A stretch of DNA of 64,000 nucleotides, taken from the NCBI RefSeq assembly GCF_001189845.1, contig NZ_LFLZ01000026.1, forward strand, positions 1 through 64,000, read 5' to 3'. Below, piece by piece: positions 1-64,000 of this stretch (position 1 is the stretch's first letter; each line of letters begins with the position of its first letter). This DNA comes from Bradyrhizobium tropiciagri. GTDB taxonomy: Bacteria > Pseudomonadota > Alphaproteobacteria > Rhizobiales > Xanthobacteraceae. The translations under genes and the position numbers were made by a program. The notes under the pieces are model-generated. The model worked only from the letters and a program-made list of their open reading frames with translations, ran no database searches and was not told the DNA's origin.

Positions 1-115
1 GAAAGCAGGGACCCATAGCCACCGAAGCCGCTTGTTGCGCGACGATGGATCGACGAGTCCCATTCACAATATCCGCCGCGGAGTATGGGTCACGGCTTTC
101 GCAGGGACGACGGCG
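1..115. repeat. partial dispersed palindromic repeat (family G)
   Basis: The two ends of this stretch are near-complementary: GAAAGCAGGGACCCATA at the left edge and TATGGGTCACGGCTTTCGC on the right can pair as arms of an imperfect hairpin. The element is cut by the window edge. Short intergenic palindromes containing 'GGGACCCATA' and 'TATGGGTC' are common in Bradyrhizobium genomes, as I recall. It lies between the window edge and the 3' end of the first gene, and no coding function is seen. Confidence 0.5.
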
Positions 116-127
116 GTGCCTGGGCCC

Positions 128-898
128 CTACGCCGCGCGGCGCCGCTCGCGCAGCGCGTCGCCGAAGGCCTCGAACAGCGCGCGATTGATCGGGTTGCGC
201 TGCGGATCGTATTCGGCGTGCCATTGCACGCCCAGCGCAAAGCCGGCTGCATCCGCGATGCGGATCGCCTCGATGGTGCCGTCCTCGGCGATGCCCTCGA
301 TCACGACGCGTCTGCCGGGCTCGAGGATGCCCTGGCCGTGCAGCGAATTGACGCGAATGGTCTCGCGGCCAAGGATTTTCGCGAACGCGCCCCCCGGCGT
401 CAACGCGACGTCGTGACGGTCGGCGAACACCACGGTGGGATCAGGATGGATCTCGCCGTTCTCCAGCCGCGGCATCCGATGATTCATGCGGCCCGGAATC
501 TCGCGGATCTCCGGATGCAGCGAGCCGCCGAACGCGACATTCATCTCCTGCAGACCGCGGCAGATGCCGAAGATCGGCACGCCGCGCGCGACGCAGGCCT
601 CCGACAGCGCCAGCGCGACATCGTCGCGGTGGATGTCATAGGGCTCGTGCGCGGCGCAGGGTTCGGTGTTGAAGCGGGTCGGATGAACGTTGGCGCGGGC
701 TCCGGTCAGCACGACGCCGTCGACCACGTCGAGTAAGGCGCCGACCTCGGTGATTTCGGGGCTGCCTGCGAACATCAGGGGCACGGCGCCCGACACCTCG
801 GCAACCGCGCGAAGGTTGCGCTCTCCGACCATCTGGACAGTGAAACGATTTTCGATGCGATGGGCGTTTCCGATCACGCCGACCACGGGCCGTCTCAT
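128..898 (-). CDS. gamma-glutamyl-gamma-aminobutyrate hydrolase family protein (peptidase C26)
   Basis: A 256-residue class I glutamine-amidotransferase-like hydrolase of the PuuD/peptidase C26 family. Members cleave gamma-glutamyl amides, for example gamma-glutamyl-GABA in putrescine breakdown. The nucleophile elbow GICRG (Cys113) and the His-x-Glu pair in QWHAEYDP (His227, Glu229) form the expected triad. The ATG at 898 is chosen because the upstream in-frame start is only a TTG. No putrescine genes are adjacent, so the substrate is not fixed by context. Length is normal for the family. It is separated by about 275 bp from the divergent transporter gene. Confidence 0.85.
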   Translation of the reverse strand: MRRPVVGVIGNAHRIENRFTVQMVGERNLRAVAEVSGAVPLMFAGSPEITEVGALLDVVDGVVLTGARANVHPTRFNTEPCAAHEPYDIHRDDVALALSEACVARGVPIFGICRGLQEMNVAFGGSLHPEIREIPGRMNHRMPRLENGEIHPDPTVVFADRHDVALTPGGAFAKILGRETIRVNSLHGQGILEPGRRVVIEGIAEDGTIEAIRIADAAGFALGVQWHAEYDPQRNPINRALFEAFGDALRERRRAA

Positions 899-1174
899 TA
901 TTGAAGTCTCGCGCAATGATTCTTCTAAGTTTGCGACGTTGCTGAGACGATCATGCCTTCGAGTTCCCCAGGGATCAACTGCCTAGTTCTGCACAGGGGG
1001 GCTTGCAGTCCTGCACAGATTAGCTCCCCGGAGGCTCCCAATCCGGCCGGGCGCCCTCCGGTCACGCCGGCCCGGCGGCGCGTCAGCGGCAAACCGGCAC
1101 GGTCCGGCCGCTTGATCCCGGCGGGATTTTCGCCAAAGACTGCTCGGAGACCGTCGCGAAGGGGGGAATCACCC

Positions 1175-2320
1175 GTGACAGACCCGGCTGACAATCGCCT
1201 GCAGGCCCGCAACGACATGGCGTGGGCGATCGCCGTCGGCGGCATCGGCATCGTGCTGTTTGCCGCCCTGCTGCTGTTCGCCTGGCAATTCGCGGCGACC
1301 CTGTTCCTGTTGTTCTCGGGCATGCTGCTCGGCGTCGGCCTGAACGCAATGACCACCCTGCTCGGCCGGCTGACCGGGCTGCCGCACGCATTGCGGCTTG
1401 CCATCGTCTGCCTGGCGCTGGCGGGGCTATTGTCCGGGATCGTGTTCCTCGGCGGCACCACCATCGCGCAGCAGGCGACGGTCTTGAGCAACACGATCAA
1501 ATCGCAGCTCGGCAGCGTCAAGGACTTCCTCGAGCAGCATGGTGTCGACACCAGCTATCTCGATTTCACCAATGCCGCCGGCGAGGCCAAGGGCGAAGGC
1601 ACCGCCGTGACGACCACGACAACGACGACGCCCGCGACGTCGCAGTCACACGGCATTCCCGGCGCCAGCGCGCTGGCCTCGAGCGGCGGCGCCATCATCG
1701 GCCAGACGCTGAAGGTGCTGCTCGGCACCGTCAGCGTCGTCGGCAATTTCTTCATCGTGCTGTTCCTCGGGCTCGCCTTCGCAGCCCAGCCGAGCATCTA
1801 CCGCGCCGGATTGTTGTTCATCGCGCCGGCCAAATGGCGCCCGCAGGCGACCATCATCGTCGACCGCATCGGCGAGACGCTGGAGCGCTGGCTGATCGCA
1901 CAGATCATCACCATGGCCGCAGTGTTCCTCGTGACCTGGATCGGCCTTGCCATTATCGGCATTCCGAGCTCGTTCATCCTCGGCATCCAGGCCGGCCTGC
2001 TCGCCTTCATCCCGACGGTCGGCGCGATCCTCGGCGGACTGATCGTGGTGCTGGCGAGCCTCGCGACGGGATGGATCGCGGCGCTTTCGGCCTTCATCCT
2101 GTTCCTCGGCGTCCACGCGCTCGAGAGCTACGTGCTGACCCCGATCATCCAGCGCCAGGCGCTCGACATCCCGCCGGCGACGCTGTTCGCGTTCCAGATC
2201 CTGCTCGGCGTCGTGTTCGGCATCTGGGGGCTCGCGCTGGCGCTGCCGCTGATGGCGATCGCCAAGGTGATGATCGATCACTTCAAGGCAGAGGACCAGG
2301 CGCCCGCGAAGGCAGCCTGA
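1175..2320 (+). CDS. AI-2E family transporter (PerM/TqsA-like permease)
   Basis: A 381-residue polytopic inner-membrane protein of the AI-2E transporter family (PF01594). Members are linked to autoinducer-2 export, Na+/H+ antiport or general efflux, so the substrate is unknown. Two hydrophobic hairpins occupy about residues 15-90. A low-complexity Thr-rich stretch (TTTTTTTP, near residue 150) lies in the periplasmic or cytoplasmic loop, and the C-terminal half has the family's conserved GIPSSFILGIQAGLLAF-type segment and further helices. The GTG at 1175 is preferred because an AAGGGGGG ribosome binding site sits 8 bases upstream, while upstream in-frame codons encode a non-conserved Pro/Arg-rich sequence. 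Confidence 0.85.
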   Translation: MTDPADNRLQARNDMAWAIAVGGIGIVLFAALLLFAWQFAATLFLLFSGMLLGVGLNAMTTLLGRLTGLPHALRLAIVCLALAGLLSGIVFLGGTTIAQQATVLSNTIKSQLGSVKDFLEQHGVDTSYLDFTNAAGEAKGEGTAVTTTTTTTPATSQSHGIPGASALASSGGAIIGQTLKVLLGTVSVVGNFFIVLFLGLAFAAQPSIYRAGLLFIAPAKWRPQATIIVDRIGETLERWLIAQIITMAAVFLVTWIGLAIIGIPSSFILGIQAGLLAFIPTVGAILGGLIVVLASLATGWIAALSAFILFLGVHALESYVLTPIIQRQALDIPPATLFAFQILLGVVFGIWGLALALPLMAIAKVMIDHFKAEDQAPAKAA

Positions 2321-2369
2321 TCTCGCCCCGGGATGACGATGATGGACTGCGCATGCATGCTCCATCCCC

Positions 2370-2455
2370 GTCATTGCGAGCGAAGCGAAGCAATCCATCG
2401 CGCGGCATACGCGGAAGCATGGATGCTTCGTCGCGACCGCTCCTCGCAATGACGA
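2370..2455. repeat. dispersed palindromic repeat, family A copy 1
   Basis: An imperfect inverted repeat that begins GTCATTGCGAGCGAAGCGAA and ends CTCCTCGCAATGACG, with the internal AGCAATCCATCG answered by GGATGCTTCGTCG. It lies between the convergent transporter and small membrane-protein genes. Five more copies occur in the window (6634, 26468, 30988, 48211, 60702). All are intergenic, which fits a REP/BIME-like element. Confidence 0.85.
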
Positions 2456-2462
2456 CGGTGGC

Positions 2463-2711
2463 TCAGGCGAACAGCAAGACCGTCCCCAGGACCATCAGCA
2501 TCACGCCGGCCAGCATCACGACCGGCCATCGGCTCTTCGGCTGCTCGTATCGCCCTTGCGCGCGCCGTTCGGCGATCAGCGCGGTCTCGTACTCATCGGA
2601 ATCCGAGAACAGGCAGGCGAAGCCGCTGCGCGCCGAAACCGCGTCGGCTTCGAGCGACATCAGGGCTGATTGCGGATTGCGGGTGCGGATCGACTCCATG
2701 CCCGAAAGCAT
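2463..2711 (-). CDS. small tail-anchored hypothetical protein
   Basis: An 82-residue protein with a polar N-terminal part (about 60 residues, charged) and a single hydrophobic C-terminal segment WPVVMLAGVMLMVLGTVLLF ending two residues before the stop. This is the layout of a tail-anchored inner-membrane protein. I do not recognise a named family. It sits 32 bp downstream of the diguanylate cyclase gene in the same direction, so the two are probably co-transcribed. That may mean it works with the cyclase, but nothing in the sequence proves it. Confidence 0.6.
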   Translation of the reverse strand: MLSGMESIRTRNPQSALMSLEADAVSARSGFACLFSDSDEYETALIAERRAQGRYEQPKSRWPVVMLAGVMLMVLGTVLLFA

Positions 2712-2743
2712 GGGATCGAATGGTTAACCAGTCGTTACCGCGC

Positions 2744-3961
2744 TCATGCGCCCGCGTTCACCGGCTTTTGCCGCGCCGATGCCGGCAGGCCCGCGGTCTT
2801 GCGCCGCCAATTCTCCAGCGAGAGCGGTAATTCCTCTGCCGCCTCGACGCGGTTGCGACCGCCGCGCTTGGCCTGGTAGAGCGCGGTGTCGGCCGCGGCC
2901 AGCAGCACCTCGAGTTCGGTCCCCGCGGGTCCGCCGGCGACGCCGATGCTGACCGTGGTGTCGACCGCGCCTTCCTCGCAGGTGATGTTGCTGTTCTCGA
3001 ACGCCTCACGCACGCGCTCGGCGACCAGCACGCCCTCCTCCAGCGAGCACGGCAGCAGCGCCGCGAATTCCTCGCCGCCGATCCGGCCCGACAGATCGCT
3101 GATCCTTAGATTGTTGACCACCACGGCTGAGAACAGTTTCAGGATCTCGTCGCCTGCCGGATGACCGAAACGGTCATTGATCGACTTGAAGTGATCGATG
3201 TCGAAGATCATCACCGTGACCGGCCGGCCGCCATCGGCTTCGCGTTCGATCACGCGCGCGCAGGCTTCGGAGAAGCCGCGGCGGTTGAGCATGCCGCTCA
3301 GGGGATCGATCGAGGCAGCGGTCTTGTGCACGGCCACCGCGCGGTCCGACACCATCATGAAGATCACGAACACCGTGCCGATCGCGTACAGCACGAGCTC
3401 GATCGAGAACAGCGTGACCCAAAAGCTGCTGACGAAGTTCTGGCCGTTCAGCCGCATGAGGTCGCCGACCAGGATCGGGAGCATCAGGACACAGCCATGG
3501 GCGACCGGGATGGCAATCGCAATCCAGCGCCGTTGCATCGCACGGCGGCGCTCGCTCCAGAGCTCGGATGCAGTCAGCGCGGCGTAGATCGCGACGATCC
3601 CGGCGCCGATCGTCAAGCGCATCGCCGGATCCGTCACCGTCGTCATGGCGCCAATCCACGCGATCGGGCCAAGCACGAGGCCCGGCAGGTTCGCCTTGCG
3701 GCCATGGAAAATCCGCGCGGCATTCCAGACCATGCCGCAGGCAGCGAAGCCGATCGCATTGAGGCCCAGCATGACCATGGGATCGAGCGTCGAGCTGCCG
3801 ACCGTCCAGAGCGCGACCGAGGCGGCACCGAGCAGATAGGCGGTGCCCCACCATTTCAGCGCGGGAATTTTCTCCTGCCTGCCAAACAACCAGAGCATGG
3901 CGCCGAGCATGCCCGCGACCATGGTGGCGAACAGATAAAGCGTCGATGGATCGAACGACAT
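2744..3961 (-). CDS. membrane-bound diguanylate cyclase (GGDEF)
   Basis: A 405-residue sensor with six or so transmembrane helices (residues 8-205) followed by a complete GGDEF domain (about 215-380). It should make cyclic di-GMP from two GTP at the inner membrane. The active site is GGEEF at 295-299. The RxxD inhibitory site (RISD, 286-289) lies exactly five residues upstream, so product inhibition is expected. Metal- and GTP-binding FDIDHFKSINDRFGH is intact. There is no EAL domain, so it should be a synthase only. The signal sensed by the membrane part is unknown. The ATG at 3961 opens directly with the first helix. Confidence 0.9.
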   Translation of the reverse strand: MSFDPSTLYLFATMVAGMLGAMLWLFGRQEKIPALKWWGTAYLLGAASVALWTVGSSTLDPMVMLGLNAIGFAACGMVWNAARIFHGRKANLPGLVLGPIAWIGAMTTVTDPAMRLTIGAGIVAIYAALTASELWSERRRAMQRRWIAIAIPVAHGCVLMLPILVGDLMRLNGQNFVSSFWVTLFSIELVLYAIGTVFVIFMMVSDRAVAVHKTAASIDPLSGMLNRRGFSEACARVIEREADGGRPVTVMIFDIDHFKSINDRFGHPAGDEILKLFSAVVVNNLRISDLSGRIGGEEFAALLPCSLEEGVLVAERVREAFENSNITCEEGAVDTTVSIGVAGGPAGTELEVLLAAADTALYQAKRGGRNRVEAAEELPLSLENWRRKTAGLPASARQKPVNAGA

Positions 3962-4137
3962 AAGTCACCCCAGCCCGGTGTGATGCAACGTTCGCAGGCG
4001 CAATTAATACGGTGATGCAGCGCCAGTGCGAGACCGCACGCTAGAAGGCTCGAGTTCCAATTTCGTTTGCACGCACACGCAAGTTTTCATGAAAAACTGC
4101 GCTAATTCGCGCCGAAGCAGGCACCATTGGGCGCAGC

Positions 4138-4161
4138 AAAAAGGGCGCCTCGCGGCGCCCT
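4138..4161 (-). terminator. Rho-independent terminator of rplM-rpsI
   Basis: The stem GGGCGCC (4143-4149) pairs with GGCGCCC (4154-4160) around a TCGC loop. Read on the minus strand it is followed by a run of T (plus-strand AAAAA at 4138-4142). It lies about 48 bases beyond the rpsI stop. Confidence 0.85.
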
Positions 4162-4208
4162 CTGCAACTCGATGCACGCGGCAATTGCCGCGAATTTTAG
4201 AACTCGAA

Positions 4209-4685
4209 TTAGCGCTTCGAGAACTGGAAGGACTTGCGGGCCTTGGCCTTGCCGTACTTCTTACGCTCGACCGCGCGGCTGTCGCGGGTCAGGAAGCCGC
4301 CCTTCTTGAGGACGCCGCGCAGCTCGGGCTCGAAGTTGGTCAGCGCCTTCGAGATGCCGTGACGAACCGCGCCGGCCTGGCCGGAGAGACCGCCGCCGGC
4401 GACGGTGCAGATCACGTCATACTGGCCGTTACGGGCGGCCGCGACCAGCGGCTGCTGGATCATCATGCGCAGCACCGGACGGGCGAAGTAGACTTCGAAC
4501 TCGCGGGTGTTGACCGAGATCTTGCCGGAGCCCGGCTTGACCCAGACGCGGGCGACCGCGTCCTTGCGCTTGCCGGTGGCGTAGGCGCGGTTGTACTTGT
4601 CGACCTTCTTGACGTACTTCGGCGCGTCGGGCGCGGCCGGCTTGACCTGCGAGAGCTGGTCGAGGGACTGCAACGTATCGGACAT
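4209..4685 (-). CDS. rpsI: 30S ribosomal protein S9
   Basis: A 158-residue S9 protein of the small ribosomal subunit. The N-terminal 30 residues are an extension typical of alphaproteobacteria; then [39 protein letters not shown] and the basic C-terminal tail [14 protein letters not shown], which reaches the P-site tRNA, are all present. Its start codon overlaps the rplM stop by one base (TAATG), so translation is coupled. A strong terminator follows. Confidence 0.98.
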
Positions 4686-5149
4686 TATGCGGCCCTCGTG
4701 TTCTTGCGGTTCAGGGAGGCGATATCGACCTTCTCGGGGCTCTGGGCTTCATGCGGATGCTCGGCACCCGGATAGACGCGCAGATTGCCCATCTGCATGC
4801 GGCCGAGCGGACCGCGCGGGATCATGCGCTCGATCGCCTTCTCGACGACGCGCTCGGGGAAGCGACCCTCGAGGATCTGCTTCGCGGTGCGCTCCTTGAT
4901 GCCACCGATGAAGCCGGTGTGCTTGTAGTAGGTCTTCTGGTCGCGCTTGCGGCCGGTCAGCACCACATGCGCGGCGTTGACGATGATGACGTTGTCGCCG
5001 CAATCGACATGCGGGGTGTAGGTGGGCAGGTGTTTGCCGCGCAGGCGCATCGCGACGAGGGTGGCGAGACGACCGACCACCAGACCCTTGGCGTCGATCA
5101 CGACCCACTTCTTCGTCACTTCGGCGGGCTTGGCCGAGAACGTGCTCAT
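4685..5149 (-). CDS. rplM: 50S ribosomal protein L13
   Basis: A 154-residue L13, an early-assembly protein of the large subunit. Diagnostic segments include [36 protein letters not shown] and [18 protein letters not shown]. It is the first gene of the universally conserved rplM-rpsI operon and is followed with a one-base overlap by rpsI. Length is normal. Confidence 0.98.
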
Positions 5150-5301
5150 GTGTGAAATCCGTGAAAAAGAAATCGGCGCCGTATGCGCCGAACTGGCGGC
5201 TTTCTAGAGAAGCCGCGGTCTCGCGTCAACGTCGACGCACCGGAATTACATCAGCAAAAACAGCAGCTTGCAAATATGGTGCAATAATACCGTAAAAAAG
5301 C

Positions 5302-5730
5302 CTATTGATTTGGAATGGAATAGGTCGCTGTGACATGGGCGATCGGGTCCGGAGAGGTGCCGGACAAGAGGTTCACCTCGCCGACCGCAAGCCGCTTGCC
5401 GAGCTTGAGCAGTTTTGCCACCGCGAGCACGTCCTGGCCCGGCTGGCCCTTGCGCAGGAAGTTGATGTTGAGGTTGGTGGTGACGGCAAGGCCGATCGGC
5501 CCGATCGCCGACAGCAGCACCACGTACATTGCGAAATCCGCCAAACCCATCAGGGTCGGTCCCGACACCGTGCCGCCCGGCCGCAGCATGCGCTCGCTGA
5601 AAGCCTGGCGCAGCAAGGCCGTCTCGCCATCGGCACTTTCGATCCTTATGTCGTCGTAGGTGAACGCCTGCGGAAATTCCCTGCGCAGGAACTCCTCCAG
5701 TTCAGCTACGCTCATTTTCGCAATCGCCAT
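5302..5730 (-). CDS. PaaI-family hotdog thioesterase
   Basis: A 142-residue single hotdog-fold protein of the PaaI/YdiI acyl-CoA thioesterase group, which hydrolyses acyl-CoA esters in the cytoplasm. The conserved helix region GPTLMGLADFAMYVVLLSAI carries the usual Asp. The strand TNLNINFLRKGQPGQDVLAVA follows the family pattern. It is divergent from an enoyl-CoA hydratase gene with about 70 bp between the starts, so a shared regulatory region and a shared role in acyl-CoA metabolism are plausible. The physiological substrate cannot be told from sequence. Confidence 0.85.
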   Translation of the reverse strand: MAIAKMSVAELEEFLRREFPQAFTYDDIRIESADGETALLRQAFSERMLRPGGTVSGPTLMGLADFAMYVVLLSAIGPIGLAVTTNLNINFLRKGQPGQDVLAVAKLLKLGKRLAVGEVNLLSGTSPDPIAHVTATYSIPNQ

Positions 5731-5800
5731 GCGGTCCCTGCCCTCGCTTCAGCCTGCCTGTTACATTAAATTGTCACAGACACGATAGAGGAATTTCGTC

Positions 5801-6628
5801 ATGTCCGCCCAGGCCGCCCGCGCGGAAGCGCCGCAACATCAGCCGATCCTGCTGCGCGAGAGCATTGGCAGTATCGCGCTACTGACGCTCAATCGCCCCG
5901 CGGCGCGCAACAGCCTTTCCGAAGGGCTGATCGGCGAGCTGCACGCTGCGCTGAACGATATCAGCGGTGACAAGAGCATCCGTGCCGTCGTGCTCGCCGC
6001 CAACGGCCCGGCGTTCTCCGCCGGCCACGACCTCAAGGAGCTCACCGCGCGCCGCACCGACGCCGACCGCGGCCGCGCCTATTTCGCGCAGATCATGAAT
6101 GCCTGCAGCGCGATGATGCAGGCGATCGTGCATTTACCGAAGCCAGTCGTGGCATCCGTCCAGGGCATCGCGACCGCAGCCGGCTGCCAGCTCGTCGCAA
6201 GCTGCGACCTCGCAGTCGCCTCCGAGGCCGCGGCATTTGCGACGCCGGGCGTCGACATCGGGTTGTTCTGCTCGACGCCGATGGTGGCGCTGTCGCGTAA
6301 CGTGCCGCGCAAGCAGGCGATGGAAATGCTGCTGACCGGAGAACCGGTCTCCGCGGCAACGGCGCAGAGCATTGGTCTCGTCAACCGCGTGGTATCAGCA
6401 GGCACCGAGCGCGACGCCGCGATCGCGCTGGCCGAGAAGGTCGCGCTGAAATCGGCCTACACCGTCAAGCTCGGCAAGGAGGCGTTCTATCGCCAGGCCG
6501 AGATGAACCTCGCCGACGCCTATCGCTTCGCCGCCGAGGTGATGACCGAGAACATGATGGCGCGCGACGCCGAGGAAGGCATCGGCGCCTTCATCGAGAA
6601 GCGCGATCCGAAGTGGCAGGATAGATGA
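5801..6628 (+). CDS. enoyl-CoA hydratase/isomerase family protein
   Basis: A 275-residue crotonase-fold enzyme. Oxyanion-hole segments are visible at FSAGHDLKEL and in the IATAAGCQLVASCDLAVAS region, followed by ATPGVDIGLFCSTP. Family members hydrate 2-enoyl-CoA in beta-oxidation or act on related thioesters. The sequence resembles the ECHDC3-like group, in which the second catalytic Glu is not always present, so the exact reaction is uncertain. The gene is divergent from the thioesterase and followed by a family A repeat that separates it from the CoA-binding protein. Confidence 0.85.
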   Translation: MSAQAARAEAPQHQPILLRESIGSIALLTLNRPAARNSLSEGLIGELHAALNDISGDKSIRAVVLAANGPAFSAGHDLKELTARRTDADRGRAYFAQIMNACSAMMQAIVHLPKPVVASVQGIATAAGCQLVASCDLAVASEAAAFATPGVDIGLFCSTPMVALSRNVPRKQAMEMLLTGEPVSAATAQSIGLVNRVVSAGTERDAAIALAEKVALKSAYTVKLGKEAFYRQAEMNLADAYRFAAEVMTENMMARDAEEGIGAFIEKRDPKWQDR

Positions 6629-6633
6629 CTTCC

Positions 6634-6748
6634 GTCATTACGAGCGAAGCGAAGCAATCCATCGCGCCACAAGGAAGTATGGATTGCTTCGTCGCAGAGT
6701 TTATTATCGGGCCGGCCGAAGGCGGCCCCGTTGGCTCCTCGCAATGAC
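6634..6748. repeat. dispersed palindromic repeat, family A copy 2
   Basis: It starts GTCATTACGAGCGAAGCGAA and ends GGCTCCTCGCAATGAC. The right arm differs from other copies: after GGATTGCTTCGTCGC there is an inserted stretch containing TATTATCGGGCCGGCCGAAG. It lies between the enoyl-CoA hydratase gene and the CoA-binding protein gene. Confidence 0.8.
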
Positions 6749-6768
6749 GCAACTGAAATAGATGAGCA

Positions 6769-7353
6769 ATGAACCACGACGCCTACGACGACAACTACAT
6801 CCGCAGCATCCTGAACAACGTCAAATCGATCGCGATGGTCGGCGCCTCGCCGGTCAACGTGCGGCCGAGCTATTTCGCCTTCAAATATCTGGCGCAGCGC
6901 GGCTACGACATGATCCCGGTCAATCCCGGCCATGTCGGCAAGGAGCTAATGGGCAAGCCGTTCGTCGCCTCGCTCGCGGACATCGATCGCCCGATCGACA
7001 TGATCGACATCTTCCGCAATTCGAGCCACATCATGCCCGTCGTCGAGGAGGCACTAAAATTGTCGCCGCCACCAAAGGTGATCTGGATGCAGCTTGGCGC
7101 ACGCGACGATGCCGCGGCCGAGAAGGCGGAAGCGGCGGGCCTCAAGGTGGTGATGAATCGCTGCCCCAAGATCGAGTATGGCCGGCTGTCGTCGGAAATC
7201 TCCTGGATGGGCGTCAACTCGCGCACCCTGAGCTCCAAGCGCGCGCCGATCCCGACCCAGGGCATGCGGCTGTCGCTGAATCGCACGAGCTTTAGCGGTG
7301 GCCAGACTGCGGCATCCGACCGCGCTGCGAAAAACAAAACCGAAACGACCTGA
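6769..7353 (+). CDS. CoA-binding protein (YccU-like Rossmann fold)
   Basis: A 194-residue protein with a single CoA-binding (succinyl-CoA-synthetase-alpha-like) domain, residues 10-140. IAMVGASPVNVRPSYFAFKY is the nucleotide-binding loop, followed by GYDMIPVNPGHVGKE and KVVMNRCPKIEYGRL. Family members are small cytosolic proteins that bind CoA thioesters but have no established enzyme activity. The last 45 residues are polar and probably disordered. It lies 149 bp upstream of an O-acetylhomoserine sulfhydrylase gene in the same direction, a pairing I have seen in other alphaproteobacteria, which hints at a link with homocysteine synthesis. Confidence 0.85.
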   Translation: MNHDAYDDNYIRSILNNVKSIAMVGASPVNVRPSYFAFKYLAQRGYDMIPVNPGHVGKELMGKPFVASLADIDRPIDMIDIFRNSSHIMPVVEEALKLSPPPKVIWMQLGARDDAAAEKAEAAGLKVVMNRCPKIEYGRLSSEISWMGVNSRTLSSKRAPIPTQGMRLSLNRTSFSGGQTAASDRAAKNKTETT

Positions 7354-7502
7354 CGTTTCGGCGGAATAATCGTCGCGATCATCCGGTACAGCGCAGCATG
7401 CCCGTTTCAAACCGTGGCGTGCGCGCCAACGCGGCTTGACGGCGGGCGTTACCGCCATCAGCATGCCGCGCATTTCGACCAGGCCACAACAGGATCCAAA
7501 GA

Positions 7503-8783
7503 ATGACCGATCGCCTTCCGGGATTTTCCACCCTCGCCGTGCACGCCGGCGCACAGCCTGATCCCACCACCGGCGCGCGGGCGACGCCGATCTACCAGAC
7601 CACCTCATTCGTCTTCAACGATGCCGACCACGCGGCTTCGCTGTTCGGCCTGCAGGCGTTCGGCAATATCTATACCCGCATCGGCAACCCGACCAACGCC
7701 GTGCTCGAGGAACGCGTCGCAGCGCTCGAGGGCGGCACCGCGGCGCTCGCTGTCGCCTCCGGCCACGCGGCGCAGCTCGTCGTGCTGCAGCAGCTCCTGA
7801 AGCCCGGCGACGAGATCATTGCGGCACGCAAGCTCTATGGCGGCTCGATCAACCAGTTCACCCACGCCTTCAAGGCGTTCGGCTGGAACGTGGCCTGGGC
7901 CGATCCCGACGAGATCGAAAGTTTCGAGCGTGCAGTGACGCCGCACACCAAGGCTATCTTCATCGAGTCGATCGCCAATCCCGCCGGCAGCATCACCGAC
8001 ATCGAGGCGATCGCCGCCGTTGCGCGCAAGGCCGGCGTGCCGCTGATCGTCGACAACACGCTGGCCTCGCCCTACCTGATCAAGCCGATCGACCACGGTG
8101 CCGACATCGTCGTGCACTCCCTGACCAAGTTCCTCGGCGGTCACGGCAACTCGCTCGGCGGCATCATCGTCGACGCCGGCACCTTCGACTGGTCGAAGGA
8201 CAACAAATATCCGATGCTGAGCGAGCCGCGCCCCGAATATCACGGCATCCGGATCCAGGAGACGTTCGGCAATTTCGCCTTTGCGATCGCCTGCCGCGTG
8301 CTCGGCTTGCGCGACCTCGGTCCCGCGCTGTCGCCGTTCAACGCCTTCATGATCCTCACCGGCATCGAAACGCTGCCACTGCGCATGCAGAAGCACTGCG
8401 ACAATGCCAAGGCGGTGGCGGAATTCCTCTCCACCCATTCGGCCGTGTCCGCGGTGAACTATGCCGGCCTGCCCGGCGATCGGTACAACGCCCTGCAGCG
8501 CAAATATGCGCCGAAGGGCGCCGGCGCGGTGTTCACCTTCAGCCTCAAGGGCGGCTATGACGCCGGCGTCAACCTGGTGTCGAACCTGAAGCTGTTCTCG
8601 CATCTCGCCAACGTCGGCGACACCCGCTCGCTGGTGATCCACCCAGCCTCCACCACCCACAGCCAGCTCGACGACGCCGCCAAGGTGAAGTCGGGCGCGG
8701 CGCCCGAGGTGGTGCGGCTCTCGATCGGCATCGAGGACAAGGAAGACCTGATCGCCGACCTCGACCAGGCCCTGCGCGCCTGA
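7503..8783 (+). CDS. metY: O-acetylhomoserine aminocarboxypropyltransferase (sulfhydrylase)
   Basis: A 426-residue PLP enzyme of the Cys/Met metabolism family. It should join O-acetylhomoserine and sulfide to give homocysteine in methionine synthesis. The PLP-binding lysine lies in HSLTKFLGGHGNSLGG, with Asp in VDNTLASPYL and the N-terminal TLAVHAGAQPDPTTGARATP segment. The insertion after FDWSKDNKYPML is typical of the 420-430-residue MetY group rather than the shorter MetZ/MetB group. A clear terminator follows. I looked for a SAM-II riboswitch in the 149-bp leader and found no recognisable motif. Confidence 0.92.
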   Translation: MTDRLPGFSTLAVHAGAQPDPTTGARATPIYQTTSFVFNDADHAASLFGLQAFGNIYTRIGNPTNAVLEERVAALEGGTAALAVASGHAAQLVVLQQLLKPGDEIIAARKLYGGSINQFTHAFKAFGWNVAWADPDEIESFERAVTPHTKAIFIESIANPAGSITDIEAIAAVARKAGVPLIVDNTLASPYLIKPIDHGADIVVHSLTKFLGGHGNSLGGIIVDAGTFDWSKDNKYPMLSEPRPEYHGIRIQETFGNFAFAIACRVLGLRDLGPALSPFNAFMILTGIETLPLRMQKHCDNAKAVAEFLSTHSAVSAVNYAGLPGDRYNALQRKYAPKGAGAVFTFSLKGGYDAGVNLVSNLKLFSHLANVGDTRSLVIHPASTTHSQLDDAAKVKSGAAPEVVRLSIGIEDKEDLIADLDQALRA

Positions 8784-8793
8784 TCCGGCATTG

Positions 8794-8831
8794 TTCCGGA
8801 GCGGTGCGCCTGCATCGCTCCGGAATTTTTT
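8794..8831 (+). terminator. Rho-independent terminator of metY
   Basis: The stem TTCCGGAGCG (8794-8803) pairs with CGCTCCGGAA (8816-8825) and is followed by TTTTTT. It begins 10 bases after the metY stop. Confidence 0.9.
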
Positions 8832-8942
8832 GCGGGGAATGGCGGGTCTCGCGTTAACGCTTAATTCCGACAGGCCTCTCGTTAACGTTCAATCCGGCTT
8901 AAAGTGGCAGTGATAGGCTCCGGATGATTCGGGAGACCATTG

Positions 8943-9347
8943 ATGCTGCGCTGGATATTGCCGCTTGCGATCGCTCTGTCTGCGATGTCGCCTGCTGATG
9001 CTGCCGACGGCCCCGTCCCTCCGAAGAGCGCGACCGTGAAGGCTGCGCGCCAGCTCCCCGCCGGCCTGCCGCGCCGGCACTACACCTACCGCACGTCAAT
9101 CACAGCGCCGACCTATGTGCGACGCGGCCGCCAGCTCGTGGTCGTCGAGCCCACGGTGATCCCGCTGAATTCAGAGCCGTACATCGTGTTCCCGCCCGGC
9201 GAACCGCTTCTGCCCGGATCGGCGGCGCTGCCGGGCTATTACGGCGACCACCGCTCTTACAGCTATCTAGGCCCCTATTACGGCGGCGCCTACGTGACCT
9301 ATTGGGACCGCCTGCCCTACGCCTGCGGCGTCTACGGCTACTGCTAG
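8943..9347 (+). CDS. small secreted Tyr/Pro-rich hypothetical protein
   Basis: A 134-residue protein with a clear signal peptide (MLRWILPLAIALSAMSPADAA, cleavage expected after about residue 21). The mature part has no recognised domain: a polar stretch with RRHYTYRTSITAPTYVRRGR, then a Gly/Tyr/Pro-rich tail ending YGGAYVTYWDRLPYACGVYG with two Cys close to the end. Such short secreted proteins are common and uncharacterised in Bradyrhizobium. The gene stops only 14 bp before the nadQ start, so it may share a transcript with nadQ by chance or by design. Confidence 0.65.
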   Translation: MLRWILPLAIALSAMSPADAADGPVPPKSATVKAARQLPAGLPRRHYTYRTSITAPTYVRRGRQLVVVEPTVIPLNSEPYIVFPPGEPLLPGSAALPGYYGDHRSYSYLGPYYGGAYVTYWDRLPYACGVYGYC

Positions 9348-9361
9348 CCCAGGACGATCGC

Positions 9362-10318
9362 GTGGCCAAATCGCCGCAGAAATCCAGCGCACCGGCTTCG
9401 GGCAATGCCGTCACCGCCGACCTCGTCGCGGTGCTGGTCGCCGTCACCGACGGCACACCCAAGATCATGACCATCGCCGGCGGCTCCGCGCTGCCGAGCG
9501 GCCCGTTCGAGTTTACCCACCGCTCGCTGCAGACCGCGCTGCGGGCCTGGGTCGAGGCGCAGACGGGGCATCCACTCGGCTATGTCGAGCAGCTCTACAC
9601 CTTTGCCGATCGCGGCCGGTCCGGCGATGCCAAGTCGCCGCACAGCGTCTCGATCAGCTATCTCGGCCTGACCCGCGAAGACCGGGTCGGCGAAGGCTTT
9701 GAGGCACACTGGTCCGGCTGGTACGACTATTTTCCCTGGGAAGACCATCGCGCCGGTGCACCTGCTTGCCTCGCCAAGATCATCGCGCCGAAGCTGAAAG
9801 CATGGGCGAAGGCCGCGCCGTCGCCAACCTTGCAGCGCGAGCGCTGGCAACGCTGCGCCATCACCTTCGGCCTCGACGATCGCGACTGGAACGAGGAACT
9901 GGTGTTGCAGCGCTATGAGCTGCTCTGGGAGGCGTCGCTGATCCCGGAGGCCAACCACTCGCGCGGCCGCGAAGCATCGGTCGTGCCGGGCAAGCCGATG
10001 ACGGCGGATCACCGCCGCATCCTGGCGACCGGGATCGCGCGGTTGCGCGCCAAGATCAAATACCGTCCGGTGGTATTCGAGCTGATGCCGGCCGAGTTCA
10101 CCCTGCTGCAACTGCAACGCAGTGTTGAGGCGCTCGCAGGCCGGCTGGTCCACAAGCAGAACTTCCGCCGGCTCATCGAGCAACAGGAACTCGTTGAAGA
10201 GACTGGCGCAATGGCCGCCGATACCGTCGGACGGCCGGCCAAGCTGTTCCGCTTCCGCCATGCCGTATTGGCCGAACGGGCCGTCGCCGGCACCAAGCTT
10301 CCGCTTTCGCGCACTTGA
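9362..10318 (+). CDS. nadQ: NadQ-type Nudix-like transcriptional regulator of NAD synthesis
   Basis: A 318-residue regulator of the COG4111 type: an N-terminal Nudix-fold domain (about 15-130) and a C-terminal winged-helix part (about 215-305; AEFTLLQLQRSVEALAG, KQNFRRLIEQQELVEETG). In alphaproteobacteria this family (NadQ) is predicted to repress nadABC in response to an NAD-pathway metabolite. The Nudix box is degenerate: RAWVEAQTG replaces the REUxEExG catalytic core, so ligand binding rather than hydrolysis is expected. The GTG at 9362 is chosen because AGGA lies 7 bases upstream and earlier in-frame codons overlap the previous gene. Its stop overlaps a TTGACA -35 box for nadA. Confidence 0.85.
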   Translation: MAKSPQKSSAPASGNAVTADLVAVLVAVTDGTPKIMTIAGGSALPSGPFEFTHRSLQTALRAWVEAQTGHPLGYVEQLYTFADRGRSGDAKSPHSVSISYLGLTREDRVGEGFEAHWSGWYDYFPWEDHRAGAPACLAKIIAPKLKAWAKAAPSPTLQRERWQRCAITFGLDDRDWNEELVLQRYELLWEASLIPEANHSRGREASVVPGKPMTADHRRILATGIARLRAKIKYRPVVFELMPAEFTLLQLQRSVEALAGRLVHKQNFRRLIEQQELVEETGAMAADTVGRPAKLFRFRHAVLAERAVAGTKLPLSRT

Positions 10319-10345
10319 CACGCCTTATGCTCAGGATAAGTATAA
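10315..10345 (+). promoter_or_regulatory. likely nadA promoter
   Basis: TTGACA (10315-10320) is a perfect -35 hexamer that overlaps the nadQ stop codon. Possible -10 hexamers are AAGTAT (10338-10343, spacing 17) or GTATAA (10340-10345, spacing 19). Both lie inside the first operator palindrome, so a bound repressor would block RNA polymerase. Confidence 0.6.
10325..10345. promoter_or_regulatory. NadQ-type operator, site 1
   Basis: A 21-bp imperfect palindrome with half-sites TTATGCTCA and TAAGTATAA. It matches site 2 closely and overlaps the -10 region of the nadA promoter. It lies immediately downstream of the gene for its presumed regulator. Confidence 0.7.
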
Positions 10346-10351
10346 GCCATC

Positions 10352-10372
10352 TTATGCTCACGGAGAGTATAA
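10352..10372. promoter_or_regulatory. NadQ-type operator, site 2, overlapping the nadA ribosome binding site
   Basis: A 21-bp palindrome with half-sites TTATGCTC and GAGTATAA. Its centre is 27 bp from that of site 1, and it ends at the base before the nadA ATG. The GGAGAG inside it (10362-10367) is also the only plausible Shine-Dalgarno sequence for nadA. Confidence 0.7.
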
Positions 10373-11359
10373 ATGGCCTTGCTCGATACCGATCTGCTCA
10401 CCCGCACCGCGCCGCTCTATGAGCGCGTCAAACGCGTCATCCCGCCATTCGAATGGGCGACCTTCGCCGAGGACGTCGACGCGATCCTGGAGCTGAAGCG
10501 CCGCCGCAATGCGGTGGTGCTCGCGCACAACTACCAGACGCCGGAGATCTTCCACGGCGTTGCCGACATCGTCGGCGACAGCCTCCTGCTCGCACGCGAA
10601 GCGACCAAGGTCGACGCCGACGTCATCGTGCTCGCTGGCGTCCACTTCATGGCCGAGACGGCGAAGCTGCTGAACCCAGCCAAGACCGTGCTGATCCCCG
10701 ATCTCAAGGCCGGCTGCTCGCTGGCGGATTCCATCACGGCCGAGGACGTGCGGCTGATGCGCGCGCGCTATCCGGACGCGCCGGTCGTCGCCTACGTCAA
10801 CACCTCGACCGCGGTGAAGGCGGAGTCCGACATCTGCTGCACCTCGGGCAATGCGCTCAAGGTGGTGGAGTCACTCGACGCCGAGCGCGTCATCATGCTG
10901 CCGGATGAATATCTGGCGCAGAACATCGCCAAGCAAAGCAGCAAGAAGATCATCGCCTGGAAGGGCCATTGCGAGGTGCACGAGCTGTTCACCGCCGATG
11001 ACGTGCGCCAGCTGCGCGAGAATTATCCAGATGTCACCGTCCTGGCGCATCCGGAATGCCCGCCCGATGTCGTCGCCGAAGCTGACTTCGCGGGTTCGAC
11101 CGCCGCGATGCAGATGTTCGTCGAGACCAAGCGTCCGCCGCGCGTCGTGCTGCTGACGGAATGCTCGATGAGCGACAACATCGCGGCGCGAAACCCCGAT
11201 GTCGACTTCGTCCGCCCCTGCAATCTCTGCCCGCACATGAAGCGGATCACGCTGAAGAACATCCGCCACGCGCTGGAGACCAACCAGCACGAGGTCACGA
11301 TCGATCCCGCGATCGCCGAGCGCGCGCGCCGGAGCGTTGAAAGGATGCTGGCGATATGA
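10373..11359 (+). CDS. nadA: quinolinate synthase NadA
   Basis: A 328-residue quinolinate synthase that condenses iminoaspartate with dihydroxyacetone phosphate in de novo NAD synthesis. It carries an oxygen-sensitive 4Fe-4S cluster. Candidate cluster ligands are Cys115 (KAGCSLAD), Cys200 (WKGHCEVHE) and Cys286 in [12 protein letters not shown], matching the three-Cys pattern of the family. [15 protein letters not shown] and [13 protein letters not shown] are the conserved substrate-site segments. The gene overlaps nadB by 4 bp (ATGA), so the two are translationally coupled. Confidence 0.97.
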
Positions 11360-12906
11360 GCATCGATCTCTCCGATCTCCACGGCCGCCCTGTGATCATC
11401 GGCGGCGGCGCCGCGGGGCTGATGACCGCACTTCAACTCGCGCCCGAGCCGGTCGTGCTGCTTTCGAAGTCGCCGCTCGGCGCCGAAGCCTCCAGCATGT
11501 GGGCGCAGGGCGGCCTCGCCGCGCCGGTTGGCGCCGATGACAGCCCTGCCCTGCATCTCGCCGATACGCTTGCGGCCGGCGCCGGCCTCTGCGATGCAGC
11601 GGCAGCATCCCGGATCGTGTACGCGGCGCCCGACGCCGTGGAGCATCTCGCCGAACTCGGCGTCGCCTTCGACCGCCGCGCCGATGGCAGCTGGCGCCTC
11701 GGGCTCGAGGCCGCGCATGGCCGCAACCGCATCGTGCACGCCACCGGCGACGGCACCGGCCGCGAGATCATGCGCGCGCTGATCGCCGCGGTCCGGCAGA
11801 CGCCGTCGATCGCCTTGCTGGAAGGCGTCGAGGCGCGCCGGCTGCTGGTCGTGGACAATGCGGTCAGGGGCGTGCTCGCGGCGAGCGACCGCGGCGCGCT
11901 GACGATCGCGACCAACCGCGTCGTGATCGCGACCGGCGGCATCGGCGGGCTGTTCGCTGACAGCACCAATCCGGGCGGCTGTTTCGGCCAGGGGCTCGCG
12001 CTCGCGGTCCATGCCGGCGCGAAACTGTCAGACATCGAATTCGTCCAGTTTCATCCGACCGCCTTCGACGGGCCGTCGCGACCGATGCCGCTATTAACCG
12101 AGGCGATCCGCGGCGACGGCGCAACGCTGATCGACGAGACCGGGCAGCGCTTCATGGTCGACCAGCCAGGGGCCGAGCTCGCGCCACGCGACATCGTGGC
12201 GCGCGCCGTCTGGCGCCACCGTGCTGCGGGACATCGCACCTTCCTCGATGCGCGCAAGCATCCGGGCGCGGATTTCGCGCAGCGCTATCCGGTGATCTCT
12301 GCGTTCTGCAAGATGGCGGGCATCGATCCCGCCCATGATCCGATCCCGATCCGGCCGGCGGTTCACTACCACATGGGCGGCATCGCGGTTGACGGCTTTG
12401 GCCGCAGTACGGTGCAGGGCATGTGGGCCTGCGGCGAGGTCGCTCGAACCGGCTTGCACGGCGCCAACCGGCTCGCCAGCAACTCGCTGATGGAAGCGAT
12501 CGTCTGCGCGCGCTGGGTCGCCGAGAGCATCGAAAGCGTCAGCGCCGGCCCACGCGCCATGCTGCGCGACGAGACGATGCCGCCGGCCTCCGATCCCTCC
12601 GCTGTGCGGCCGATCCTCAGCCAGGGGCTCGGCGTGCTGCGCGACCGCGACGGCATCGCACGCGCAATCCGGAGCCTCTACCCACTCGCGCGCAACTACG
12701 GTGCAGCGTCCGACCCGGCGCTGGTCGGATTGATGATCGCGGTCGCGGCAATCAGGCGCGAAGAAAGCCGCGGCGGTCATTTCCGCACGGATTTCCCGCA
12801 CACCGCTCTATCGGCAGCGCCGTCTTCCCTCACCCGTGCAGGGGCGCTCGCCGCCGCGCGCGACATCGTTGAATCCGAGCTTTCAGCCAGGAGTGCCCTG
12901 TCATGA
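11356..12906 (+). CDS. nadB: L-aspartate oxidase NadB
   Basis: A 516-residue FAD-dependent oxidase of the succinate dehydrogenase flavoprotein family. It oxidises L-aspartate to iminoaspartate for NadA. The FAD-binding GGGAAG lies at residues 16-21. [28 protein letters not shown], the catalytic-region [10 protein letters not shown] and [15 protein letters not shown] are all intact. It overlaps nadA and nadC by 4 bp each, so the three form one tightly coupled operon. Confidence 0.96.
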
Positions 12907-13754
12907 CCCTCAATCCCCTATTGCCGCTGTTGTACGAGCCGATCGTGCAGACCGCCCTGCGCGAAGACCTCGGCCGCGCCGGCGACATCACGGCGGACGC
13001 GATCGTACCGGCCAGCCAGCAGGCCCGGCTGGTGATGCGGGCGCGGCAGCCCGGCGTGATCGCCGGGCTCGACGTCGCGCGGTCAGCCTTCCAGACGGTG
13101 TCGCCTTCCGTCACGTTGCGCGCCGAACGGCCCGACGGCAGCGCGGTCGAGCCCGACCAGGTGATCGCGATCATCGACGGCCCGGCCCGCAGCCTGCTCA
13201 CCGCGGAGCGCACCGCGCTGAATTTCCTCTGCCATCTGAGCGGCGTCGCCACCGCGACCGCCACGCTGGTCAAGGCCGTCGCGGGCACGCGCGCGCAGAT
13301 CGTCTGCACCCGCAAGACCACGCCCGGACTACGGGCACTGGAGAAATATGCGGTGCGCGCCGGCGGCGGCGGCAATCACCGCTTCGGCCTCGACGACGCC
13401 GTGCTGATCAAGGACAACCACATCGCGCTCGCCGGCGGCATCCGCACCGCGATCGAGCGCGCCAAGGCCAATACCGGACATCTCGTGAAAATCGAGGTCG
13501 AGGTCGACACGCTGTCGCAGCTCGAGGAAGCGCTGGCGCTCGGCGTCGACGCGGTGCTGCTCGACAACATGACAACGGAGCAGCTCGGCCAGGCGGTTCA
13601 AATGGCGCGCGGCAAGGCGATCACCGAAGCCTCCGGCCGCATCACGGCTGCGACCGCCGCGGCGATTGCCGCCACCGGCGTCGATCTGATCTCGGTCGGC
13701 TGGGTGACCCACAGCTCGGCCGCGCTCGATATCGGGCTCGACTATCTGTCCTGA
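12903..13754 (+). CDS. nadC: nicotinate-nucleotide pyrophosphorylase NadC
   Basis: A 283-residue quinolinate phosphoribosyltransferase, the third enzyme of the operon. It converts quinolinate and PRPP to nicotinate mononucleotide with loss of CO2. Active-site segments are present: [50 protein letters not shown] and [14 protein letters not shown]. Its ATG overlaps the nadB stop (ATGA). The gene ends 20 bp before the convergent ctaA stop. Confidence 0.97.
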
Positions 13755-13774
13755 TCGATCAACCGGTCGATACA

Positions 13775-14860
13775 TCAACCGGGCTGGCCGGCCGGAACGA
13801 GGTTCGGCTTGCCCTGTTCGATGCGGCGCGCCGCGAAGCGTTCGGCCTGCAGCACCGCGAGCGTCAGCACGACGATCGCGACCGCCTGGTGCGTCAGCGC
13901 CAGATCGATCGGCACCTGATGCAGCAGCGTCAGGATGCCGAGCGTCGCCTGCAGAGTGATCGCCGCAACCAGCCACCAGGCACCCGCTATCACACCGCCC
14001 GCCGCGCGCGAACGCACGGCATCGACCGCATGCGCGATCGCCAGCGCAAACAGCAGATAGGCGGTCATGCGATGCTCGAACTGCACCGTCAGCGTGTTGT
14101 CGAACAGATTGCGCCACCACGGCGTCTCGAACCAGAGCCGGTCGGCCGACGGGATCAAGCCACCGTCGATCTCGGGCCAGGTGTTGTAGACCCTGCCCGC
14201 GCGCAGGCCCGCGACCAGCGCGCCGAAATAGAGCTGCACGAAGGTGAGCACGAGCAGCACCGCGCTCGTGATCTTCAGCCTGAGCGGTGCGATCACCATT
14301 GGGCGGTCGGTCAGGCGCCGCAGCGTCCAGACGATCGCCGCGAAGATCAGCAGCGCCAGCACCAGATGCGTCGCCAGCCGATATTGCGACACCTCGACCC
14401 GTTCCGAGAGGCCGGACGCCACCATCCACCAGCCGACGCCGCCCTGCAGTGCGCCGAGGCCGAAGATCACCCAGAGCCGGCGGCCAAGCTCTCCGCTCAC
14501 CGCGCCGCGCCACAGGAAGTAAAGGAACGGCAGCAGATAGGCGGCGCCGATCACGCGGCCGAGCAGCCGGTGGCTCCACTCCCACCAGAAGATCGTCTTG
14601 AACTCGGCGAGCGTCATCCCGGCGTTGAGCTCACGATATTGCGGAATCTTCTGGTAGCCCTCGAAGGCCTGGGTCCACTGTGACTCGGTCAGTGGCGGCA
14701 GCGCGCCGGTCATCGGCTTCCATTCGACGATCGACAGGCCGGATTCAGTCAGCCGCGTGGCCCCGCCGACCAGCACCATCAGCGCGATCAGGCCGGCGAC
14801 CGCGATCAGCCATACCCTGACGGCGCGGAGCTGCGATGTCTTTGCGGAAATACCGGCCAT
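13775..14860 (-). CDS. ctaA: heme A synthase (COX15/CtaA)
   Basis: A 361-residue inner-membrane enzyme with eight predicted helices. It oxidises the C8 methyl of heme O to the formyl group of heme A for cytochrome aa3 oxidase. Conserved pieces are [32 protein letters not shown] (heme-ligand His), [25 protein letters not shown] and [16 protein letters not shown]. The ATG at 14860 is chosen because the first helix follows soon after; the upstream extension is Ala/Arg-rich and unconserved in look. This is the long type-2 COX15 form. Confidence 0.93.
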
Positions 14861-14953
14861 TTCGCCCTGACTTGATTGGATTTTCGAGCCCCTTATAGTC
14901 CGGCGCGCCCGCGGCGCAAGCGCCGCTGAGATCACGAGTTACACCTATAAGCC

Positions 14954-15163
14954 ATGGCCATACGCACCCGCAAACTGCTCGGAACCATCTTCCTGCTCAT
15001 CCTGGTTGTGGTGTGGTCGCTGCTCGGCATGACGATTGCCCAAACGCCGTGGCTTGCCAATTCCGGCCTGCTGCAGGCGATCTTCTACGTCGTCGCCGGC
15101 CTCGGCTGGGTGCTGCCGGCGATGCCGATCGTGTCCTGGATGTCGCGCCCCGATCGCGCCTAG
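14954..15163 (+). CDS. DUF2842 small membrane protein
   Basis: A 69-residue protein with two hydrophobic helices (about 8-29 and 41-60; KLLGTIFLLILVVVWSLLG and AIFYVVAGLGWVLPAMPIVSW). It matches the alphaproteobacterial DUF2842 family, which has no known function. It is divergent from ctaA, with 93 bp between starts, and convergent with the deacetylase gene, overlapping its stop by 4 bp. The association with ctaA suggests an envelope or respiratory role, but this is only context. Confidence 0.8.
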   Translation: MAIRTRKLLGTIFLLILVVVWSLLGMTIAQTPWLANSGLLQAIFYVVAGLGWVLPAMPIVSWMSRPDRA

Positions 15164-16290
15164 AGCGCGCCCTGCTCCCGCGCGCTCAGCGTCGGCCGCA
15201 CCGGTGCGAACATCACGCCCGACAGCAGCACCCGCATGATCCGCAGCGAGCGCACGCGGCCGTCCCACGCGATTCGCGGCAGCGCATAGAGGTTGGTGCG
15301 CCCCTGTGCCTCGACAATGCCGGAGATGGTCGACACCGCGCTGGCAAAACCGGCCTCCTCCGCCATCACGACATGCGGACGGGCGAACGCGTCGCGGTCC
15401 CCGAAGGGATAGGCGAAATGCCTGACCGGCCGCCGCAGCGCGCTCTCGGCCACCGCCTTTCCCATCGCCATCTCGCGCTGCGCGTCGGCATCCCTGAGGG
15501 TCGAAAGGACGGAGTAGTTCACCGTGGCGCTGCCGAACGTCACGTTCGGATCCGCGGCAAGCTTCGCCAGATCCTGCCAGTCGAGCGACGCGCTGCGTGA
15601 CAAGTGCGCAGCGTCGGCCGAATAGCGCCGCGCGAGATCGTTCACCGCATAGGACAGATCGGGCGGCGACAGCTTGCGCAGCCAGCCGGACAGAAAATCG
15701 AACAGCTCGTATTTGTCCGACAGGGCCGAGACCACGAAATGCCGCTCCCTGCCATCGATGACAAGGCTGATGCGGCCCTCGCGGGCAATGATGTCCTCGA
15801 GCACCAGCCACCACGCCGCGCCCACGCCGTCGGGAAAAGCGGTCGGCAGATAGAGCGTGAACGGGACGCCATGCCTGGCGAGCACGGGATAGGCATGCGT
15901 GACGATGTCCTTGCTGGCACCGTCGAAGCTCAGGCAGGCAAAGCGGCGGCGCTCCGGCATGGTCACTGCGCGGCGGCAGGCCTCGTCGATCCCGACGATG
16001 TCGTACTTCCAGCGCTTCAGCCCGCAGATCGTGCGATCGAGGAACGCCGGCGTGATCTCCTGGGATTTCAGCGGTTGGAACCGGCCACGTTGGGCGGGAC
16101 GGACGCGCGCGAAGCGCAGGATCACCCCGGCGCCGCCGGCCTCGCGTTCCCGCAACCTGAAGGCACCACTGAAATAGGCGAGCTCGGCCCGAGCCCGCCG
16201 CAAAATCCGATTGTCCGGCGCCAAGATCCCGCTACCCGTCCTTGCCCGTCCGGCGGTTCCCACACGCCGCCAAGCATATCCCGAGGGCAT
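15160..16290 (-). CDS. polysaccharide deacetylase family protein with variant NodB motif
   Basis: A 376-residue protein with a C-terminal NodB-homology domain (about 115-350). Members remove N-acetyl groups from chitin-like or other polysaccharides. The first catalytic motif reads SFDGASKD (residues 121-128) instead of the usual TFDDG, so the second, metal-binding Asp is replaced by Gly. The C-terminal segment HFAYPFGDRDAF resembles the RxFAYPxG motif. The N-terminal 110 residues contain GVILRFARVRP and a basic region. There is no obvious signal peptide, so a cytoplasmic location is likely. The ATG at 16290 is preferred because upstream codons show no conserved sequence. It is divergent from a CelD-like acetyltransferase gene with 88 bp between the starts. 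Confidence 0.8.
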   Translation of the reverse strand: MPSGYAWRRVGTAGRARTGSGILAPDNRILRRARAELAYFSGAFRLREREAGGAGVILRFARVRPAQRGRFQPLKSQEITPAFLDRTICGLKRWKYDIVGIDEACRRAVTMPERRRFACLSFDGASKDIVTHAYPVLARHGVPFTLYLPTAFPDGVGAAWWLVLEDIIAREGRISLVIDGRERHFVVSALSDKYELFDFLSGWLRKLSPPDLSYAVNDLARRYSADAAHLSRSASLDWQDLAKLAADPNVTFGSATVNYSVLSTLRDADAQREMAMGKAVAESALRRPVRHFAYPFGDRDAFARPHVVMAEEAGFASAVSTISGIVEAQGRTNLYALPRIAWDGRVRSLRIMRVLLSGVMFAPVRPTLSAREQGAL

Positions 16291-16378
16291 TGTTATTACT
16301 CTTTGTTGACATTTCCCTGCGAAGGTCGGCCGCAGCCGAGACCTGTAAATTAATACCTTAAAAAATTTAGGCTCCGAG

Positions 16379-17572
16379 ATGACCATGGCGGCGGCAATTG
16401 AAGGCCAGACGGCTGGCGCGCGAACATGGCCGAACGCAATCCGCGTCGCCGGCGTCGACATCTTTCACGATCTCACTGCGGCCGAGGCGACCTGGCGCAG
16501 TCTCGAGACCCCGCAACACAGCTACACGCCCTATCAGCGCTTCGACTTCCTAGCCTCCTGGCAACGCCAGGTCGGCGAGCGGGAAGGCCTGCGGCCCTTC
16601 ATCGTCGTGGCCCATGACAGCGAACGCCGTCCGTTGCTGCTGCTGCCGCTCGCCGTCGAGCAGCGCCTGGGCGCCAATTGCGCAAGCTTCATGGGCGGCA
16701 AGCACGCGACCTTCAACATGGCGCTGTACGACCGCGACTTCGCCGCCAACGCGACCGAAGCCGACATCACGGCCCTGATCGGCTCGATCGCCGAGCGGTC
16801 CCGCGTCGACGCGCTCATGCTGTGTCAACAGCCGCTGCGCTGGCAGGACCAGCCCAATCCGATGGTGTTGCTGCCGCATCAGGCTTCGGTGAATGACTGC
16901 CCGCTGCTGGTCATCGAGCCCGGCGCGGCACCGGCGTCGCTCGTCAGCAATTCGTTCCGCCGCCGCCTCAAGGGCAAGGAGCGCAAGCTGCAGGCGCTGC
17001 CGGGCTACCGCTATCATGTCGCTGATAACAGCGCCGACGTCTGCCGCCTGCTCGACTGGTTCTTCCGCGTCAAGCCGCAGCGCATGGCCGAGCAGAAGCT
17101 GCCCAACGTGTTCGCCGAGCCGGGCATCGAGCAGTTCATCCGCACCGCCTGCCTCGCGCCGCGCGCCGACGGCAAGGGCTATGCGATCGACATCCACGCG
17201 CTGGAGTGCGACGAGGAAGTGATCGCGATCTTCGCCGGCGTATCCGACGGTCATCGCTTCTCGATGATGTTCAACACCTACACAATATCGGCCAATTCCA
17301 AGTTCAGCCCCGGCCTGATCCTGATGCGCGACATCATCGATCGCCATGCCGGCCTGAACTATCGCGCCCTCGACCTCGGCATCGGCTCGGACGAGTACAA
17401 GCGGCTGTTCTGCAAGGACGACGAAACGATCGTCGACAGCTTCATCCCGCTCAGCCTGCGCGGCAAGCCGGCGGCTACTGCGCTTTCGGCCATCAGCCGC
17501 GCCAAGCGCGCCGTGAAGCAAAATCCCGCGCTGTTCGAGATCGCGCAGAACCTGCGCAGCATGTTCCGCTGA
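16379..17572 (+). CDS. CelD/BcsL-like GNAT family acetyltransferase
   Basis: A 397-residue protein of the cellulose-biosynthesis-associated CelD/BcsL acetyltransferase group (GNAT fold, acetyltransf_6). Visible features are the N-terminal YTPYQRFDFLASWQRQVGE segment, a central FRRRLKGKERKLQAL motif and the C-terminal core RALDLGIGSDEYKRLFCKDD, which matches the family's DFLRGDEPYK-type signature. It should acetylate or aminoacylate a surface polysaccharide or its precursor in the cytoplasm. It is divergent from a polysaccharide deacetylase, and the exopolysaccharide locus begins about 3 kb downstream, so it probably acts on the same polymer. Confidence 0.8.
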   Translation: MTMAAAIEGQTAGARTWPNAIRVAGVDIFHDLTAAEATWRSLETPQHSYTPYQRFDFLASWQRQVGEREGLRPFIVVAHDSERRPLLLLPLAVEQRLGANCASFMGGKHATFNMALYDRDFAANATEADITALIGSIAERSRVDALMLCQQPLRWQDQPNPMVLLPHQASVNDCPLLVIEPGAAPASLVSNSFRRRLKGKERKLQALPGYRYHVADNSADVCRLLDWFFRVKPQRMAEQKLPNVFAEPGIEQFIRTACLAPRADGKGYAIDIHALECDEEVIAIFAGVSDGHRFSMMFNTYTISANSKFSPGLILMRDIIDRHAGLNYRALDLGIGSDEYKRLFCKDDETIVDSFIPLSLRGKPAATALSAISRAKRAVKQNPALFEIAQNLRSMFR

Positions 17573-17582
17573 GCGGGCGACA

Positions 17583-18521
17583 CTACGCCGGCGAGCCATC
17601 CGGCGCCGGCCGGCCGCTCGCGACGCCAAGCCGCATCATCGCATCGAACACCAGCGTCGCGGCAGGCGACAAGGCCCGCTTGCGCAGCTTGATCAGCCCG
17701 TAGCTCTCGAGCATCAGCTGGTCGCGGATGCGAAGCATCTTGAAGCGCTGCGGATCGAGCAGATCGAAGATCAAGAGCGGCACCGGCACGATCGCATCGA
17801 TGCCCGCCGCAATTCCGATCGACGCGAAGAACGACTCGGTGTTGATGATGCGCTGGGGCGGCGCAATGCCCCGGCTGTAGAACAGCCGCTCCAGCCCCTG
17901 GCGCATGAAGGATTCCCGCGGCTGGATGATCCACTGCAGGTCGACCGTGTCTTCGAGATTGACGCTGTCGAGACCGGCCAGCGGATGCTCGGCGCGAACC
18001 AGCAAGCCGGCCTGCTCGGCGCCGATCTCGTGATAGTCGAACTGTCCGGAATCGACGCCGGCCGGAATTCGCGCAACGACGAAGTCGAGCTCAAGCGCCA
18101 GAAGACGCGCAACGAGCGGCGGACTGGTGCTGACGTCGAGCGAAATGTTCACCCGGTGCAGTTTCTCGCCAAGGTACTGCATGACGTCGACGACAAGGTC
18201 GATGCTGGGCTTGGCGACCGTCCCGACCGACACGGTGCCGAGCTCGCCGGACCGGTAACCGGCGAACTCATTGGTGACCCGGTCAAGATCCGCGAGCACG
18301 CTCCGGCCGCCACGGATCAGAATCGAACCATAGGCGGTCGGCTCGACGCCGCGCGCCGTCCGTTCGAACAGCGGCACCCGCGCCACCGCCTCGATCTCGG
18401 CCAGCATCTTCGATGCCGCCGACTGGGTAATATTCAGCTGCTCGGCGGCGAGCTGCAGCTTGCGCTCGCTGTCGAGCGCCACCAGCAGGCGCAACTGGCG
18501 CAGTTTCAGGTTATTGATCAC
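17583..18521 (-). CDS. LysR family transcriptional regulator
   Basis: A 312-residue LysR-type regulator: N-terminal helix-turn-helix (about 5-63; LRLLVALDSERKLQLAAEQL, ITQSAASKMLAEIE) and a C-terminal periplasmic-binding-like effector domain (about 90-300). It starts with GTG. It ends 11 bp from the acetyltransferase stop (convergent) and is divergent from an MFS transporter gene, the usual target arrangement for LysR proteins. The sequence resembles the GbpR/PcaQ-like group, but the inducer is not known. Confidence 0.88.
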   Translation of the reverse strand: MINNLKLRQLRLLVALDSERKLQLAAEQLNITQSAASKMLAEIEAVARVPLFERTARGVEPTAYGSILIRGGRSVLADLDRVTNEFAGYRSGELGTVSVGTVAKPSIDLVVDVMQYLGEKLHRVNISLDVSTSPPLVARLLALELDFVVARIPAGVDSGQFDYHEIGAEQAGLLVRAEHPLAGLDSVNLEDTVDLQWIIQPRESFMRQGLERLFYSRGIAPPQRIINTESFFASIGIAAGIDAIVPVPLLIFDLLDPQRFKMLRIRDQLMLESYGLIKLRKRALSPAATLVFDAMMRLGVASGRPAPDGSPA

Positions 18522-18551
18522 GGCCCGCTACCATCCTGCCCGGCCAGAGCC

Positions 18552-18647
18552 TGTTCCGTTCCGACCAATCGGAACGGGGCTCCAGATACTGTTTTGACGC
18601 GTTTTTCTTAAGCGAACCGGTTTCCGCTTCGCTGAAAAACGCTCTGG
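18552..18647. repeat. dispersed palindromic repeat, family E copy 1
   Basis: Two hairpin modules: GTTCCG...CGGAACGG at the left, then GCGTTTTTCTTAAGCGAACC with GCTTCGCTGAAAAACGC at the right. The same two-module order recurs at 42172-42265, and the right module alone at 31915-31969. Confidence 0.75.
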
Positions 18648-18743
18648 GTTCCCGCGCTTATACCGCGGTGCATCATGACAGTTTCGCCGTGGCTCCATTC
18701 CCAAATGCCATTAGTCACGCGGCCGTTGATTACACAACAATGA

Positions 18744-18784
18744 ATGCAAGGATTGCAAGGCGACTTACCAGGCGACTTGCAAGG
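18744..18784. repeat. TGCAAGG direct repeats upstream of MFS gene
   Basis: TGCAAGG occurs at 18745-18751, 18754-18760 and 18778-18784, and GGCGACTT at 18759-18766 and 18771-18778. The cluster lies about 95 bp before the MFS start codon in the LysR-MFS divergent region. Confidence 0.55.
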
Positions 18785-18876
18785 GCAAGGCAACGGACCG
18801 CTGCGGGTGCACCAGATGCCACCCCGGGCAGCACAGTCAGCGTGTGCCGAATCGAAAACCGAAAGGGATGGGAACG

Positions 18877-20205
18877 ATGAGCGACGATGTCGAGAAGCGC
18901 GCGATTGGAAAGATGATGCGACGGCTGATTCCGTTCCTCATCCTGTGTTACTTCGTTGCCTATCTCGATCGCGTCAATGTCGGCTTCGCCAAGCTGCACA
19001 TGAACACGGCGCTCGGCCTCAGCGAAGCCGCCTACGGGCTCGGCGCAGGCCTGTTCTTCGTCGGCTACTTCTTCTTCGAAGTCCCCTCCAACATCCTGCT
19101 GGAACGGTTCGGCGCGCGGCGCTGGATCGCCCGCATCATGATCAGCTGGGGCATCGTCTCGGCGGCATTCGCGTTCATCCCGCAGATGTCGGCAGCGAGC
19201 GGCCTCTCGAGCGAGTGGATCTTCTACTTCCTGCGCCTCTTGCTCGGCGCCTGCGAGGCCGGCTTCTTCCCCGGCATCATCTTCTATCTGACGCTCTGGT
19301 TCCCGACGATCTATCGGGCCCGCGTCATCAGCCTGTTCATGCTGGCGATCCCGATCTCGAGCATTATCGGAGCGCCGATCTCGGGCCTGCTGCTCAACCT
19401 GTCGGGCGCCGGCCTGACCGGGTGGCAATGGCTGTTCATCTGTGAAGCGCTGCCCTCGGTCCTGGTCGGCTTCGCCGTGCTGGCCATGCTGCCCGACTTT
19501 CCGCGTCAGGCGAGCTGGTTGCAGCCCGACGAGATCAAGTGGGTGCAGACCACCCTCGAGATCGAGCGGCAGAAGAAGGAAGCCGTGGAGCACATCTCGG
19601 TCATGCAGTCGCTCACCGATTCGCGCGTCCTCGCCTGCGCCCTCGTCTATTTCTGCCTGAACGCCGCCAGCTACGGCGTCGCGTTCTTCCTGCCGACCAT
19701 CATCAAGGCGTTCGGCGTCACCGACACCCAGACCGGCCTGATCGCAGCCCTGCCCTTCGTGTTCGGCGCGGTCGGCATGGTGCTGCTCGGCCGCCATTCC
19801 GACAAGACCGGGGAGCGGCGCTACCACGTCGCCGGCGCGCTGGTGCTCGCAGCCGTCGGCATCGGCCTCGCCGGGTTGGTCTCCAGTCCGGTGCTGATCG
19901 TCGGCCTGCTCTGCCTCGCGCAGATCGGCGTTTCGGCGGTGCCGCCGATGTTCTGGCCGATGCCGGCCAGCATCCTGAACGGCGCCTCGGCCGCAGCAGG
20001 CATCGCTGCGATCAACTCGCTCGGCAATCTCTCAGGCTTCGCCGGCCCGTTCGCCATGGGCTATCTGAAGGACCTGACCGGTGGCTTCACCGCAGGCCTG
20101 CTGCTGCTCGCGGTCGTCGGCTTGATCGGCGCGCTCGTCACGATCCGGCTGCGGATCGATCCGGTCCTGGAGCGAGCCGCACGCGAGCCGATGCTGGCGC
20201 ACTAA
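18877..20205 (+). CDS. MFS transporter, anion:cation symporter (ACS) family
   Basis: A 442-residue, 12-helix major facilitator of the ACS family, which takes up organic anions such as phthalate, tartrate, glucarate or hydroxyphenylacetate with protons. Family hallmarks are LCYFVAYLDRVNVGFAKLHM after the first helix and GYFFFEVPSNILLERFGARRW in helix 2-3, plus CEAGFFPGIIFYLTLWFP in helix 4. The ATG at 18877 is chosen because the first helix begins about 16 residues later and a GGGATGGGAA ribosome binding site precedes it. The divergent LysR gene is its likely regulator. No catabolic enzyme genes are adjacent, so the substrate is open. Confidence 0.9.
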   Translation: MSDDVEKRAIGKMMRRLIPFLILCYFVAYLDRVNVGFAKLHMNTALGLSEAAYGLGAGLFFVGYFFFEVPSNILLERFGARRWIARIMISWGIVSAAFAFIPQMSAASGLSSEWIFYFLRLLLGACEAGFFPGIIFYLTLWFPTIYRARVISLFMLAIPISSIIGAPISGLLLNLSGAGLTGWQWLFICEALPSVLVGFAVLAMLPDFPRQASWLQPDEIKWVQTTLEIERQKKEAVEHISVMQSLTDSRVLACALVYFCLNAASYGVAFFLPTIIKAFGVTDTQTGLIAALPFVFGAVGMVLLGRHSDKTGERRYHVAGALVLAAVGIGLAGLVSSPVLIVGLLCLAQIGVSAVPPMFWPMPASILNGASAAAGIAAINSLGNLSGFAGPFAMGYLKDLTGGFTAGLLLLAVVGLIGALVTIRLRIDPVLERAAREPMLAH

Positions 20206-20508
20206 GGCGGGATGAGTTTTGGTTGAATCGGTTTGGCGCGGTCTCGGTTCACCTCTCCCCGTTGGGGAGAGGTCGGATTGCGAAGCAATCCGGGTGAGGG
20301 CTCTTGCCCTCTCGATAGACCGTAATCCCTCACCCGATTTGCTGCGCGAATCGACCTCTCCCAAGGGAGAGGTGAAGCTTCGACGCCGTTCCAGCTCAAC
20401 CTAATCTCATCAGGCTTTAGCGCGTCATCTGGGGAGGCGCGCAGCGGCCTTCGGAAACGGAAGCGCGATGACGATCAACCCGATCTCATCGCGCTTTTGA
20501 GGTCTGGT
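20206..20508. other. intergenic region between MFS and co-polymerase genes
   Basis: 303 bp between convergent genes. It is mostly filled by the family D palindrome at 20250-20374. The remaining 130 bp show no gene and no clear terminator. Confidence 0.5.
20250..20374. repeat. dispersed palindromic repeat, family D
   Basis: A long imperfect palindrome with CACCTCTCCCCGTTGGGGAG at the left and GACCTCTCCCAAGGGAGAGG at the right, and inner arms CGGGTGAGGG and CCCTCACCCG. Only this copy is seen in the window. Elements with 'CCTCTCCC...GGGAGAGG' are widespread in alphaproteobacterial intergenic DNA. Confidence 0.75.
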
Positions 20509-22845
20509 TCAGGCCGCGACGACCCGCGGGCCCGTCACGGCCGCTTCCGACGGCGCGCAGGGCTTGCTCAGCATCGTCACTTCGGAGAAGCCGACGGCCC
20601 TGAGCTGATCGACCATCTGATGGCGGGCATCCTGTGCCATTCCGGCGTCGGGCACGACGACGGCCTGCGCCTTCGCGGTCAGCAGCTCGGCCGGCAGGTC
20701 GACGGCCGAGCCGGCGTCGAGCAGCACGTGATCGTAGACCCGGAGCAGCGCATCGATCGCAAGCGCCAGCCGCGGCGATTGCAGATGGCTGCGATCGAAG
20801 CCCGGGCGTCCGGCGCTGACGATCTGCACGCGCGACTGTCGATCCTTAGTGATGATCTGAGCGAACGTGGCCTCGCCCTGCATCAGCTCGGCCAGGCCGG
20901 GCGCTGCGGGATCGACGGTCGCCGCCGTCAGCACCGGCGAGGACGCGACGAGATCGATCACCACGACCTTGGCCTGCCGCGCCATCAGACGCGCCAGCGT
21001 CAGCGCGGTCCACGTGACGCTCTCGCCGGCGGCCGGGCCGAGCACCGTGACCTTGTGGGCGGCGGGACCGGCCGCGACAAGACGCTCGGCCAGCGCATCG
21101 ATCTCGTCGACCGGTTGGGCGGGCGTTGGCTGCGGCTCGCTGATGACGGGCTCGTAGGCCATCGCAGGCTCCGGCGACAGTTCAGGCTCCGGCGCAAGGC
21201 TGGGCGCGAGCGGCGAAGCGAGCTCGGGCTCAGGCGGCAGCCTCGGCGCCGGTTCGTCCATAGCTGCGGTCTCCATGACCGGTTCGCGGCGCCGGATCAC
21301 TGCGGCGGCCGGCGCGAAGGCGCGGCCCACCGCGCCCGGCGCGGAGATGCGCAGCAATTCGCCTGTTATGATGATGCCGGACGCCAGCAACAGCGTCGCA
21401 AGCGTTGCGATCAGCACGATCGGCAGTTTCTTCGGATAGGCCGGCGTGTTGGAGACCGTGGCGCGCGAGATGATGCGGCCGTCGGTCGGCGCCGCCTCGA
21501 TGTTCTCGCGTGCGGTCGCCTCGCGATACTTGGCGAGATAGGCTTCCAGCAGATCGCGCTGCGCCTTGGCCTCGCGCTCCAGCCCGCGCAGCTGCACATC
21601 CTGACCATTGCTCGATGCGGCCTGCTTCTTCGACTGGTCCAGGCTCGCTTGCAATGCCTGAACACGTCCATCGGCGACCCGGGCATCGTTGTCGAGCGAG
21701 CGCGAGATCTTGCCGGCCTCCTCGCGCAACTGGCGGTCGAGATCGGAGATCTGCGCTTTCAATTCCTTGATGCGCGGGTGGTTGTCGAGCAGCGTCGACG
21801 ACTGCTCGGCGAGCTGGGCGCGCAGCGTGCCGCGCTGCTCGGCGAGCCTGCGGATCAGCTCGGAATTGAGCACTTCCGAAGCCTCGATCGGCTTGCCGCT
21901 CTGAAGCATCTCGCGGATTAGCCGCGCCTTGGTCTCGGCATCCGCCTTCAGCGCACGCGCATTGTTGAGCTGCGTGTTCAGCTCGCCCATCTGCTGGTTG
22001 GACAGCGGGATGTTGTTGGTGCCGACGAACAGGCTCGACTTGGAGCGGAATTCCTCGACACGCGAATCCGCGTCGGCGACCTTGGTGCGCAGCTTGTCGA
22101 TCTCGCCCAGCAACCACGTGCTGGCGGACTTGGCCTGGTCCTGCCGCGCCGCCTGCTGCAGCACGAGATAGCCGTCCGCGATCGAGTTGGCGACGCGGGC
22201 GGCGAGATCGGGATCCTCCGACTGGAATTCGACCACGATGACGCGCGACTTGTCGACCGCATAGGCCTGGAAGCGCTCATAGAAGGCGTCGAGCACCCGC
22301 TCTTCCGGCGTCAGGCTGAACGGATCGCGGCCGATGCCGAACAGCGCCAGCAGGGACTTCACTGGGGAGAAGCCGCGCAGCACCGGATCGAACTCCGGAC
22401 GCTCGGCGAGCTTGTTCTTCTTGATGATGTCGCGCGCGAGATCGCGCGACATCACGAGCTGCACCTGGCTCGTGACGGCCTCGGCATCGAGCGAGGTGCG
22501 TTCGAGGTCACGCTCGCCGTTCGGACGCAGGAAGGCGTTCTCGCGGTTGTCGATCAGGATTCGCGCTTCCGACTTGTAGCGCGGCGTCACGACGTTGACG
22601 GCGGCAAGCGACAGCGCAAACACCAGCACGGTCGGCACGACGATCCAGCCTCGCTTGCGCGCCAGCGCGCTTCCGAGCACATGCAGATCGAGATCGGTTG
22701 CAGGGGCCGCACGCGCCGGCTCGTCAGGAGCTGACATCGCCGAAGCCGGCTTCGCAACGGCCTCGTCGGCGACGGGCGCAGACTTCGGCAGCGCCCGCTG
22801 CACGACGGCCTCTTCCTTGCCTCTACGCCAGAATGCAAAACGCAT
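20509..22845 (-). CDS. exopolysaccharide co-polymerase (Wzz/ExoP type) with degenerate tyrosine-kinase domain
   Basis: A 778-residue polysaccharide co-polymerase. The layout is: cytoplasmic N-terminus, first TM helix near residue 65, a Wzz domain, a long coiled-coil periplasmic region (about 230-440), second TM helix (IVLIATLATLLLASGIIITG, about 475-495), a Pro/Glu-rich linker (about 540-595) and a C-terminal P-loop-like domain. In active BY-kinases the P-loop is GxxxGxGKT/S; here it is GPAAGESVTW, without the lysine. The Walker A' and B regions read VVVIDLVASSP and HVLLDAGSAVDLP. There is no C-terminal Tyr cluster. It should control chain length and form the export complex with the Wza-like protein, probably without kinase activity. 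The start at 22845 has GGGAG upstream. Confidence 0.87.
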   Translation of the reverse strand: MRFAFWRRGKEEAVVQRALPKSAPVADEAVAKPASAMSAPDEPARAAPATDLDLHVLGSALARKRGWIVVPTVLVFALSLAAVNVVTPRYKSEARILIDNRENAFLRPNGERDLERTSLDAEAVTSQVQLVMSRDLARDIIKKNKLAERPEFDPVLRGFSPVKSLLALFGIGRDPFSLTPEERVLDAFYERFQAYAVDKSRVIVVEFQSEDPDLAARVANSIADGYLVLQQAARQDQAKSASTWLLGEIDKLRTKVADADSRVEEFRSKSSLFVGTNNIPLSNQQMGELNTQLNNARALKADAETKARLIREMLQSGKPIEASEVLNSELIRRLAEQRGTLRAQLAEQSSTLLDNHPRIKELKAQISDLDRQLREEAGKISRSLDNDARVADGRVQALQASLDQSKKQAASSNGQDVQLRGLEREAKAQRDLLEAYLAKYREATARENIEAAPTDGRIISRATVSNTPAYPKKLPIVLIATLATLLLASGIIITGELLRISAPGAVGRAFAPAAAVIRRREPVMETAAMDEPAPRLPPEPELASPLAPSLAPEPELSPEPAMAYEPVISEPQPTPAQPVDEIDALAERLVAAGPAAHKVTVLGPAAGESVTWTALTLARLMARQAKVVVIDLVASSPVLTAATVDPAAPGLAELMQGEATFAQIITKDRQSRVQIVSAGRPGFDRSHLQSPRLALAIDALLRVYDHVLLDAGSAVDLPAELLTAKAQAVVVPDAGMAQDARHQMVDQLRAVGFSEVTMLSKPCAPSEAAVTGPRVVAA

Positions 22846-23020
22846 AACGAACTCCCGCGGACGCCGCGATTCCACCTCAATGCGGGCTATTACAGTCCAT
22901 TAAGGTTGCTGCTGGGTTAATCGGCGCGGTTGACGGATACGGCTGCCACCACCACCCCGTCATGCTTTGTTAACCATGAGTGCCGTTAATCGGGGCCGGT
23001 AATTTCGTGGGATTCCTCAC

Positions 23021-23647
23021 ATGCGCGATTTGCGCGCTCCCCTTGTTTGTCTGATCGCTGCGCTCGCGCTGTCGGGCTGCATGGGCCGGACCTCGCCGGT
23101 TGCCGGCGACCCGGCCTTCGATCCGATGGCATATGGGCAGCCCTCCTTTGCCGGGCCGGTCGCCTATGCCGAGCCTGCGCCGACGCGCGAGGCCTATAAT
23201 CTCGGCCCCGGCGACAGGCTTCGCGTCGTAGTCTATGGCCAGGAAGGCCTGACCAACTCCTATGCGATCGATGCAGCCGGCGCGATCACGATGCCGCTGA
23301 TCGGCTCGGTGCCGGCGCGCGGCCGCACGCCGGCCGGGCTTGCCGCCGAGATCACCGCACGGCTGCGCAACGGCTTCATCCGCGAGCCGTCGGTGGCGGT
23401 CGAGATCGAATCCTACCGGCCGTTCTTCATTCTTGGTGAAGTCCAGGCCCCCGGCCAATATCCTTATGTGCCCAACATGACGGTCGAGAGCGCGGTGGCG
23501 ATCGCAGGCGGCTTCTCGCCGCGCGCCCGGCGCGACGAGGTCACCCTCACGCACACCGATGCATCGGGCGCCGGCCGCTTCGTGGCTCCCCTGGGGACGC
23601 CGATCGGCCCCGGTGACACCGTGTTCGTCGGCGAACGCTGGTTCTGA
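23021..23647 (+). CDS. polysaccharide biosynthesis/export lipoprotein (Wza/ExoF-like)
   Basis: A 208-residue lipoprotein. The signal peptide ends in the lipobox LSGC (about residue 22). A poly_export domain follows (about 60-140; YNLGPGDRLRVVVYGQEGLTN) and then a SLBB domain (about 145-205; FFILGEVQAPGQYPYVPNMT). It belongs to the outer-membrane polysaccharide export channel family, though it is shorter than E. coli Wza and lacks its large C-terminal part, as is usual for ExoF/GumB-like members. It is divergent from the co-polymerase and 3 bp upstream of the glycosyltransferase gene. Confidence 0.9.
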   Translation: MRDLRAPLVCLIAALALSGCMGRTSPVAGDPAFDPMAYGQPSFAGPVAYAEPAPTREAYNLGPGDRLRVVVYGQEGLTNSYAIDAAGAITMPLIGSVPARGRTPAGLAAEITARLRNGFIREPSVAVEIESYRPFFILGEVQAPGQYPYVPNMTVESAVAIAGGFSPRARRDEVTLTHTDASGAGRFVAPLGTPIGPGDTVFVGERWF

Positions 23648-23650
23648 TCG

Positions 23651-24790
23651 ATGGCGCAGGATCAAAATCAGGACCAGCCGCTCCGCATCCTGCATGTCGT
23701 CCGTGCCCCGGTCGGCGGCATCATCCGTCACATTCTCGACCTCGCCAACGGCCAGATCGAGCGCGGCCACCATGTCGGCATCGTCGCCGACAGCCTGACC
23801 GGCGGCACCCGTGCCGACGCAGTGCTCGCCGAGATCGAGCCGCGCCTCAAGCTCGGCGTCCACCGGGTCGCGATCCGCCGCGAGCCGCGCTTCGCCGACT
23901 TCATGGTCTGGGCACATATCGCCGGCCTGATCCGCAAGCTGAAACCCGATGTCGTGCACGGCCATGGCGCCAAGGCCGGCGCTTACGTTCGGCTGCGGCG
24001 GCGCTCGAACAAGGTGATCCGGGTCTACACGCCGCATGGCGGCTCGCTGCACTATCCGCTCGACACCTGGAAGGGCCGCTTCTACAGCCAGCTTGAGCGC
24101 ACGCTGATGAACAGCACCGACCTGTTCCTGTTCGAGAGCGCGTTCGCCCGTGACACCTATCAGCGCACGGTGGGCAAGCCCGCGGGCCTTGTGCGCTGCG
24201 TGTTCAACGGCGTCACCTCGGAGGAATTCGAACCGGTTGCCAGAGCCGATGACGCCACCGACGTCGCCTATGTCGGCGAATTCCGCCGCATCAAGGGCGC
24301 CGACCTTCTGATCGACGCGGTCGCCAAGCTGCGCGCTGACGGCAAGCCGGTGACGCTGACGCTCGGCGGCGACGGCGAGGAGTTCGAGCGGCTCAAGGAG
24401 CAGGTGAAGCGGCTGTCGCTCGGTGATGCCGTTCGCTTCATCGGCCACGTCAAGGCACGCTACGGCTTCTCCAAGGGCAGCCTGCTGGTCGTTCCTTCGC
24501 GCGGCGATTCGATGCCCTATGTGGTGATCGAGGCCGGCGCTGCCGGAATTCCGATGATCGCCGCCAATGTCGGCGGCATCCCGGAGATCTTCGATACCCA
24601 CACCGACGCCCTGTTCGCACCCAGTAATGCCGCTGCGATGGCCGATGCGATCAAAGCGGCGCTCGACAATCCCGCCGCGACCGCGACACGCGCGCAAAAT
24701 CTGCGCGAGCGGATTTCCGAACATTTCTCGCAGAGCGCGATGGTCGAGGGCGTGCTGGCCGGCTATCGCGACGCATTTGCCAAACGTTAA
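23651..24790 (+). CDS. glycosyltransferase family 4 protein
   Basis: A 379-residue GT-B glycosyltransferase. The N-terminal acceptor domain begins LRILHVVRAPVGGIIRHILD. The C-terminal donor domain contains YVGEFRRIKGADLLIDAVAK and the nucleotide-sugar motif EAGAAGIPMIAANVGGIPEI, in which the E-x7-E pair is visible. It probably adds a sugar to the lipid-linked repeat unit of the exopolysaccharide at the cytoplasmic face of the inner membrane. It follows the Wza-like gene by 3 bp, so both are on one transcript. Confidence 0.9.
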   Translation: MAQDQNQDQPLRILHVVRAPVGGIIRHILDLANGQIERGHHVGIVADSLTGGTRADAVLAEIEPRLKLGVHRVAIRREPRFADFMVWAHIAGLIRKLKPDVVHGHGAKAGAYVRLRRRSNKVIRVYTPHGGSLHYPLDTWKGRFYSQLERTLMNSTDLFLFESAFARDTYQRTVGKPAGLVRCVFNGVTSEEFEPVARADDATDVAYVGEFRRIKGADLLIDAVAKLRADGKPVTLTLGGDGEEFERLKEQVKRLSLGDAVRFIGHVKARYGFSKGSLLVVPSRGDSMPYVVIEAGAAGIPMIAANVGGIPEIFDTHTDALFAPSNAAAMADAIKAALDNPAATATRAQNLRERISEHFSQSAMVEGVLAGYRDAFAKR

Positions 24791-24905
24791 CCACTTCTTG
24801 CACACGTAACCGTTTCTTCCGATTTGTCCCCTTAAGTCGCGTCCGGGGGAATTTCGCTGCTGCGCGCGGATGCCCATCTGCAGGCGCAGGAATGGACGTG
24901 GACTC

Positions 24906-26450
24906 GTGGAACCGTTTAACGCACGCTCGATGCTGGATGCGGCTACGTCTGCGACGGCTGCTCAGCCACAGGCCGAACGCCGCCGCCGCCTGTCGCCGGC
25001 CGCGCTCGCCGTCACCAATCAGAAAGTTCGCGGCGCTTACTCGCCGGTCGTGATCGCCGGCGTGGTTCGCCTCGCCGATTTCGTGCTGCTCAGCCTGGTC
25101 GGCGTCGGGCTCTATCTCGCCTACGTCAGGCCGCTCGCCGGCGGCGGCATCCATTGGGGATACATCACCTCGATCCTCGGCATGTCGGCTGCGGCCGTGG
25201 TCTGCTTCCAGGCCGCCGACATCTACCAGGTGCAGATCTTCCGCGGCCAGCTTCGCCAGATGACGCGGATGATCTCGTCATGGGCCTTCGTGTTCCTGCT
25301 GTTCATCGGCGTCTCCTTCCTGGTCAAGCTCGGTGGCGAGGTGTCGCGGGTCTGGCTGTCGTCGTTCTTCTGCCTCGGCCTTGCGATCCTGATCGCCGAA
25401 CGGCTGGCGCTGCGCTCGATGGTGCGGGCCTGGGCGCATGACGGCCGGCTCGACCGCCGCACCATCATCGTCGGCGCCGACCAGAACGGCGAGAAGCTGA
25501 TCGAGGCGCTGAACGCCGACGACGACACCGACATCCACGTGCTCGGCGTGTTCGATGATCGCAACGACGCCCGCGCCATGGAGACATGCGCCGGCTCGCC
25601 GAAGCTCGGCAAGGTCGACGATATCGTCGAGTTCGCCCGCCGCACCCGCGTCGACCTCGTGCTGTTCGCGCTGCCGATCTCGGCCGAGACCCGCATCCTG
25701 GAAATGCTCAAGAAGCTGTGGGTGCTGCCGGTCGACATCCGCCTGTCGGCCCATACCAACAAGCTGCGCTTCCGGCCCCGCTCCTATTCCTATCTCGGCA
25801 AGGTGCCGACGCTTGATGTGTTCGAGGCGCCGATCACCGACTGGGATCTGGTGCTGAAATGGCTGTTCGACCGCGTGGTCGGCGGCCTCGCCTTGCTCGC
25901 GGCGCTGCCGGTGCTGGGACTGGTGGCGCTTGCGGTGAAGCTCGACAGCCCCGGCCCGGTGCTGTTTCGCCAGAAGCGGTTCGGCTTCAACAACGAGCGG
26001 ATCGACGTCTACAAGTTCCGTTCGCTCTACCACCACCAGGCCGATCCGACCGCCTCCAAGGTCGTGACCAAGAACGATCCGCGCGTCACCCGCGTCGGCC
26101 GCTTTATCCGCAAGAGCTCGCTCGACGAATTGCCGCAGCTGTTCAACGTCGTGCTGAAGGGCAATCTCTCGCTGGTCGGCCCGCGTCCGCACGCCGTGCA
26201 GAGCAAGCTGGAGAACCGCCTGTTCGACGAGGCGGTCGACGGCTACTTCGCGCGCCACCGCGTCAAGCCCGGCATCACCGGCTGGGCACAGATCAACGGC
26301 TGGCGCGGCGAAGTCGACACCGACGAGAAGATCCAGAAGCGCGTCGAATACGACCTCTATTACATCGAGAACTGGTCGGTGCTGTTCGACCTCTACATCC
26401 TGCTCAAGACCCCGTTCTCGCTGATTACAAAGAACGAGAACGCGTACTGA
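24906..26450 (+). CDS. undecaprenyl-phosphate glucose phosphotransferase (WcaJ/ExoY-like initiating enzyme)
   Basis: A 514-residue polyisoprenyl-phosphate hexose-1-phosphate transferase. It has a four-helix N-terminal membrane part (about 40-170), a Rossmann-like CoA-binding-type middle domain (about 180-310), and a C-terminal bacterial sugar transferase domain (about 320-514). The catalytic domain shows [40 protein letters not shown] and the VGPRPHAV motif. It primes exopolysaccharide synthesis by transferring glucose-1-phosphate to undecaprenyl phosphate. The start is uncertain: GTG 24906 is preferred, with GTG or ATG codons at 24870 and 24930 as alternatives. Confidence 0.9.
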
Positions 26451-26467
26451 GAATCGAGACCAACTGC

Positions 26468-26551
26468 CGTCATTGCGAGCGCAGCGAAGCAATCCATCTC
26501 GCAGCTCGAGGATAGGTGGATTGCTTCGTCGCTTCGCTCCTCGCAATGACG
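26468..26551. repeat. dispersed palindromic repeat, family A copy 3
   Basis: It starts CGTCATTGCGAGCGCAGCGA and ends GCTCCTCGCAATGACG. It lies between the priming transferase gene and the polymerase gene, which run in the same direction, so it sits inside a likely transcript and could form a strong RNA hairpin there. Confidence 0.85.
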
Positions 26552-26585
26552 AGCGCCAGTGCTGTATCTGTTGCGTGAGTATCCG

Positions 26586-27854
26586 ATGGCCTATGCGGCG
26601 ACAGCCGGGACGTCCCAATCGCTGACATCGGCGCCGCCAGGCGTGCTGGCGCTGCAGCGGGCGCTGGTATGGCTCGCCGGCGCGTCGATCGCCATCGTGT
26701 TCATCGAGCCGAGCCCGTATGAACTGGTCACCCTGACCGCCTGCGTGCTGTTCTTCGCAACCGGCCTGCGCATGCAGCTCGTGTTCATGCCGCTGCTGTT
26801 CGCGCTGATCGTGCTCAATGTCGGCTACAGCATCGGCGCGGTGCCGTTCCTCGACAAGCCGGAGGTGGTGAACTGGGTCCTCACCTCCTGGTACATGGCC
26901 GTCACCGTCATCTTCTTCGCGATGGTGATGTCGGAGGATACCGAGGCGCGGCTCGACATGCTGCGCCGGGGGCTGATCGTCGGCGCGATGATCGCCTCGC
27001 TGGCGGGCATCGCCGGCTACTTCCATCTGGTGCCCGGCGGCTATGATCTGCTGACGCTGTATGATCGCGCGCGCGGCACCTTCAAGGATCCGAACGTGCT
27101 CGGCGCGTTCCTGATTCTGCCCGCGCTGTTCACACTGCAGAGCGTGGTCTCCGACCGCTTCGGCAAGGCGTTTCGCAACGCCATCGCCTTCGGCATCATC
27201 TCGCTCGCGATCCTGCTGTCATTCTCCCGCGCCGCCTGGGGTGGCCTCGTGATCACCGCGGCATTCATGCTGGCGCTGATGGTGTTCACCAGCCGCTCGC
27301 AGGCGCAGCGCTCGCGCATTATCGTGATGACCTTGATCGCCGCGATCCTCGCCGTTGCGCTGATCGCTGTGCTGCTGTCGATCGGCACGGTCGCCGACAT
27401 GTTCAAGCAGCGCGCGAGCTTCGACCAGAGCTACGACGAAGGCCGCTTCGGCCGGTTCGGCCGCCACATCCTCGGCGCCCAGATGGCATTGGAACTGCCG
27501 TTCGGCATCGGGCCGCTGCAGTTCCACACCTACTTCCCCGAGGACACCCACAACTCCTTCCTCAACGCCTTCATGTCGGGTGGCTGGATCTCTGGCATCT
27601 GCTATCCGGCGCTGGTGTTCGTCAGCGCGATCATCGGCTTCCGCTACATCTACATGCGGGTGCCGTGGCAGCGCGACTATCTGGCGATCTTCTCGGCCTT
27701 CCTCGGCATCGCGGGCGAGAGCTTCATCATCGATACCGACCATTGGCGGCATTTCTGGATGATGCTGGGTACGATGTGGGGCATGTACGCCGCGGCCGAG
27801 CGCTACCGTGCGACATCGCTCGAGGTCAGCGACGAGACTTCGGCGGCATCTTGA
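26586..27854 (+). CDS. O-antigen ligase/polymerase family protein (Wzy_C)
   Basis: A 422-residue inner-membrane protein with about 11 helices and a large periplasmic loop typical of the Wzy_C/RfaL family. The conserved segments are DRARGTFKDPNVLGAFLILP in the first half and GIGPLQFHTYFPEDTHNSFL in the periplasmic loop, where the H-x-x-F motif lies. In this locus it most likely polymerises exopolysaccharide repeat units. The ATG at 26586 is chosen; an upstream in-frame GTG (26559) touches the repeat. Its last 29 bases overlap the 3' end of the convergent marR gene. Confidence 0.88.
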   Translation: MAYAATAGTSQSLTSAPPGVLALQRALVWLAGASIAIVFIEPSPYELVTLTACVLFFATGLRMQLVFMPLLFALIVLNVGYSIGAVPFLDKPEVVNWVLTSWYMAVTVIFFAMVMSEDTEARLDMLRRGLIVGAMIASLAGIAGYFHLVPGGYDLLTLYDRARGTFKDPNVLGAFLILPALFTLQSVVSDRFGKAFRNAIAFGIISLAILLSFSRAAWGGLVITAAFMLALMVFTSRSQAQRSRIIVMTLIAAILAVALIAVLLSIGTVADMFKQRASFDQSYDEGRFGRFGRHILGAQMALELPFGIGPLQFHTYFPEDTHNSFLNAFMSGGWISGICYPALVFVSAIIGFRYIYMRVPWQRDYLAIFSAFLGIAGESFIIDTDHWRHFWMMLGTMWGMYAAAERYRATSLEVSDETSAAS

Positions 27855-28350
27855 GCTTGGCGCGCTGCTCGGGCGGCGTGTCGATCACGCTCTTCAGCGC
27901 GGCGGTCGCCTCCAGGACACCCTTGTGGCCGTCATTGGCGAAGCGCAGCAGCAGCCGCAACTCGTCTTCGGTGTAGCTGCTCCAGACCTTGAGCATCGCC
28001 TCCTGCATCGGCACGTAGAACTTGCCTATCTCGGCGGCCTTTTCCTCGATCACCGAGATGAAGACCTTGCGGCGGTCGCTCTCGTCCCGCTCGCGGCGCA
28101 CGTAACCCGCCTTCTCCATCCGATCCACCACGCCGGTGATGGCGCCCGTGGTCAGCCCGGTCACCTCGGCAAGACGGCCGGCAGTCACCCGCCCCTCGAG
28201 CAGCAGGATGTCCATGCATTCCATGTCGGAATTGGAGATTCCGGCAACTTCCGCAACGGCTTGGCCATACATCACGCCCTGCGCGGATGACCGGCGCATC
28301 GCCTCCTCGAGTTCCTGCACCAGCGCTTCGCGCGACTTCGCACTTGACAA
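27826..28350 (-). CDS. MarR family transcriptional regulator
   Basis: A 174-residue winged-helix regulator with the MarR core at about 40-140: SDMECMDILLLEGRVTAGRL, GLTTGAITGVVDRMEKAGYV and the wing RRERDESDRRKVFISV. It starts with TTG at 28350, supported by GGAG five bases upstream. The C-terminal tail is basic (RAKLKMPPKSRR). It is divergent from an FAD monooxygenase gene, and the intergenic space carries a 7-bp inverted repeat, so it is probably a local repressor of that enzyme and of itself. Confidence 0.88.
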   Translation of the reverse strand: MSSAKSREALVQELEEAMRRSSAQGVMYGQAVAEVAGISNSDMECMDILLLEGRVTAGRLAEVTGLTTGAITGVVDRMEKAGYVRRERDESDRRKVFISVIEEKAAEIGKFYVPMQEAMLKVWSSYTEDELRLLLRFANDGHKGVLEATAALKSVIDTPPEQRAKLKMPPKSRR

Positions 28351-28377
28351 AGCTGCTCCTATATCTTACTCGCCTAA

Positions 28378-28396
28378 TATCTTATAAACTAAGATA
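28378..28396. promoter_or_regulatory. candidate MarR operator
   Basis: An inverted repeat, TATCTTA (28378-28384) and TAAGATA (28390-28396), with a 5-base spacer in a distinctly AT-rich stretch. A further TATCTTA occurs at 28362-28368. It lies 27 bp from the marR start and about 50 bp from the monooxygenase start, the position expected for an operator controlling both genes. Confidence 0.6.
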
Positions 28397-28443
28397 ATTA
28401 GCAACTAACCTTTCGTAGCCCACACGGATGCATGGAGCAAGGC

Positions 28444-29643
28444 ATGGCCTCACGTCCCCGTAAAGCTCTGATCATTGGCGCCGGCATCGCAGGTCCGGTG
28501 ACCGCGATGTTCCTGACCCGCGCCGGCATCGAGGCCGAGCTTTATGAAGCCTGGCCGTATTCCACCGGGATCGGCGGCGGCCTGCAGATCGCGCCCAACG
28601 GCATGCATGTGCTGGCGGAGCTCGGCCTCGCCGACGAACTGATCCGCAACGGCTCGATCGCCGAATCGTTCGACTTCTATTCGCAGAGCGGCAAGAAGCT
28701 CGGCTCGCTCAACCAGAACATGCAGCAGCGGTTCGGCCAGCCCGCAGTGAACATGTGCCGCGCGACGTTGAACGAGACGCTGATCGACAAGGCGTGGGGC
28801 TCCAACGTCTCGGTGTTCTTCGAGAAGAAGCTGGTGAAGATCGAAGATCGCGGCGACCAGCCGGTGATCGCCTATTTCAACGACGGCACCACCGCCGAGG
28901 GCGATTTCGTGATCGGCGCCGACGGCGTGCACTCGGCGGTGCGGCGGCACGTGATCCCGGACGGACCGACGCCGTTTGATACCGGTCTGATCGGTTTCGG
29001 CGGATTCGTGCCACGCGCCATGTTCGAGCGCCTCTCGATCGGCCAGAAGGTGGAGACCACGTTCGGGCAAAGCGGGTTCTTCGGCTACGGCCTGTGCAGT
29101 CCCGATCCGGACACCGGCGGGATGTGGTGGAGCACCCAGCCATCACACGGCATGACCGCGGCGGCGTATCGCCTGCAGAGCCAGGACGCCATCAGGCGGC
29201 ATCTGCGCGAATTCCACGCCGGCTGGCACGCGCCGATCCCCGATATCATCGAGGCCGCCGAGAACATCGTAGTCACCGACACGCTCGACGTCGCGACGCT
29301 GCCGACCTGGTCGCGCAAGCGGACGCTCCTGATCGGCGATGCCGCGCACGCCACCAGCCCGCATGCCGGCCAGGGCGCTTCGCTCGCGCTGGAAGACGCG
29401 CTGCGGCTCGGCATCCTGATGCGCGACGGCCAGGAGCTCGGCCTGACATTCCAGGCGTTCGAGCACGAGCGGCGCCCGCGCGCCGAGAAGATCGTGGCGA
29501 TCGCCCGCCGCAACGGTAACAGCAAGCGCGAGTTCAGCCCGACCGGCGCGTGGCTGCGCGATCACATGCTGAAGCTGCTGCTGCCGGTGTCGTCCAAGGG
29601 CATGGATTTCATGTACGCGTATAATCCGCGGGCGGCGGCGTAG
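28444..29643 (+). CDS. FAD-dependent monooxygenase (PHBH-like)
   Basis: A 399-residue flavin monooxygenase of the p-hydroxybenzoate hydroxylase-like family. The dinucleotide-binding motif GAGIAGPVTA is near the start, followed by FVIGADGVHSAVRR (DG motif) and TLLIGDAAHATSPHAGQGAS (GD motif). It should hydroxylate an aromatic or similar substrate using NAD(P)H and O2. ATG 28444 has GGAG six bases upstream; ATG 28432 is an in-frame alternative. The divergent MarR gene suggests induction by an aromatic ligand. Confidence 0.88.
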   Translation: MASRPRKALIIGAGIAGPVTAMFLTRAGIEAELYEAWPYSTGIGGGLQIAPNGMHVLAELGLADELIRNGSIAESFDFYSQSGKKLGSLNQNMQQRFGQPAVNMCRATLNETLIDKAWGSNVSVFFEKKLVKIEDRGDQPVIAYFNDGTTAEGDFVIGADGVHSAVRRHVIPDGPTPFDTGLIGFGGFVPRAMFERLSIGQKVETTFGQSGFFGYGLCSPDPDTGGMWWSTQPSHGMTAAAYRLQSQDAIRRHLREFHAGWHAPIPDIIEAAENIVVTDTLDVATLPTWSRKRTLLIGDAAHATSPHAGQGASLALEDALRLGILMRDGQELGLTFQAFEHERRPRAEKIVAIARRNGNSKREFSPTGAWLRDHMLKLLLPVSSKGMDFMYAYNPRAAA

Positions 29644-29650
29644 TGCGCGG

Positions 29651-29756
29651 CTGTCATGCCCCGCGAAAGCGGGGCATCCAGCATTCCAGAGACGTTTGTG
29701 CTTGAGCCGAGAAGCCGCGGCGTACTGGATCGCCCGGTCGAGCCGGGCGATGACAG
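29651..29756. repeat. dispersed palindromic repeat, family B copy 1
   Basis: Left hairpin CTGTCATGCCCCGCGAAAGC with GGGGCATCCAG, and right hairpin ACTGGATCGCCCGGTCGAGC with CGGGCGATGACAG. The outer ends CTGTCAT and ATGACAG pair. Related copies are at 51737-51840 and 60566-60663. It lies between convergent genes. Confidence 0.8.
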
Positions 29757-29775
29757 CCGTTGGGCGTTGCGCGAC

Positions 29776-30951
29776 TTACTTCTCGACCTCAAACGTCAGC
29801 CCAGCGTGGTCGACCAGGCGCTTGATCAGCCTACCTTGCATCGCAGCTCCCGGCGTCCAGAACCCGGGTGCGACATCGGGCGTATCGCGCAACAGGCAGA
29901 TCGCGCATTCCGAGATCATCTTCGAGGTCGAGCCGTAGCCGGGATCGCGATCGCCCTTGACGCCGGCGCGGACCATGCGGCCGTCGGGCGCGACCGCGAG
30001 ATAGAGCAGATCGTAGCGGCCGTTCTCGCGCTCTTCCTTGGACGGCCCCTCGCCCGGCTTCGGTGCGCTGGGACCGGTCTTCTCGGAATTCAGCGCCATC
30101 ACCTTCTTTGCATTGGCCTCGCCCTTCTCGCCCGGGCCGGTCAGGACCATCTCGTCGTAGACGAAGTCGCGCCCGTAAGGAAAGCCCATCAGCATGTTGG
30201 AGCGGTGGACGTTGCGCGTGTTGATCAGCGCCATCATGAACGGCGCGGTCCAGGAGTGCAGATCCTCCTCGTAAGCCGGCTTGCTGCCGCGCGGCTGCTT
30301 CGCCCCCTCGAAGCCCGGGGTCAGTGCGAAGGGATTGTTGAGGATCGCGACCAGGCTCAAGTCCTTGGCGACCGCATCGAAGGTTGCCTTGGCGCTCGCG
30401 GCCGTGCCGCCGGACAGCGTGCCGCGCATGTCGCGCACGCGGCCCTTGACGCGCTGCGCCGGCGCACCGAACACGCGCTTGGCTTCCTCCTGCACGAAGA
30501 ACGCGCCGAGCTCGAACGGCACCGAGTCGAAGCCGCAGGAGAACACGATCCGCGCGCCGCTGGCCTTTGCCACGGCTTCGTGTTTGTCGATCATCTGCCG
30601 CATCCAGACCGGCTCGCCGCAGAGATCGAAATAGTCGGTGCCGCTTTCCACGCAGGTGGCAATCAACTCATTGCCATAGAGCTGATACGGACCGACCGTC
30701 GAGATGACAGAGTTGGTCTGCGCCAGCATCGTCTTCAGCGATGCGGCATCGCTGGCATCGGCAACGATCAAGGGCGTATCGGCGGGCGCGCCGATCGCAT
30801 CGCGAACCGAGGCGAGCTTGTCCTTGCTGCGCCCGGCCATCGCCCATTTCAGGCCGCCGTCGCGATAATGCGCCGCGAGATATTCGGCCACGAGCTGACC
30901 GGTGAATCCGGTCGCACCGTAGACGACGATATCGAGTTTCGACGAGGACAT
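29776..30951 (-). CDS. saccharopine dehydrogenase-like / trans-acting enoyl reductase family protein
   Basis: A 391-residue protein with an N-terminal NAD(P)-binding Rossmann domain: DIVVYGATGFTGQLVAEYLA (residues 7-26) and MAGRSKDKLASV. It matches the saccharopine-dehydrogenase-like family that includes mycobacterial trans-acting enoyl reductase and human SCCPDH, whose members act on lipids rather than lysine. The segment FDLCGEPVWMRQMIDKHEAV is typical. The substrate is unknown. It is flanked by a family B repeat downstream and a family A repeat upstream, and no operon partner is obvious. Confidence 0.82.
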   Translation of the reverse strand: MSSSKLDIVVYGATGFTGQLVAEYLAAHYRDGGLKWAMAGRSKDKLASVRDAIGAPADTPLIVADASDAASLKTMLAQTNSVISTVGPYQLYGNELIATCVESGTDYFDLCGEPVWMRQMIDKHEAVAKASGARIVFSCGFDSVPFELGAFFVQEEAKRVFGAPAQRVKGRVRDMRGTLSGGTAASAKATFDAVAKDLSLVAILNNPFALTPGFEGAKQPRGSKPAYEEDLHSWTAPFMMALINTRNVHRSNMLMGFPYGRDFVYDEMVLTGPGEKGEANAKKVMALNSEKTGPSAPKPGEGPSKEERENGRYDLLYLAVAPDGRMVRAGVKGDRDPGYGSTSKMISECAICLLRDTPDVAPGFWTPGAAMQGRLIKRLVDHAGLTFEVEK

Positions 30952-30987
30952 GGATCAGGCTCCCACACAACGAGATTGCCCCGTTTT

Positions 30988-31071
30988 GTCATTGCGAGCG
31001 CAGCGAAGCAATCCATTTCACCGCGTGTGCGGAGCATGGATTGCGTCGTCGCTCCGCTCCTCGCAATGACG
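30988..31071. repeat. dispersed palindromic repeat, family A copy 4
   Basis: It starts GTCATTGCGAGCGCAGCGAA and ends GCTCCTCGCAATGAC. It lies between the DUF169 gene stop and the upstream region of the saccharopine-dehydrogenase-like gene. Confidence 0.85.
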
Positions 31072-31081
31072 GAAGATGCCC

Positions 31082-31864
31082 CTACTTCTTGTAAGACACC
31101 CCCATGCCGGCGCGCACGTCGGCCTGGATGCCATAGGGCGCTATCGGATAGCGCAGGCCGTTCTTGGCGAGCTGCTTCATTCCGGCGATCGCCTTCACCA
31201 GATAGGCCGGCGGCAGCGCCATCAGCATCTCCTCGTCGGGCACGCCGCCATAGCGGCGCTCGGCGAAGCACGGCAGCGACAGGCTTGGCTCGCCGGTCTT
31301 CAGCGCCCGCCCCCAGGAGTCCGCGCACGCGGTTTCGCCGACCACGCCCCACTCGAACTTCTTGTAGCCGGTGTATTGAAGCCCGTTGATCAGGATGATC
31401 ATCTGGCCCGGCGTCGCATAGACGAGGCAGATGTCGGGCGGGTTGAGGCGGCCGCTGGTCAGCGGGCTCACCACCATCGCCTGGTACTGGCCGTAAGGCA
31501 CCACGTCGAGCGCCTCCTGGCGCTTGCGCGCGTCCTCGGCGGTGCCGTGCCAGACGCCGACATAGTTCTCGCCGGCCAGCCACTTCTCGTCCTGCGGCGC
31601 GAGCCCGATCACCGCGCGGCATTGCGCGCCGACCAGATCGTCGCCGGTGATGCCGACGGTCCAGCCGAGCCGCGAGGCCATGCTGACGATCTGGTCCGTG
31701 GTGTGAACCGCCGACGGACGGCGGATCTTCGGGATCGCCTCCATCTCCTCGACGCGGGCGAACATCTTGATGCCGATGACCGTGGTCTTCAGCCGCAGCA
31801 GGGTGTTCAGATCGGCCACGATCGCGGCAAGGTCGAACTGTTCCGGCGGTGTCTGCTGTTGCAT
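31082..31864 (-). CDS. DUF169 domain-containing protein
   Basis: A 260-residue cytosolic protein of the DUF169 (ArCR/COG2043-like) family. Features are LNTLLRLKTTVIGIKMF at residues 18-34, the central VGAQCRAVIGLAP, YVGVWHGTAEDARKRQ, and CFAERRYGGVPDEEMLMALP near 210. Several Cys (CRAVIG, ACADSWG, LPCFAERR) could bind a metal or cluster, but no defined motif is seen. DUF169 proteins have no established function. It is transcribed alone, upstream of the saccharopine-dehydrogenase-like gene and a family A repeat. Confidence 0.8.
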   Translation of the reverse strand: MQQQTPPEQFDLAAIVADLNTLLRLKTTVIGIKMFARVEEMEAIPKIRRPSAVHTTDQIVSMASRLGWTVGITGDDLVGAQCRAVIGLAPQDEKWLAGENYVGVWHGTAEDARKRQEALDVVPYGQYQAMVVSPLTSGRLNPPDICLVYATPGQMIILINGLQYTGYKKFEWGVVGETACADSWGRALKTGEPSLSLPCFAERRYGGVPDEEMLMALPPAYLVKAIAGMKQLAKNGLRYPIAPYGIQADVRAGMGVSYKK

Positions 31865-31914
31865 GGTGTGAACTCCCGTGATCGGCGGCTTGGCGCTGCC
31901 TGTTGGTGTGATGT

Positions 31915-31969
31915 TAGAGCATTTTCGAGCGAAGTGGGTACCGGTTCGCGTGAAGAAAATGCGTTAGAC
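31915..31969. repeat. dispersed palindromic repeat, family E (right module only)
   Basis: AGCATTTTCGAGCGAAGTGG followed by GGTTCGCGTGAAGAAAATGC, an imperfect palindrome that is the reverse complement of the right module of the 42172-42265 element. It lies just upstream of the DUF169 gene. Confidence 0.7.
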
Positions 31970-32008
31970 AAGAATCAGATTGGTCGACGGAAGCGACCGG
32001 CTCGTCGC

Positions 32009-32803
32009 TCAACGCGGGCCCGGTCCCGGCAGCAAATCGTCGATTTTTCCAGCCAGATGATAGGCCAGCAGCCCGATCCACTCCCGGGTGCCGAGATCGG
32101 TGCGCGACAGGCCCTCGATCGCAAGCGTCGCAAAGCTCGTGACATTGCCGACACGCCAGTCGACCGGATAGGCCTCGACGTTGAATCCCGCCTTGCGGAA
32201 CAGCCCGATCGAGCGCGGCATGTGATAGGCCGAGGTGACGAGCAGCCAGCGCTCGCCCGGCTTGGGATCGACCAGCGCCTTGGAGAACTCGGCGTTCTCC
32301 ACGGTGTTGCGCGAGCGGCGCTCGATGATCAACCGCGATTTGGCAATGCCGAGGCTCTCGAACATCTCGGCGGCATAGTCGGCCTCGCGCGCATCATTCG
32401 AGATCAGGTTGGCACTGCCGCCGGTGAACACGAGCCGCGCGTTCGGATATTTGCGCGCGAGCGCCGCCGCCGCGATGACGCGATCGGCCGCACTGCGCAC
32501 CACAGGTGTGCCGTGCTCGACCGACAGATCGGCATCGATCGAGCCACCGAGCACGATGATGCCGTCGGGCGCGCCGCGCGAGGCGTCCCATGGTGGGAAG
32601 CGCTGCTCCAGCGTTGAGATCAGGACATTGCCGAGCGGCGAGAAGCCGCAGATCGCGAGCAGCAGCAGCGAGGCCACCGTCAACCTGCGGCCGAGGCGGG
32701 CAAACCGCGTCAGCAGCAGCACCGCGCCGATCACGCCAATCCCGATCAGGAAATTGATCGGCAGCAGCATGATGCCGACCGTCTTGGAGAGCACAAAAAA
32801 CAA
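32009..32803 (-). CDS. YdcF-like envelope protein (DUF218/ElyC family)
   Basis: A 264-residue protein with two N-terminal hydrophobic helices (about 5-50) and a DUF218 domain (about 78-235). The domain shows GIIVLGGSIDADLSVEH, RLVFTGGSANLISND, the acidic cluster AREADYAAEMFESLG and LVTSAYHMPRSIGLFRKAG. The family includes E. coli ElyC and SanA, linked to peptidoglycan precursor handling and envelope integrity. The start is TTG at 32803, chosen because the family N-terminus usually reads FFVLSK; a later ATG (32770) is possible. Confidence 0.85.
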   Translation of the reverse strand: MFFVLSKTVGIMLLPINFLIGIGVIGAVLLLTRFARLGRRLTVASLLLLAICGFSPLGNVLISTLEQRFPPWDASRGAPDGIIVLGGSIDADLSVEHGTPVVRSAADRVIAAAALARKYPNARLVFTGGSANLISNDAREADYAAEMFESLGIAKSRLIIERRSRNTVENAEFSKALVDPKPGERWLLVTSAYHMPRSIGLFRKAGFNVEAYPVDWRVGNVTSFATLAIEGLSRTDLGTREWIGLLAYHLAGKIDDLLPGPGPR

Positions 32804-32869
32804 GGGAAGCCTCTGCGAAGTTCTGCTACAGCGTCATACGCTGCTGGGAAACTAATCAAAAGCCGTCAC

Positions 32870-33811
32870 ATGACCCATCATCATCTGAAGTCCAGTCCCG
32901 AAACCTGCCATTGGGGCTTCTTCGAAGCCAAGCTGAAGCCGGTCCTGACGATTGCGAGCGGCGACGAAGTCACGATCGAGACCGTCAGCGGCGGCGCCGA
33001 CGTGGTGCCCGACCGCAGCAAATTCCATGTCCCGCCCGAGCTCGACGACATCCACGCGAAGAACGAGCGGATCGTGCCCGGGCATATCCTGACCGGCCCG
33101 ATCGCAGTTGCCGGCGCCGAACCCGGCGACGTGCTCGAGGTCGACATTCTCGACGTCCAGCTGCGCCAGGACTGGGGCTACAATCTGATCAAGCCGCTGT
33201 CCGGCACCCTGCCCGACGATTTTCACGAGACCCGCATCCTCAACATCCCGCTCGATCGCGACCGCATGGTCGGCCGTATGCCATGGGGGCTCGACCTGCC
33301 GCTGAAACCGTTCTTCGGCGTGATGGGCGTCTCGCCGCCGCCGGCCTGGGGCCGCATCTCCTCGCTGATCCCGCGCGCGATGGGCGGCAATCTCGACAAC
33401 AAGGAGCTCGGTGCCGGCGCCAAGCTCTATCTGCCGGTGTTCGTGCCGGGCGCGCTGTACTCCTGCGGCGACGGCCACGGCGTGCAGGGCGACGGCGAAG
33501 TCTGCGTCACCGCGATCGAGACCGCGCTCACCGGCCGCTTCCGCCTGACCCTGCGCAAGGATCTCAAGTTCACCTATCCGCGGGCCGAGACCGCGGACCA
33601 TTACATCACCATGGCGATGGATCCCGATCTCGACCAGTGCGCGGTGCGGGCGCTGCGCGACATGATCGTGCTGCTTGGCGAGAAGCGCAATCTGTCGCGC
33701 GAAGACGCCTACACGCTGTGCAGCCTGGCCGCCGACCTGCGGGTCACCCAGACCGTCAACGGCTCCAAGGGCATTCACTGCATGATCGCCAAATCGGTCG
33801 TTCACGGTTAG
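32870..33811 (+). CDS. acetamidase/formamidase family protein
   Basis: A 313-residue member of the FmdA/AmdA family, which hydrolyses formamide, acetamide or related short amides to ammonia and the acid. Recognisable segments are TIASGDEVTIETVSGGA, GHILTGPIAVAGAEPGDVLEV, PKKPF-like LPLKPFFGVMGVSPP, and YSCGDGHGVQGDGEVCVTAIE, which carries the probable metal-site His and Asp. Length is normal for the short bacterial form. It is divergent from the ydcF-like gene (66 bp between starts). No urea or amide transporter is adjacent. Confidence 0.87.
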   Translation: MTHHHLKSSPETCHWGFFEAKLKPVLTIASGDEVTIETVSGGADVVPDRSKFHVPPELDDIHAKNERIVPGHILTGPIAVAGAEPGDVLEVDILDVQLRQDWGYNLIKPLSGTLPDDFHETRILNIPLDRDRMVGRMPWGLDLPLKPFFGVMGVSPPPAWGRISSLIPRAMGGNLDNKELGAGAKLYLPVFVPGALYSCGDGHGVQGDGEVCVTAIETALTGRFRLTLRKDLKFTYPRAETADHYITMAMDPDLDQCAVRALRDMIVLLGEKRNLSREDAYTLCSLAADLRVTQTVNGSKGIHCMIAKSVVHG

Positions 33812-33814
33812 CAC

Positions 33815-33915
33815 CGTCATTCCGGGGCGATGCGCAGCATCGAACCTCAGGGCGCAATTGCGCACCGGGGACTCTCGAGATTCCGCGTTCTCGCTTCGCG
33901 AGCCCCGGAATGACG
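33815..33915. repeat. dispersed palindromic repeat, family C copy 1
   Basis: It starts CGTCATTCCGGGGCGATGCG and ends GCGAGCCCCGGAATGACG, so the outer arms pair perfectly for about 14 bases. It lies between the acetamidase and acyl-CoA synthetase genes, which run in the same direction. Confidence 0.8.
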
Positions 33916-34000
33916 AAGGCCAAATAGCCGCACTTGTGCTCCACGCGCGCGGCTCGATACAATCCCCCGCCCAACGAAACAAAAATGGACGGGGACGGAT

Positions 34001-35827
34001 ATGCTGAAGGACAGGCTTTCGCCGGCCGACGAGGCTGCGCGCGACAAGGAGATGCAGGAGACGCTCGCCGCCTGCCCGCGCATCCTCGATCTCATCGCCC
34101 GCGGCCCGCAGGGGGCGCCGGACGCCGAAGCTGCGATCTATCTGCGCTCGCCGCTCGATCCCAACCCGGTCGTGATTTCGAACGATCAGCTGATGGGCTG
34201 CATCAAGGCGGCCGAAACCTATTTCCGCAGCCAAGGCATCGGCAAGGATGATGCGGTGGCGATCCTGCTGCCCGCCTGTCCGGCCAGCATCGTCGCGATC
34301 TTCGGCGCCGCCGCCTGCGGGGTCGCCGAGCCGCTCAACCTGCTGTTCACGCGAGAGGCGATCACGGCCCAGCTCAATGCCATCAATGCGAAGCTGCTGA
34401 TCGCGCCGCCGCCGGGAATGCCGGGCGGGCTCTATGAGCGGGTCGAGGGGCTGCAGCGCGAGGTGCCCTCGCTCAAGCGCATCGTGATCGCGCCGCTCGA
34501 CGGCAGCATTTCCTTCGACGGCGAAGTGCTGCGGCCTGATCCGGCCTGGCGCGACGACTACGGCAAGTCGAGCGACATGAGCGAGGCCGACCGTGTCGCG
34601 GTGATGCTGCCGACCGGTGGCACCACCGGCCATCCCAAGGTGGCGCGGCTCACCAACCGCGCGATGGTCGCCTCCACCTTATCCTCGCGAATGGCGCTCG
34701 ACTTCCACCGCGGCGAACGTGCGATGATCACGATGCCGCTGTTCCATGTCGGCGGCCTGTTCTGCACGACGGCCAATTGCCTGGCGGCCGGCACCACGAT
34801 CTTCATCCCCGGCCCCGCCGGAGCGCGCGATCCGGCGCTGATCACGCATTTCTGGAAGATCATCGAGAAATACCGCGTCAACATCTCCGGCAACGTGCCG
34901 ACCACGCTCGGCGCCCTGGCCGACATCCCGGTCGCCGACAGCGACATCTCGACCCTGCGCGTCACCGCCACCGGCGCCTCGATCTGCCCGCCGGAAATCG
35001 AACGGCGCTATCTTGCGACCTGGGGCGGCCCCTGCATCCAGCAGCTCTACGGCATGACCGAGCTTGCCGGCGCCATCACCCATGACGTCCACGGCGTGAA
35101 GCCGCGCGCCGAGAGCGTCGGCACCCGCAATCCGCTGGTCGAGCTCGCGATCCTCGAGGGCGGCAAGCTGCACACCGGGCCGTGGCCCTCGCCGGTCGGC
35201 GAGCTCCTGACCAGGGGCCCGCAGGTGTTCGCCGGTTACGTCGACAAGAAGCAGACCGAAGAGGCGTTCAGCGACGGCTGGCTGCGCACCGGCGACATCT
35301 GCCGCATCGATGCCGACGGCTTCGTCTACATCATGGGCCGCGCCAAGGACGTCATCATCCGCGGCGGCCACAACATCGACCCGCGCGCGATCGAGGACGC
35401 CGCGCTGGCGTTTCCGGGCGTCGCGCTGGCCGCGGCGGTCGGACGACCCGACAGCTATGCCGGCGAAGTGCCGATGCTGTTCGTCTCGGCGCAGCCCGGC
35501 GCGCATATCGATCCACAGGCGCTCGCCGCGTTCGTGCAGGACAACATCCTGGAGCCGCCGGCGCGGCCACGCGTGGTGTCGGTGATCCCCGAGATGCCGG
35601 TCACGCCGGTCGGCAAGATCTTCAAGCCGAAGCTGCGCGAGATCGCCGCCGGCGAGGCTGCGCGCGAGCTGCTGGCCCGGGAAGGACTGTCCGGCGAGGT
35701 CCGTGTCGAGGCCATCACCGACCCGTCCCGCGGGCTGTACCTGAGCGTGACCGCGCCTGCGGACAAGGCCGAAACCGCTGAGCGGCTTCTCAAGAAGTTC
35801 CCGATCAAGGTCGAATTACGCAGCTAA
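34001..35827 (+). CDS. acyl-CoA synthetase (AMP-forming)
   Basis: A 608-residue adenylate-forming enzyme of the ANL superfamily. The ATP-binding P-loop reads MLPTGGTTGHPKVARLTN (about 205-220). Further core motifs are QQLYGMTELAG, YVDKKQTEEAFSDGWLRTGD and GRAKDVIIRGGHNIDPRAIE. The C-terminal PVTPVGKIFKPKLRE carries the usual catalytic Lys. It activates a carboxylic acid to its CoA thioester; the acid is unknown. About 50 residues beyond the normal family end (SVTAPADKAETAERLLKKFP) form an extra C-terminal tail. ATG 34001 has GGACGGGGACGG upstream. Confidence 0.9.
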   Translation: MLKDRLSPADEAARDKEMQETLAACPRILDLIARGPQGAPDAEAAIYLRSPLDPNPVVISNDQLMGCIKAAETYFRSQGIGKDDAVAILLPACPASIVAIFGAAACGVAEPLNLLFTREAITAQLNAINAKLLIAPPPGMPGGLYERVEGLQREVPSLKRIVIAPLDGSISFDGEVLRPDPAWRDDYGKSSDMSEADRVAVMLPTGGTTGHPKVARLTNRAMVASTLSSRMALDFHRGERAMITMPLFHVGGLFCTTANCLAAGTTIFIPGPAGARDPALITHFWKIIEKYRVNISGNVPTTLGALADIPVADSDISTLRVTATGASICPPEIERRYLATWGGPCIQQLYGMTELAGAITHDVHGVKPRAESVGTRNPLVELAILEGGKLHTGPWPSPVGELLTRGPQVFAGYVDKKQTEEAFSDGWLRTGDICRIDADGFVYIMGRAKDVIIRGGHNIDPRAIEDAALAFPGVALAAAVGRPDSYAGEVPMLFVSAQPGAHIDPQALAAFVQDNILEPPARPRVVSVIPEMPVTPVGKIFKPKLREIAAGEAARELLAREGLSGEVRVEAITDPSRGLYLSVTAPADKAETAERLLKKFPIKVELRS

Positions 35828-35857
35828 CCTATTCATATAACTAAACAATCGAATCAA

Positions 35858-35890
35858 AACGCCGCGCCGGAATCGACCTCCGGCGCGGCT
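35858..35890. terminator. hairpin downstream of acyl-CoA synthetase gene
   Basis: The stem GCCGCGCCGG (35861-35870) pairs perfectly with CCGGCGCGGC (35880-35889). On the minus strand it is followed by GTTTTG. On the plus strand, where a terminator for the synthetase gene would be needed, the T-run is weak (TTCGCATTTTG). Its direction of action is unclear. Confidence 0.5.
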
Positions 35891-35991
35891 GTTCGCATTT
35901 TGCGGCCGCCGGCTTGACGAACCGCGACATTCCTAAATAGACTCTAAATAGATACTTTTCAGTGCAGGCGTTCAGGGTTAAGCATTTTCTC

Positions 35992-36192
35992 ATGGCTACG
36001 GAAAAGGCCGAAACCGACCGCGTCCCGGTCACACTGGCGCTCTCGACCATTGGTTATCTCGAGAAGCTGGTGAGACAGGGCACCCACGGCACGAGCGTCC
36101 CGGGCGTTGCACGGACATTGATCGAGGAAGGCATTCGGCTCGCCATCAAGGACGGGTTGCTTGCAATCCGCGATAACGGCCGCACGCCCTGA
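35992..36192 (+). CDS. small hypothetical protein, possible ribbon-helix-helix
   Basis: A 66-residue protein: MATEKAETDRVPVTLALSTI then GYLEKLVRQGTHGTSVPGVA and an acidic/basic helix RTLIEEGIRLAIKDGLL. The pattern of a short strand (VPVTLALS) followed by two helices looks like a ribbon-helix-helix DNA-binding fold of the CopG/MetJ type. I cannot name a family. The leader is AT-rich with a plausible promoter. It is followed at once by a family F palindrome and then gcrA. Confidence 0.6.
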   Translation: MATEKAETDRVPVTLALSTIGYLEKLVRQGTHGTSVPGVARTLIEEGIRLAIKDGLLAIRDNGRTP

Positions 36193-36242
36193 GAGCATGA
36201 TCCGGAAAAGTGGAGACCGGTTTTCCGAAAGGATCATGCTCC
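36191..36242. repeat. dispersed palindromic repeat, family F copy 1
   Basis: GAGCATGATCCGGAAAAGTG at the left pairs with TTTTCCGAAAGGATCATGCT at the right. A reverse-complement copy lies at 55317-55366. This copy abuts the stop of the small ORF and ends 58 bp before the gcrA start, so it could influence the gcrA leader. Confidence 0.75.
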
Positions 36243-36299
36243 GGAACCAAGGGCGTGTGTGGAGGCGCGGCGGTTCAACACAGAACGTGGAACCGTCAG

Positions 36300-36767
36300 A
36301 TGATTGTCAACCAAGAGACCTGGACGCCGGAGCGCGTCGACCAACTGAAAATCTACTTTGAAGCCGGCCTCTCCTGCCGCGACATCGCCGTCAATATCGG
36401 CGTCAGCCGCAATGCGGTGATCGGCAAGCTGTCGCGGCTGAACCTCACCCGCACGACGCCGGACGAACGCCGGGCGCGGCGGAAGAAAGCCACCGCGCAC
36501 GCCGCGCAACGCGCGACCGCGAAGCAGCAGCTCCAGCTGCTACAGGCGGTTTACGAGCCGGAGCCCGACGATGCGCCTGTCGTCAGCGTCAACAGCTGCT
36601 CGCTGTTCGAACTGAGCGAGCAGCGCTGCCGCTGGCCGATCAGTAGCCCGGGCGCCGATGATTTCTGCTTCTGCGGCAACACCCCGCTCGGCGGCATGCC
36701 CTATTGCTCGGGGCATTACCGCCTCGCCTATCAGGCAGGGTCCCGCCAGCGCGCGATGCGCGGGTAG
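36300..36767 (+). CDS. gcrA: GcrA-family cell cycle regulator
   Basis: A 155-residue GcrA protein. The N-terminal homeodomain-like helix-turn-helix (about 5-50) reads TWTPERVDQLKIYFEAGLSC then IGVSRNAVIGKLSRLNL, where GcrA contacts DNA near CcrM-methylated GANTC sites. A basic linker follows (RRARRKKATAHAAQ). The C-terminal part holds the sigma-70-binding region CRWPI and FCFCGNTPLGGMPYCSGHY with clustered Cys and His. GcrA recruits sigma-70 RNA polymerase to cell-cycle promoters in alphaproteobacteria. ATG 36300 matches the usual N-terminus. Confidence 0.9.
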   Translation: MIVNQETWTPERVDQLKIYFEAGLSCRDIAVNIGVSRNAVIGKLSRLNLTRTTPDERRARRKKATAHAAQRATAKQQLQLLQAVYEPEPDDAPVVSVNSCSLFELSEQRCRWPISSPGADDFCFCGNTPLGGMPYCSGHYRLAYQAGSRQRAMRG

Positions 36768-36790
36768 CTTACACTAGAAGCGCCGATCCC

Positions 36791-36893
36791 GTCATCCTGA
36801 GGAGGCCGCAACGCGGCCGTCTCGAAGGATCGACGGCCGCTAGCCGGGCCGTGCATGCTTCGAGACGCGCGTTCCGCGCTCCTCAGCATGACG
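36791..36893. repeat. dispersed palindromic repeat, family C2
   Basis: It starts GTCATCCTGAGGAGGCCGC and ends GCGCTCCTCAGCATGACGG. The outer arms pair, and inner modules CGTCTCGAAGGATCGACGGC and GCATGCTTCGAGACGCGC also pair. It lies between the convergent gcrA and SDR genes and may double as a terminator. Confidence 0.75.
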
Positions 36894-36905
36894 GGTCTTG
36901 CGCGA

Positions 36906-37868
36906 TCAGCCGACCTTCCAGCCGGTCGCCGCCACGAGGTCCTGATAAAACTCCGGCGTGTAGGCGTGCTCCGGCGTCTTGCGCACGCGCTCGTCGAGCA
37001 TGTGCGCATCGTCGCCGACCAGGATGCGCCAGCGATCCGCCTTCACGCCGTCGAGGATGATCTTGGCGGCGGCGGCGGCCGAGGTCGGCGCCTCGTCGTG
37101 AAAGATGCGCGCACGATCGAGCGCGAGCTGCTGGATGTCGGCATCCGACATCTTGGCGACGTCGATGCCCTGCCCTTGCAGACGCTGGCGAGCCTGCTTG
37201 AGCTCGTCGGGATTGAGCTGCTCGGAGCCGTTCTGCACCTTGCGCGAGTTCGACACGATCGAGGTGCCGATGTGACCGGGCATCACGACCGAACATTTGA
37301 CATGCGGTGCGTTGAGGCGGAGATCGTTGATCATCGCCTCGGTGAATCCCTTCACGGCGAATTTCGCGGCGCTGTAGGCGGTGTGCGACACGCCGAGGCC
37401 GACCGAGGCCCAGAAGCCGTTGACGCTCGACGTGTTGACGATATGCGCCTCGTCGGCCTTCACCAGCAGCGGCAGGAAGGTGCGCACGCCGAGATAGACG
37501 CCGCCCCAGCAGATGTTGAAGGTGCGCTCCCATTGCTCGCGGGTGTTGGTGAACAGGCTGCCGCCGCCACCGATGCCGGCATTGTTGAACAGCAGGTGGA
37601 TCTTGTCGGTCGCCTGCTGCTCGATCAGCTCGTCGCGGAAGCGCTTGTAGTGATCCTCGATCGAGACGTCGGCAACGTGGGTGGTGATGCGCAGGCCCTG
37701 CGGCAGCTTCTCGACCTCGCAGAGCCGCTTGGTCTCGGCCATCGCTTCCATCGAGACGTCGCACATCGCGACGTTGCAGCCCTCGGCAACGAGCTGCCGT
37801 GCGAGCTCGCGCCCCATGCCCGTGCCGCCACCCGTGATGACGGCAATCTTTCCGGCGAAATCCTTCAT
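36906..37868 (-). CDS. SDR family NAD(P)-dependent oxidoreductase
   Basis: A 320-residue classical short-chain dehydrogenase. The cofactor motif TGGGTGMGRELA (residues 12-23) has TGxxxGxG spacing, NNAG follows near 91, and the catalytic Ser-Tyr-Lys is seen as NTSSVNG and YSAAKFAVKG. The C-terminal 70 residues extend beyond the usual 250-residue SDR and include AAAKIILDGVKADRWRILVG, typical of a group with a long tail. The substrate is unknown; neighbours give no clue. It ends 13 bp from the family C2 repeat. Confidence 0.88.
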   Translation of the reverse strand: MKDFAGKIAVITGGGTGMGRELARQLVAEGCNVAMCDVSMEAMAETKRLCEVEKLPQGLRITTHVADVSIEDHYKRFRDELIEQQATDKIHLLFNNAGIGGGGSLFTNTREQWERTFNICWGGVYLGVRTFLPLLVKADEAHIVNTSSVNGFWASVGLGVSHTAYSAAKFAVKGFTEAMINDLRLNAPHVKCSVVMPGHIGTSIVSNSRKVQNGSEQLNPDELKQARQRLQGQGIDVAKMSDADIQQLALDRARIFHDEAPTSAAAAAKIILDGVKADRWRILVGDDAHMLDERVRKTPEHAYTPEFYQDLVAATGWKVG

Positions 37869-38536
37869 GTGAGATCCGTTCCTTCCCTGCTTTTTCTTGC
37901 TTTCGGCTGGAGCGCGGATCGCAGTCCCGGCCGTTTGACTGCGGCACTGTACATCACCGAATTATCGCCCAGCAACGGCGCCCGCTGCTCACGCGCAGTT
38001 GAGCCGCGTGTGGCAGATCGAGGCAGACGATGACGTAACGAAATCATTCCGCGTTGCGAACAATCTGACATCGACAACGGGAGACGATGATCGTGCGCAT
38101 CGTGAACAGATTGGTCGCGACGACACTGGTCGCGCAGTGCGTGGCGCCACGAATGACCGGGCTCAACTCCCGGGATTGATCTGCGCTATTCGGCGGTTTC
38201 GATCCGCACCGGCGCGCGCGGCGCAGGACTGCAGTGGCAGCGCTCATGATGAGCTTGAGCAGACCGCGCCACGAGAAGTCGATCACCACCTCATGGTGCC
38301 GCAACCCCTTGCCGCCCTTCACCAGCCCGAGATCCCGGATCAGGCAGTAATGGCCACTGCTCATCCGAGCCAGACGGCTGTTCTTGAAGCGTCCCATGAA
38401 TGACGAGAATGCACTGCGGATCGATTCCGTCAAATCTTGACGGCATCGAATCGACGCGGCGGGGCGCGCCTGCTTGCGAGCGGCAATCTGCGGTGCCGCG
38501 CGCATCGCGATCTCCGGCGTCGGTTCGTGGCCTTGA

Positions 38537-38571
38537 ATCAAAAACCTCCGGCAGGGCATTGCCGGAGGTTT
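38537..38571 (-). terminator. orphan Rho-independent terminator
   Basis: An 11-bp stem AAACCTCCGGC/GCCGGAGGTTT with an 8-base loop, and TTTTTGATTC after it on the minus strand. It lies 180 bp beyond the porin terminator and has no obvious gene to serve. Confidence 0.75.
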
Positions 38572-38614
38572 GGGAGGCTTAGCACGGAGCCAAGAGCCAT
38601 CATTCAATGTGTTG
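38537..38614 (-). ncRNA. candidate small RNA downstream of porin
   Basis: A minus-strand terminator hairpin, AAACCTCCGGC (38542-38552) with GCCGGAGGTTT (38561-38571) followed by a T-run, has no protein gene to end, because the porin already has its own terminator 180 bp upstream. On the minus strand a TATACAT (plus 38621-38627) could act as a -10 box, giving a transcript of about 78 nt. The -35 match is poor and there is no direct evidence of transcription. Confidence 0.3.
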
Positions 38615-38748
38615 GCCGTAATGTATATAGTTTAGTAGATCAGCTAAGTAAATAAGATTGCCGCCAATGAATCGCATGGCTCGTCTTCGTTCTTCGCGTA
38701 GACCGAAATGTCGCAGCCAAGCTTCCACGACCACCTCTTCCGGTCGGA

Positions 38749-38780
38749 AGAAAAAACCCCGGCAGTTGCCTGCCGGGGTT
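38749..38780 (-). terminator. Rho-independent terminator of porin gene
   Basis: The stem AACCCCGGCA (38755-38764) pairs with TGCCGGGGTT (38771-38780), with TTTTTTCTTCC after it on the minus strand. It starts 28 bases after the porin stop. Confidence 0.9.
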
Positions 38781-38807
38781 CTGGGATCGTGATCAGATCA
38801 ACCGGTA

Positions 38808-40343
38808 TTACCAGTTGCGCTGGGCGCGGAAGAGCATCTGGACAGTGTCCTGATCCTTCAGCTCGTAGATCGCGGTCGGCTTGGCGATACCAGCCGACGA
38901 GGTGGTGATCGTGCCGGCATACTTCTGATCGAGATGGACGTAGGTCACGTCGGCCGAGAAGGTCAGGTTCTTGACCGGGGTCCAACGGGTGATCACGCCG
39001 ATCTGTCCGATGTTGTAGTCGGGGTTGCAGCTGGTCACGCCAGCACCGCCACCGAAGGCGGTGCGGAACGTGCCACCGACGCCGCCGACGCCGCAGATGA
39101 GCGACTTCGCCGTGTCGTTGTACATGACCGCAGCGTAGGCACCGTACAAGCTGGTGTTCCAGTAGGGATCCCAGTTGTGGGTGTACGCGCCGCGGAAGCC
39201 CCAGGTCTTGATCGTCTGCTGCTGACCGCCGGGGCCGAACACCGTGTCGGGTGCCGTGCCGAAGCCAACGCTCTGGTAGACGCCCGGCAGGTTCGAGCCG
39301 CCATAGATGGTCGCCGAGCTGATGCCGCTGGCCAGATCCTGGATGTTGTAACGGGTCGCACCGTCGGTGTAGACGCCCTGGAGGTTGATGGTGTCACCAG
39401 GTCCGGTCGGGATGTTCTTGATCGACAGGGCCAGTGCACCAGCCCAGCCCCACTTGTCGTCGGGATGGCCGGTCAACTCGGTGCCGCCGTAGTAGGCAGC
39501 GTGGTTGTCATGCGCGGCGACCGACGCCTGGAAGATACCCCAGGCCTGATCGACCTTGAGGGCGGCGACGAAGTCCGGCGCGATCGTGCCGGCGTAGTCG
39601 CTGGAGCCGTAAGCACCACCGACGCCGAGGTTGTTCACGCCAGCCTGCATGTAGGCAACCTGGTCCTGCGCCGACAGAGCGAGCGACACGCCGTTGCCGA
39701 ACTGCGCGGTGTAGGTGAACTGGTTGATGCCGTTGGTGGTGTTGATGCCACCGACGAGGGCGTCGTAGTTGTTGCCCGGATAGGCGGTCCAAGGCGCAGC
39801 GAACTGCGAGACCGACTTACCGATGGTGAAGCCGGCGAACTGAATGAAGGCGTAGTAGACGCCGACCGTGCCGGCAGCGACGTTGCCCGAACCAGCGTTG
39901 TTCGGAGCGGCAGAGCTGCCGATCGCCGAATAGACGCTCGAGCCGTTGCCCTGGCCGGTGTAGCTGTCCGAGGTCCAGGTGAACACCGCATCGAAATAGG
40001 TGCGGACCACGCCGTACTCGGTCGCGGTGCGCGTATCGATGTTCAGGTCTTCACGCGAACGCCAAGTGTAGCCGTTGGTGAAACGGTTGTTGGCGCCGCT
40101 GGCGCCGTTGGTATTCGGGCCGTAGACGCCGTTGCCGTTGACAACCAAGTCAGCGCGCACAAAGCCGCCCAACTTGATGCAGGTGTCGGTGCCGGGGATG
40201 TAGTAGAAGCCCGGACCATAAAGCGAGCAAACCTTCACGTATTCGACCGCTTTGGCCTTAACGGGAAGATCGGCCGCCTGTGCCCCGCCGACCGCGACCA
40301 GCGCGGCGGCCGAGCCCAGAATAAGGCTCTTCGCCAATGTCAT
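38808..40343 (-). CDS. outer-membrane porin (Omp2b/Porin_2 family)
   Basis: A 511-residue general porin. The signal peptide is MTLAKSLILGSAAALVAVGG-AQA with cleavage after about residue 23. The mature N-terminus, ADLPVKAKAVEYVKVCSLYG followed by GFYYIPGTDTCIKLGGFVRA, is the hallmark of the rhizobial Porin_2 family, including the two Cys that form a disulfide. The rest is a Gly/Asn/Thr-rich beta-barrel and the chain ends in Trp (RAQRNW). It passes small hydrophilic solutes across the outer membrane. A strong GGAGG ribosome binding site lies 6-7 bases upstream and codon use is highly biased, so high expression is expected. Confidence 0.95.
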   Translation of the reverse strand: MTLAKSLILGSAAALVAVGGAQAADLPVKAKAVEYVKVCSLYGPGFYYIPGTDTCIKLGGFVRADLVVNGNGVYGPNTNGASGANNRFTNGYTWRSREDLNIDTRTATEYGVVRTYFDAVFTWTSDSYTGQGNGSSVYSAIGSSAAPNNAGSGNVAAGTVGVYYAFIQFAGFTIGKSVSQFAAPWTAYPGNNYDALVGGINTTNGINQFTYTAQFGNGVSLALSAQDQVAYMQAGVNNLGVGGAYGSSDYAGTIAPDFVAALKVDQAWGIFQASVAAHDNHAAYYGGTELTGHPDDKWGWAGALALSIKNIPTGPGDTINLQGVYTDGATRYNIQDLASGISSATIYGGSNLPGVYQSVGFGTAPDTVFGPGGQQQTIKTWGFRGAYTHNWDPYWNTSLYGAYAAVMYNDTAKSLICGVGGVGGTFRTAFGGGAGVTSCNPDYNIGQIGVITRWTPVKNLTFSADVTYVHLDQKYAGTITTSSAGIAKPTAIYELKDQDTVQMLFRAQRNW

Positions 40344-40797
40344 ATTAAACCTCCAAGTTGCTCATATGCGTAGAGTCCGGGTCGCGAGCGCCCCGTGATC
40401 CTCCCGCATTGTCCAAGACCGTTTTCCCCAAACCCCGCACCCGCAGACCAATCTCTGGAGTGCGACGGACTTGAACGATCACCGCAACGGGACGATCGAG
40501 ATTCCCCTACCGCCGGGTTCAATATGCATTGGCGAGTTCGCCAAACAAAATAGTTTATAAAGTCAGGAATGCGAATGCGGCCACACTGTGTCCCGCCAGC
40601 AACGCTCGACGTAACCGCCTCACGCACATGGGCAAATTTGCCGCACCCAACTTAGCCCAATCGTCACATACGCATCATAATTGCTTTACGTTCACTTGCC
40701 TTCCTGAGCGAATTACTAGAAAAAAACGTCCCGTCGACGCGGGAAACAAGAAATAAATCAGCACAAAGCTGAGTCGGCACCTAGGGAAGGGGAAGCT
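40344..40797. other. porin-MarR divergent intergenic region
   Basis: 454 bp with no convincing gene. The part near the porin holds its leader and ribosome binding site. The middle is AT-richer than the surroundings (40540-40760) with stretches such as AATAGTTTATAAAG and CATAATTGCTTTACG that could be promoter elements for either gene. AAGGGGAAG just before 40798 is the marR ribosome binding site. Confidence 0.5.
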
Positions 40798-41310
40798 GTG
40801 TCAGTGACCAGGAAGGATCAGGCGCGTTTGCGCGCCATCGAGCATCTCGACATCATCAAGCGCTTTACGCTCGAGATCTCGTCCATCAACTCGCATCTCG
40901 AACGGGTCCGCCAGCTCTGGGGCAAGGCGCTCGGCGTCAGCGGTCCGCAATGGATGATCCTCATCGCGACCTCGGATCTCGACAAGGATGACGGTGTGCC
41001 GATCAACGTGGTGTCGAAGCTGCTGCATGTCGATCCATCGTTCGTGACCACGCAGTCCAAGCTGCTCGAGCAGAAGGAATTGCTGCGCCGCTCGCCCTCG
41101 CCGGCCGACGCGCGCGTGGTCCGCCTGTCGCTGACCGACAAGACCCGAAAGCATCTGGCGGGCCTCGCCGAGCAGCACAAGGCGTTCAAGAAGACCGTGT
41201 TCGAGGAATTCAGCGAGCACGAGCTGGCCGAGTTCACCGGCAAGCTCGCGATGCTCAACAACCGCCTGGAAAAGGCGTGCCTGATCGCGGCGATGGATTT
41301 CGAGACCTGA
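40798..41310 (+). CDS. MarR family transcriptional regulator
   Basis: A 170-residue winged-helix regulator starting at GTG with GGGAAGGGGAAG upstream. The core is at about 35-135: VSGPQWMILIATSDLDKDDG, VPINVVSKLLHVDPSFVTTQ (recognition helix) and the wing RRSPSPADARVVRLSLTDK. It is divergent from the porin gene across a 454-bp region, so it may control the porin or itself. The effector is unknown. Confidence 0.88.
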   Translation: MSVTRKDQARLRAIEHLDIIKRFTLEISSINSHLERVRQLWGKALGVSGPQWMILIATSDLDKDDGVPINVVSKLLHVDPSFVTTQSKLLEQKELLRRSPSPADARVVRLSLTDKTRKHLAGLAEQHKAFKKTVFEEFSEHELAEFTGKLAMLNNRLEKACLIAAMDFET

Positions 41311-41378
41311 AACGGCCGGCCGCATCGGGCCGATATCAACGCCGCTGGCTGTTTTGAAAAGCCGAATGCTTTGAAAAA

Positions 41379-41456
41379 TGGTCGGAGCGAGAGGATTTGA
41401 ACCTCCGACCCCTAGTCTCCCAGACTAGTGCGCTAACCGGGCTGCGCCACGCTCCG
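41379..41456 (-). tRNA. tRNA-Pro (anticodon GGG)
   Basis: Reading the minus strand gives a full cloverleaf: acceptor CGGAGCG with CGCTCCG, D-arm GGCGCAGCCCGGTTAGCGC, anticodon arm CTAGT-CTGGGAG-ACTAG (anticodon GGG at plus 41419-41421), T-arm with GGTTCAAATCC, and an encoded CCA end (plus 41379-41381). It reads CCC and, by wobble, CCU proline codons. It sits between marR and merR. Confidence 0.95.
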
Positions 41457-41541
41457 ATGCCGTTCCATTAGCTGCGATCCTGCGTTCGCGCAAGGCGCAG
41501 CAGGCCCTTAAGGACTGCAATCCGGGCACCGGTTCCCGGGA

Positions 41542-42135
41542 TCAGCCGTCCTTCATCGCCGTATCGATCATCTGCCGGCAGGCGACCAGCTCCTGCAGCA
41601 CGCGTTCGAGCCGCTCCCGATCCGCGGCCGGAACGGAAGGCCGCACCGGTGGCGCAGCGGACGCCTTGCCCGGCTGGGCATGCGCCTTGTAGGTCGACAG
41701 GATCGGATCCTCGTCGGGATCGACGAATCGGTAGTCGATCCCCTTCTCGTCGCCGTCGCCCTCCTCGCCGTCGAAATCGAGGCCGTCACTGCTCTCGAGG
41801 TCGTCGGGCTCGGCCATGCTGTTGCCGACCGCCTCCTCGACCGCGCCGAACGAGACGGCCGCGGTCTGGTCGGCGATGCCCTGCACCGACTTGATGCCGT
41901 GCTCCTTCAGGATCCGCTGCACGCCGCGGATGGTGTAGCCCTCGCCGTAGAGCAGCCGGCGGATGCCCTTCAGCAGGTCGACGTCGTCGGGGCGATAATA
42001 GCGGCGTCCGCCGCTGCGCTTCATCGGCTTGATCTGCGCGAAGCGCGTTTCCCAGAATCTCAGCACATGCTGGGGAATATCGAGCTCGTCCGCGACTTCG
42101 CTAATGGTACGGAACGCATCCGGCGCCTTGTCCAA
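41542..42135 (-). CDS. MerR family transcriptional regulator
   Basis: A 197-residue MerR-type regulator. The N-terminal winged helix is [40 protein letters not shown] and [20 protein letters not shown], followed by VQRILKEHG. The C-terminal part is acidic then Pro/Ala-rich and has no metal-binding Cys, so it is not a metal sensor. The start is TTG at 42135, decided by AGGAG seven bases upstream; a TTG at 42141 would be too close. It follows ihfA in the same direction, a conserved rhizobial order. Confidence 0.85.
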
Positions 42136-42171
42136 ATGCAAGCTCCTCTGGCTTCAATGCCTGGAGCCTCG

Positions 42172-42265
42172 TCCGTTCCGGTTGAATCGGAACGGGACTC
42201 CAGACTCTGGTTCTGGCGCGTCTTCTTCACGCGAACCGGGTATCCACTTCGCTTGAAAACGCCCT
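42172..42265. repeat. dispersed palindromic repeat, family E copy 2
   Basis: The same two modules as at 18552-18647: GTTCCG...CGGAACGG then GCGTCTTCTTCACGCGAACC with CCACTTCGCTTGAAAACGC. It occupies almost all of the space between ihfA and merR, and its end overlaps the last two bases of ihfA. Confidence 0.75.
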
Positions 42266-42599
42266 AGTCGGCCTTGCTGCCGTCGCCATTGGTGACGACG
42301 TGGCCGTTGATCCGCTGCTTCAGGATCGCCGACGGCTTGAACACCATCACACGCCGCGGCGAGATCGGCACCTCGGTGCCGGTCTTTGGATTGCGGCCGA
42401 TACGCTGGCCCTTCTTGCGCACCATGAAGGAGCCGAACGAGGACAGCTTCACCGTCTCGCCCTTTTCCAGGCAATCGGTGATCTCCTTCAGCACCAACTC
42501 GACAAACGCCGACGATTCGGTGCGCGACAGACCTACCTTTTGGTAGACCGCCTCGCACAAATCGACGCGCGTCACTGTTTTTCCGGTTCCCGTCGTCAT
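42264..42599 (-). CDS. ihfA: integration host factor subunit alpha
   Basis: A 111-residue HU/IHF-family nucleoid protein. The pattern [40 protein letters not shown] and [20 protein letters not shown] matches alpha subunits. It bends DNA with IhfB at specific sites. The ATG at 42599 is preferred because the upstream in-frame codons are not conserved in look. It is 131 bp downstream of fabH and upstream of merR, as in other rhizobia. Confidence 0.93.
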
Positions 42600-42729
42600 C
42601 GCCTGCCCCGCACTCTCGGCGAACAATTTCTTGACTGAAATTAAAAGCTTAGCGCGCAATGGTCAACAGCGTCCAGCATGCACGCTGGAAAAGAACCTTA
42701 CGAAATATCCGTACTTTTAAGCGAAGCGC

Positions 42730-43706
42730 TCACCAGCGCACGAGCGCCGAGCCCCAGGTGAAGCCGCCGCCCATCGCCTCGAACAGCACCAGATCGCCCT
42801 TCTTGACGCGTCCGTCCTTCACGGCGACCGACAGCGCGAGCGGGATCGAGGCCGCCGAGGTGTTGCCGTGCTTGTCGACCGTCAAGACCACCTTCTGCGG
42901 CGCAATATGCAGCTTGTGGGCCGACGCATCGATGATTCGCTTGTTGGCCTGGTGCGGAATGAACCAGGTGATGTCGTCCGCCGTGAAGCCGGTGGCGTTG
43001 AACGCATCGACGATCACATCGGTGATCATGCCGACGGCGTGCTTGAACACCTCGCGGCCCTCCATCCGGAGGTAGCCGACCGTCTTGGTCGAACCGGGGC
43101 CGCCATCGACGAACAGCTTCGACTTGTGACGCCCGTCGGAGCGCAGATGCGTCGTCAGCACGCCGCGATCGTCGGTCGTGCCGGACTGCTGCTGCGCCTC
43201 CAGCACGACGCGCCGGCGCCATCGCCGAACAGCACGCAGGTGCCGCGGTCGTTCCAGTCGAGGATGCGCGAGAAGGTCTCGGCGCCGATCACCAGCGCCC
43301 GCTTGTGATGGCCGGCGCGCAGGAAATTGTCGGCCGTGGTCAGCGCAAAGACGAAGCCGGAGCACACCGCCTGCAGATCGAAGGCGACGCCATGGTTGAT
43401 GCCGAGCGCGTGCTGGACCGCGACCGCGGTCGCGGGGAACGTGTTGTCGGGCGTCGAGGTCGCCAGCACGATCAGGTCGATCGACTGGGCGTCGATCTTG
43501 GCATCGGCGAGCGCCGCGCGCGCCGCGTTAATCGCAAGATGCGAGGTGAACTCGTCATCGGCGGCGATGTGCCGTTCGCTGATGCCGGTGCGCTGCACGA
43601 TCCAGTCATCCGACGTGTCGATTCGCTGAGCCAGTTCGGCATTGGTCAAAACCCGCTCCGGCAAATATGAGCCGCAGCCGAGCACTACCGAACGTATCGC
43701 AGTCAC
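42730..43706 (-). pseudogene. fabH: 3-oxoacyl-ACP synthase III FabH, interrupted by a frameshift
   Basis: KAS III condenses acetyl-CoA with malonyl-ACP to start fatty acid synthesis. The first frame (43706 to about 43209) covers the N-terminal half with the nucleophile in [12 protein letters not shown]. The second frame (to 42730) covers the rest with IPHQANKRI (catalytic His) and [12 protein letters not shown] (catalytic Asn). The join falls in GDGAGA-VVLEA: one G is missing near 43209, where GCGGTC would restore the frame. All catalytic residues survive on the two fragments. Because fabH is usually essential, a sequencing or assembly error is more likely than a true loss. It overlaps plsX by 4 bp. 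Confidence 0.9.
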
Positions 43707-44764
43707 GAGACAGCCTCCTGCGCGGTCTGCGCCTGCACCAGGGCGCTGCCGTCGCGGTTGAGCATCTGATTGATCTTGGTGAGGAGATCGTAGTGGGCCA
43801 TCTCATAGCCAACATCCACCGCATAGGCAAAGCCTTCCGCGTTGATGCCGCCATGGCTCTTGACCACCACGCCGTTCAGGCCGAGCAGCAGGCCGCCATT
43901 CGACTTGTTGGGATCGAGCTTGTCGCGCAGCTTCTGGAACGCGCCGCGGGCAAACAGGTAACCGATCCGCGCCAGCCAGCTCGACGACATTGCCTCGCGC
44001 AGCAGCGTGAACATCTGGCGCGCGGTTCCCTCCGCGGCCTTGAGCGCGATATTGCCGCTGAACCCTTCCGAGACGATGACGTCGGCGAGCCCCTTGCCGA
44101 TCGCGTCGCCCTCGACGAAACCGATATAGTTGAACTGGTTCGAGTTCATCGCGCGCAGCATTTCGGCCGCCTCGCGAATTTCGCCGTGGCCCTTGATCTC
44201 CTCGGAGCCGATATTGAGCAGGCCGACGGTCGGCCGTTCGAGGTTGAACAGCACACTCGCCATGGCGCTGCCCATCACCGCCAGCGTCGCCAGATGGCGG
44301 GCGTCGCCGCCGATCGAGGCGCCGAGGTCGAGCACGACCGAATCGCCGCGCAAGGTCGGCCACACCGCGGCGAGCGCCGGGCGGTCGACGCCGGGCAGTG
44401 TCCGCAGATTGAGCCCGCCCATCGCCATCAGCGCGCCGGTATTGCCGGCGGAGACCGCGACATCGGCCTCGCCATGCTTCACCGCGTCGATCGCCAGCCA
44501 CATCGAGGACGCACGGCGAGTCCGCCGCAGCGCCTGGCTCGGCTTCTCGTCATTCTTCACGGCGACGTCGGTATGGATCACCTTCGATACCGCCTTCAGC
44601 GCAGGATGTTTCGCGAGCTCCGGCTCGATCTGGGCCTGGTCCCCGACCAACAGGAATTCGCTGTCGGGATGACGGCTCAACGAGATCGCGGCGCCGGGAA
44701 TGACGACGGAAGCGCCGACGTCGCCCCCCATGGCGTCAAGCGCGATTCGAACCTTATGAGGCAT
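43703..44764 (-). CDS. plsX: phosphate acyltransferase PlsX
   Basis: A 353-residue enzyme that turns acyl-ACP into acyl-phosphate for phospholipid synthesis. Conserved pieces are [19 protein letters not shown] at the start, [34 protein letters not shown] and [19 protein letters not shown]. It overlaps the fabH start by 4 bp, so the two are coupled. Upstream is an AT-rich spacer with a perfect inverted repeat. Length is normal. Confidence 0.96.
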
Positions 44765-45095
44765 GAACGTCCCGGAAGCCTGCTCTCCCGCAGCCCTTCA
44801 GACGAAGACCGCGAGCTTGAAGTCACCGCCGTCAACGGCGCCTGGCGAAACACCAACTCGGGTCTCGGCCGGGCCGCGACAATAGCGTGTCCGCGGTCCG
44901 ACACAACCTCTTGACCACAAACAAGGCAGTGGCCGAACCGTCACGCAACGCATTAAGATATATCAGAAATACATTGTATTTCAATGTATTGTGACACTTA
45001 TTCGAAGTGCCCGCGGACGCTGTTCGCGCAGTTCCGCAGGCAAGCCATCCCCGCAAATGTGACGTCGGCCGCCCCTCGGCTGCCTTTAACTGCCC
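44765..45095. other. spacer between yceD and plsX
   Basis: 331 bp with no gene. In many bacteria rpmF (L32) sits at this position; no L32 reading frame is present here. The middle (44940-45000) is strikingly AT-rich for this genome and contains the inverted repeat at 44968-44990. Confidence 0.6.
44968..44990. promoter_or_regulatory. perfect AT-rich inverted repeat
   Basis: AATACATTG (44968-44976) and CAATGTATT (44982-44990) are exact reverse complements separated by TATTT. With no T-run and a weak stem it is not a typical terminator. It lies about 200 bp upstream of plsX in the yceD-plsX direction and looks like a dimeric regulator binding site. Confidence 0.6.
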
Positions 45096-45680
45096 TCAAC
45101 TGCCCTTGGGCTTCTTGCCGTCCGCCTTGTCCTTCAGCGCCTTCAGGGCGGCGAAGGGATGATTTTCCGGGTCCGGCGCTTCAACCTCTTGTTCAAAGAC
45201 CGCATCCACCTTGCGCGGATACGGGTCGATGCCGAGGAAAAGCGCGTCGGTGGCGAGCCGGCCGATGTCGATCAAGCCGCCGACGATCGGCTCCGGCGGA
45301 TCCGGCGTCTCCTCGTCACTCTCCTCGGCGTCGTCGACCAGGTCGGCCATTTGCGGGATCTGCTCGGGCGGCGCGAACACCACGTCGATCGGCTCATCGA
45401 TCTCGTTCTCGATCGGATCGAGCGTCACCACGCAGGTCTGCCCGACCCTCGCCTGAACTCGGCCGGTGACGTGATAGCTGCCGTCGCGCTTGGGCTGCAG
45501 GTCGAACTCCGCCTGCGCGGAGATGACCTCCCGCAACTCCCCGACATCGGCCATCGCCTTGCGCGCCGCCTCGTCGGCTACGATCGCACGATGCAGGCCG
45601 GTCTCGGGAATCTGCGCGACGTTGACGAGCACCCGCCAGGGATCGCGATCACGCTCGGGCCGCCCTGTGCTGCCGCTCAT
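45096..45680 (-). CDS. DUF177 family protein (YceD-like)
   Basis: A 194-residue member of the DUF177/YceD family, linked to 23S rRNA accumulation or L32 function in other organisms. The core is at about 70-165: GSYHVTGRVQARVGQTCVVT followed by DPIENEIDEPIDVVFAPPE, then the acidic stretch DDAEESDEETPDPPEP and GGLIDIGRLATDALFLGIDP. The first half of the usual CxxC-type motif is reduced to a single Cys here. The start overlaps the chaperone gene stop by 4 bp (ATGA). plsX follows downstream. Confidence 0.88.
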   Translation of the reverse strand: MSGSTGRPERDRDPWRVLVNVAQIPETGLHRAIVADEAARKAMADVGELREVISAQAEFDLQPKRDGSYHVTGRVQARVGQTCVVTLDPIENEIDEPIDVVFAPPEQIPQMADLVDDAEESDEETPDPPEPIVGGLIDIGRLATDALFLGIDPYPRKVDAVFEQEVEAPDPENHPFAALKALKDKADGKKPKGS

Positions 45681-46228
45681 GCTGCACTCCCCACAGTCTG
45701 TGGCGCCGGAAAGCGCCATTCACCCTGGGTCAGCGCCGCGCGGTCGGCGCGAGCCAATTCGGCCAGCGCCGCCCGGGCATAGGCAGCCAGTTCGCGGGCC
45801 TTGTCGATGTTCTGACCATTAAGGATGTTCTTGCAGAACGACTCGGCCAAGGCCTGGTCGCTGTCGGTCAGCGCCAGGTCATAGGCCGCGGTGCGGCCAT
45901 AAAAGGCCTCGCCGAACGCCTGCATGCGCTTCGGCACCGTGAGGTCGCCGACGCCCATTTCCCTGAGATTGTCGTCCATGTCGATGCAGAAGTGGTCGAA
46001 CAGGGCCTGCGACAGCTCCGCTCCGCCCTCGACGGATTTCAATCGCCGCAACACCATCCACAGGTGCATCAGAAGCAGGTCAAAACGGCCGTTAACCGTG
46101 TCCGGAACGCCCAAGTCACGGTAAAATAACGGTTCTCGCGCCTGCGTCACGATCATGCCATAGATGGTCTCAATGGTGCTGCGCGCGGGCACCCGGGGTC
46201 TTTTGAAGTGATTGAACGGCCAAAGCAT
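45677..46228 (-). CDS. ubiquinol-cytochrome c chaperone family protein (CBP3-like)
   Basis: A 183-residue alphaproteobacterial relative of mitochondrial CBP3, needed for assembly of the cytochrome bc1 complex. Conserved stretches are YGMIVTQAREPLFYRDLGVP, FDLLLMHLWMVLRRLKSVEG and LFDHFCIDMDDNLREMGVGD plus KRMQAFGEAFYGRTAAYD. ATG 46228 (MLWPFNHFKRPR) matches the family N-terminus. It overlaps the DUF177 gene by 4 bp and is divergent from bamE. Confidence 0.9.
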   Translation of the reverse strand: MLWPFNHFKRPRVPARSTIETIYGMIVTQAREPLFYRDLGVPDTVNGRFDLLLMHLWMVLRRLKSVEGGAELSQALFDHFCIDMDDNLREMGVGDLTVPKRMQAFGEAFYGRTAAYDLALTDSDQALAESFCKNILNGQNIDKARELAAYARAALAELARADRAALTQGEWRFPAPQTVGSAA

Positions 46229-46365
46229 AGCGGGTTCCGGCTGCCGGCCCCCCAAAGGACGCCTGTTGAGGGCTCGCCCATTGGAGCTCGGCATGATTGC
46301 AATCCATTGAGCTGCCCGGTACGTCAATGCTCCGGCCGATGCAAGGGGACGGATCAGTTCCGCCG

Positions 46366-46845
46366 ATGAACCACACTCTTCCCAAACCGTCTCGCGCGGC
46401 TTCCGCGCGCGGGTTCTTCACGCGCTTCCGCGCCTTCGCGGTCGTTGGCCTGTTCTGCGCCGCCGCGCTCGGCGGCTGCGCCGGTGAGCAATTCCAGAAG
46501 GGCTACATCCTGCCCGACGGCGCGCTCGAGCAGATTCCGATCGGCGCGAGCCAGGATCAGGTGCTGATCGTGCTGGGCACGCCCTCGACGGTCGCAACGC
46601 TGGACGGCGAGGTGTTCTATTACATCTCGCAGCGGACCTCGCGCCCGGTCGCCTTCATGAATCAGCGGGTGGTCGACCAGCGCGTCATCGCGGTCTATTT
46701 CGACAAGAACCGGCAGGTGCGCCGGCTCGCCAATTACGGCCTGAAGGACGGCAAGATCTTCGACTTCGTCAGCCGGTCCACGCCGACGTCGGGCCAGGAA
46801 ATGTCCTACCTGACACCGCTGTTCAAGCTGCTGAGCTTCAATTAG
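46366..46845 (+). CDS. bamE: outer-membrane protein assembly factor BamE
   Basis: A 159-residue lipoprotein of the SmpA/OmlA family, a subunit of the Bam complex that inserts outer-membrane proteins. The signal peptide ends in the lipobox LGGC. The BamE core holds IPIGASQDQVLIVLGTPSTV and VFYYISQRTSRPVAF, with QRVIAVYFDKNRQVRRLANYG following. The start is not certain: ATG 46366 gives a normal signal peptide, and in-frame ATG 46339 is a longer alternative. It is divergent from the bc1 chaperone gene. Confidence 0.88.
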   Translation: MNHTLPKPSRAASARGFFTRFRAFAVVGLFCAAALGGCAGEQFQKGYILPDGALEQIPIGASQDQVLIVLGTPSTVATLDGEVFYYISQRTSRPVAFMNQRVVDQRVIAVYFDKNRQVRRLANYGLKDGKIFDFVSRSTPTSGQEMSYLTPLFKLLSFN

Positions 46846-46966
46846 CGCGCGCGACGCATCGCGCTTTTAGCGCGAAAGAAACTGCGCCAAGTTGTCGCGC
46901 TTGCCCGACCGGCAAGCGGTCCCCTAGGCTTGCTCACAAACAAGAGCCTGAGCAGGGGGTAAGCGC

Positions 46967-47974
46967 GTGAGAGCCAAGAGTTTTTCCCGTCGTACGGTAT
47001 TGTCAGGCACGGCCGCGTTGGCGGCCGCATCGATCCTGCCGCGCGCAAGCCTGGGGGCCGGCGACTGGCGGCCGACCGAGACGGTTCGGATCATCGTGCC
47101 GGCGGCAGCCGGCGGCTCGACCGACGTGATGGGACGGCTGCTGGCGGCGCATTTGCAGCCGCTCTGGGGCCAGTCGGTGGTGGTGGAGAATCGCTCCGGC
47201 GCCGGCGGCACCATCGGGACCGCTGAGGTCGCGCGCAGCAAGGGCGACGGCCACACCATCCTGATCGGCAATCCCGGCCCCAACGCGATCGCCTTCAGCA
47301 TCTTCCGCAATCTGACCTACAAGGCCGACCAGTTGCAGGCGGTCTCCAACATGATCCGGATCCCGAACATCGTCTCGGCGCATCCGTCGACCGGCATCAA
47401 GTCGATCCCCGAACTGATCGCCTATCTGAAGAAGAACCCCGACAAGCTCACCTACGGCTCGTCCGGCACCGGCCAGAGCCCTCACCTCACCGGCGCCTGG
47501 TTCCTGCAACTCACCGGGTTGAAGATGACGCATGTGCCGTTCCGCGGCGCCGGCCCCGCGCTGCAGGCCGGGCTCGCCGGCGACATCCAGATCCTGTTCG
47601 ACAATCTCTATCCGTCGCTGCCGCAGGTGCTGGACGGCAAGCTGAATGGGCTCTGCGTCACCACGGCCGACCGCAGCGACTCCGCGCCCAATCTGCCTGT
47701 CATGCGCGAGGGTGCGCCGGAGCTTGCGAAGTTCGACGTCGCCTCATGGTTCGGCGTATTCCTGCCGAAGACGGCGCCCGCGCCCGTGGTCGACGAGCTG
47801 AACCGTCAGATCAAGGCGATGCTGGAACGCGACGACGTCAGGAAGAACATCGCCGGCATGGGCGCCCGCGCCGACTACGGCACGCCGCAGCAATTCTCCG
47901 ATTTCGTCGATGCGGAGACCAAGAAGTTCGCCGCCATCATCGAGAAGGAAGGCTTGCAGATGGAGGTCAAGTAG
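46967..47974 (+). CDS. tripartite tricarboxylate transporter substrate-binding protein (TctC/Bug)
   Basis: A 335-residue periplasmic solute-binding protein of the Bug family. A twin-arginine-like signal (FSRRTVLSGTAALAAASI) suggests Tat export. The mature part shows ETVRIIVPAAAGGSTDVMGR, VVVENRSGAGGTIGTAEVAR and GSSGTGQSPHLTGAWF. It would bind a carboxylate for a TctAB permease, but no tctA or tctB is adjacent; a tctA remnant lies 12 kb away (60230-60444). Orphan Bug proteins are common in soil proteobacteria. Confidence 0.9.
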   Translation: MRAKSFSRRTVLSGTAALAAASILPRASLGAGDWRPTETVRIIVPAAAGGSTDVMGRLLAAHLQPLWGQSVVVENRSGAGGTIGTAEVARSKGDGHTILIGNPGPNAIAFSIFRNLTYKADQLQAVSNMIRIPNIVSAHPSTGIKSIPELIAYLKKNPDKLTYGSSGTGQSPHLTGAWFLQLTGLKMTHVPFRGAGPALQAGLAGDIQILFDNLYPSLPQVLDGKLNGLCVTTADRSDSAPNLPVMREGAPELAKFDVASWFGVFLPKTAPAPVVDELNRQIKAMLERDDVRKNIAGMGARADYGTPQQFSDFVDAETKKFAAIIEKEGLQMEVK

Positions 47975-47989
47975 CGGCCGCCTTCAATG

Positions 47990-48145
47990 CTACGACGACT
48001 TGTTGATCTTCTTGACCTTGGCGTCGGTCGCTTCGATCGACATCGCCAGCTCCATGATTGCCTGCGACAGCAGCTCGATGGCCTCCTTCTGATCCTGCGA
48101 CTTGGAGGCGCGGAGCGCATAGTTGCGGGCGGATGAGAGCGACAT
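47990..48145 (-). CDS. small helical hypothetical protein
   Basis: A 51-residue protein, MSLSSARNYALRASKSQDQK followed by EAIELLSQAIMELAMSIEAT and a lysine-rich tail KVKKINKSS. It appears fully alpha-helical. GGAG lies 8 bases before the ATG. No family is recognised. It is convergent with the TctC-type gene, and a family A repeat lies just upstream. Confidence 0.6.
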   Translation of the reverse strand: MSLSSARNYALRASKSQDQKEAIELLSQAIMELAMSIEATDAKVKKINKSS

Positions 48146-48210
48146 CGATTGATCTCCGTGTGCTGGCGTCTGGTTCTTGGCGGATATCGTTTGGCGGAAG
48201 GCACGTCCAC

Positions 48211-48295
48211 CGTCATTGCGAGGAGCGACAGCGACGAAGCAATCCACTTCTCCACATGTGGAGGGATGGATTGCTTCGCTCCGCTCGCAATGACG
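48211..48295. repeat. dispersed palindromic repeat, family A copy 5
   Basis: It starts CGTCATTGCGAGGAGCGACA and ends GCTCCGCTCGCAATGACG. Compared with the other copies, the GAGGAGCGACAGCGACGAAG variant is on the left arm, so this copy is in the opposite orientation. It lies between hppA and the small helical ORF. Confidence 0.8.
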
Positions 48296-48321
48296 CTGCG
48301 ATATCTCGCGTCCCCCTAAAG

Positions 48322-48352
48322 CAAAACCCCCGCGGCTTGCACCGCGGGGGTT
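48322..48352 (-). terminator. Rho-independent terminator of hppA
   Basis: The stem AACCCCCGCGG (48325-48335) pairs with CCGCGGGGGTT (48342-48352). On the minus strand it is followed by TTTGC. It starts about 20 bases after the hppA stop. Confidence 0.85.
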
Positions 48353-48372
48353 ACGTTTATTCGTGTCGCGGC

Positions 48373-50493
<2,121 letters not shown>

Positions 50494-50714
50494 TGAATGT
50501 TGCCTCAGATCCTTGATGTAACCCCCGCGCCTTCTTGTGCCGCTAGGGGGCGGCAGGCGCTTATTTTGCGAGGACAACCCTCCCCAAAAACGGATTGCCT
50601 CAAATCGGGCGCGACCTTGCCAAAATCGTTACCGCTGTGCAACGCCACCTGCGGCCGAAAACGCCGATATCGGCAGCTATTTAGAAGGAAAATCGGCGCG
50701 TCCGGCCGGGAATT

Positions 50715-51716
50715 CTAGAAATGGCTGTAGGACAGCCGCTGCAACTTCAGTTCCCTGCCCTGCCCGTCGAGGAAGCTTGGTGGCGACGAACCGGCAATGA
50801 GGCCGCCGATGGCGGTCACATTGACCTTGGCCTGGCGTGCTTCTCGCAGGAAGGCGTCTGCGCGATCGCCGGGCACCGCGCACAGAAGTTCGTAGTCGTC
50901 GCCGCCGGCGACCAGGGTCTCGATCCCGATCGCCTTGCGTGCGACGAGCCCCGCGGCCGCTGATGACAACGGGATGCTCGGCACGTTGATCACGGCCGTC
51001 ACACCGCTGGCTGCGCAAAGCTTGGCCAGATCGCCGGCGAGACCGTCGGACACATCCATCGCTGCGCTGGCGTGGGCGCGGACGGCGCGGGCAAGCGCGT
51101 TGCGCGGCTGCGGAACACGGTAGCGGGCGGCGAGAAAATCCCGCCCGGCGGCATCGTCCGCCAGCGCCGCTGCGACCGGACCTCCTTGGAGTACATCGAG
51201 ACCGAGCGCGGCATCGCCGATCGTGCCGGTGACGAACACGCGGTCGCCCGCCTGCGCGCCCGCGCGATGCACCATCTTGCCCTGCGGCAGCCGGCCGAAC
51301 GCGGTGATGGAGATCATCAGCGGCCCGGGCGTGGAGACTGTATCGCCACCGAGCAGCGGACAGCCAAAATCGGCAACGTCCTCGCCAAGCGCCCGGGCGA
51401 ACGGCTTCAGCCAGTTCTCATCGACCTTGCGCACGGCCAGCGTCAGCACGAAGCCCGCTGGCGCCGCGCCCTTGGCCGCGATGTCGGAGAGGTTCACCCG
51501 CAGCGCCTTGCGCGCCAGCGTGTCGGGCGGATCATTGGGGAGGAAATGCACGCCCTCGACGATGGCATCGGTGGTGACCACGATGTCCTCGCCGGCCGCC
51601 CGCAGCGCGGCGGCGTCGTCGTCAAGGCCGAACGCGCCCGGATCGGTCGCCAGCGGCTTGAAATAGCGCGCGATCAGGGAGTCTTCGCCGGAGGGATTGT
51701 CGTGACGCTCTGCCAT
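50715..51716 (-). CDS. thiL: thiamine-phosphate kinase
   Basis: A 333-residue enzyme that phosphorylates thiamine phosphate to thiamine diphosphate. It has a PurM-like ATP-binding fold: GLDDDAAAL near residue 30, VVTTDAIVEGVHFLPND, KALRVNLSDIAAKGAAPAGF and SAAMDVSDGLAGDLAKLCAA. The ATG at 51716 is preferred, because the longer frame runs into the upstream family B repeat. It lies in the nusB-thiL-hppA run conserved in rhizobia. Confidence 0.94.
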   Translation of the reverse strand: MAERHDNPSGEDSLIARYFKPLATDPGAFGLDDDAAALRAAGEDIVVTTDAIVEGVHFLPNDPPDTLARKALRVNLSDIAAKGAAPAGFVLTLAVRKVDENWLKPFARALGEDVADFGCPLLGGDTVSTPGPLMISITAFGRLPQGKMVHRAGAQAGDRVFVTGTIGDAALGLDVLQGGPVAAALADDAAGRDFLAARYRVPQPRNALARAVRAHASAAMDVSDGLAGDLAKLCAASGVTAVINVPSIPLSSAAAGLVARKAIGIETLVAGGDDYELLCAVPGDRADAFLREARQAKVNVTAIGGLIAGSSPPSFLDGQGRELKLQRLSYSHF

Positions 51717-51736
51717 ATCGTGCGCCTTACCCTCAA

Positions 51737-51840
51737 CTGTCATCGCCCGGCTTGACCGGGCGATCCAGTACGCCGCGGCAGCTGTTGTTGCCAATGACCG
51801 CCGCGGCGTACTGGATCACCCGCTTTCGCGGGTGATGACG
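51737..51840. repeat. dispersed palindromic repeat, family B copy 2
   Basis: Left hairpin CTGTCATCGCCCGGCTTGAC with CGGGCGATCCAGTACGCC, and right hairpin GGCGTACTGGATCACCCGC with GCGGGTGATGACG. It fills the space between nusB and thiL, which run in the same direction, so it is probably transcribed. Confidence 0.8.
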
Positions 51841-51854
51841 GCGGAATATGTGGT

Positions 51855-52349
51855 TCAGTTCCGCACAAACTCGTCGCCGCGGAACTGGCGTGCGATCTGG
51901 TCGAGCACGGCGTTGACCATCCCGGTCTCGTCCTTCTCGACAAAGGCGTGTGCGACGTCGACATATTCGGAAACCACGACGCGGCCGGGCACGTCCTTGC
52001 GATGTTCGAGCTCATAGGACCCTGCCCGCAACACCGCCCGCAGGATCGCGTCGATCCGCTTCAGCGGCCAGCCCTTCGACAGCGCCTCGTCGATCAAGGG
52101 ATCGAGCTTGGCCTGATCGCGCACCACGCCGGAGACGACATCGCGGAAGAACGCGGCTTCCGCCGGCAGATATTTGTCGCCCTCGACCTCGTTGCCGAGC
52201 CAGTGGCTCTCGAACTCGGCGAAGATGTCGTTGATCCCGGCGCCGCCGATGTCCATCTGGTACAGCGCCTGCACGGCAGCGAGACGTGCCGCACCGCGCC
52301 GGTTGGCTTTTCTTTCAGGGGCTTTGCCGGGTTTGTTGCTGTCAGCCAT
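51855..52349 (-). CDS. nusB: transcription antitermination factor NusB
   Basis: A 164-residue all-helical RNA-binding protein that acts with NusE in antitermination of rRNA transcription. Conserved parts are RRGAARLAAVQALYQMDIGG at the N-terminus and VVVSEYVDVAHAFVEKDETG with MVNAVLDQIAR at the end. It starts 2 bp after the ribH stop, so the two are co-transcribed and probably coupled. Confidence 0.95.
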   Translation of the reverse strand: MADSNKPGKAPERKANRRGAARLAAVQALYQMDIGGAGINDIFAEFESHWLGNEVEGDKYLPAEAAFFRDVVSGVVRDQAKLDPLIDEALSKGWPLKRIDAILRAVLRAGSYELEHRKDVPGRVVVSEYVDVAHAFVEKDETGMVNAVLDQIARQFRGDEFVRN

Positions 52350-52351
52350 GG

Positions 52352-52843
52352 TCAGGCCTTTGCCAGACGGCGTTTGATCCGCAGCATCGCGATCGCCGCG
52401 CGCGCGGCGTCGCCGCCCTTGTTCAATTCGCTGGCACGCGCCCGCGCCCAGGCCTGCGCCTCGGTATTGACGGTGATGATGCCGTTGCCGAGCGGGAATT
52501 TCCGGCTCACGGCCAGATCCATCAGGCCGCGCGAGGACTCCATCGAGACGATCTCGAAATGGATGGTGTCGCCGCGCACCACGCAACCGAGCGCGATCGC
52601 CGCGTCATAGGGCTTGCCGTTCGTTTCAGCCGCATCGATCGCAATCGCGATCGCGGCCGGAATCTCCAGCGCGCCGGGCACCGTGATAACGTCGTGGCTG
52701 GCACCGGCCGCCTTCAGCTCGGCCAGCGCGCCTTCCAGCAGCGCATCCTGGATGTCGTCATAAAACCGGGCCTCGACGATTAGCACGCGAGCGCCTGTGA
52801 TGTCGGTCTGGTCCTTCAGGGGTGCGCGCCGCGCGTCAGCCAT
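52352..52843 (-). CDS. ribH: 6,7-dimethyl-8-ribityllumazine synthase
   Basis: A 163-residue lumazine synthase, the penultimate enzyme of riboflavin synthesis. Active-site segments are [47 protein letters not shown] and the [17 protein letters not shown] region. Catalytic His is in TIHFE. It sits between ribE and nusB, 214 bp from ribE, with a short non-coding spacer between (52844-53057). Confidence 0.96.
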
Positions 52844-53057
52844 TGCAATAACCAATCGGAACTTGGGGAGGATTTGTGCAGCGTTTTAGGCGCAGCAGGC
52901 GGTAAAGCCAAGGGCAATACTGGCCTGGATGTCGCCGCGATCGGCCTGATTTTTCAAGTCGGCTTCGTCAGCAATGCATGGGACATCCGGCCGGAAGTTG
53001 CCCGGGCCGAATTGGCACATAGGGACGTCCGGCTCGGCCGCAATGTCCGGATCGAGG

Positions 53058-53666
53058 CTATTTCATCTCCGACAGCCGCGCGGCGTAGCGGGCCATCAGA
53101 TCGACCTCGATATTGACCTCGCTGCCGGCCTTCCAGCCGCTCAGGGTCGTAACGCTGAGCGTATGCGGGATGATCAGCACCGAAAATGTCACGTCGTCGA
53201 CCGTGTTCACGGTCAGCGACACGCCGTCCAGCGTGACCGAGCCCTTTGCCGCGATGAAACGCGCCAGTTCGCGGGTGGTTCTGAGCTCAAAGCGCGCCAT
53301 GTCGGGCAGATCGTCGCGCTTGACGATGGTGGCGATGCCGTCGGCATGCCCGGCCACGATGTGACCGCCGAGCTCATCGCCGATCTTGAGCGCGCGCTCG
53401 AGGTTGAGCTTGCCGCCCTGCCCCCAATGCTTGGCGGTGGTCATGCCGAGCGTCTCGGCCGCGGCGTCGACGTCGAACCAGGTCTTGCCGTCGGCGGTGC
53501 CGGAGGCGACCACGGTGAGGCAGACGCCGTTGCAGGCGATCGAGGCGCCGTCGGCGATGGTGGTCTGGTCGTAGTCGCAGGCGATCCGCATCCGATGCAG
53601 CTGCCCCTGCGCCACGGGCTTCAGGCTGGTGATCTCACCGATATCGGTGACAATTCCGGTAAACAT
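53058..53666 (-). CDS. ribE: riboflavin synthase subunit alpha
   Basis: A 202-residue protein with two lumazine-binding domains. The N-terminal one starts [12 protein letters not shown], with SIACNGVCLTVV; the second has DGVSLTVNTVDDVTFSVLII. It joins two lumazine molecules to make riboflavin. Its start overlaps the last base of the ribD stop region, so ribD and ribE are coupled. Confidence 0.95.
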   Translation of the reverse strand: MFTGIVTDIGEITSLKPVAQGQLHRMRIACDYDQTTIADGASIACNGVCLTVVASGTADGKTWFDVDAAAETLGMTTAKHWGQGGKLNLERALKIGDELGGHIVAGHADGIATIVKRDDLPDMARFELRTTRELARFIAAKGSVTLDGVSLTVNTVDDVTFSVLIIPHTLSVTTLSGWKAGSEVNIEVDLMARYAARLSEMK

Positions 53667-54814
53667 TACGCACGCTCGTAGATATTGAGATTGTCTTTGC
53701 CGAGGGCTTCGCTAGCACGAAGGCGGAAGGCCGGCGACTGCTTGATTGCGTCGAGCGGCATTGCGTCCAGCGCGGGAACGCCATCGGCGCCGATCGCATC
53801 AGGTCCGCGCAACAGCCAGATTTCATCGACAAGGCCCGCTGCCACGAAAGAATTTGCCACGCGAGACCCGCCCTCGACCAAGAGCCGCGTGATCCCCTTC
53901 TCCGCCAGCGCATGCAAGACGGCGGGCAGATCGAGCCCTTGAGGCGTGCTGGCGGCGACGCGGATCACCTGCGCACCGGCAGCGCCAAGCTTCACCGCGG
54001 CGGGTGCTTCCGCCAAGTCAGACGTCATCACCCAGAGCGGCGTCTCGCGCGCGGAATGCACCATTCGGCTGTCGCCCGAGATCCGCAGCGCACGATCCAG
54101 CACCACGCGCACCGGCGAGCGCGCCGCCATGCCGGGCAGCCGGCAGGTCAGCAGCGGATCGTCGGCCTTGACCGTGCCGATGCCGACCAGGATCGCATCG
54201 CACTGCGCGCGCAGCAGATGCACGCGGGTCCGCGCGGCCTCGCCTGATATTGCAACAGGCTTGTGGCCGTAAGCGGCAATCTTGTCGTCGGCGGACACCG
54301 CGAGCTTGAGGATCACATGCGGGCGCTTGTCCGTGATGCGGCGGAAATGTCCGGCATGGTCGTGCGCGGCCTCCGCCTGGCACAGCCCGACATCGACCGC
54401 GATGCCGGCGGCGCGCAGTTTCGCATGCCCCTTGCCGCCGACGTCCGGATTGGGGTCCTCGATGGCCGAGACCACGCGGGCAAGCCCGGCCGCGACCACG
54501 GCATCCGCACAGGGCGGCGAACGGCCGAAATGCGAGCAGGGCTCGAGCGTGACATAGAGCGTGGCGCCGCGGGCAGCGTCACCGGCGCGGCGGAGCGCCT
54601 CGACCTCGGCATGCGGCCGGCCGCCTGCTTGCGTCCATCCCCGGCCGACGATCACGCCGTCCTTGACGATCACGGCGCCGACCGCCGGATTGGGCCAGGT
54701 GCGCCCGAGTCCGCGGCGGCCGAGCGCCAGCGCAAGCTGCATGAAGCGCAGATCGGCGGCTTTGGCCTCTTTGGATTTCTGCGCGAACTGGTCTTCGAGA
54801 ATGCGAAAGATCAT
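53666..54814 (-). CDS. ribD: bifunctional riboflavin deaminase/reductase RibD
   Basis: A 382-residue bifunctional enzyme for the second and third steps of riboflavin synthesis. The N-terminal deaminase domain (about 20-165) binds Zn through [11 protein letters not shown] and [15 protein letters not shown]. The C-terminal reductase domain (about 170-380) includes [13 protein letters not shown] and [20 protein letters not shown]. The start at 54814 overlaps the nrdR stop (ATGA). Between the two domains a run of His/Asp codons encodes [11 protein letters not shown]. Confidence 0.95.
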
Positions 54815-55293
54815 TTTCGCAACGTTGCGAGCCGCGGATCCTCTTCGCCGGTCAACTCGTCGAGCACCGCCTCAAAATCCTTGGCCTCGCGGAAATTGCG
54901 ATAGACCGAGGCGAAGCGCACATAGGCGACGTCGTCGAGCTGGCGCAGATGCTCCATCACGATCTCGCCGATCGCCTCCGAGGAGACCTCCGCCTCGCCG
55001 CCGCTTTCGAGCTCGCGAACGATGGTCGAGACCATCTTCTCCACCCGCTCGGACTCCACCGGGCGCTTGCGCAGCGAGATCTGCAACGAGCGCACCAGCT
55101 TGTCGCGATCGAACGGCACGCGGCGGCCGTTGCGCTTGATCACGGTCAGCTCGCGCAGCTGCACCCGCTCGAAGGTCGTGAAGCGGAAGTTGCAGGCCAT
55201 GCACACACGCCGCCTGCGGATGACGGCGGAGTCCTCGGTCGGACGCGAGTCCTTGACCTGCGTATCGAGAGAATTGCAGCTCGGGCAGCGCAT
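54811..55293 (-). CDS. nrdR: transcriptional repressor NrdR
   Basis: A 160-residue repressor of ribonucleotide reductase genes. The N-terminal zinc ribbon has [17 protein letters not shown] and the second pair [12 protein letters not shown]. The ATP-cone domain (about 47-140) follows with [18 protein letters not shown]. It senses dATP/ATP and binds NrdR boxes. It is the first gene after glyA in the glyA-nrdR-rib run and overlaps ribD by 4 bp. Confidence 0.96.
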
Positions 55294-55316
55294 CCGACGG
55301 GACCTTTATTTTATTT

Positions 55317-55366
55317 GCGCATGATCTATTCGGAATACCGGTATCCACTTTTCCGGATCATGCGAC
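55317..55366. repeat. dispersed palindromic repeat, family F copy 2
   Basis: GCATGATCTATTCGGAATAC at the left and CCACTTTTCCGGATCATGC at the right form an imperfect palindrome. It is the reverse complement of the element at 36191-36242. It lies between nrdR and glyA. Confidence 0.75.
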
Positions 55367-55372
55367 CCTTTC

Positions 55373-56673
<1,301 letters not shown>

Positions 56674-57304
56674 CGGCGAAATATCTCCACCGCCGCAAGC
56701 CCTTACACAGGATGCGGACGGTCACGAGTGGCGGTCGAAGCTGGTTTCAGAGCGTTATCACATCGCCCCAAAATGGCCAAGCGGTTGCGGTCCCCGGCGG
56801 TCAATTATGCCAGATATGGTGGGGATGGCGGGGATTGCCAGCCGGCCGGGAGCCGGCCCTGCGGTCCCGATCCCGGACGCAGCAGGCCCGGGTTCCAGCC
56901 GGCCGGTGTAGCAAGCGGCGGCCGTCGAATGGAACGTGGCGGGCCCCTTCCCGGTCGCGCCCCGCGGGATCGGTGACGAGATGTACGCCTCCTCCCTCAC
57001 TTCGCAAGAACAGAACCACGCAGCTTGCGATGCGCCCGATCATCACACGTTCGATCGCGATGCATCGCGTCACGAGACGATCTCTCGCGGGGCGAATTTT
57101 GAATCGTTCGATTCTTGAATCGTTCAACACTGGATCGATTCAAACGTCTCACGCGATGAGTGCAATTGCGCGACGTACTCCGTTGTCTCTCAGTCACACC
57201 CGCACGCTTTGCGCTCGGCTTCGATAGCTTCTAACCGCGCGCGGGCTGTTTACGAAAATCACCGTGATAACGACGCCGGAGAAAATTCTCTTCGGGGGCG
57301 TTGA
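56674..57304. other. glyA-TonB receptor divergent region
   Basis: 631 bp with no convincing gene. The part next to glyA is very GC-rich with paired runs CCAGCCGGCCGGGAG and CCAGCCGGCCGGT (about 56839 and 56897). The part next to the receptor is AT-richer and contains the GAATCG/CGATTC cluster (57098-57144). Confidence 0.5.
57098..57144. promoter_or_regulatory. cluster of GAATCG/CGATTC inverted repeats with four GANTC sites
   Basis: GAATCG at 57101 and 57117, and CGATTC at 57109 and 57136, form two overlapping palindromes: GAATCGTTCGATTC (57101-57114) and TTGAATCGTTCAA (57115-57127). The outer pair TTTGAATCG/CGATTCAAA (57098-57106, 57136-57144) is also inverted. The same bases make four GANTC sites, the CcrM methylation target. 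It lies about 160 bp before the TonB receptor start. Confidence 0.6.
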
Positions 57305-59572
57305 ATGACGGACGGATGGATTCGGCCGCAGCGGTTTGCTGCTTCGGCGTTGGTGGTGCTTTCGGTTGCTGCTGCGGACAAGGCGTTCGCGCAGACGCAA
57401 TTGCCTTCGGTGACGGTCGATGCGCCATCGCACCGGCAAGCGGCGCCCTCGCAACGGACCCCGCGCGCGCGTAGCGCCTCGCGCCGCGCCACAGTCGCCC
57501 CGGTGGGAGCACAGCCGCAAGCAGCACAGCAAGCTGCCGGCGCAGGCGGCGGACACGAGCGCGCCAACGGTCCGGTCACCGGCTATCTGGCGCGGCAGAG
57601 CGCTGTTGGCACCAAGACCAGCACGCCGATCATCCAGACGCCGCAATCGGTGACGGTCATCAGCGCCGAGCAGATCCGCGACCAGAAGATCGTCAGCAAG
57701 TTCGACGAGGTGCTGCGCTACACGCCGGGCGTCGTCGGCGGTACCTTCGGCGCCGATTTCCGCAATGACTGGTTCCTGATCCGCGGCTTCCCCGCGCAGA
57801 ACGAGTCGCTGTTCCTCGACGGCCTGCAGCTGTTCTACACTTCCTATGCGAGCTGGAAGCTGCAGCCCTTCAATCTCGAGCGCGTCGAGGTGCTGCGCGG
57901 TCCGTCCGGCATCCTGTACGGCGGCTCGGCGCCGGGCGGCCTCGTCAACGCGGTGAGCAAGTTGCCGACGGCCGAGCCCATTCGCTACATCGAGACCGGC
58001 GTCAACAATTTCGGCAACGCCTATACCCAGTTCGACATCGGCGGCGCGACGGCGCAGCCCGGCGGCGGCCAGGTGCAGTATCGCCTCGTCGGCCAGGCCC
58101 AGGGCGGCGGCACCCAGACCGACTATGTCTACGACAACAATTTCTTCTTCGCCCCGTCGGTGACCTGGCGGCCCGATGCCGACACCAGCCTCACCGTGTT
58201 CGGCATGGCCTCGCACAGCAACACCCGCGCGCTGAACTTCCTGCCCTATGTCGGCACCGTCACCAACGCGCCGTTCGGCCGGATTCCGACCAGCCTGTTC
58301 GCCGGCGATCCAAGCGTCGACCAGTTCCGTCGCGACCAGGAGATGGTCGGCTACCAGTTCCAGAAGAGCGTCACCGACAACGTCGACTTCCGCCAGAACG
58401 CGCGCATGGCGCATGTCGACGTCTATTACGCCGGCCTCTACGGGCTCGGCTACGCGACGACGCCGGCCGCCGCCGATATCACCCGCGGAAATTTCTACAC
58501 CCGCGGCATCGCCACGCAACTCAACCTCGACAATCAGCTCGAATATCGCTTTGCGACCGGCGCGTTGCAGCACACGGCGCTGGTCGGCGTCGATCTGAAA
58601 TATTACGGCATCGACGACCGCCAGGGCTTTGGCGCGGGCACGAACCTCAACGTGCTCAATCCGGTCTATGGCAACAACCTGCCGTTCAGCGGCGCGCTCT
58701 ATCAGAACGCCTATCTGACCCAGGGCATGGCCGGACTCTATCTGCAGGATCAGGTCAAGCTCGACCGCCTGACGGTGGTGTTGTCGGGGCGCCAGGACTG
58801 GGTCGATCTCACCAGCAACAACCGGATCGGCGCCTCGCAGGGCCGCGACGACAGCAAGTTCTCCGGCCGTGTCGGCGCGATCTACAATTTCGACAGCGGC
58901 GTTGCGCCCTACGTTTCCTATATGACCGGCTACAATCCGGTGATCGGCACCAATGCCGCCGGCCAGCTGCTGCTGCCGGAAACCTCCGAGCAGACCGAGG
59001 TCGGCGTCAAGTACGAGCCGGCCGGGCTCAACGCGCGGTTCGGCGTCGCGTATTTCGATCTCAAGCGCAAGAACGCGCTGACCACAGATCCGAACAACAC
59101 CCTGTTCCAGACCCAGAATGGCGAGGTCACCTCGCGCGGCGTCGAGCTCGAGGCGGTCGCGAACATCACGCGGGATTTCAAGTTGGTGGCGAGCTACACC
59201 AATTACGAGCTGTTCGTCAGCAAGGACCCCAATCCCGCGCTGATCGGCACCGTGCCGACCAACACGCCCCGAGAGCTCGCGTCGGTCTGGACCGACTACA
59301 CCTTCCGCGAGGGTCCGCTCACGGGCTTCGGCTTCGGCGGCGGCGTGCGCTATGTCGGCTCGTCCTTTGCCGACACCGCGAACACCGCGCGCGTTCCGGG
59401 GGTCGTGCTCGGCGACCTCGCCTTGCACTATGAATGGGACAACAACTGGCGCGCGGCGCTCAATGTCGTGAACGTGACGGACAAGATCTACGTCGCGAGC
59501 TGCGCCACGATCAGCTCCTGCTACTACGGCGATCGCCGGCGCATCACGGCAAGCCTCGCCTACAAATGGTGA
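57305..59572 (+). CDS. TonB-dependent siderophore receptor
   Basis: A 755-residue outer-membrane receptor of the FhuA/FoxA-like siderophore group. The signal peptide is about 28 residues (ends ADKAFA). An Ala/Arg/Pro-rich stretch follows (about 40-90), then the plug domain with TPQSVTVISAEQIRDQK and LDGLQLFYTSYASWKLQPF, VEVLRGPSGILYGGSAPGGL. The beta-barrel ends in an aromatic-lysine-Trp (ASLAYKW). It imports a ferric siderophore using TonB energy. No siderophore ABC transporter is beside it. A terminator follows at 59610. Confidence 0.93.
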   Translation: MTDGWIRPQRFAASALVVLSVAAADKAFAQTQLPSVTVDAPSHRQAAPSQRTPRARSASRRATVAPVGAQPQAAQQAAGAGGGHERANGPVTGYLARQSAVGTKTSTPIIQTPQSVTVISAEQIRDQKIVSKFDEVLRYTPGVVGGTFGADFRNDWFLIRGFPAQNESLFLDGLQLFYTSYASWKLQPFNLERVEVLRGPSGILYGGSAPGGLVNAVSKLPTAEPIRYIETGVNNFGNAYTQFDIGGATAQPGGGQVQYRLVGQAQGGGTQTDYVYDNNFFFAPSVTWRPDADTSLTVFGMASHSNTRALNFLPYVGTVTNAPFGRIPTSLFAGDPSVDQFRRDQEMVGYQFQKSVTDNVDFRQNARMAHVDVYYAGLYGLGYATTPAAADITRGNFYTRGIATQLNLDNQLEYRFATGALQHTALVGVDLKYYGIDDRQGFGAGTNLNVLNPVYGNNLPFSGALYQNAYLTQGMAGLYLQDQVKLDRLTVVLSGRQDWVDLTSNNRIGASQGRDDSKFSGRVGAIYNFDSGVAPYVSYMTGYNPVIGTNAAGQLLLPETSEQTEVGVKYEPAGLNARFGVAYFDLKRKNALTTDPNNTLFQTQNGEVTSRGVELEAVANITRDFKLVASYTNYELFVSKDPNPALIGTVPTNTPRELASVWTDYTFREGPLTGFGFGGGVRYVGSSFADTANTARVPGVVLGDLALHYEWDNNWRAALNVVNVTDKIYVASCATISSCYYGDRRRITASLAYKW

Positions 59573-59609
59573 GCGCGCAGCGAACCATTTCGTTCACAAA
59601 ACTATCATC

Positions 59610-59641
59610 GAGAGGCGGCGTTCGGCCGCCTCTCCTTTTTT
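59610..59641 (+). terminator. Rho-independent terminator of TonB receptor gene
   Basis: The perfect stem GAGAGGCGGC (59610-59619) pairs with GCCGCCTCTC (59625-59634), loop GTTCG, then CTTTTTTC. Confidence 0.92.
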
Positions 59642-59713
59642 CACCGCCGTCAGCGTGGTGTCAGCATGTCGCGGTAGGTTCGCGCCGCGGCAACGCTTTG
59701 CCGCGCCCAGACT

Positions 59714-59752
59714 GGCCCGCTCCGAAATGCGAGCCCCGGAGCGGGCCTTTTA
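59714..59752 (+). terminator. second plus-strand terminator-like hairpin
   Basis: GGCCCGCTCCG (59714-59724) pairs perfectly with CGGAGCGGGCC (59737-59747), followed by TTTTA. It lies 105 bases beyond the first terminator, with no plus-strand gene between, so it may be a back-up or may serve an unseen short transcript. Confidence 0.65.
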
Positions 59753-59792
59753 CATGCCGGGGCCTCCCGCTGCCGCCGAGCGCGGGTCGACG

Positions 59793-60089
59793 TCAGAAGG
59801 CATTCTTGAATTGCGCGACATAGTCGCGGCTTCCATAGACCCACATCGGCTCGTCGCATTGTTGCGATCCAAGATCGTTCGTGCAGGCCGCACTCCATGG
59901 TGGCGCCGCGATCTGACGCCCGACGATCTCGTATCCCTGCCATCGACTGCCGATGATCGGTTGTGCGCCGACACGCGCGAGATGGCTGCTCTTGTCGGCT
60001 CGCACGTGAGCCATGGCTTGGGGCATGAGAACTTCGGTCTCGAGCGTTGGCAGCAGCAGGAGCGCCGCCAGGAGGTATCTGATCTTCAC
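59793..60089 (-). CDS. small secreted hypothetical protein
   Basis: A 98-residue protein starting at GTG with a signal peptide (MKIRYLLAALLLLPTLETEV..MPQAMA, cleavage near residue 27). The mature part has GAQPIIGSRWQGYEIVGRQI and two Cys (SAACTNDLGSQQCDEP) that could form a disulfide. No family is recognised. It is convergent with the TonB receptor gene and downstream of the tctA remnant. Confidence 0.6.
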   Translation of the reverse strand: MKIRYLLAALLLLPTLETEVLMPQAMAHVRADKSSHLARVGAQPIIGSRWQGYEIVGRQIAAPPWSAACTNDLGSQQCDEPMWVYGSRDYVAQFKNAF

Positions 60090-60229
60090 TGTTCAGCCGC
60101 CTTGATTGAGCCTCGCGCGGGCGAGGCATGTACGTTGCAGAACGGAAGACCGGGACTGCGGTCCGGATATTTCCGGATCACACGAATGTTTGGCAGTGTC
60201 GAGCCGCGGCCTCGTCGTCGTTGGCCTTG

Positions 60230-60444
60230 AATCGCCTGAGCACGACCGGCACGATCGGGAAATCGAACCGCCGCATCAGGACACCCATGACGCCGAATGC
60301 CGCCAGCGTCGAGAGTTCGACGACCGACGGCTTTGCCGCGATCGTGCCCGTGGTGGCGAACACCAGCATGCCGGCATAGAGCCACGACTGCGGAATCGCG
60401 AGCAGCCGCACCCACAAGCCCACGAGCGGCAGATTGAGCACCAG
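60230..60444 (-). pseudogene. fragment of a tripartite tricarboxylate transporter permease (TctA)
   Basis: About 70 codons on the minus strand match the C-terminal part of TctA: LVLNLPLVGLWVRLLAIPQS, then WLYAGMLVFATTGTIAAKPS, VELSTLAAFGVMGVLMRRFD and FPIVPVVL. The full protein has about 500 residues, so the rest is gone. Upstream the frame runs into an Ala/Glu-rich sequence and then a family B repeat; downstream it diverges after the FPIVPVVL segment and stops at 60178. It is a decayed remnant. Confidence 0.7.
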
Positions 60445-60565
60445 GGACGACGCGCGGAAAGACCCGCGTGCTCCCCTACTCTCCGGTGCCATCGCCCGGC
60501 TCGCCGCCTCCGCTAAAGCTTCGGCGTGCCAGGCACTCATGGCCTCGTCGAAGCCTTGGCGTAGA

Positions 60566-60663
60566 CGGGACCGGGCGATCCAGTACACCGCGGCCTCTCG
60601 GCTCAAGCACCGCGGTCTCTGGAATACTGGATCACCCGCCTTCGCTTTCGCGGGTGATGACAC
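60566..60663. repeat. dispersed palindromic repeat, family B copy 3
   Basis: ACGGGACCGGGCGATCCAGT at the left and ACTGGATCACCCGCCTTCGC with GCGGGTGATGAC at the right. The left outer arm is damaged compared with the other copies. It borders the tctA fragment. Confidence 0.75.
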
Positions 60664-60701
60664 CGAACGAGTTGTTTGACAGTTAAATCGAACGATCCAC
60701 T

Positions 60702-60787
60702 CGTCATTGCGAGCGAAGCGAAGCAATCCTTGGCGCCGCGCATGCGGGACCATGGATTGCTTCGTCGCTTCGCTCCTCGCAATGACG
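60702..60787. repeat. dispersed palindromic repeat, family A copy 6
   Basis: It starts CGTCATTGCGAGCGAAGCGA and ends GCTTCGCTCCTCGCAATGAC. It lies just 40 bp from family B copy 3, making a double-repeat spot between the tctA fragment and the following small gene. Confidence 0.85.
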
Positions 60788-60814
60788 CGGAGATAGCCTG
60801 CGAACAGGCCGCCC

Positions 60815-61036
60815 CTACAGCCCGGTATACCCGGCCTTCACGTGGTCGGTGCTGCCGTCGAGCTGGCGCAGATAGGTCAGGCCGCACACGGTGAGCCGAT
60901 GCGTGTCGCGCTCGCCCGCATCGAACAGCGTTTGCACGTACTCTGTCACTTTCGCGCGCGCCTCGTCGCTTGCTGCGGACGTGCGGTTGAGCAGCAGATC
61001 ATACGTCTGCATGATCCGATCGATCGCGGCTTCCAT
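60815..61036 (-). CDS. small hypothetical protein
   Basis: A 73-residue, mostly helical protein: MEAAIDRIMQTYDLLLNRTS, DEARAKVTEYVQTLFDAGER and the end THRLTVCGLTYLRQLDGSTD. No signal peptide or membrane segment. No family is recognised. It is 20 bp downstream of the next small gene and in the same direction, so the two probably form an operon. Confidence 0.65.
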   Translation of the reverse strand: MEAAIDRIMQTYDLLLNRTSAASDEARAKVTEYVQTLFDAGERDTHRLTVCGLTYLRQLDGSTDHVKAGYTGL

Positions 61037-61056
61037 TGAAGTCTCCGGGTTGACGC

Positions 61057-61287
61057 TCAGACGACCACCAGCGTCTCGGCCTCGAACTTCGCGATCGCCT
61101 TGTTGGCGAGGCGGAGCCGGTTCAGCTCACCTCGCTGGAACAGCTTCACGATGATGCCGAGCAGGCGCTCATTGGTGGCGAAAGTGTCAGGAATGGCGCC
61201 GGATTTGCGCAGATAGTTCGAGGCGATCGCGTAGGCGTCACCGACGACCTCGACATTCAGCACCTCGATCTCGCGCTCGACCAGCAT
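61057..61287 (-). CDS. small hypothetical protein
   Basis: A 76-residue cytosolic protein: MLVEREIEVLNVEVVGDAYA, IASNYLRKSGAIPDTFATNE and RLLGIIVKLFQRGELNRLRL followed by ANKAIAKFEAE. The ATG at 61287 has GGAGAAGCAGGA upstream and is preferred to the long upstream in-frame start, which adds a Cys-rich unconserved-looking stretch. I recognise no domain. It is probably co-transcribed with the 73-residue protein. Confidence 0.65.
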   Translation of the reverse strand: MLVEREIEVLNVEVVGDAYAIASNYLRKSGAIPDTFATNERLLGIIVKLFQRGELNRLRLANKAIAKFEAETLVVV

Positions 61288-61488
61288 GTCCTGCTTCTCC
61301 GTTGGGAGACAGGATAAAGCGCGGGCAACGCCATGGTTCCTCGGCGGGACCCATTTATTTTCGCAGGTGCAGCATGAAAAACGCATCGGCCGGGCATGAC
61401 CGATGCGTTGGTTGAAGCAAGGTTGGACTGGAGGAGGCTGCCGGTCTTCTAGGCGGCCGGCTTGGCCATCAGGCGAAGAGAGGAAGGC

Positions 61489-62007
61489 TCAGAGGCGATA
61501 CAGGATCTGGTCGGTCCAGAAGCGCTCGAGGCGATGCAGCGACTTGTTGAGGCTCGCGAACTCCTCGTTCGAGATGCCGCCGACCTGCTCCACCGTCTTG
61601 ACGTGCTTCTGATAGAGCGCATCGACGATGCGGCGCACTTCCTGGCCCTGCGGGGTCAGACGGATGCGGACCGAGCGGCGATCGACGCGCGAGCGCTGAT
61701 GATCGAGGAAGCCGAGCTCGACCAGCTTCTTCAGATTGTAGGAGACGTTGGAGCCGAGATAGTAGCCGCGGGTGCGCAGCTCGCCGGCGGTCAGTTCCTT
61801 GTCACCGATATTGTACAGGAGCAGTGCCTGCACCGAGTTGATGTCGGCGCGGCCGCGACGATCGAATTCGTCCTTGATGACGTCGAGGAGCCGGCGATGC
61901 AGCCGCTCCACCAAAGTCAGGGCTTCGAGATAGAGCGGCTGCACCGGAGCTTGACCGGTAGCGCGATCAGCGGCATCCGCCGCCGTTGTCGCAACGGCTT
62001 TCATCAT
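61489..62007 (-). CDS. MarR family winged-helix regulator (LdtR-like)
   Basis: A 172-residue winged-helix protein. The core is at about 45-140: VIKDEFDRRGRADINSVQAL, TAGELRTRGYYLGSNVSYNL (recognition helix) and the wing HQRSRVDRRSVRIRLT. This SNVSYNLKKLVE pattern resembles LdtR, a rhizobial regulator linked to L,D-transpeptidase genes and stress; the assignment is from memory and not certain. GGGGAAG precedes the ATG. It lies between hemB and glyA, the place LdtR genes often occupy in rhizobia. Confidence 0.85.
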   Translation of the reverse strand: MMKAVATTAADAADRATGQAPVQPLYLEALTLVERLHRRLLDVIKDEFDRRGRADINSVQALLLYNIGDKELTAGELRTRGYYLGSNVSYNLKKLVELGFLDHQRSRVDRRSVRIRLTPQGQEVRRIVDALYQKHVKTVEQVGGISNEEFASLNKSLHRLERFWTDQILYRL

Positions 62008-62672
62008 GACACTTCCCCTGTTTGTCGTTTTTATCGACTTTATTCGACGAAACTTGTGTCCCGCCTGATAGGTCCAACGTAAGGGGGCCGTTTGAATATC
62101 CGCTTAAATAAGAGAATAAAGAGATCATGAATTTAAGACAGTGAATCGTGGATTAAGCCCATGGATCAAAGGCTTTTCGCAACTTTTCATTGACGGTGGC
62201 AGACCCTTTGTTCACGCTTCGTCTGCCTCCCCTGTCACATTCGGAAACAGCATCGTTTGAATTCGAAACGACGGCGTAACGAGTGTGAGGGAACCCTTTA
62301 CGGTGACCGATCGGTTACCAGAAAATTCTTTGAAAATTTTATCGGAGTGCATCGCGGCGGGACGCACGCGATGCGCGCAAGCGGCTCTCATTCGTTACCG
62401 CGGCCAGACCGGTTCCGCCGTCGGCCCGCGCAAAGCCGGCCGGCACACGCACCAAGATCCGGTGAAATGGATCCCGACGGCAGGTCCCGTGGAGATGCTC
62501 CGGAAACGGGGCGCCTCGAAAGGGATGCGATCTGTCGGCATCCACCTAGCAGAACCAGCGAAGCTGTCTTCTCGTTGCGCGCACGACTGCCAGATATCGA
62601 CAGCCGCCGTCAGCTATTCATCGCGCTGTCGCGCCCGGGCAACAGTGCATCAGGCCGTCCCCGCACGCGGGC
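62008..62672. other. intergenic region upstream of the LdtR-like gene
   Basis: 665 bp without a convincing gene. The first 330 bp next to the regulator are AT-richer (for example CCGCTTAAATAAGAGAATAA and GAAAATTCTTTGAAAATTTT) and could hold its promoter. The rest is GC-rich with open frames on both strands but no family resemblance, so I leave them out. Confidence 0.5.
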
Positions 62673-63134
62673 CTATGGCGGGCGTTCGCGCGCCGACATC
62701 CAGGCCAGCGCGAGATAGGCGGCGAGCATCACGGCCTCGAGCCCGACCACGGTGAGGCTGCCGCCATAGATGCCCGGAAACATCAGCTCGATGACCGCCA
62801 TGGACACCACGGTGGTCAGCCAGACCACGGCGCCCCAGGGCGTCGCGAGCCAGAGCCCGACGGCGGCGACGAGCTCGATGACGGCGAAATAGATCGTGGC
62901 GGTCTGCCAGGCCATCGACTGGTTCTCGAAGGCCTCCTCCTCGCCGCCGACGAAGCCCGTCACCTGGGCCCAGTGATAGAGCCCCTTGGCGACCGAGACG
63001 ACGGCCATGATGCGCAGGAAGATGACGAGGCGCCGCGTCCACGCATTATCATCCGGCTCGATCCGGTCGGACGAGATCGCGCTGACCGAGATGGCGTTGT
63101 CCCGCGCCTGATCGCGTGCAGAGGTGTCAGACAT
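62673..63134 (-). CDS. four-helix membrane protein (DUF6163-like)
   Basis: A 153-residue inner-membrane protein with a polar 35-residue N-terminus and four helices: FLRIMAVVSVAKGLYHWAQV, TATIYFAVIELVAAVGLWLA, WGAVVWLTTVVSMAVIELMF and LTVVGLEAVMLAAYLALAWM. It resembles the rhizobial DUF6163 family, found next to hemB; this is from memory. The function is unknown. It is divergent from hemB with 185 bp between the starts. Confidence 0.75.
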   Translation of the reverse strand: MSDTSARDQARDNAISVSAISSDRIEPDDNAWTRRLVIFLRIMAVVSVAKGLYHWAQVTGFVGGEEEAFENQSMAWQTATIYFAVIELVAAVGLWLATPWGAVVWLTTVVSMAVIELMFPGIYGGSLTVVGLEAVMLAAYLALAWMSARERPP

Positions 63135-63319
63135 CCGAATCGCCGCATGGCGGCTGCAAAATGGGGTTCATGGCGCAGTCTTGGCCCGCCGGGGTCCCAA
63201 AATCAATTGCCGTTGCGGCAAATCAAGGGCGCTTCCGGCGCAATGACGGCACCCCTGTGAGGTGCTAGAACCGGACCTATATCAGGTCCAAATCAGCCGT
63301 CCGTCGAGGAGAACAAGAC

Positions 63320-64000
63320 ATGGCGATCAAATTCGGGCGCCCGATCGAATTGCGCGACACGCCGCGGCGCCAGACGGATGCCCTCGCCTCCCCCTCGCTC
63401 GACCTTGCGATCCGGATGCGCCGCAACCGCAAGTCCGAATGGGCGCGCCGGCTGGTGCGCGAGAACGTGCTGACGACCGACGACCTGATCTGGCCGATGT
63501 TCGTGGTTGATGGCCACAACACCCGCACCCCGGTGGCCTCGATGCCCGGCGTCGACCGGCTCACCGTCGACCAGATCGTCCGCGACGCCGAGCGTGCCGC
63601 AAAACTCAACATCCCCTGCATCGCGCTGTTTCCCTTCACCGAGCCGGCGCTGCGCGACGAGCAAGGCTCGGAGGCGCTCAATCCCGACAACCTGGTCTGC
63701 CAGGCGGTGCGCGCCATCAAGCAGGAGTTTCCCGATATCGGCGTGCTCTGCGACGTCGCGCTCGATCCCTTCACCAGCCACGGCCATGACGGGCTGATCG
63801 AGGATGGCAAGATCCTCAACGACGAGACCGTCGCGGTGCTGGTCAAGCAGGCGCTGACCCAGGCCGAGGCCGGCTGCGACGTGATCGCGCCGTCGGACAT
63901 GATGGACGGCCGCATCGGCGCGATCCGCGAGGCACTCGACGACAACGGCTTCGGCGACGTGCAGATCATGTCGTACGCGGCGAAATACGCCTCCGCGTTC
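63320..64000 (+). CDS. hemB: delta-aminolevulinic acid dehydratase HemB, 5' part
   Basis: The first 227 codons of porphobilinogen synthase; the gene runs off the window edge. It condenses two 5-aminolevulinate molecules to porphobilinogen in heme synthesis. PFTEPALRDEQGSEALNPDN and the metal segment LCDVALDPFTSHGHDGL are intact. Asp replaces the zinc-binding Cys residues, so it is the Mg-dependent type reported for Bradyrhizobium. The lysine that forms the Schiff base with substrate lies beyond or near the window end. GAGGAG is found 10 bases before the ATG. Confidence 0.96.
   Translation, partial: MAIKFGRPIELRDTPRRQTDALASPSLDLAIRMRRNRKSEWARRLVRENVLTTDDLIWPMFVVDGHNTRTPVASMPGVDRLTVDQIVRDAERAAKLNIPCIALFPFTEPALRDEQGSEALNPDNLVCQAVRAIKQEFPDIGVLCDVALDPFTSHGHDGLIEDGKILNDETVAVLVKQALTQAEAGCDVIAPSDMMDGRIGAIREALDDNGFGDVQIMSYAAKYASAF

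Follow-up and report, generated by a model that had tools for sequence, protein, structure and literature searches.

Clustered GANTC sites in a putative Irr operator array upstream of a TonB-dependent siderophore receptor gene of Bradyrhizobium tropiciagri

We report that four GANTC sites clustered upstream of a TonB-dependent siderophore receptor gene are best read as a by-product of a repeated, putative docking site for Irr, a regulator of the Fur family. We put at roughly 0.8 the probability that the cluster region serves Irr as an array of operator units, three in number, and the promoter of this ferrichrome-type receptor is very probably Irr-controlled. In such an array GANTC would arise from a unit reading GAA-TCG-TTC, and methylation there, though expected, would be incidental. 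Throughout, the window is the whole stretch of DNA that was analysed (64,000 nucleotides), and positions are given in its numbering.

Results

An earlier note on this DNA had reported GANTC sites starting at 57101, 57110, 57117 and 57137, and our count returned exactly these four starts, 164–204 bp ahead of the receptor ATG. No other four GANTC in the window are packed as closely as these, which occupy 41 bp (the runner-up group elsewhere spans 153 bp). The expectation of one site per about 300 bp, on which the note had judged the cluster, was too generous, as the window holds 96 GANTC, or one per 667 bp; for the window as a whole this is a strong depletion, 96 sites against a mean of 330 in dinucleotide shuffles. 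The inverted repeats described with the sites are real: the arms 57098–57119 and 57123–57144 are 82% complementary, and those of the tighter repeat, 57115–57125 and 57133–57143, are 91% complementary. Since each of the four GANTC sites falls within, or overlaps, a copy of a single repeated unit, they are not independent events.

The segment 57097–57145 resolves into three 13-bp units similar to the Irr box, or iron control element (ICE), and centred at 57105, 57121 and 57137, at steps of exactly 16 bp (Table 1). In order they read TTGAATCGTTCGA, TTGAATCGTTCAA and then, inverted and weaker, TGGATCGATTCAA. Unit 1 contains the GANTC at 57101 and partly covers that at 57110, unit 2 contains that at 57117, and unit 3 that at 57137. 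The GAA-N3-TTC core is perfect in units 1 and 2 and degenerate in unit 3, and the outer positions deviate; none of the three is a perfect ICE, with two mismatches to TTWGAANNNTTCWAA in each of units 1 and 2 by manual count. The array stands about 160–208 bp ahead of the receptor start codon, which the frame listing of the window places at 57305. A scan of 56990–57310 contained no sigma-70 consensus promoter. The proximal ICE-like site may be either a second Irr contact or the −10 region.

Table 1 Features of the receptor locus (positions in the window).
Feature	Position	Strand	Basis
Unit 1, ICE-like 17-mer TTTTGAATCGTTCGATT	57097–57113 (13-bp core 57099–57111)	+	Matrix rank 3
Unit 2, ICE-like 17-mer TCTTGAATCGTTCAACA	57113–57129 (13-bp core 57115–57127)	+	Matrix rank 1
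Unit 3, inverted weaker ICE-like 17-mer ACTGGATCGATTCAAAC	57129–57145 (13-bp core 57131–57143)	−	Matrix rank 4
Composite inverted repeat, conserved 29 bp (units 2 and 3)	57115–57143		Alignment of the window and 17 orthologues
Invariant CGTTGTC, possible core-promoter element (putative role)	57181–57187	+	18 of 18 sequences
Proximal ICE-like site CTTCGATAGCTTCTAAC	57219–57235 (TTCTAA 57229–57234)	+	Matrix rank 2
TonB-dependent siderophore receptor, ferrichrome/hydroxamate type by best-scoring relatives	57305–59572	+	Pfam and NCBIfam, 80 related loci

The downstream gene had been called a TonB receptor, and profile searches bear this out, with the Pfam Plug and barrel domains and NCBIfam TIGR01783 (TonB-siderophor) all above their own cut-offs; PRK14050, FhuA and FoxA out-score TIGR01783, yet each remains under its own cut-off. 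Its eleven nearest relatives (L001–L011) are 93–97% identical, and every one of these records is named Bradyrhizobium. In the frame listing of the window, no FegB-like membrane-protein frame was seen after the receptor; after the distant orthologue L016, a membrane-protein frame at 4623–5873 may, by eye, correspond to FegB. We searched for regulatory RNA in 56700–57600, where Rfam gave no match at E values up to 1. The leader (57260–57304) includes ATCACCGTGAT and can fold into a small hairpin, the stem of which is spelled differently in two orthologue groups; as folding energies were ordinary (z of −0.97 for the window and −1.34 to +1.15 for four others), we make no claim of an RNA element. 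Two minus-strand genes were recorded in the surroundings. A glyA (serine hydroxymethyltransferase) frame occupies 55373–56673 in two parts, the window being one base short near 55756 relative to five of six aligned relatives, with L006 agreeing with the window (L001 gave no match and is outside the six); the split may be a sequencing error or a real frameshift. The MarR-family regulator LdtR lies at 61489–62007 (NCBIfam NF047395, 286 bits, cut-off 250).

We then took the form of the ICE/Irr box from the group's own bfr, mbfA and sufB boxes, in this genome and its relatives, and built the weight matrix only from these. The search pattern TTTAGAANNNTTCTAAA, a presumed form of the box, was first met upstream of bfr and then applied elsewhere. 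Upstream of bfr the boxes read TTTAGAAGC(A/G)TTCTAAA and near variants, upstream of mbfA TTTAGAATAGTTCTAAA and variants, and upstream of sufB GCTTGAAC.GTTCTAAG in five of the six boxes used; the sufB boxes show TTGAA as an apparently accepted ICE half-site. For bfr, 11 of the 12 fetched loci were used (L151 omitted), including two with weak boxes (L148 and L152). For mbfA, ten of 12 loci were examined (two under the cut-off were omitted) and seven used, L181, L182 and L186 having no clear box; for sufB, 13 of 20 were examined and six used, L195, L198, L200 and L204–L207 being dropped for the same reason, some of them second copies. As loci without a clear box were dropped, the combined matrix rests on chosen boxes, whereas the bfr-only test omits only L151.

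Scanned over 63,984 positions, the combined bfr, mbfA and suf matrix gave ranks 1–4 to unit 2, the proximal site, unit 1 and unit 3, respectively. Units 1, 2, 3 and the proximal site ranked 2, 3, 72 and 1 with bfr alone, 1, 3, 31 and 2 with mbfA alone, and 14, 3, 5 and 1 with suf alone; the corresponding ranks from a previous, slightly differently weighted bfr matrix were 2, 4, 72 and 1. The three-unit cluster scored 34.8, against 4.6 for the next segment of the scan. The sum of the top four scores (47.5) was reached in none of 5,000 dinucleotide shuffles of 57000–57304 (mean −3.8, s.d. 8.3, maximum 27.0), and the top single score in 18 of 5,000. Permuting the half-sites of the combined matrix placed four of the top four in 56674–57304 in 0 of 1,500 matrices and three in 7 of 1,500; among 1,000 permutations of the bfr-only matrix, 10 matched its own result of three among the top four. 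These results support a possibility that the earlier note had raised as its second option, an operator for another regulator that happens to contain GANTC, and point to Irr as the likely regulator.

The bfr-only matrix was also applied to the receptor loci, of which 79 remained after L077, having no upstream sequence, was removed from the 80. In 34 of the 79, among them all 17 close orthologues, the promoter site ranked first in its locus; in 71, the promoter held two or more of the top four matches. Eight loci had fewer than two of the top four within 330 bp upstream, and six of these had none; several of these exceptions have a mis-set start, and their repeats then fall just outside the 330 bp.

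At the genome level, TTWGAANNNTTCWAA with one mismatch was mildly enriched (25 places, 15 for the reversed control). Its four exact matches lie at bfr, at mbfA, at a TonB receptor and upstream of a PcaR-type regulator without known tie to iron. With two mismatches allowed, the loose pattern TTGAATCGNNCGATTC yielded 51 strand matches, and its reversed control 8. We rejected both searches as definers of targets, neither sufficing alone.

We aligned the upstream regions of the window and 17 close orthologues (L001–L015, L019 and L078), whose receptors are 81–97% identical. Across these 18 sequences, the inner 29 bp is the best kept distal block. TTGAATC in unit 2 is invariant (18/18), including the N position of its GANTC and the preceding TTG, which is more than methylation alone would require; ATTCAA in unit 3 is invariant as well, its GATTC being kept in 17 sequences, and unit 1 has GAATC in 14. 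Outside GANTC, the flanking TTG and CAA show the same constancy as GANTC proper. The conservation in relatives that the earlier note had looked to stood for the sites at 57117 and 57137 (18 and 17 of 18) and for most sequences at 57101 (14 of 18), and failed at 57110 (1 of 18). This pattern suggests that GANTC is kept only where the operator would need it, one of the four sites being found in a single sequence among the 18.

The close orthologues differ in how many copies of the upstream unit they have and in whether these follow at 12-bp or 16-bp steps. Between the last TTGAATC unit and TTCTAA further downstream, 17 of the 18 sequences keep a distance of 114 bp; L015 has 125 bp, with an 11-bp insertion, close to one helical turn. 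Counted from where the last unit begins, CGTTGTC lies at 66 bp in 17 sequences and at 77 bp in L015, and all 18 place it 48 bp ahead of TTCTAA. At the proximal site, TTCTAA is present in all 18 sequences, with a variable left half-site. The constant spacing between operator and TTCTAA fits a protein-bound operator with a fixed geometry to the promoter.

Related operators were found elsewhere. The 29-mer pattern, allowing up to three mismatches, occurs in at least 78 of 146 Bradyrhizobium genomes, with zero matches of the reversed control in every genome; some of the three-mismatch matches are probably due to chance. By eye, a receptor-like frame adjoins the 29-mer site in nine of ten loci viewed, L120 being the exception, and one of the nine is the same receptor. 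In the genome of the window itself, the degenerate-letter pattern hits four places: two registers of the window operator, C35:1673 (three mismatches, inside a predicted frame, and probably a chance match) and C1:86947. At C1:86947 the operator, the second one of this genome, closes a series of TTTAGAAC/TTAGAAC half-sites. The frame downstream of it is a relative of TonB siderophore receptors, matches TIGR01783 and Fiu under cut-off and is cut by the locus end.

Outside the close orthologues, TCTAAGA repeats stand within 450 bp upstream in 57 of 62 other receptor loci, indicating the same kind of site, in another spelling, before the same gene in other lineages. By eye, these repeats are mostly TTCTAAGA at 12-bp steps, followed by TTTCAATTAGG.

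In B. japonicum-type loci there is a second ICE-like site, often higher-scoring, 2.7–3.8 kb past the receptor start, and in two loci inspected by eye (near 5407 of L026 and 6286 of L016) it just precedes a NuoA-looking frame. In L113, L115, L138 and L154, receptors with the second operator type adjoin, by eye, an RND membrane-fusion-like frame, for which the ExsFGH siderophore exporter of B. japonicum (PMC10760861) offers a comparison.

Discussion

Under the reading that we prefer, Irr would accumulate under iron limitation and bind the three ICE-like units at 57097–57145; bound Irr, held at a constant distance from the core promoter downstream, would then activate transcription of the receptor gene at 57305, and with ample iron Irr would be degraded and the receptor switched off. 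The same genome carries an irr gene (C77:37217–37507; NF045678 IrrA, 219.5 bits, cut-off 150). Irr is described as repressing bfr, mbfA and sufA in B. japonicum, as accumulating when iron is limiting and as being degraded with iron (PMC4902296), TTCTAA has been reported as a confirmed part of the ICE (PMC7540006), and rhizobial TonB receptors are described as activated by Irr (PMC3772312, citing Small et al. 2009). Our use of sufB boxes presumes that repression extends from sufA to sufB.

From the sequence and its relatives we infer that Irr binds here, that it activates and does not repress, and where the core promoter lies. Activation is suggested by distance, as repressor-type boxes lie nearer the start codon than this array, beginning about 43–85 bp before it for bfr and about 38–47 bp for mbfA. 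This argument is not firm, since sufB boxes also lie far out, 141–155 bp before the ATG, so that distance alone does not discriminate between the two modes.

The array resembles the ICE of Bradyrhizobium and other rhizobia in the GAA-N3-TTC core of units 1 and 2, its AT-rich flanks, its place upstream of an iron gene and the presence of irr in the genome, and differs in having TTGAA rather than TTTAGAA half-sites and three units at a 16-bp step, the third inverted and weak. TonB receptor promoters activated by Irr are reported for B. japonicum (Small et al. 2009, as cited by later papers). Our locus shares with them a ferric siderophore receptor gene with an operator upstream, and in B. japonicum-type genomes the equivalent stretch of the orthologous loci carries TTCTAAGA repeats; our locus differs in the sequence of the array.

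Another dimeric regulator might instead recognise TTGAATCG palindromes that are only Irr-box-like, with Irr acting at the proximal site or nowhere. We consider this unlikely, though it has points in its favour: the half-site is TTGAA where bfr and mbfA boxes have TTTAGAA, the 29-mer is more strictly conserved than an ICE would demand, its central ACACTGGATCG part exceeding what an ICE would explain, and unit 3 is a poor match in two of the three single-gene matrices. These points are outweighed by the ranks of 1–4 that the units and the proximal site take with the Irr-box matrix, by the TTGAA half-sites of the sufB boxes, by the mixed TAGAA/TTGAA operators that stand before other TonB receptors and by the TCTAAGA repeats of the other orthologous loci. 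Nor was a regulator gene seen beside the sites in ten loci inspected by eye.

The earlier note had named first a cell-cycle switch, in which CcrM methylates the four GANTC sites and GcrA reads them, timing receptor expression. The tightness of the foursome speaks for such a switch, as does the presence of GcrA-family genes in the genome; the gcrA that had been placed in the window is indeed there as a GcrA-family gene at 36318–36761. This copy scores below the one on contig C49 (Pfam 148 against 202 bits, NCBIfam 88.5 against 162.5), and both NCBIfam scores are under the 280-bit cut-off; a third GcrA-family stretch, on C2, has an internal stop. For B. diazoefficiens, GANTC methylation is reported at 99.77% in culture and at 97.46% in bacteroids (PMC4840208), and the four sites here are probably methylated too. 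Among 57 other orthologues, moreover, 36 have a GANTC within or immediately next to their ICE-like repeats, compared with 1.01 per kb in receptor frames. This excess is explained by the repeat itself: TC follows GA in 23.7% of 118 repeat units of these orthologues, compared with 21.0% expected from independent columns. Conservation of GANTC is uneven (14, 1, 18 and 17 of 18), and the non-GANTC flanks are equally constant at the last two sites. Finally, none of the four sites fits YGAKTCG on either strand, a result that is not conclusive, since the paper that cites this extended motif for Caulobacter GcrA observed no such extension in Brevundimonas (PMC7987155). Uneven conservation, the expected TC frequency and the absent motif led us to drop the GcrA/CcrM switch as the leading reading, and we now regard it as highly improbable.

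A combined reading would have bound Irr keep GANTC un- or hemimethylated under iron starvation, while methylation, or its transient loss after replication, would alter Irr binding and so make receptor expression depend on iron and the cell cycle alike. Its precedent is MucR, described as shielding GANTC from CcrM in Caulobacter and Sinorhizobium (PMC5172544). As there, GANTC lies inside a likely regulator-binding region where competition with CcrM could occur; a difference is that the sequence here matches Irr boxes. The overlap of GANTC with the repeats recurs in those 36 of 57 orthologues, no oftener than the base preferences of the repeat predict. No title among the best matches in the open-licence literature linked Irr operators with GANTC. 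We hold this coupling to be improbable, if somewhat less so than the cell-cycle switch.

With an Irr operator array, as we prefer to read the cluster, what looked like an oddity of methylation leads to a definite prediction, namely that the receptor would belong to the Irr regulon. ICE half-sites of the TTGAA type, which were not found in bfr and mbfA boxes, are indicated at TonB receptors and at sufB, and their use would broaden the search for the regulon in Bradyrhizobium. Its overlap with CcrM sites would also make this promoter a natural place to test iron status against local DNA methylation.
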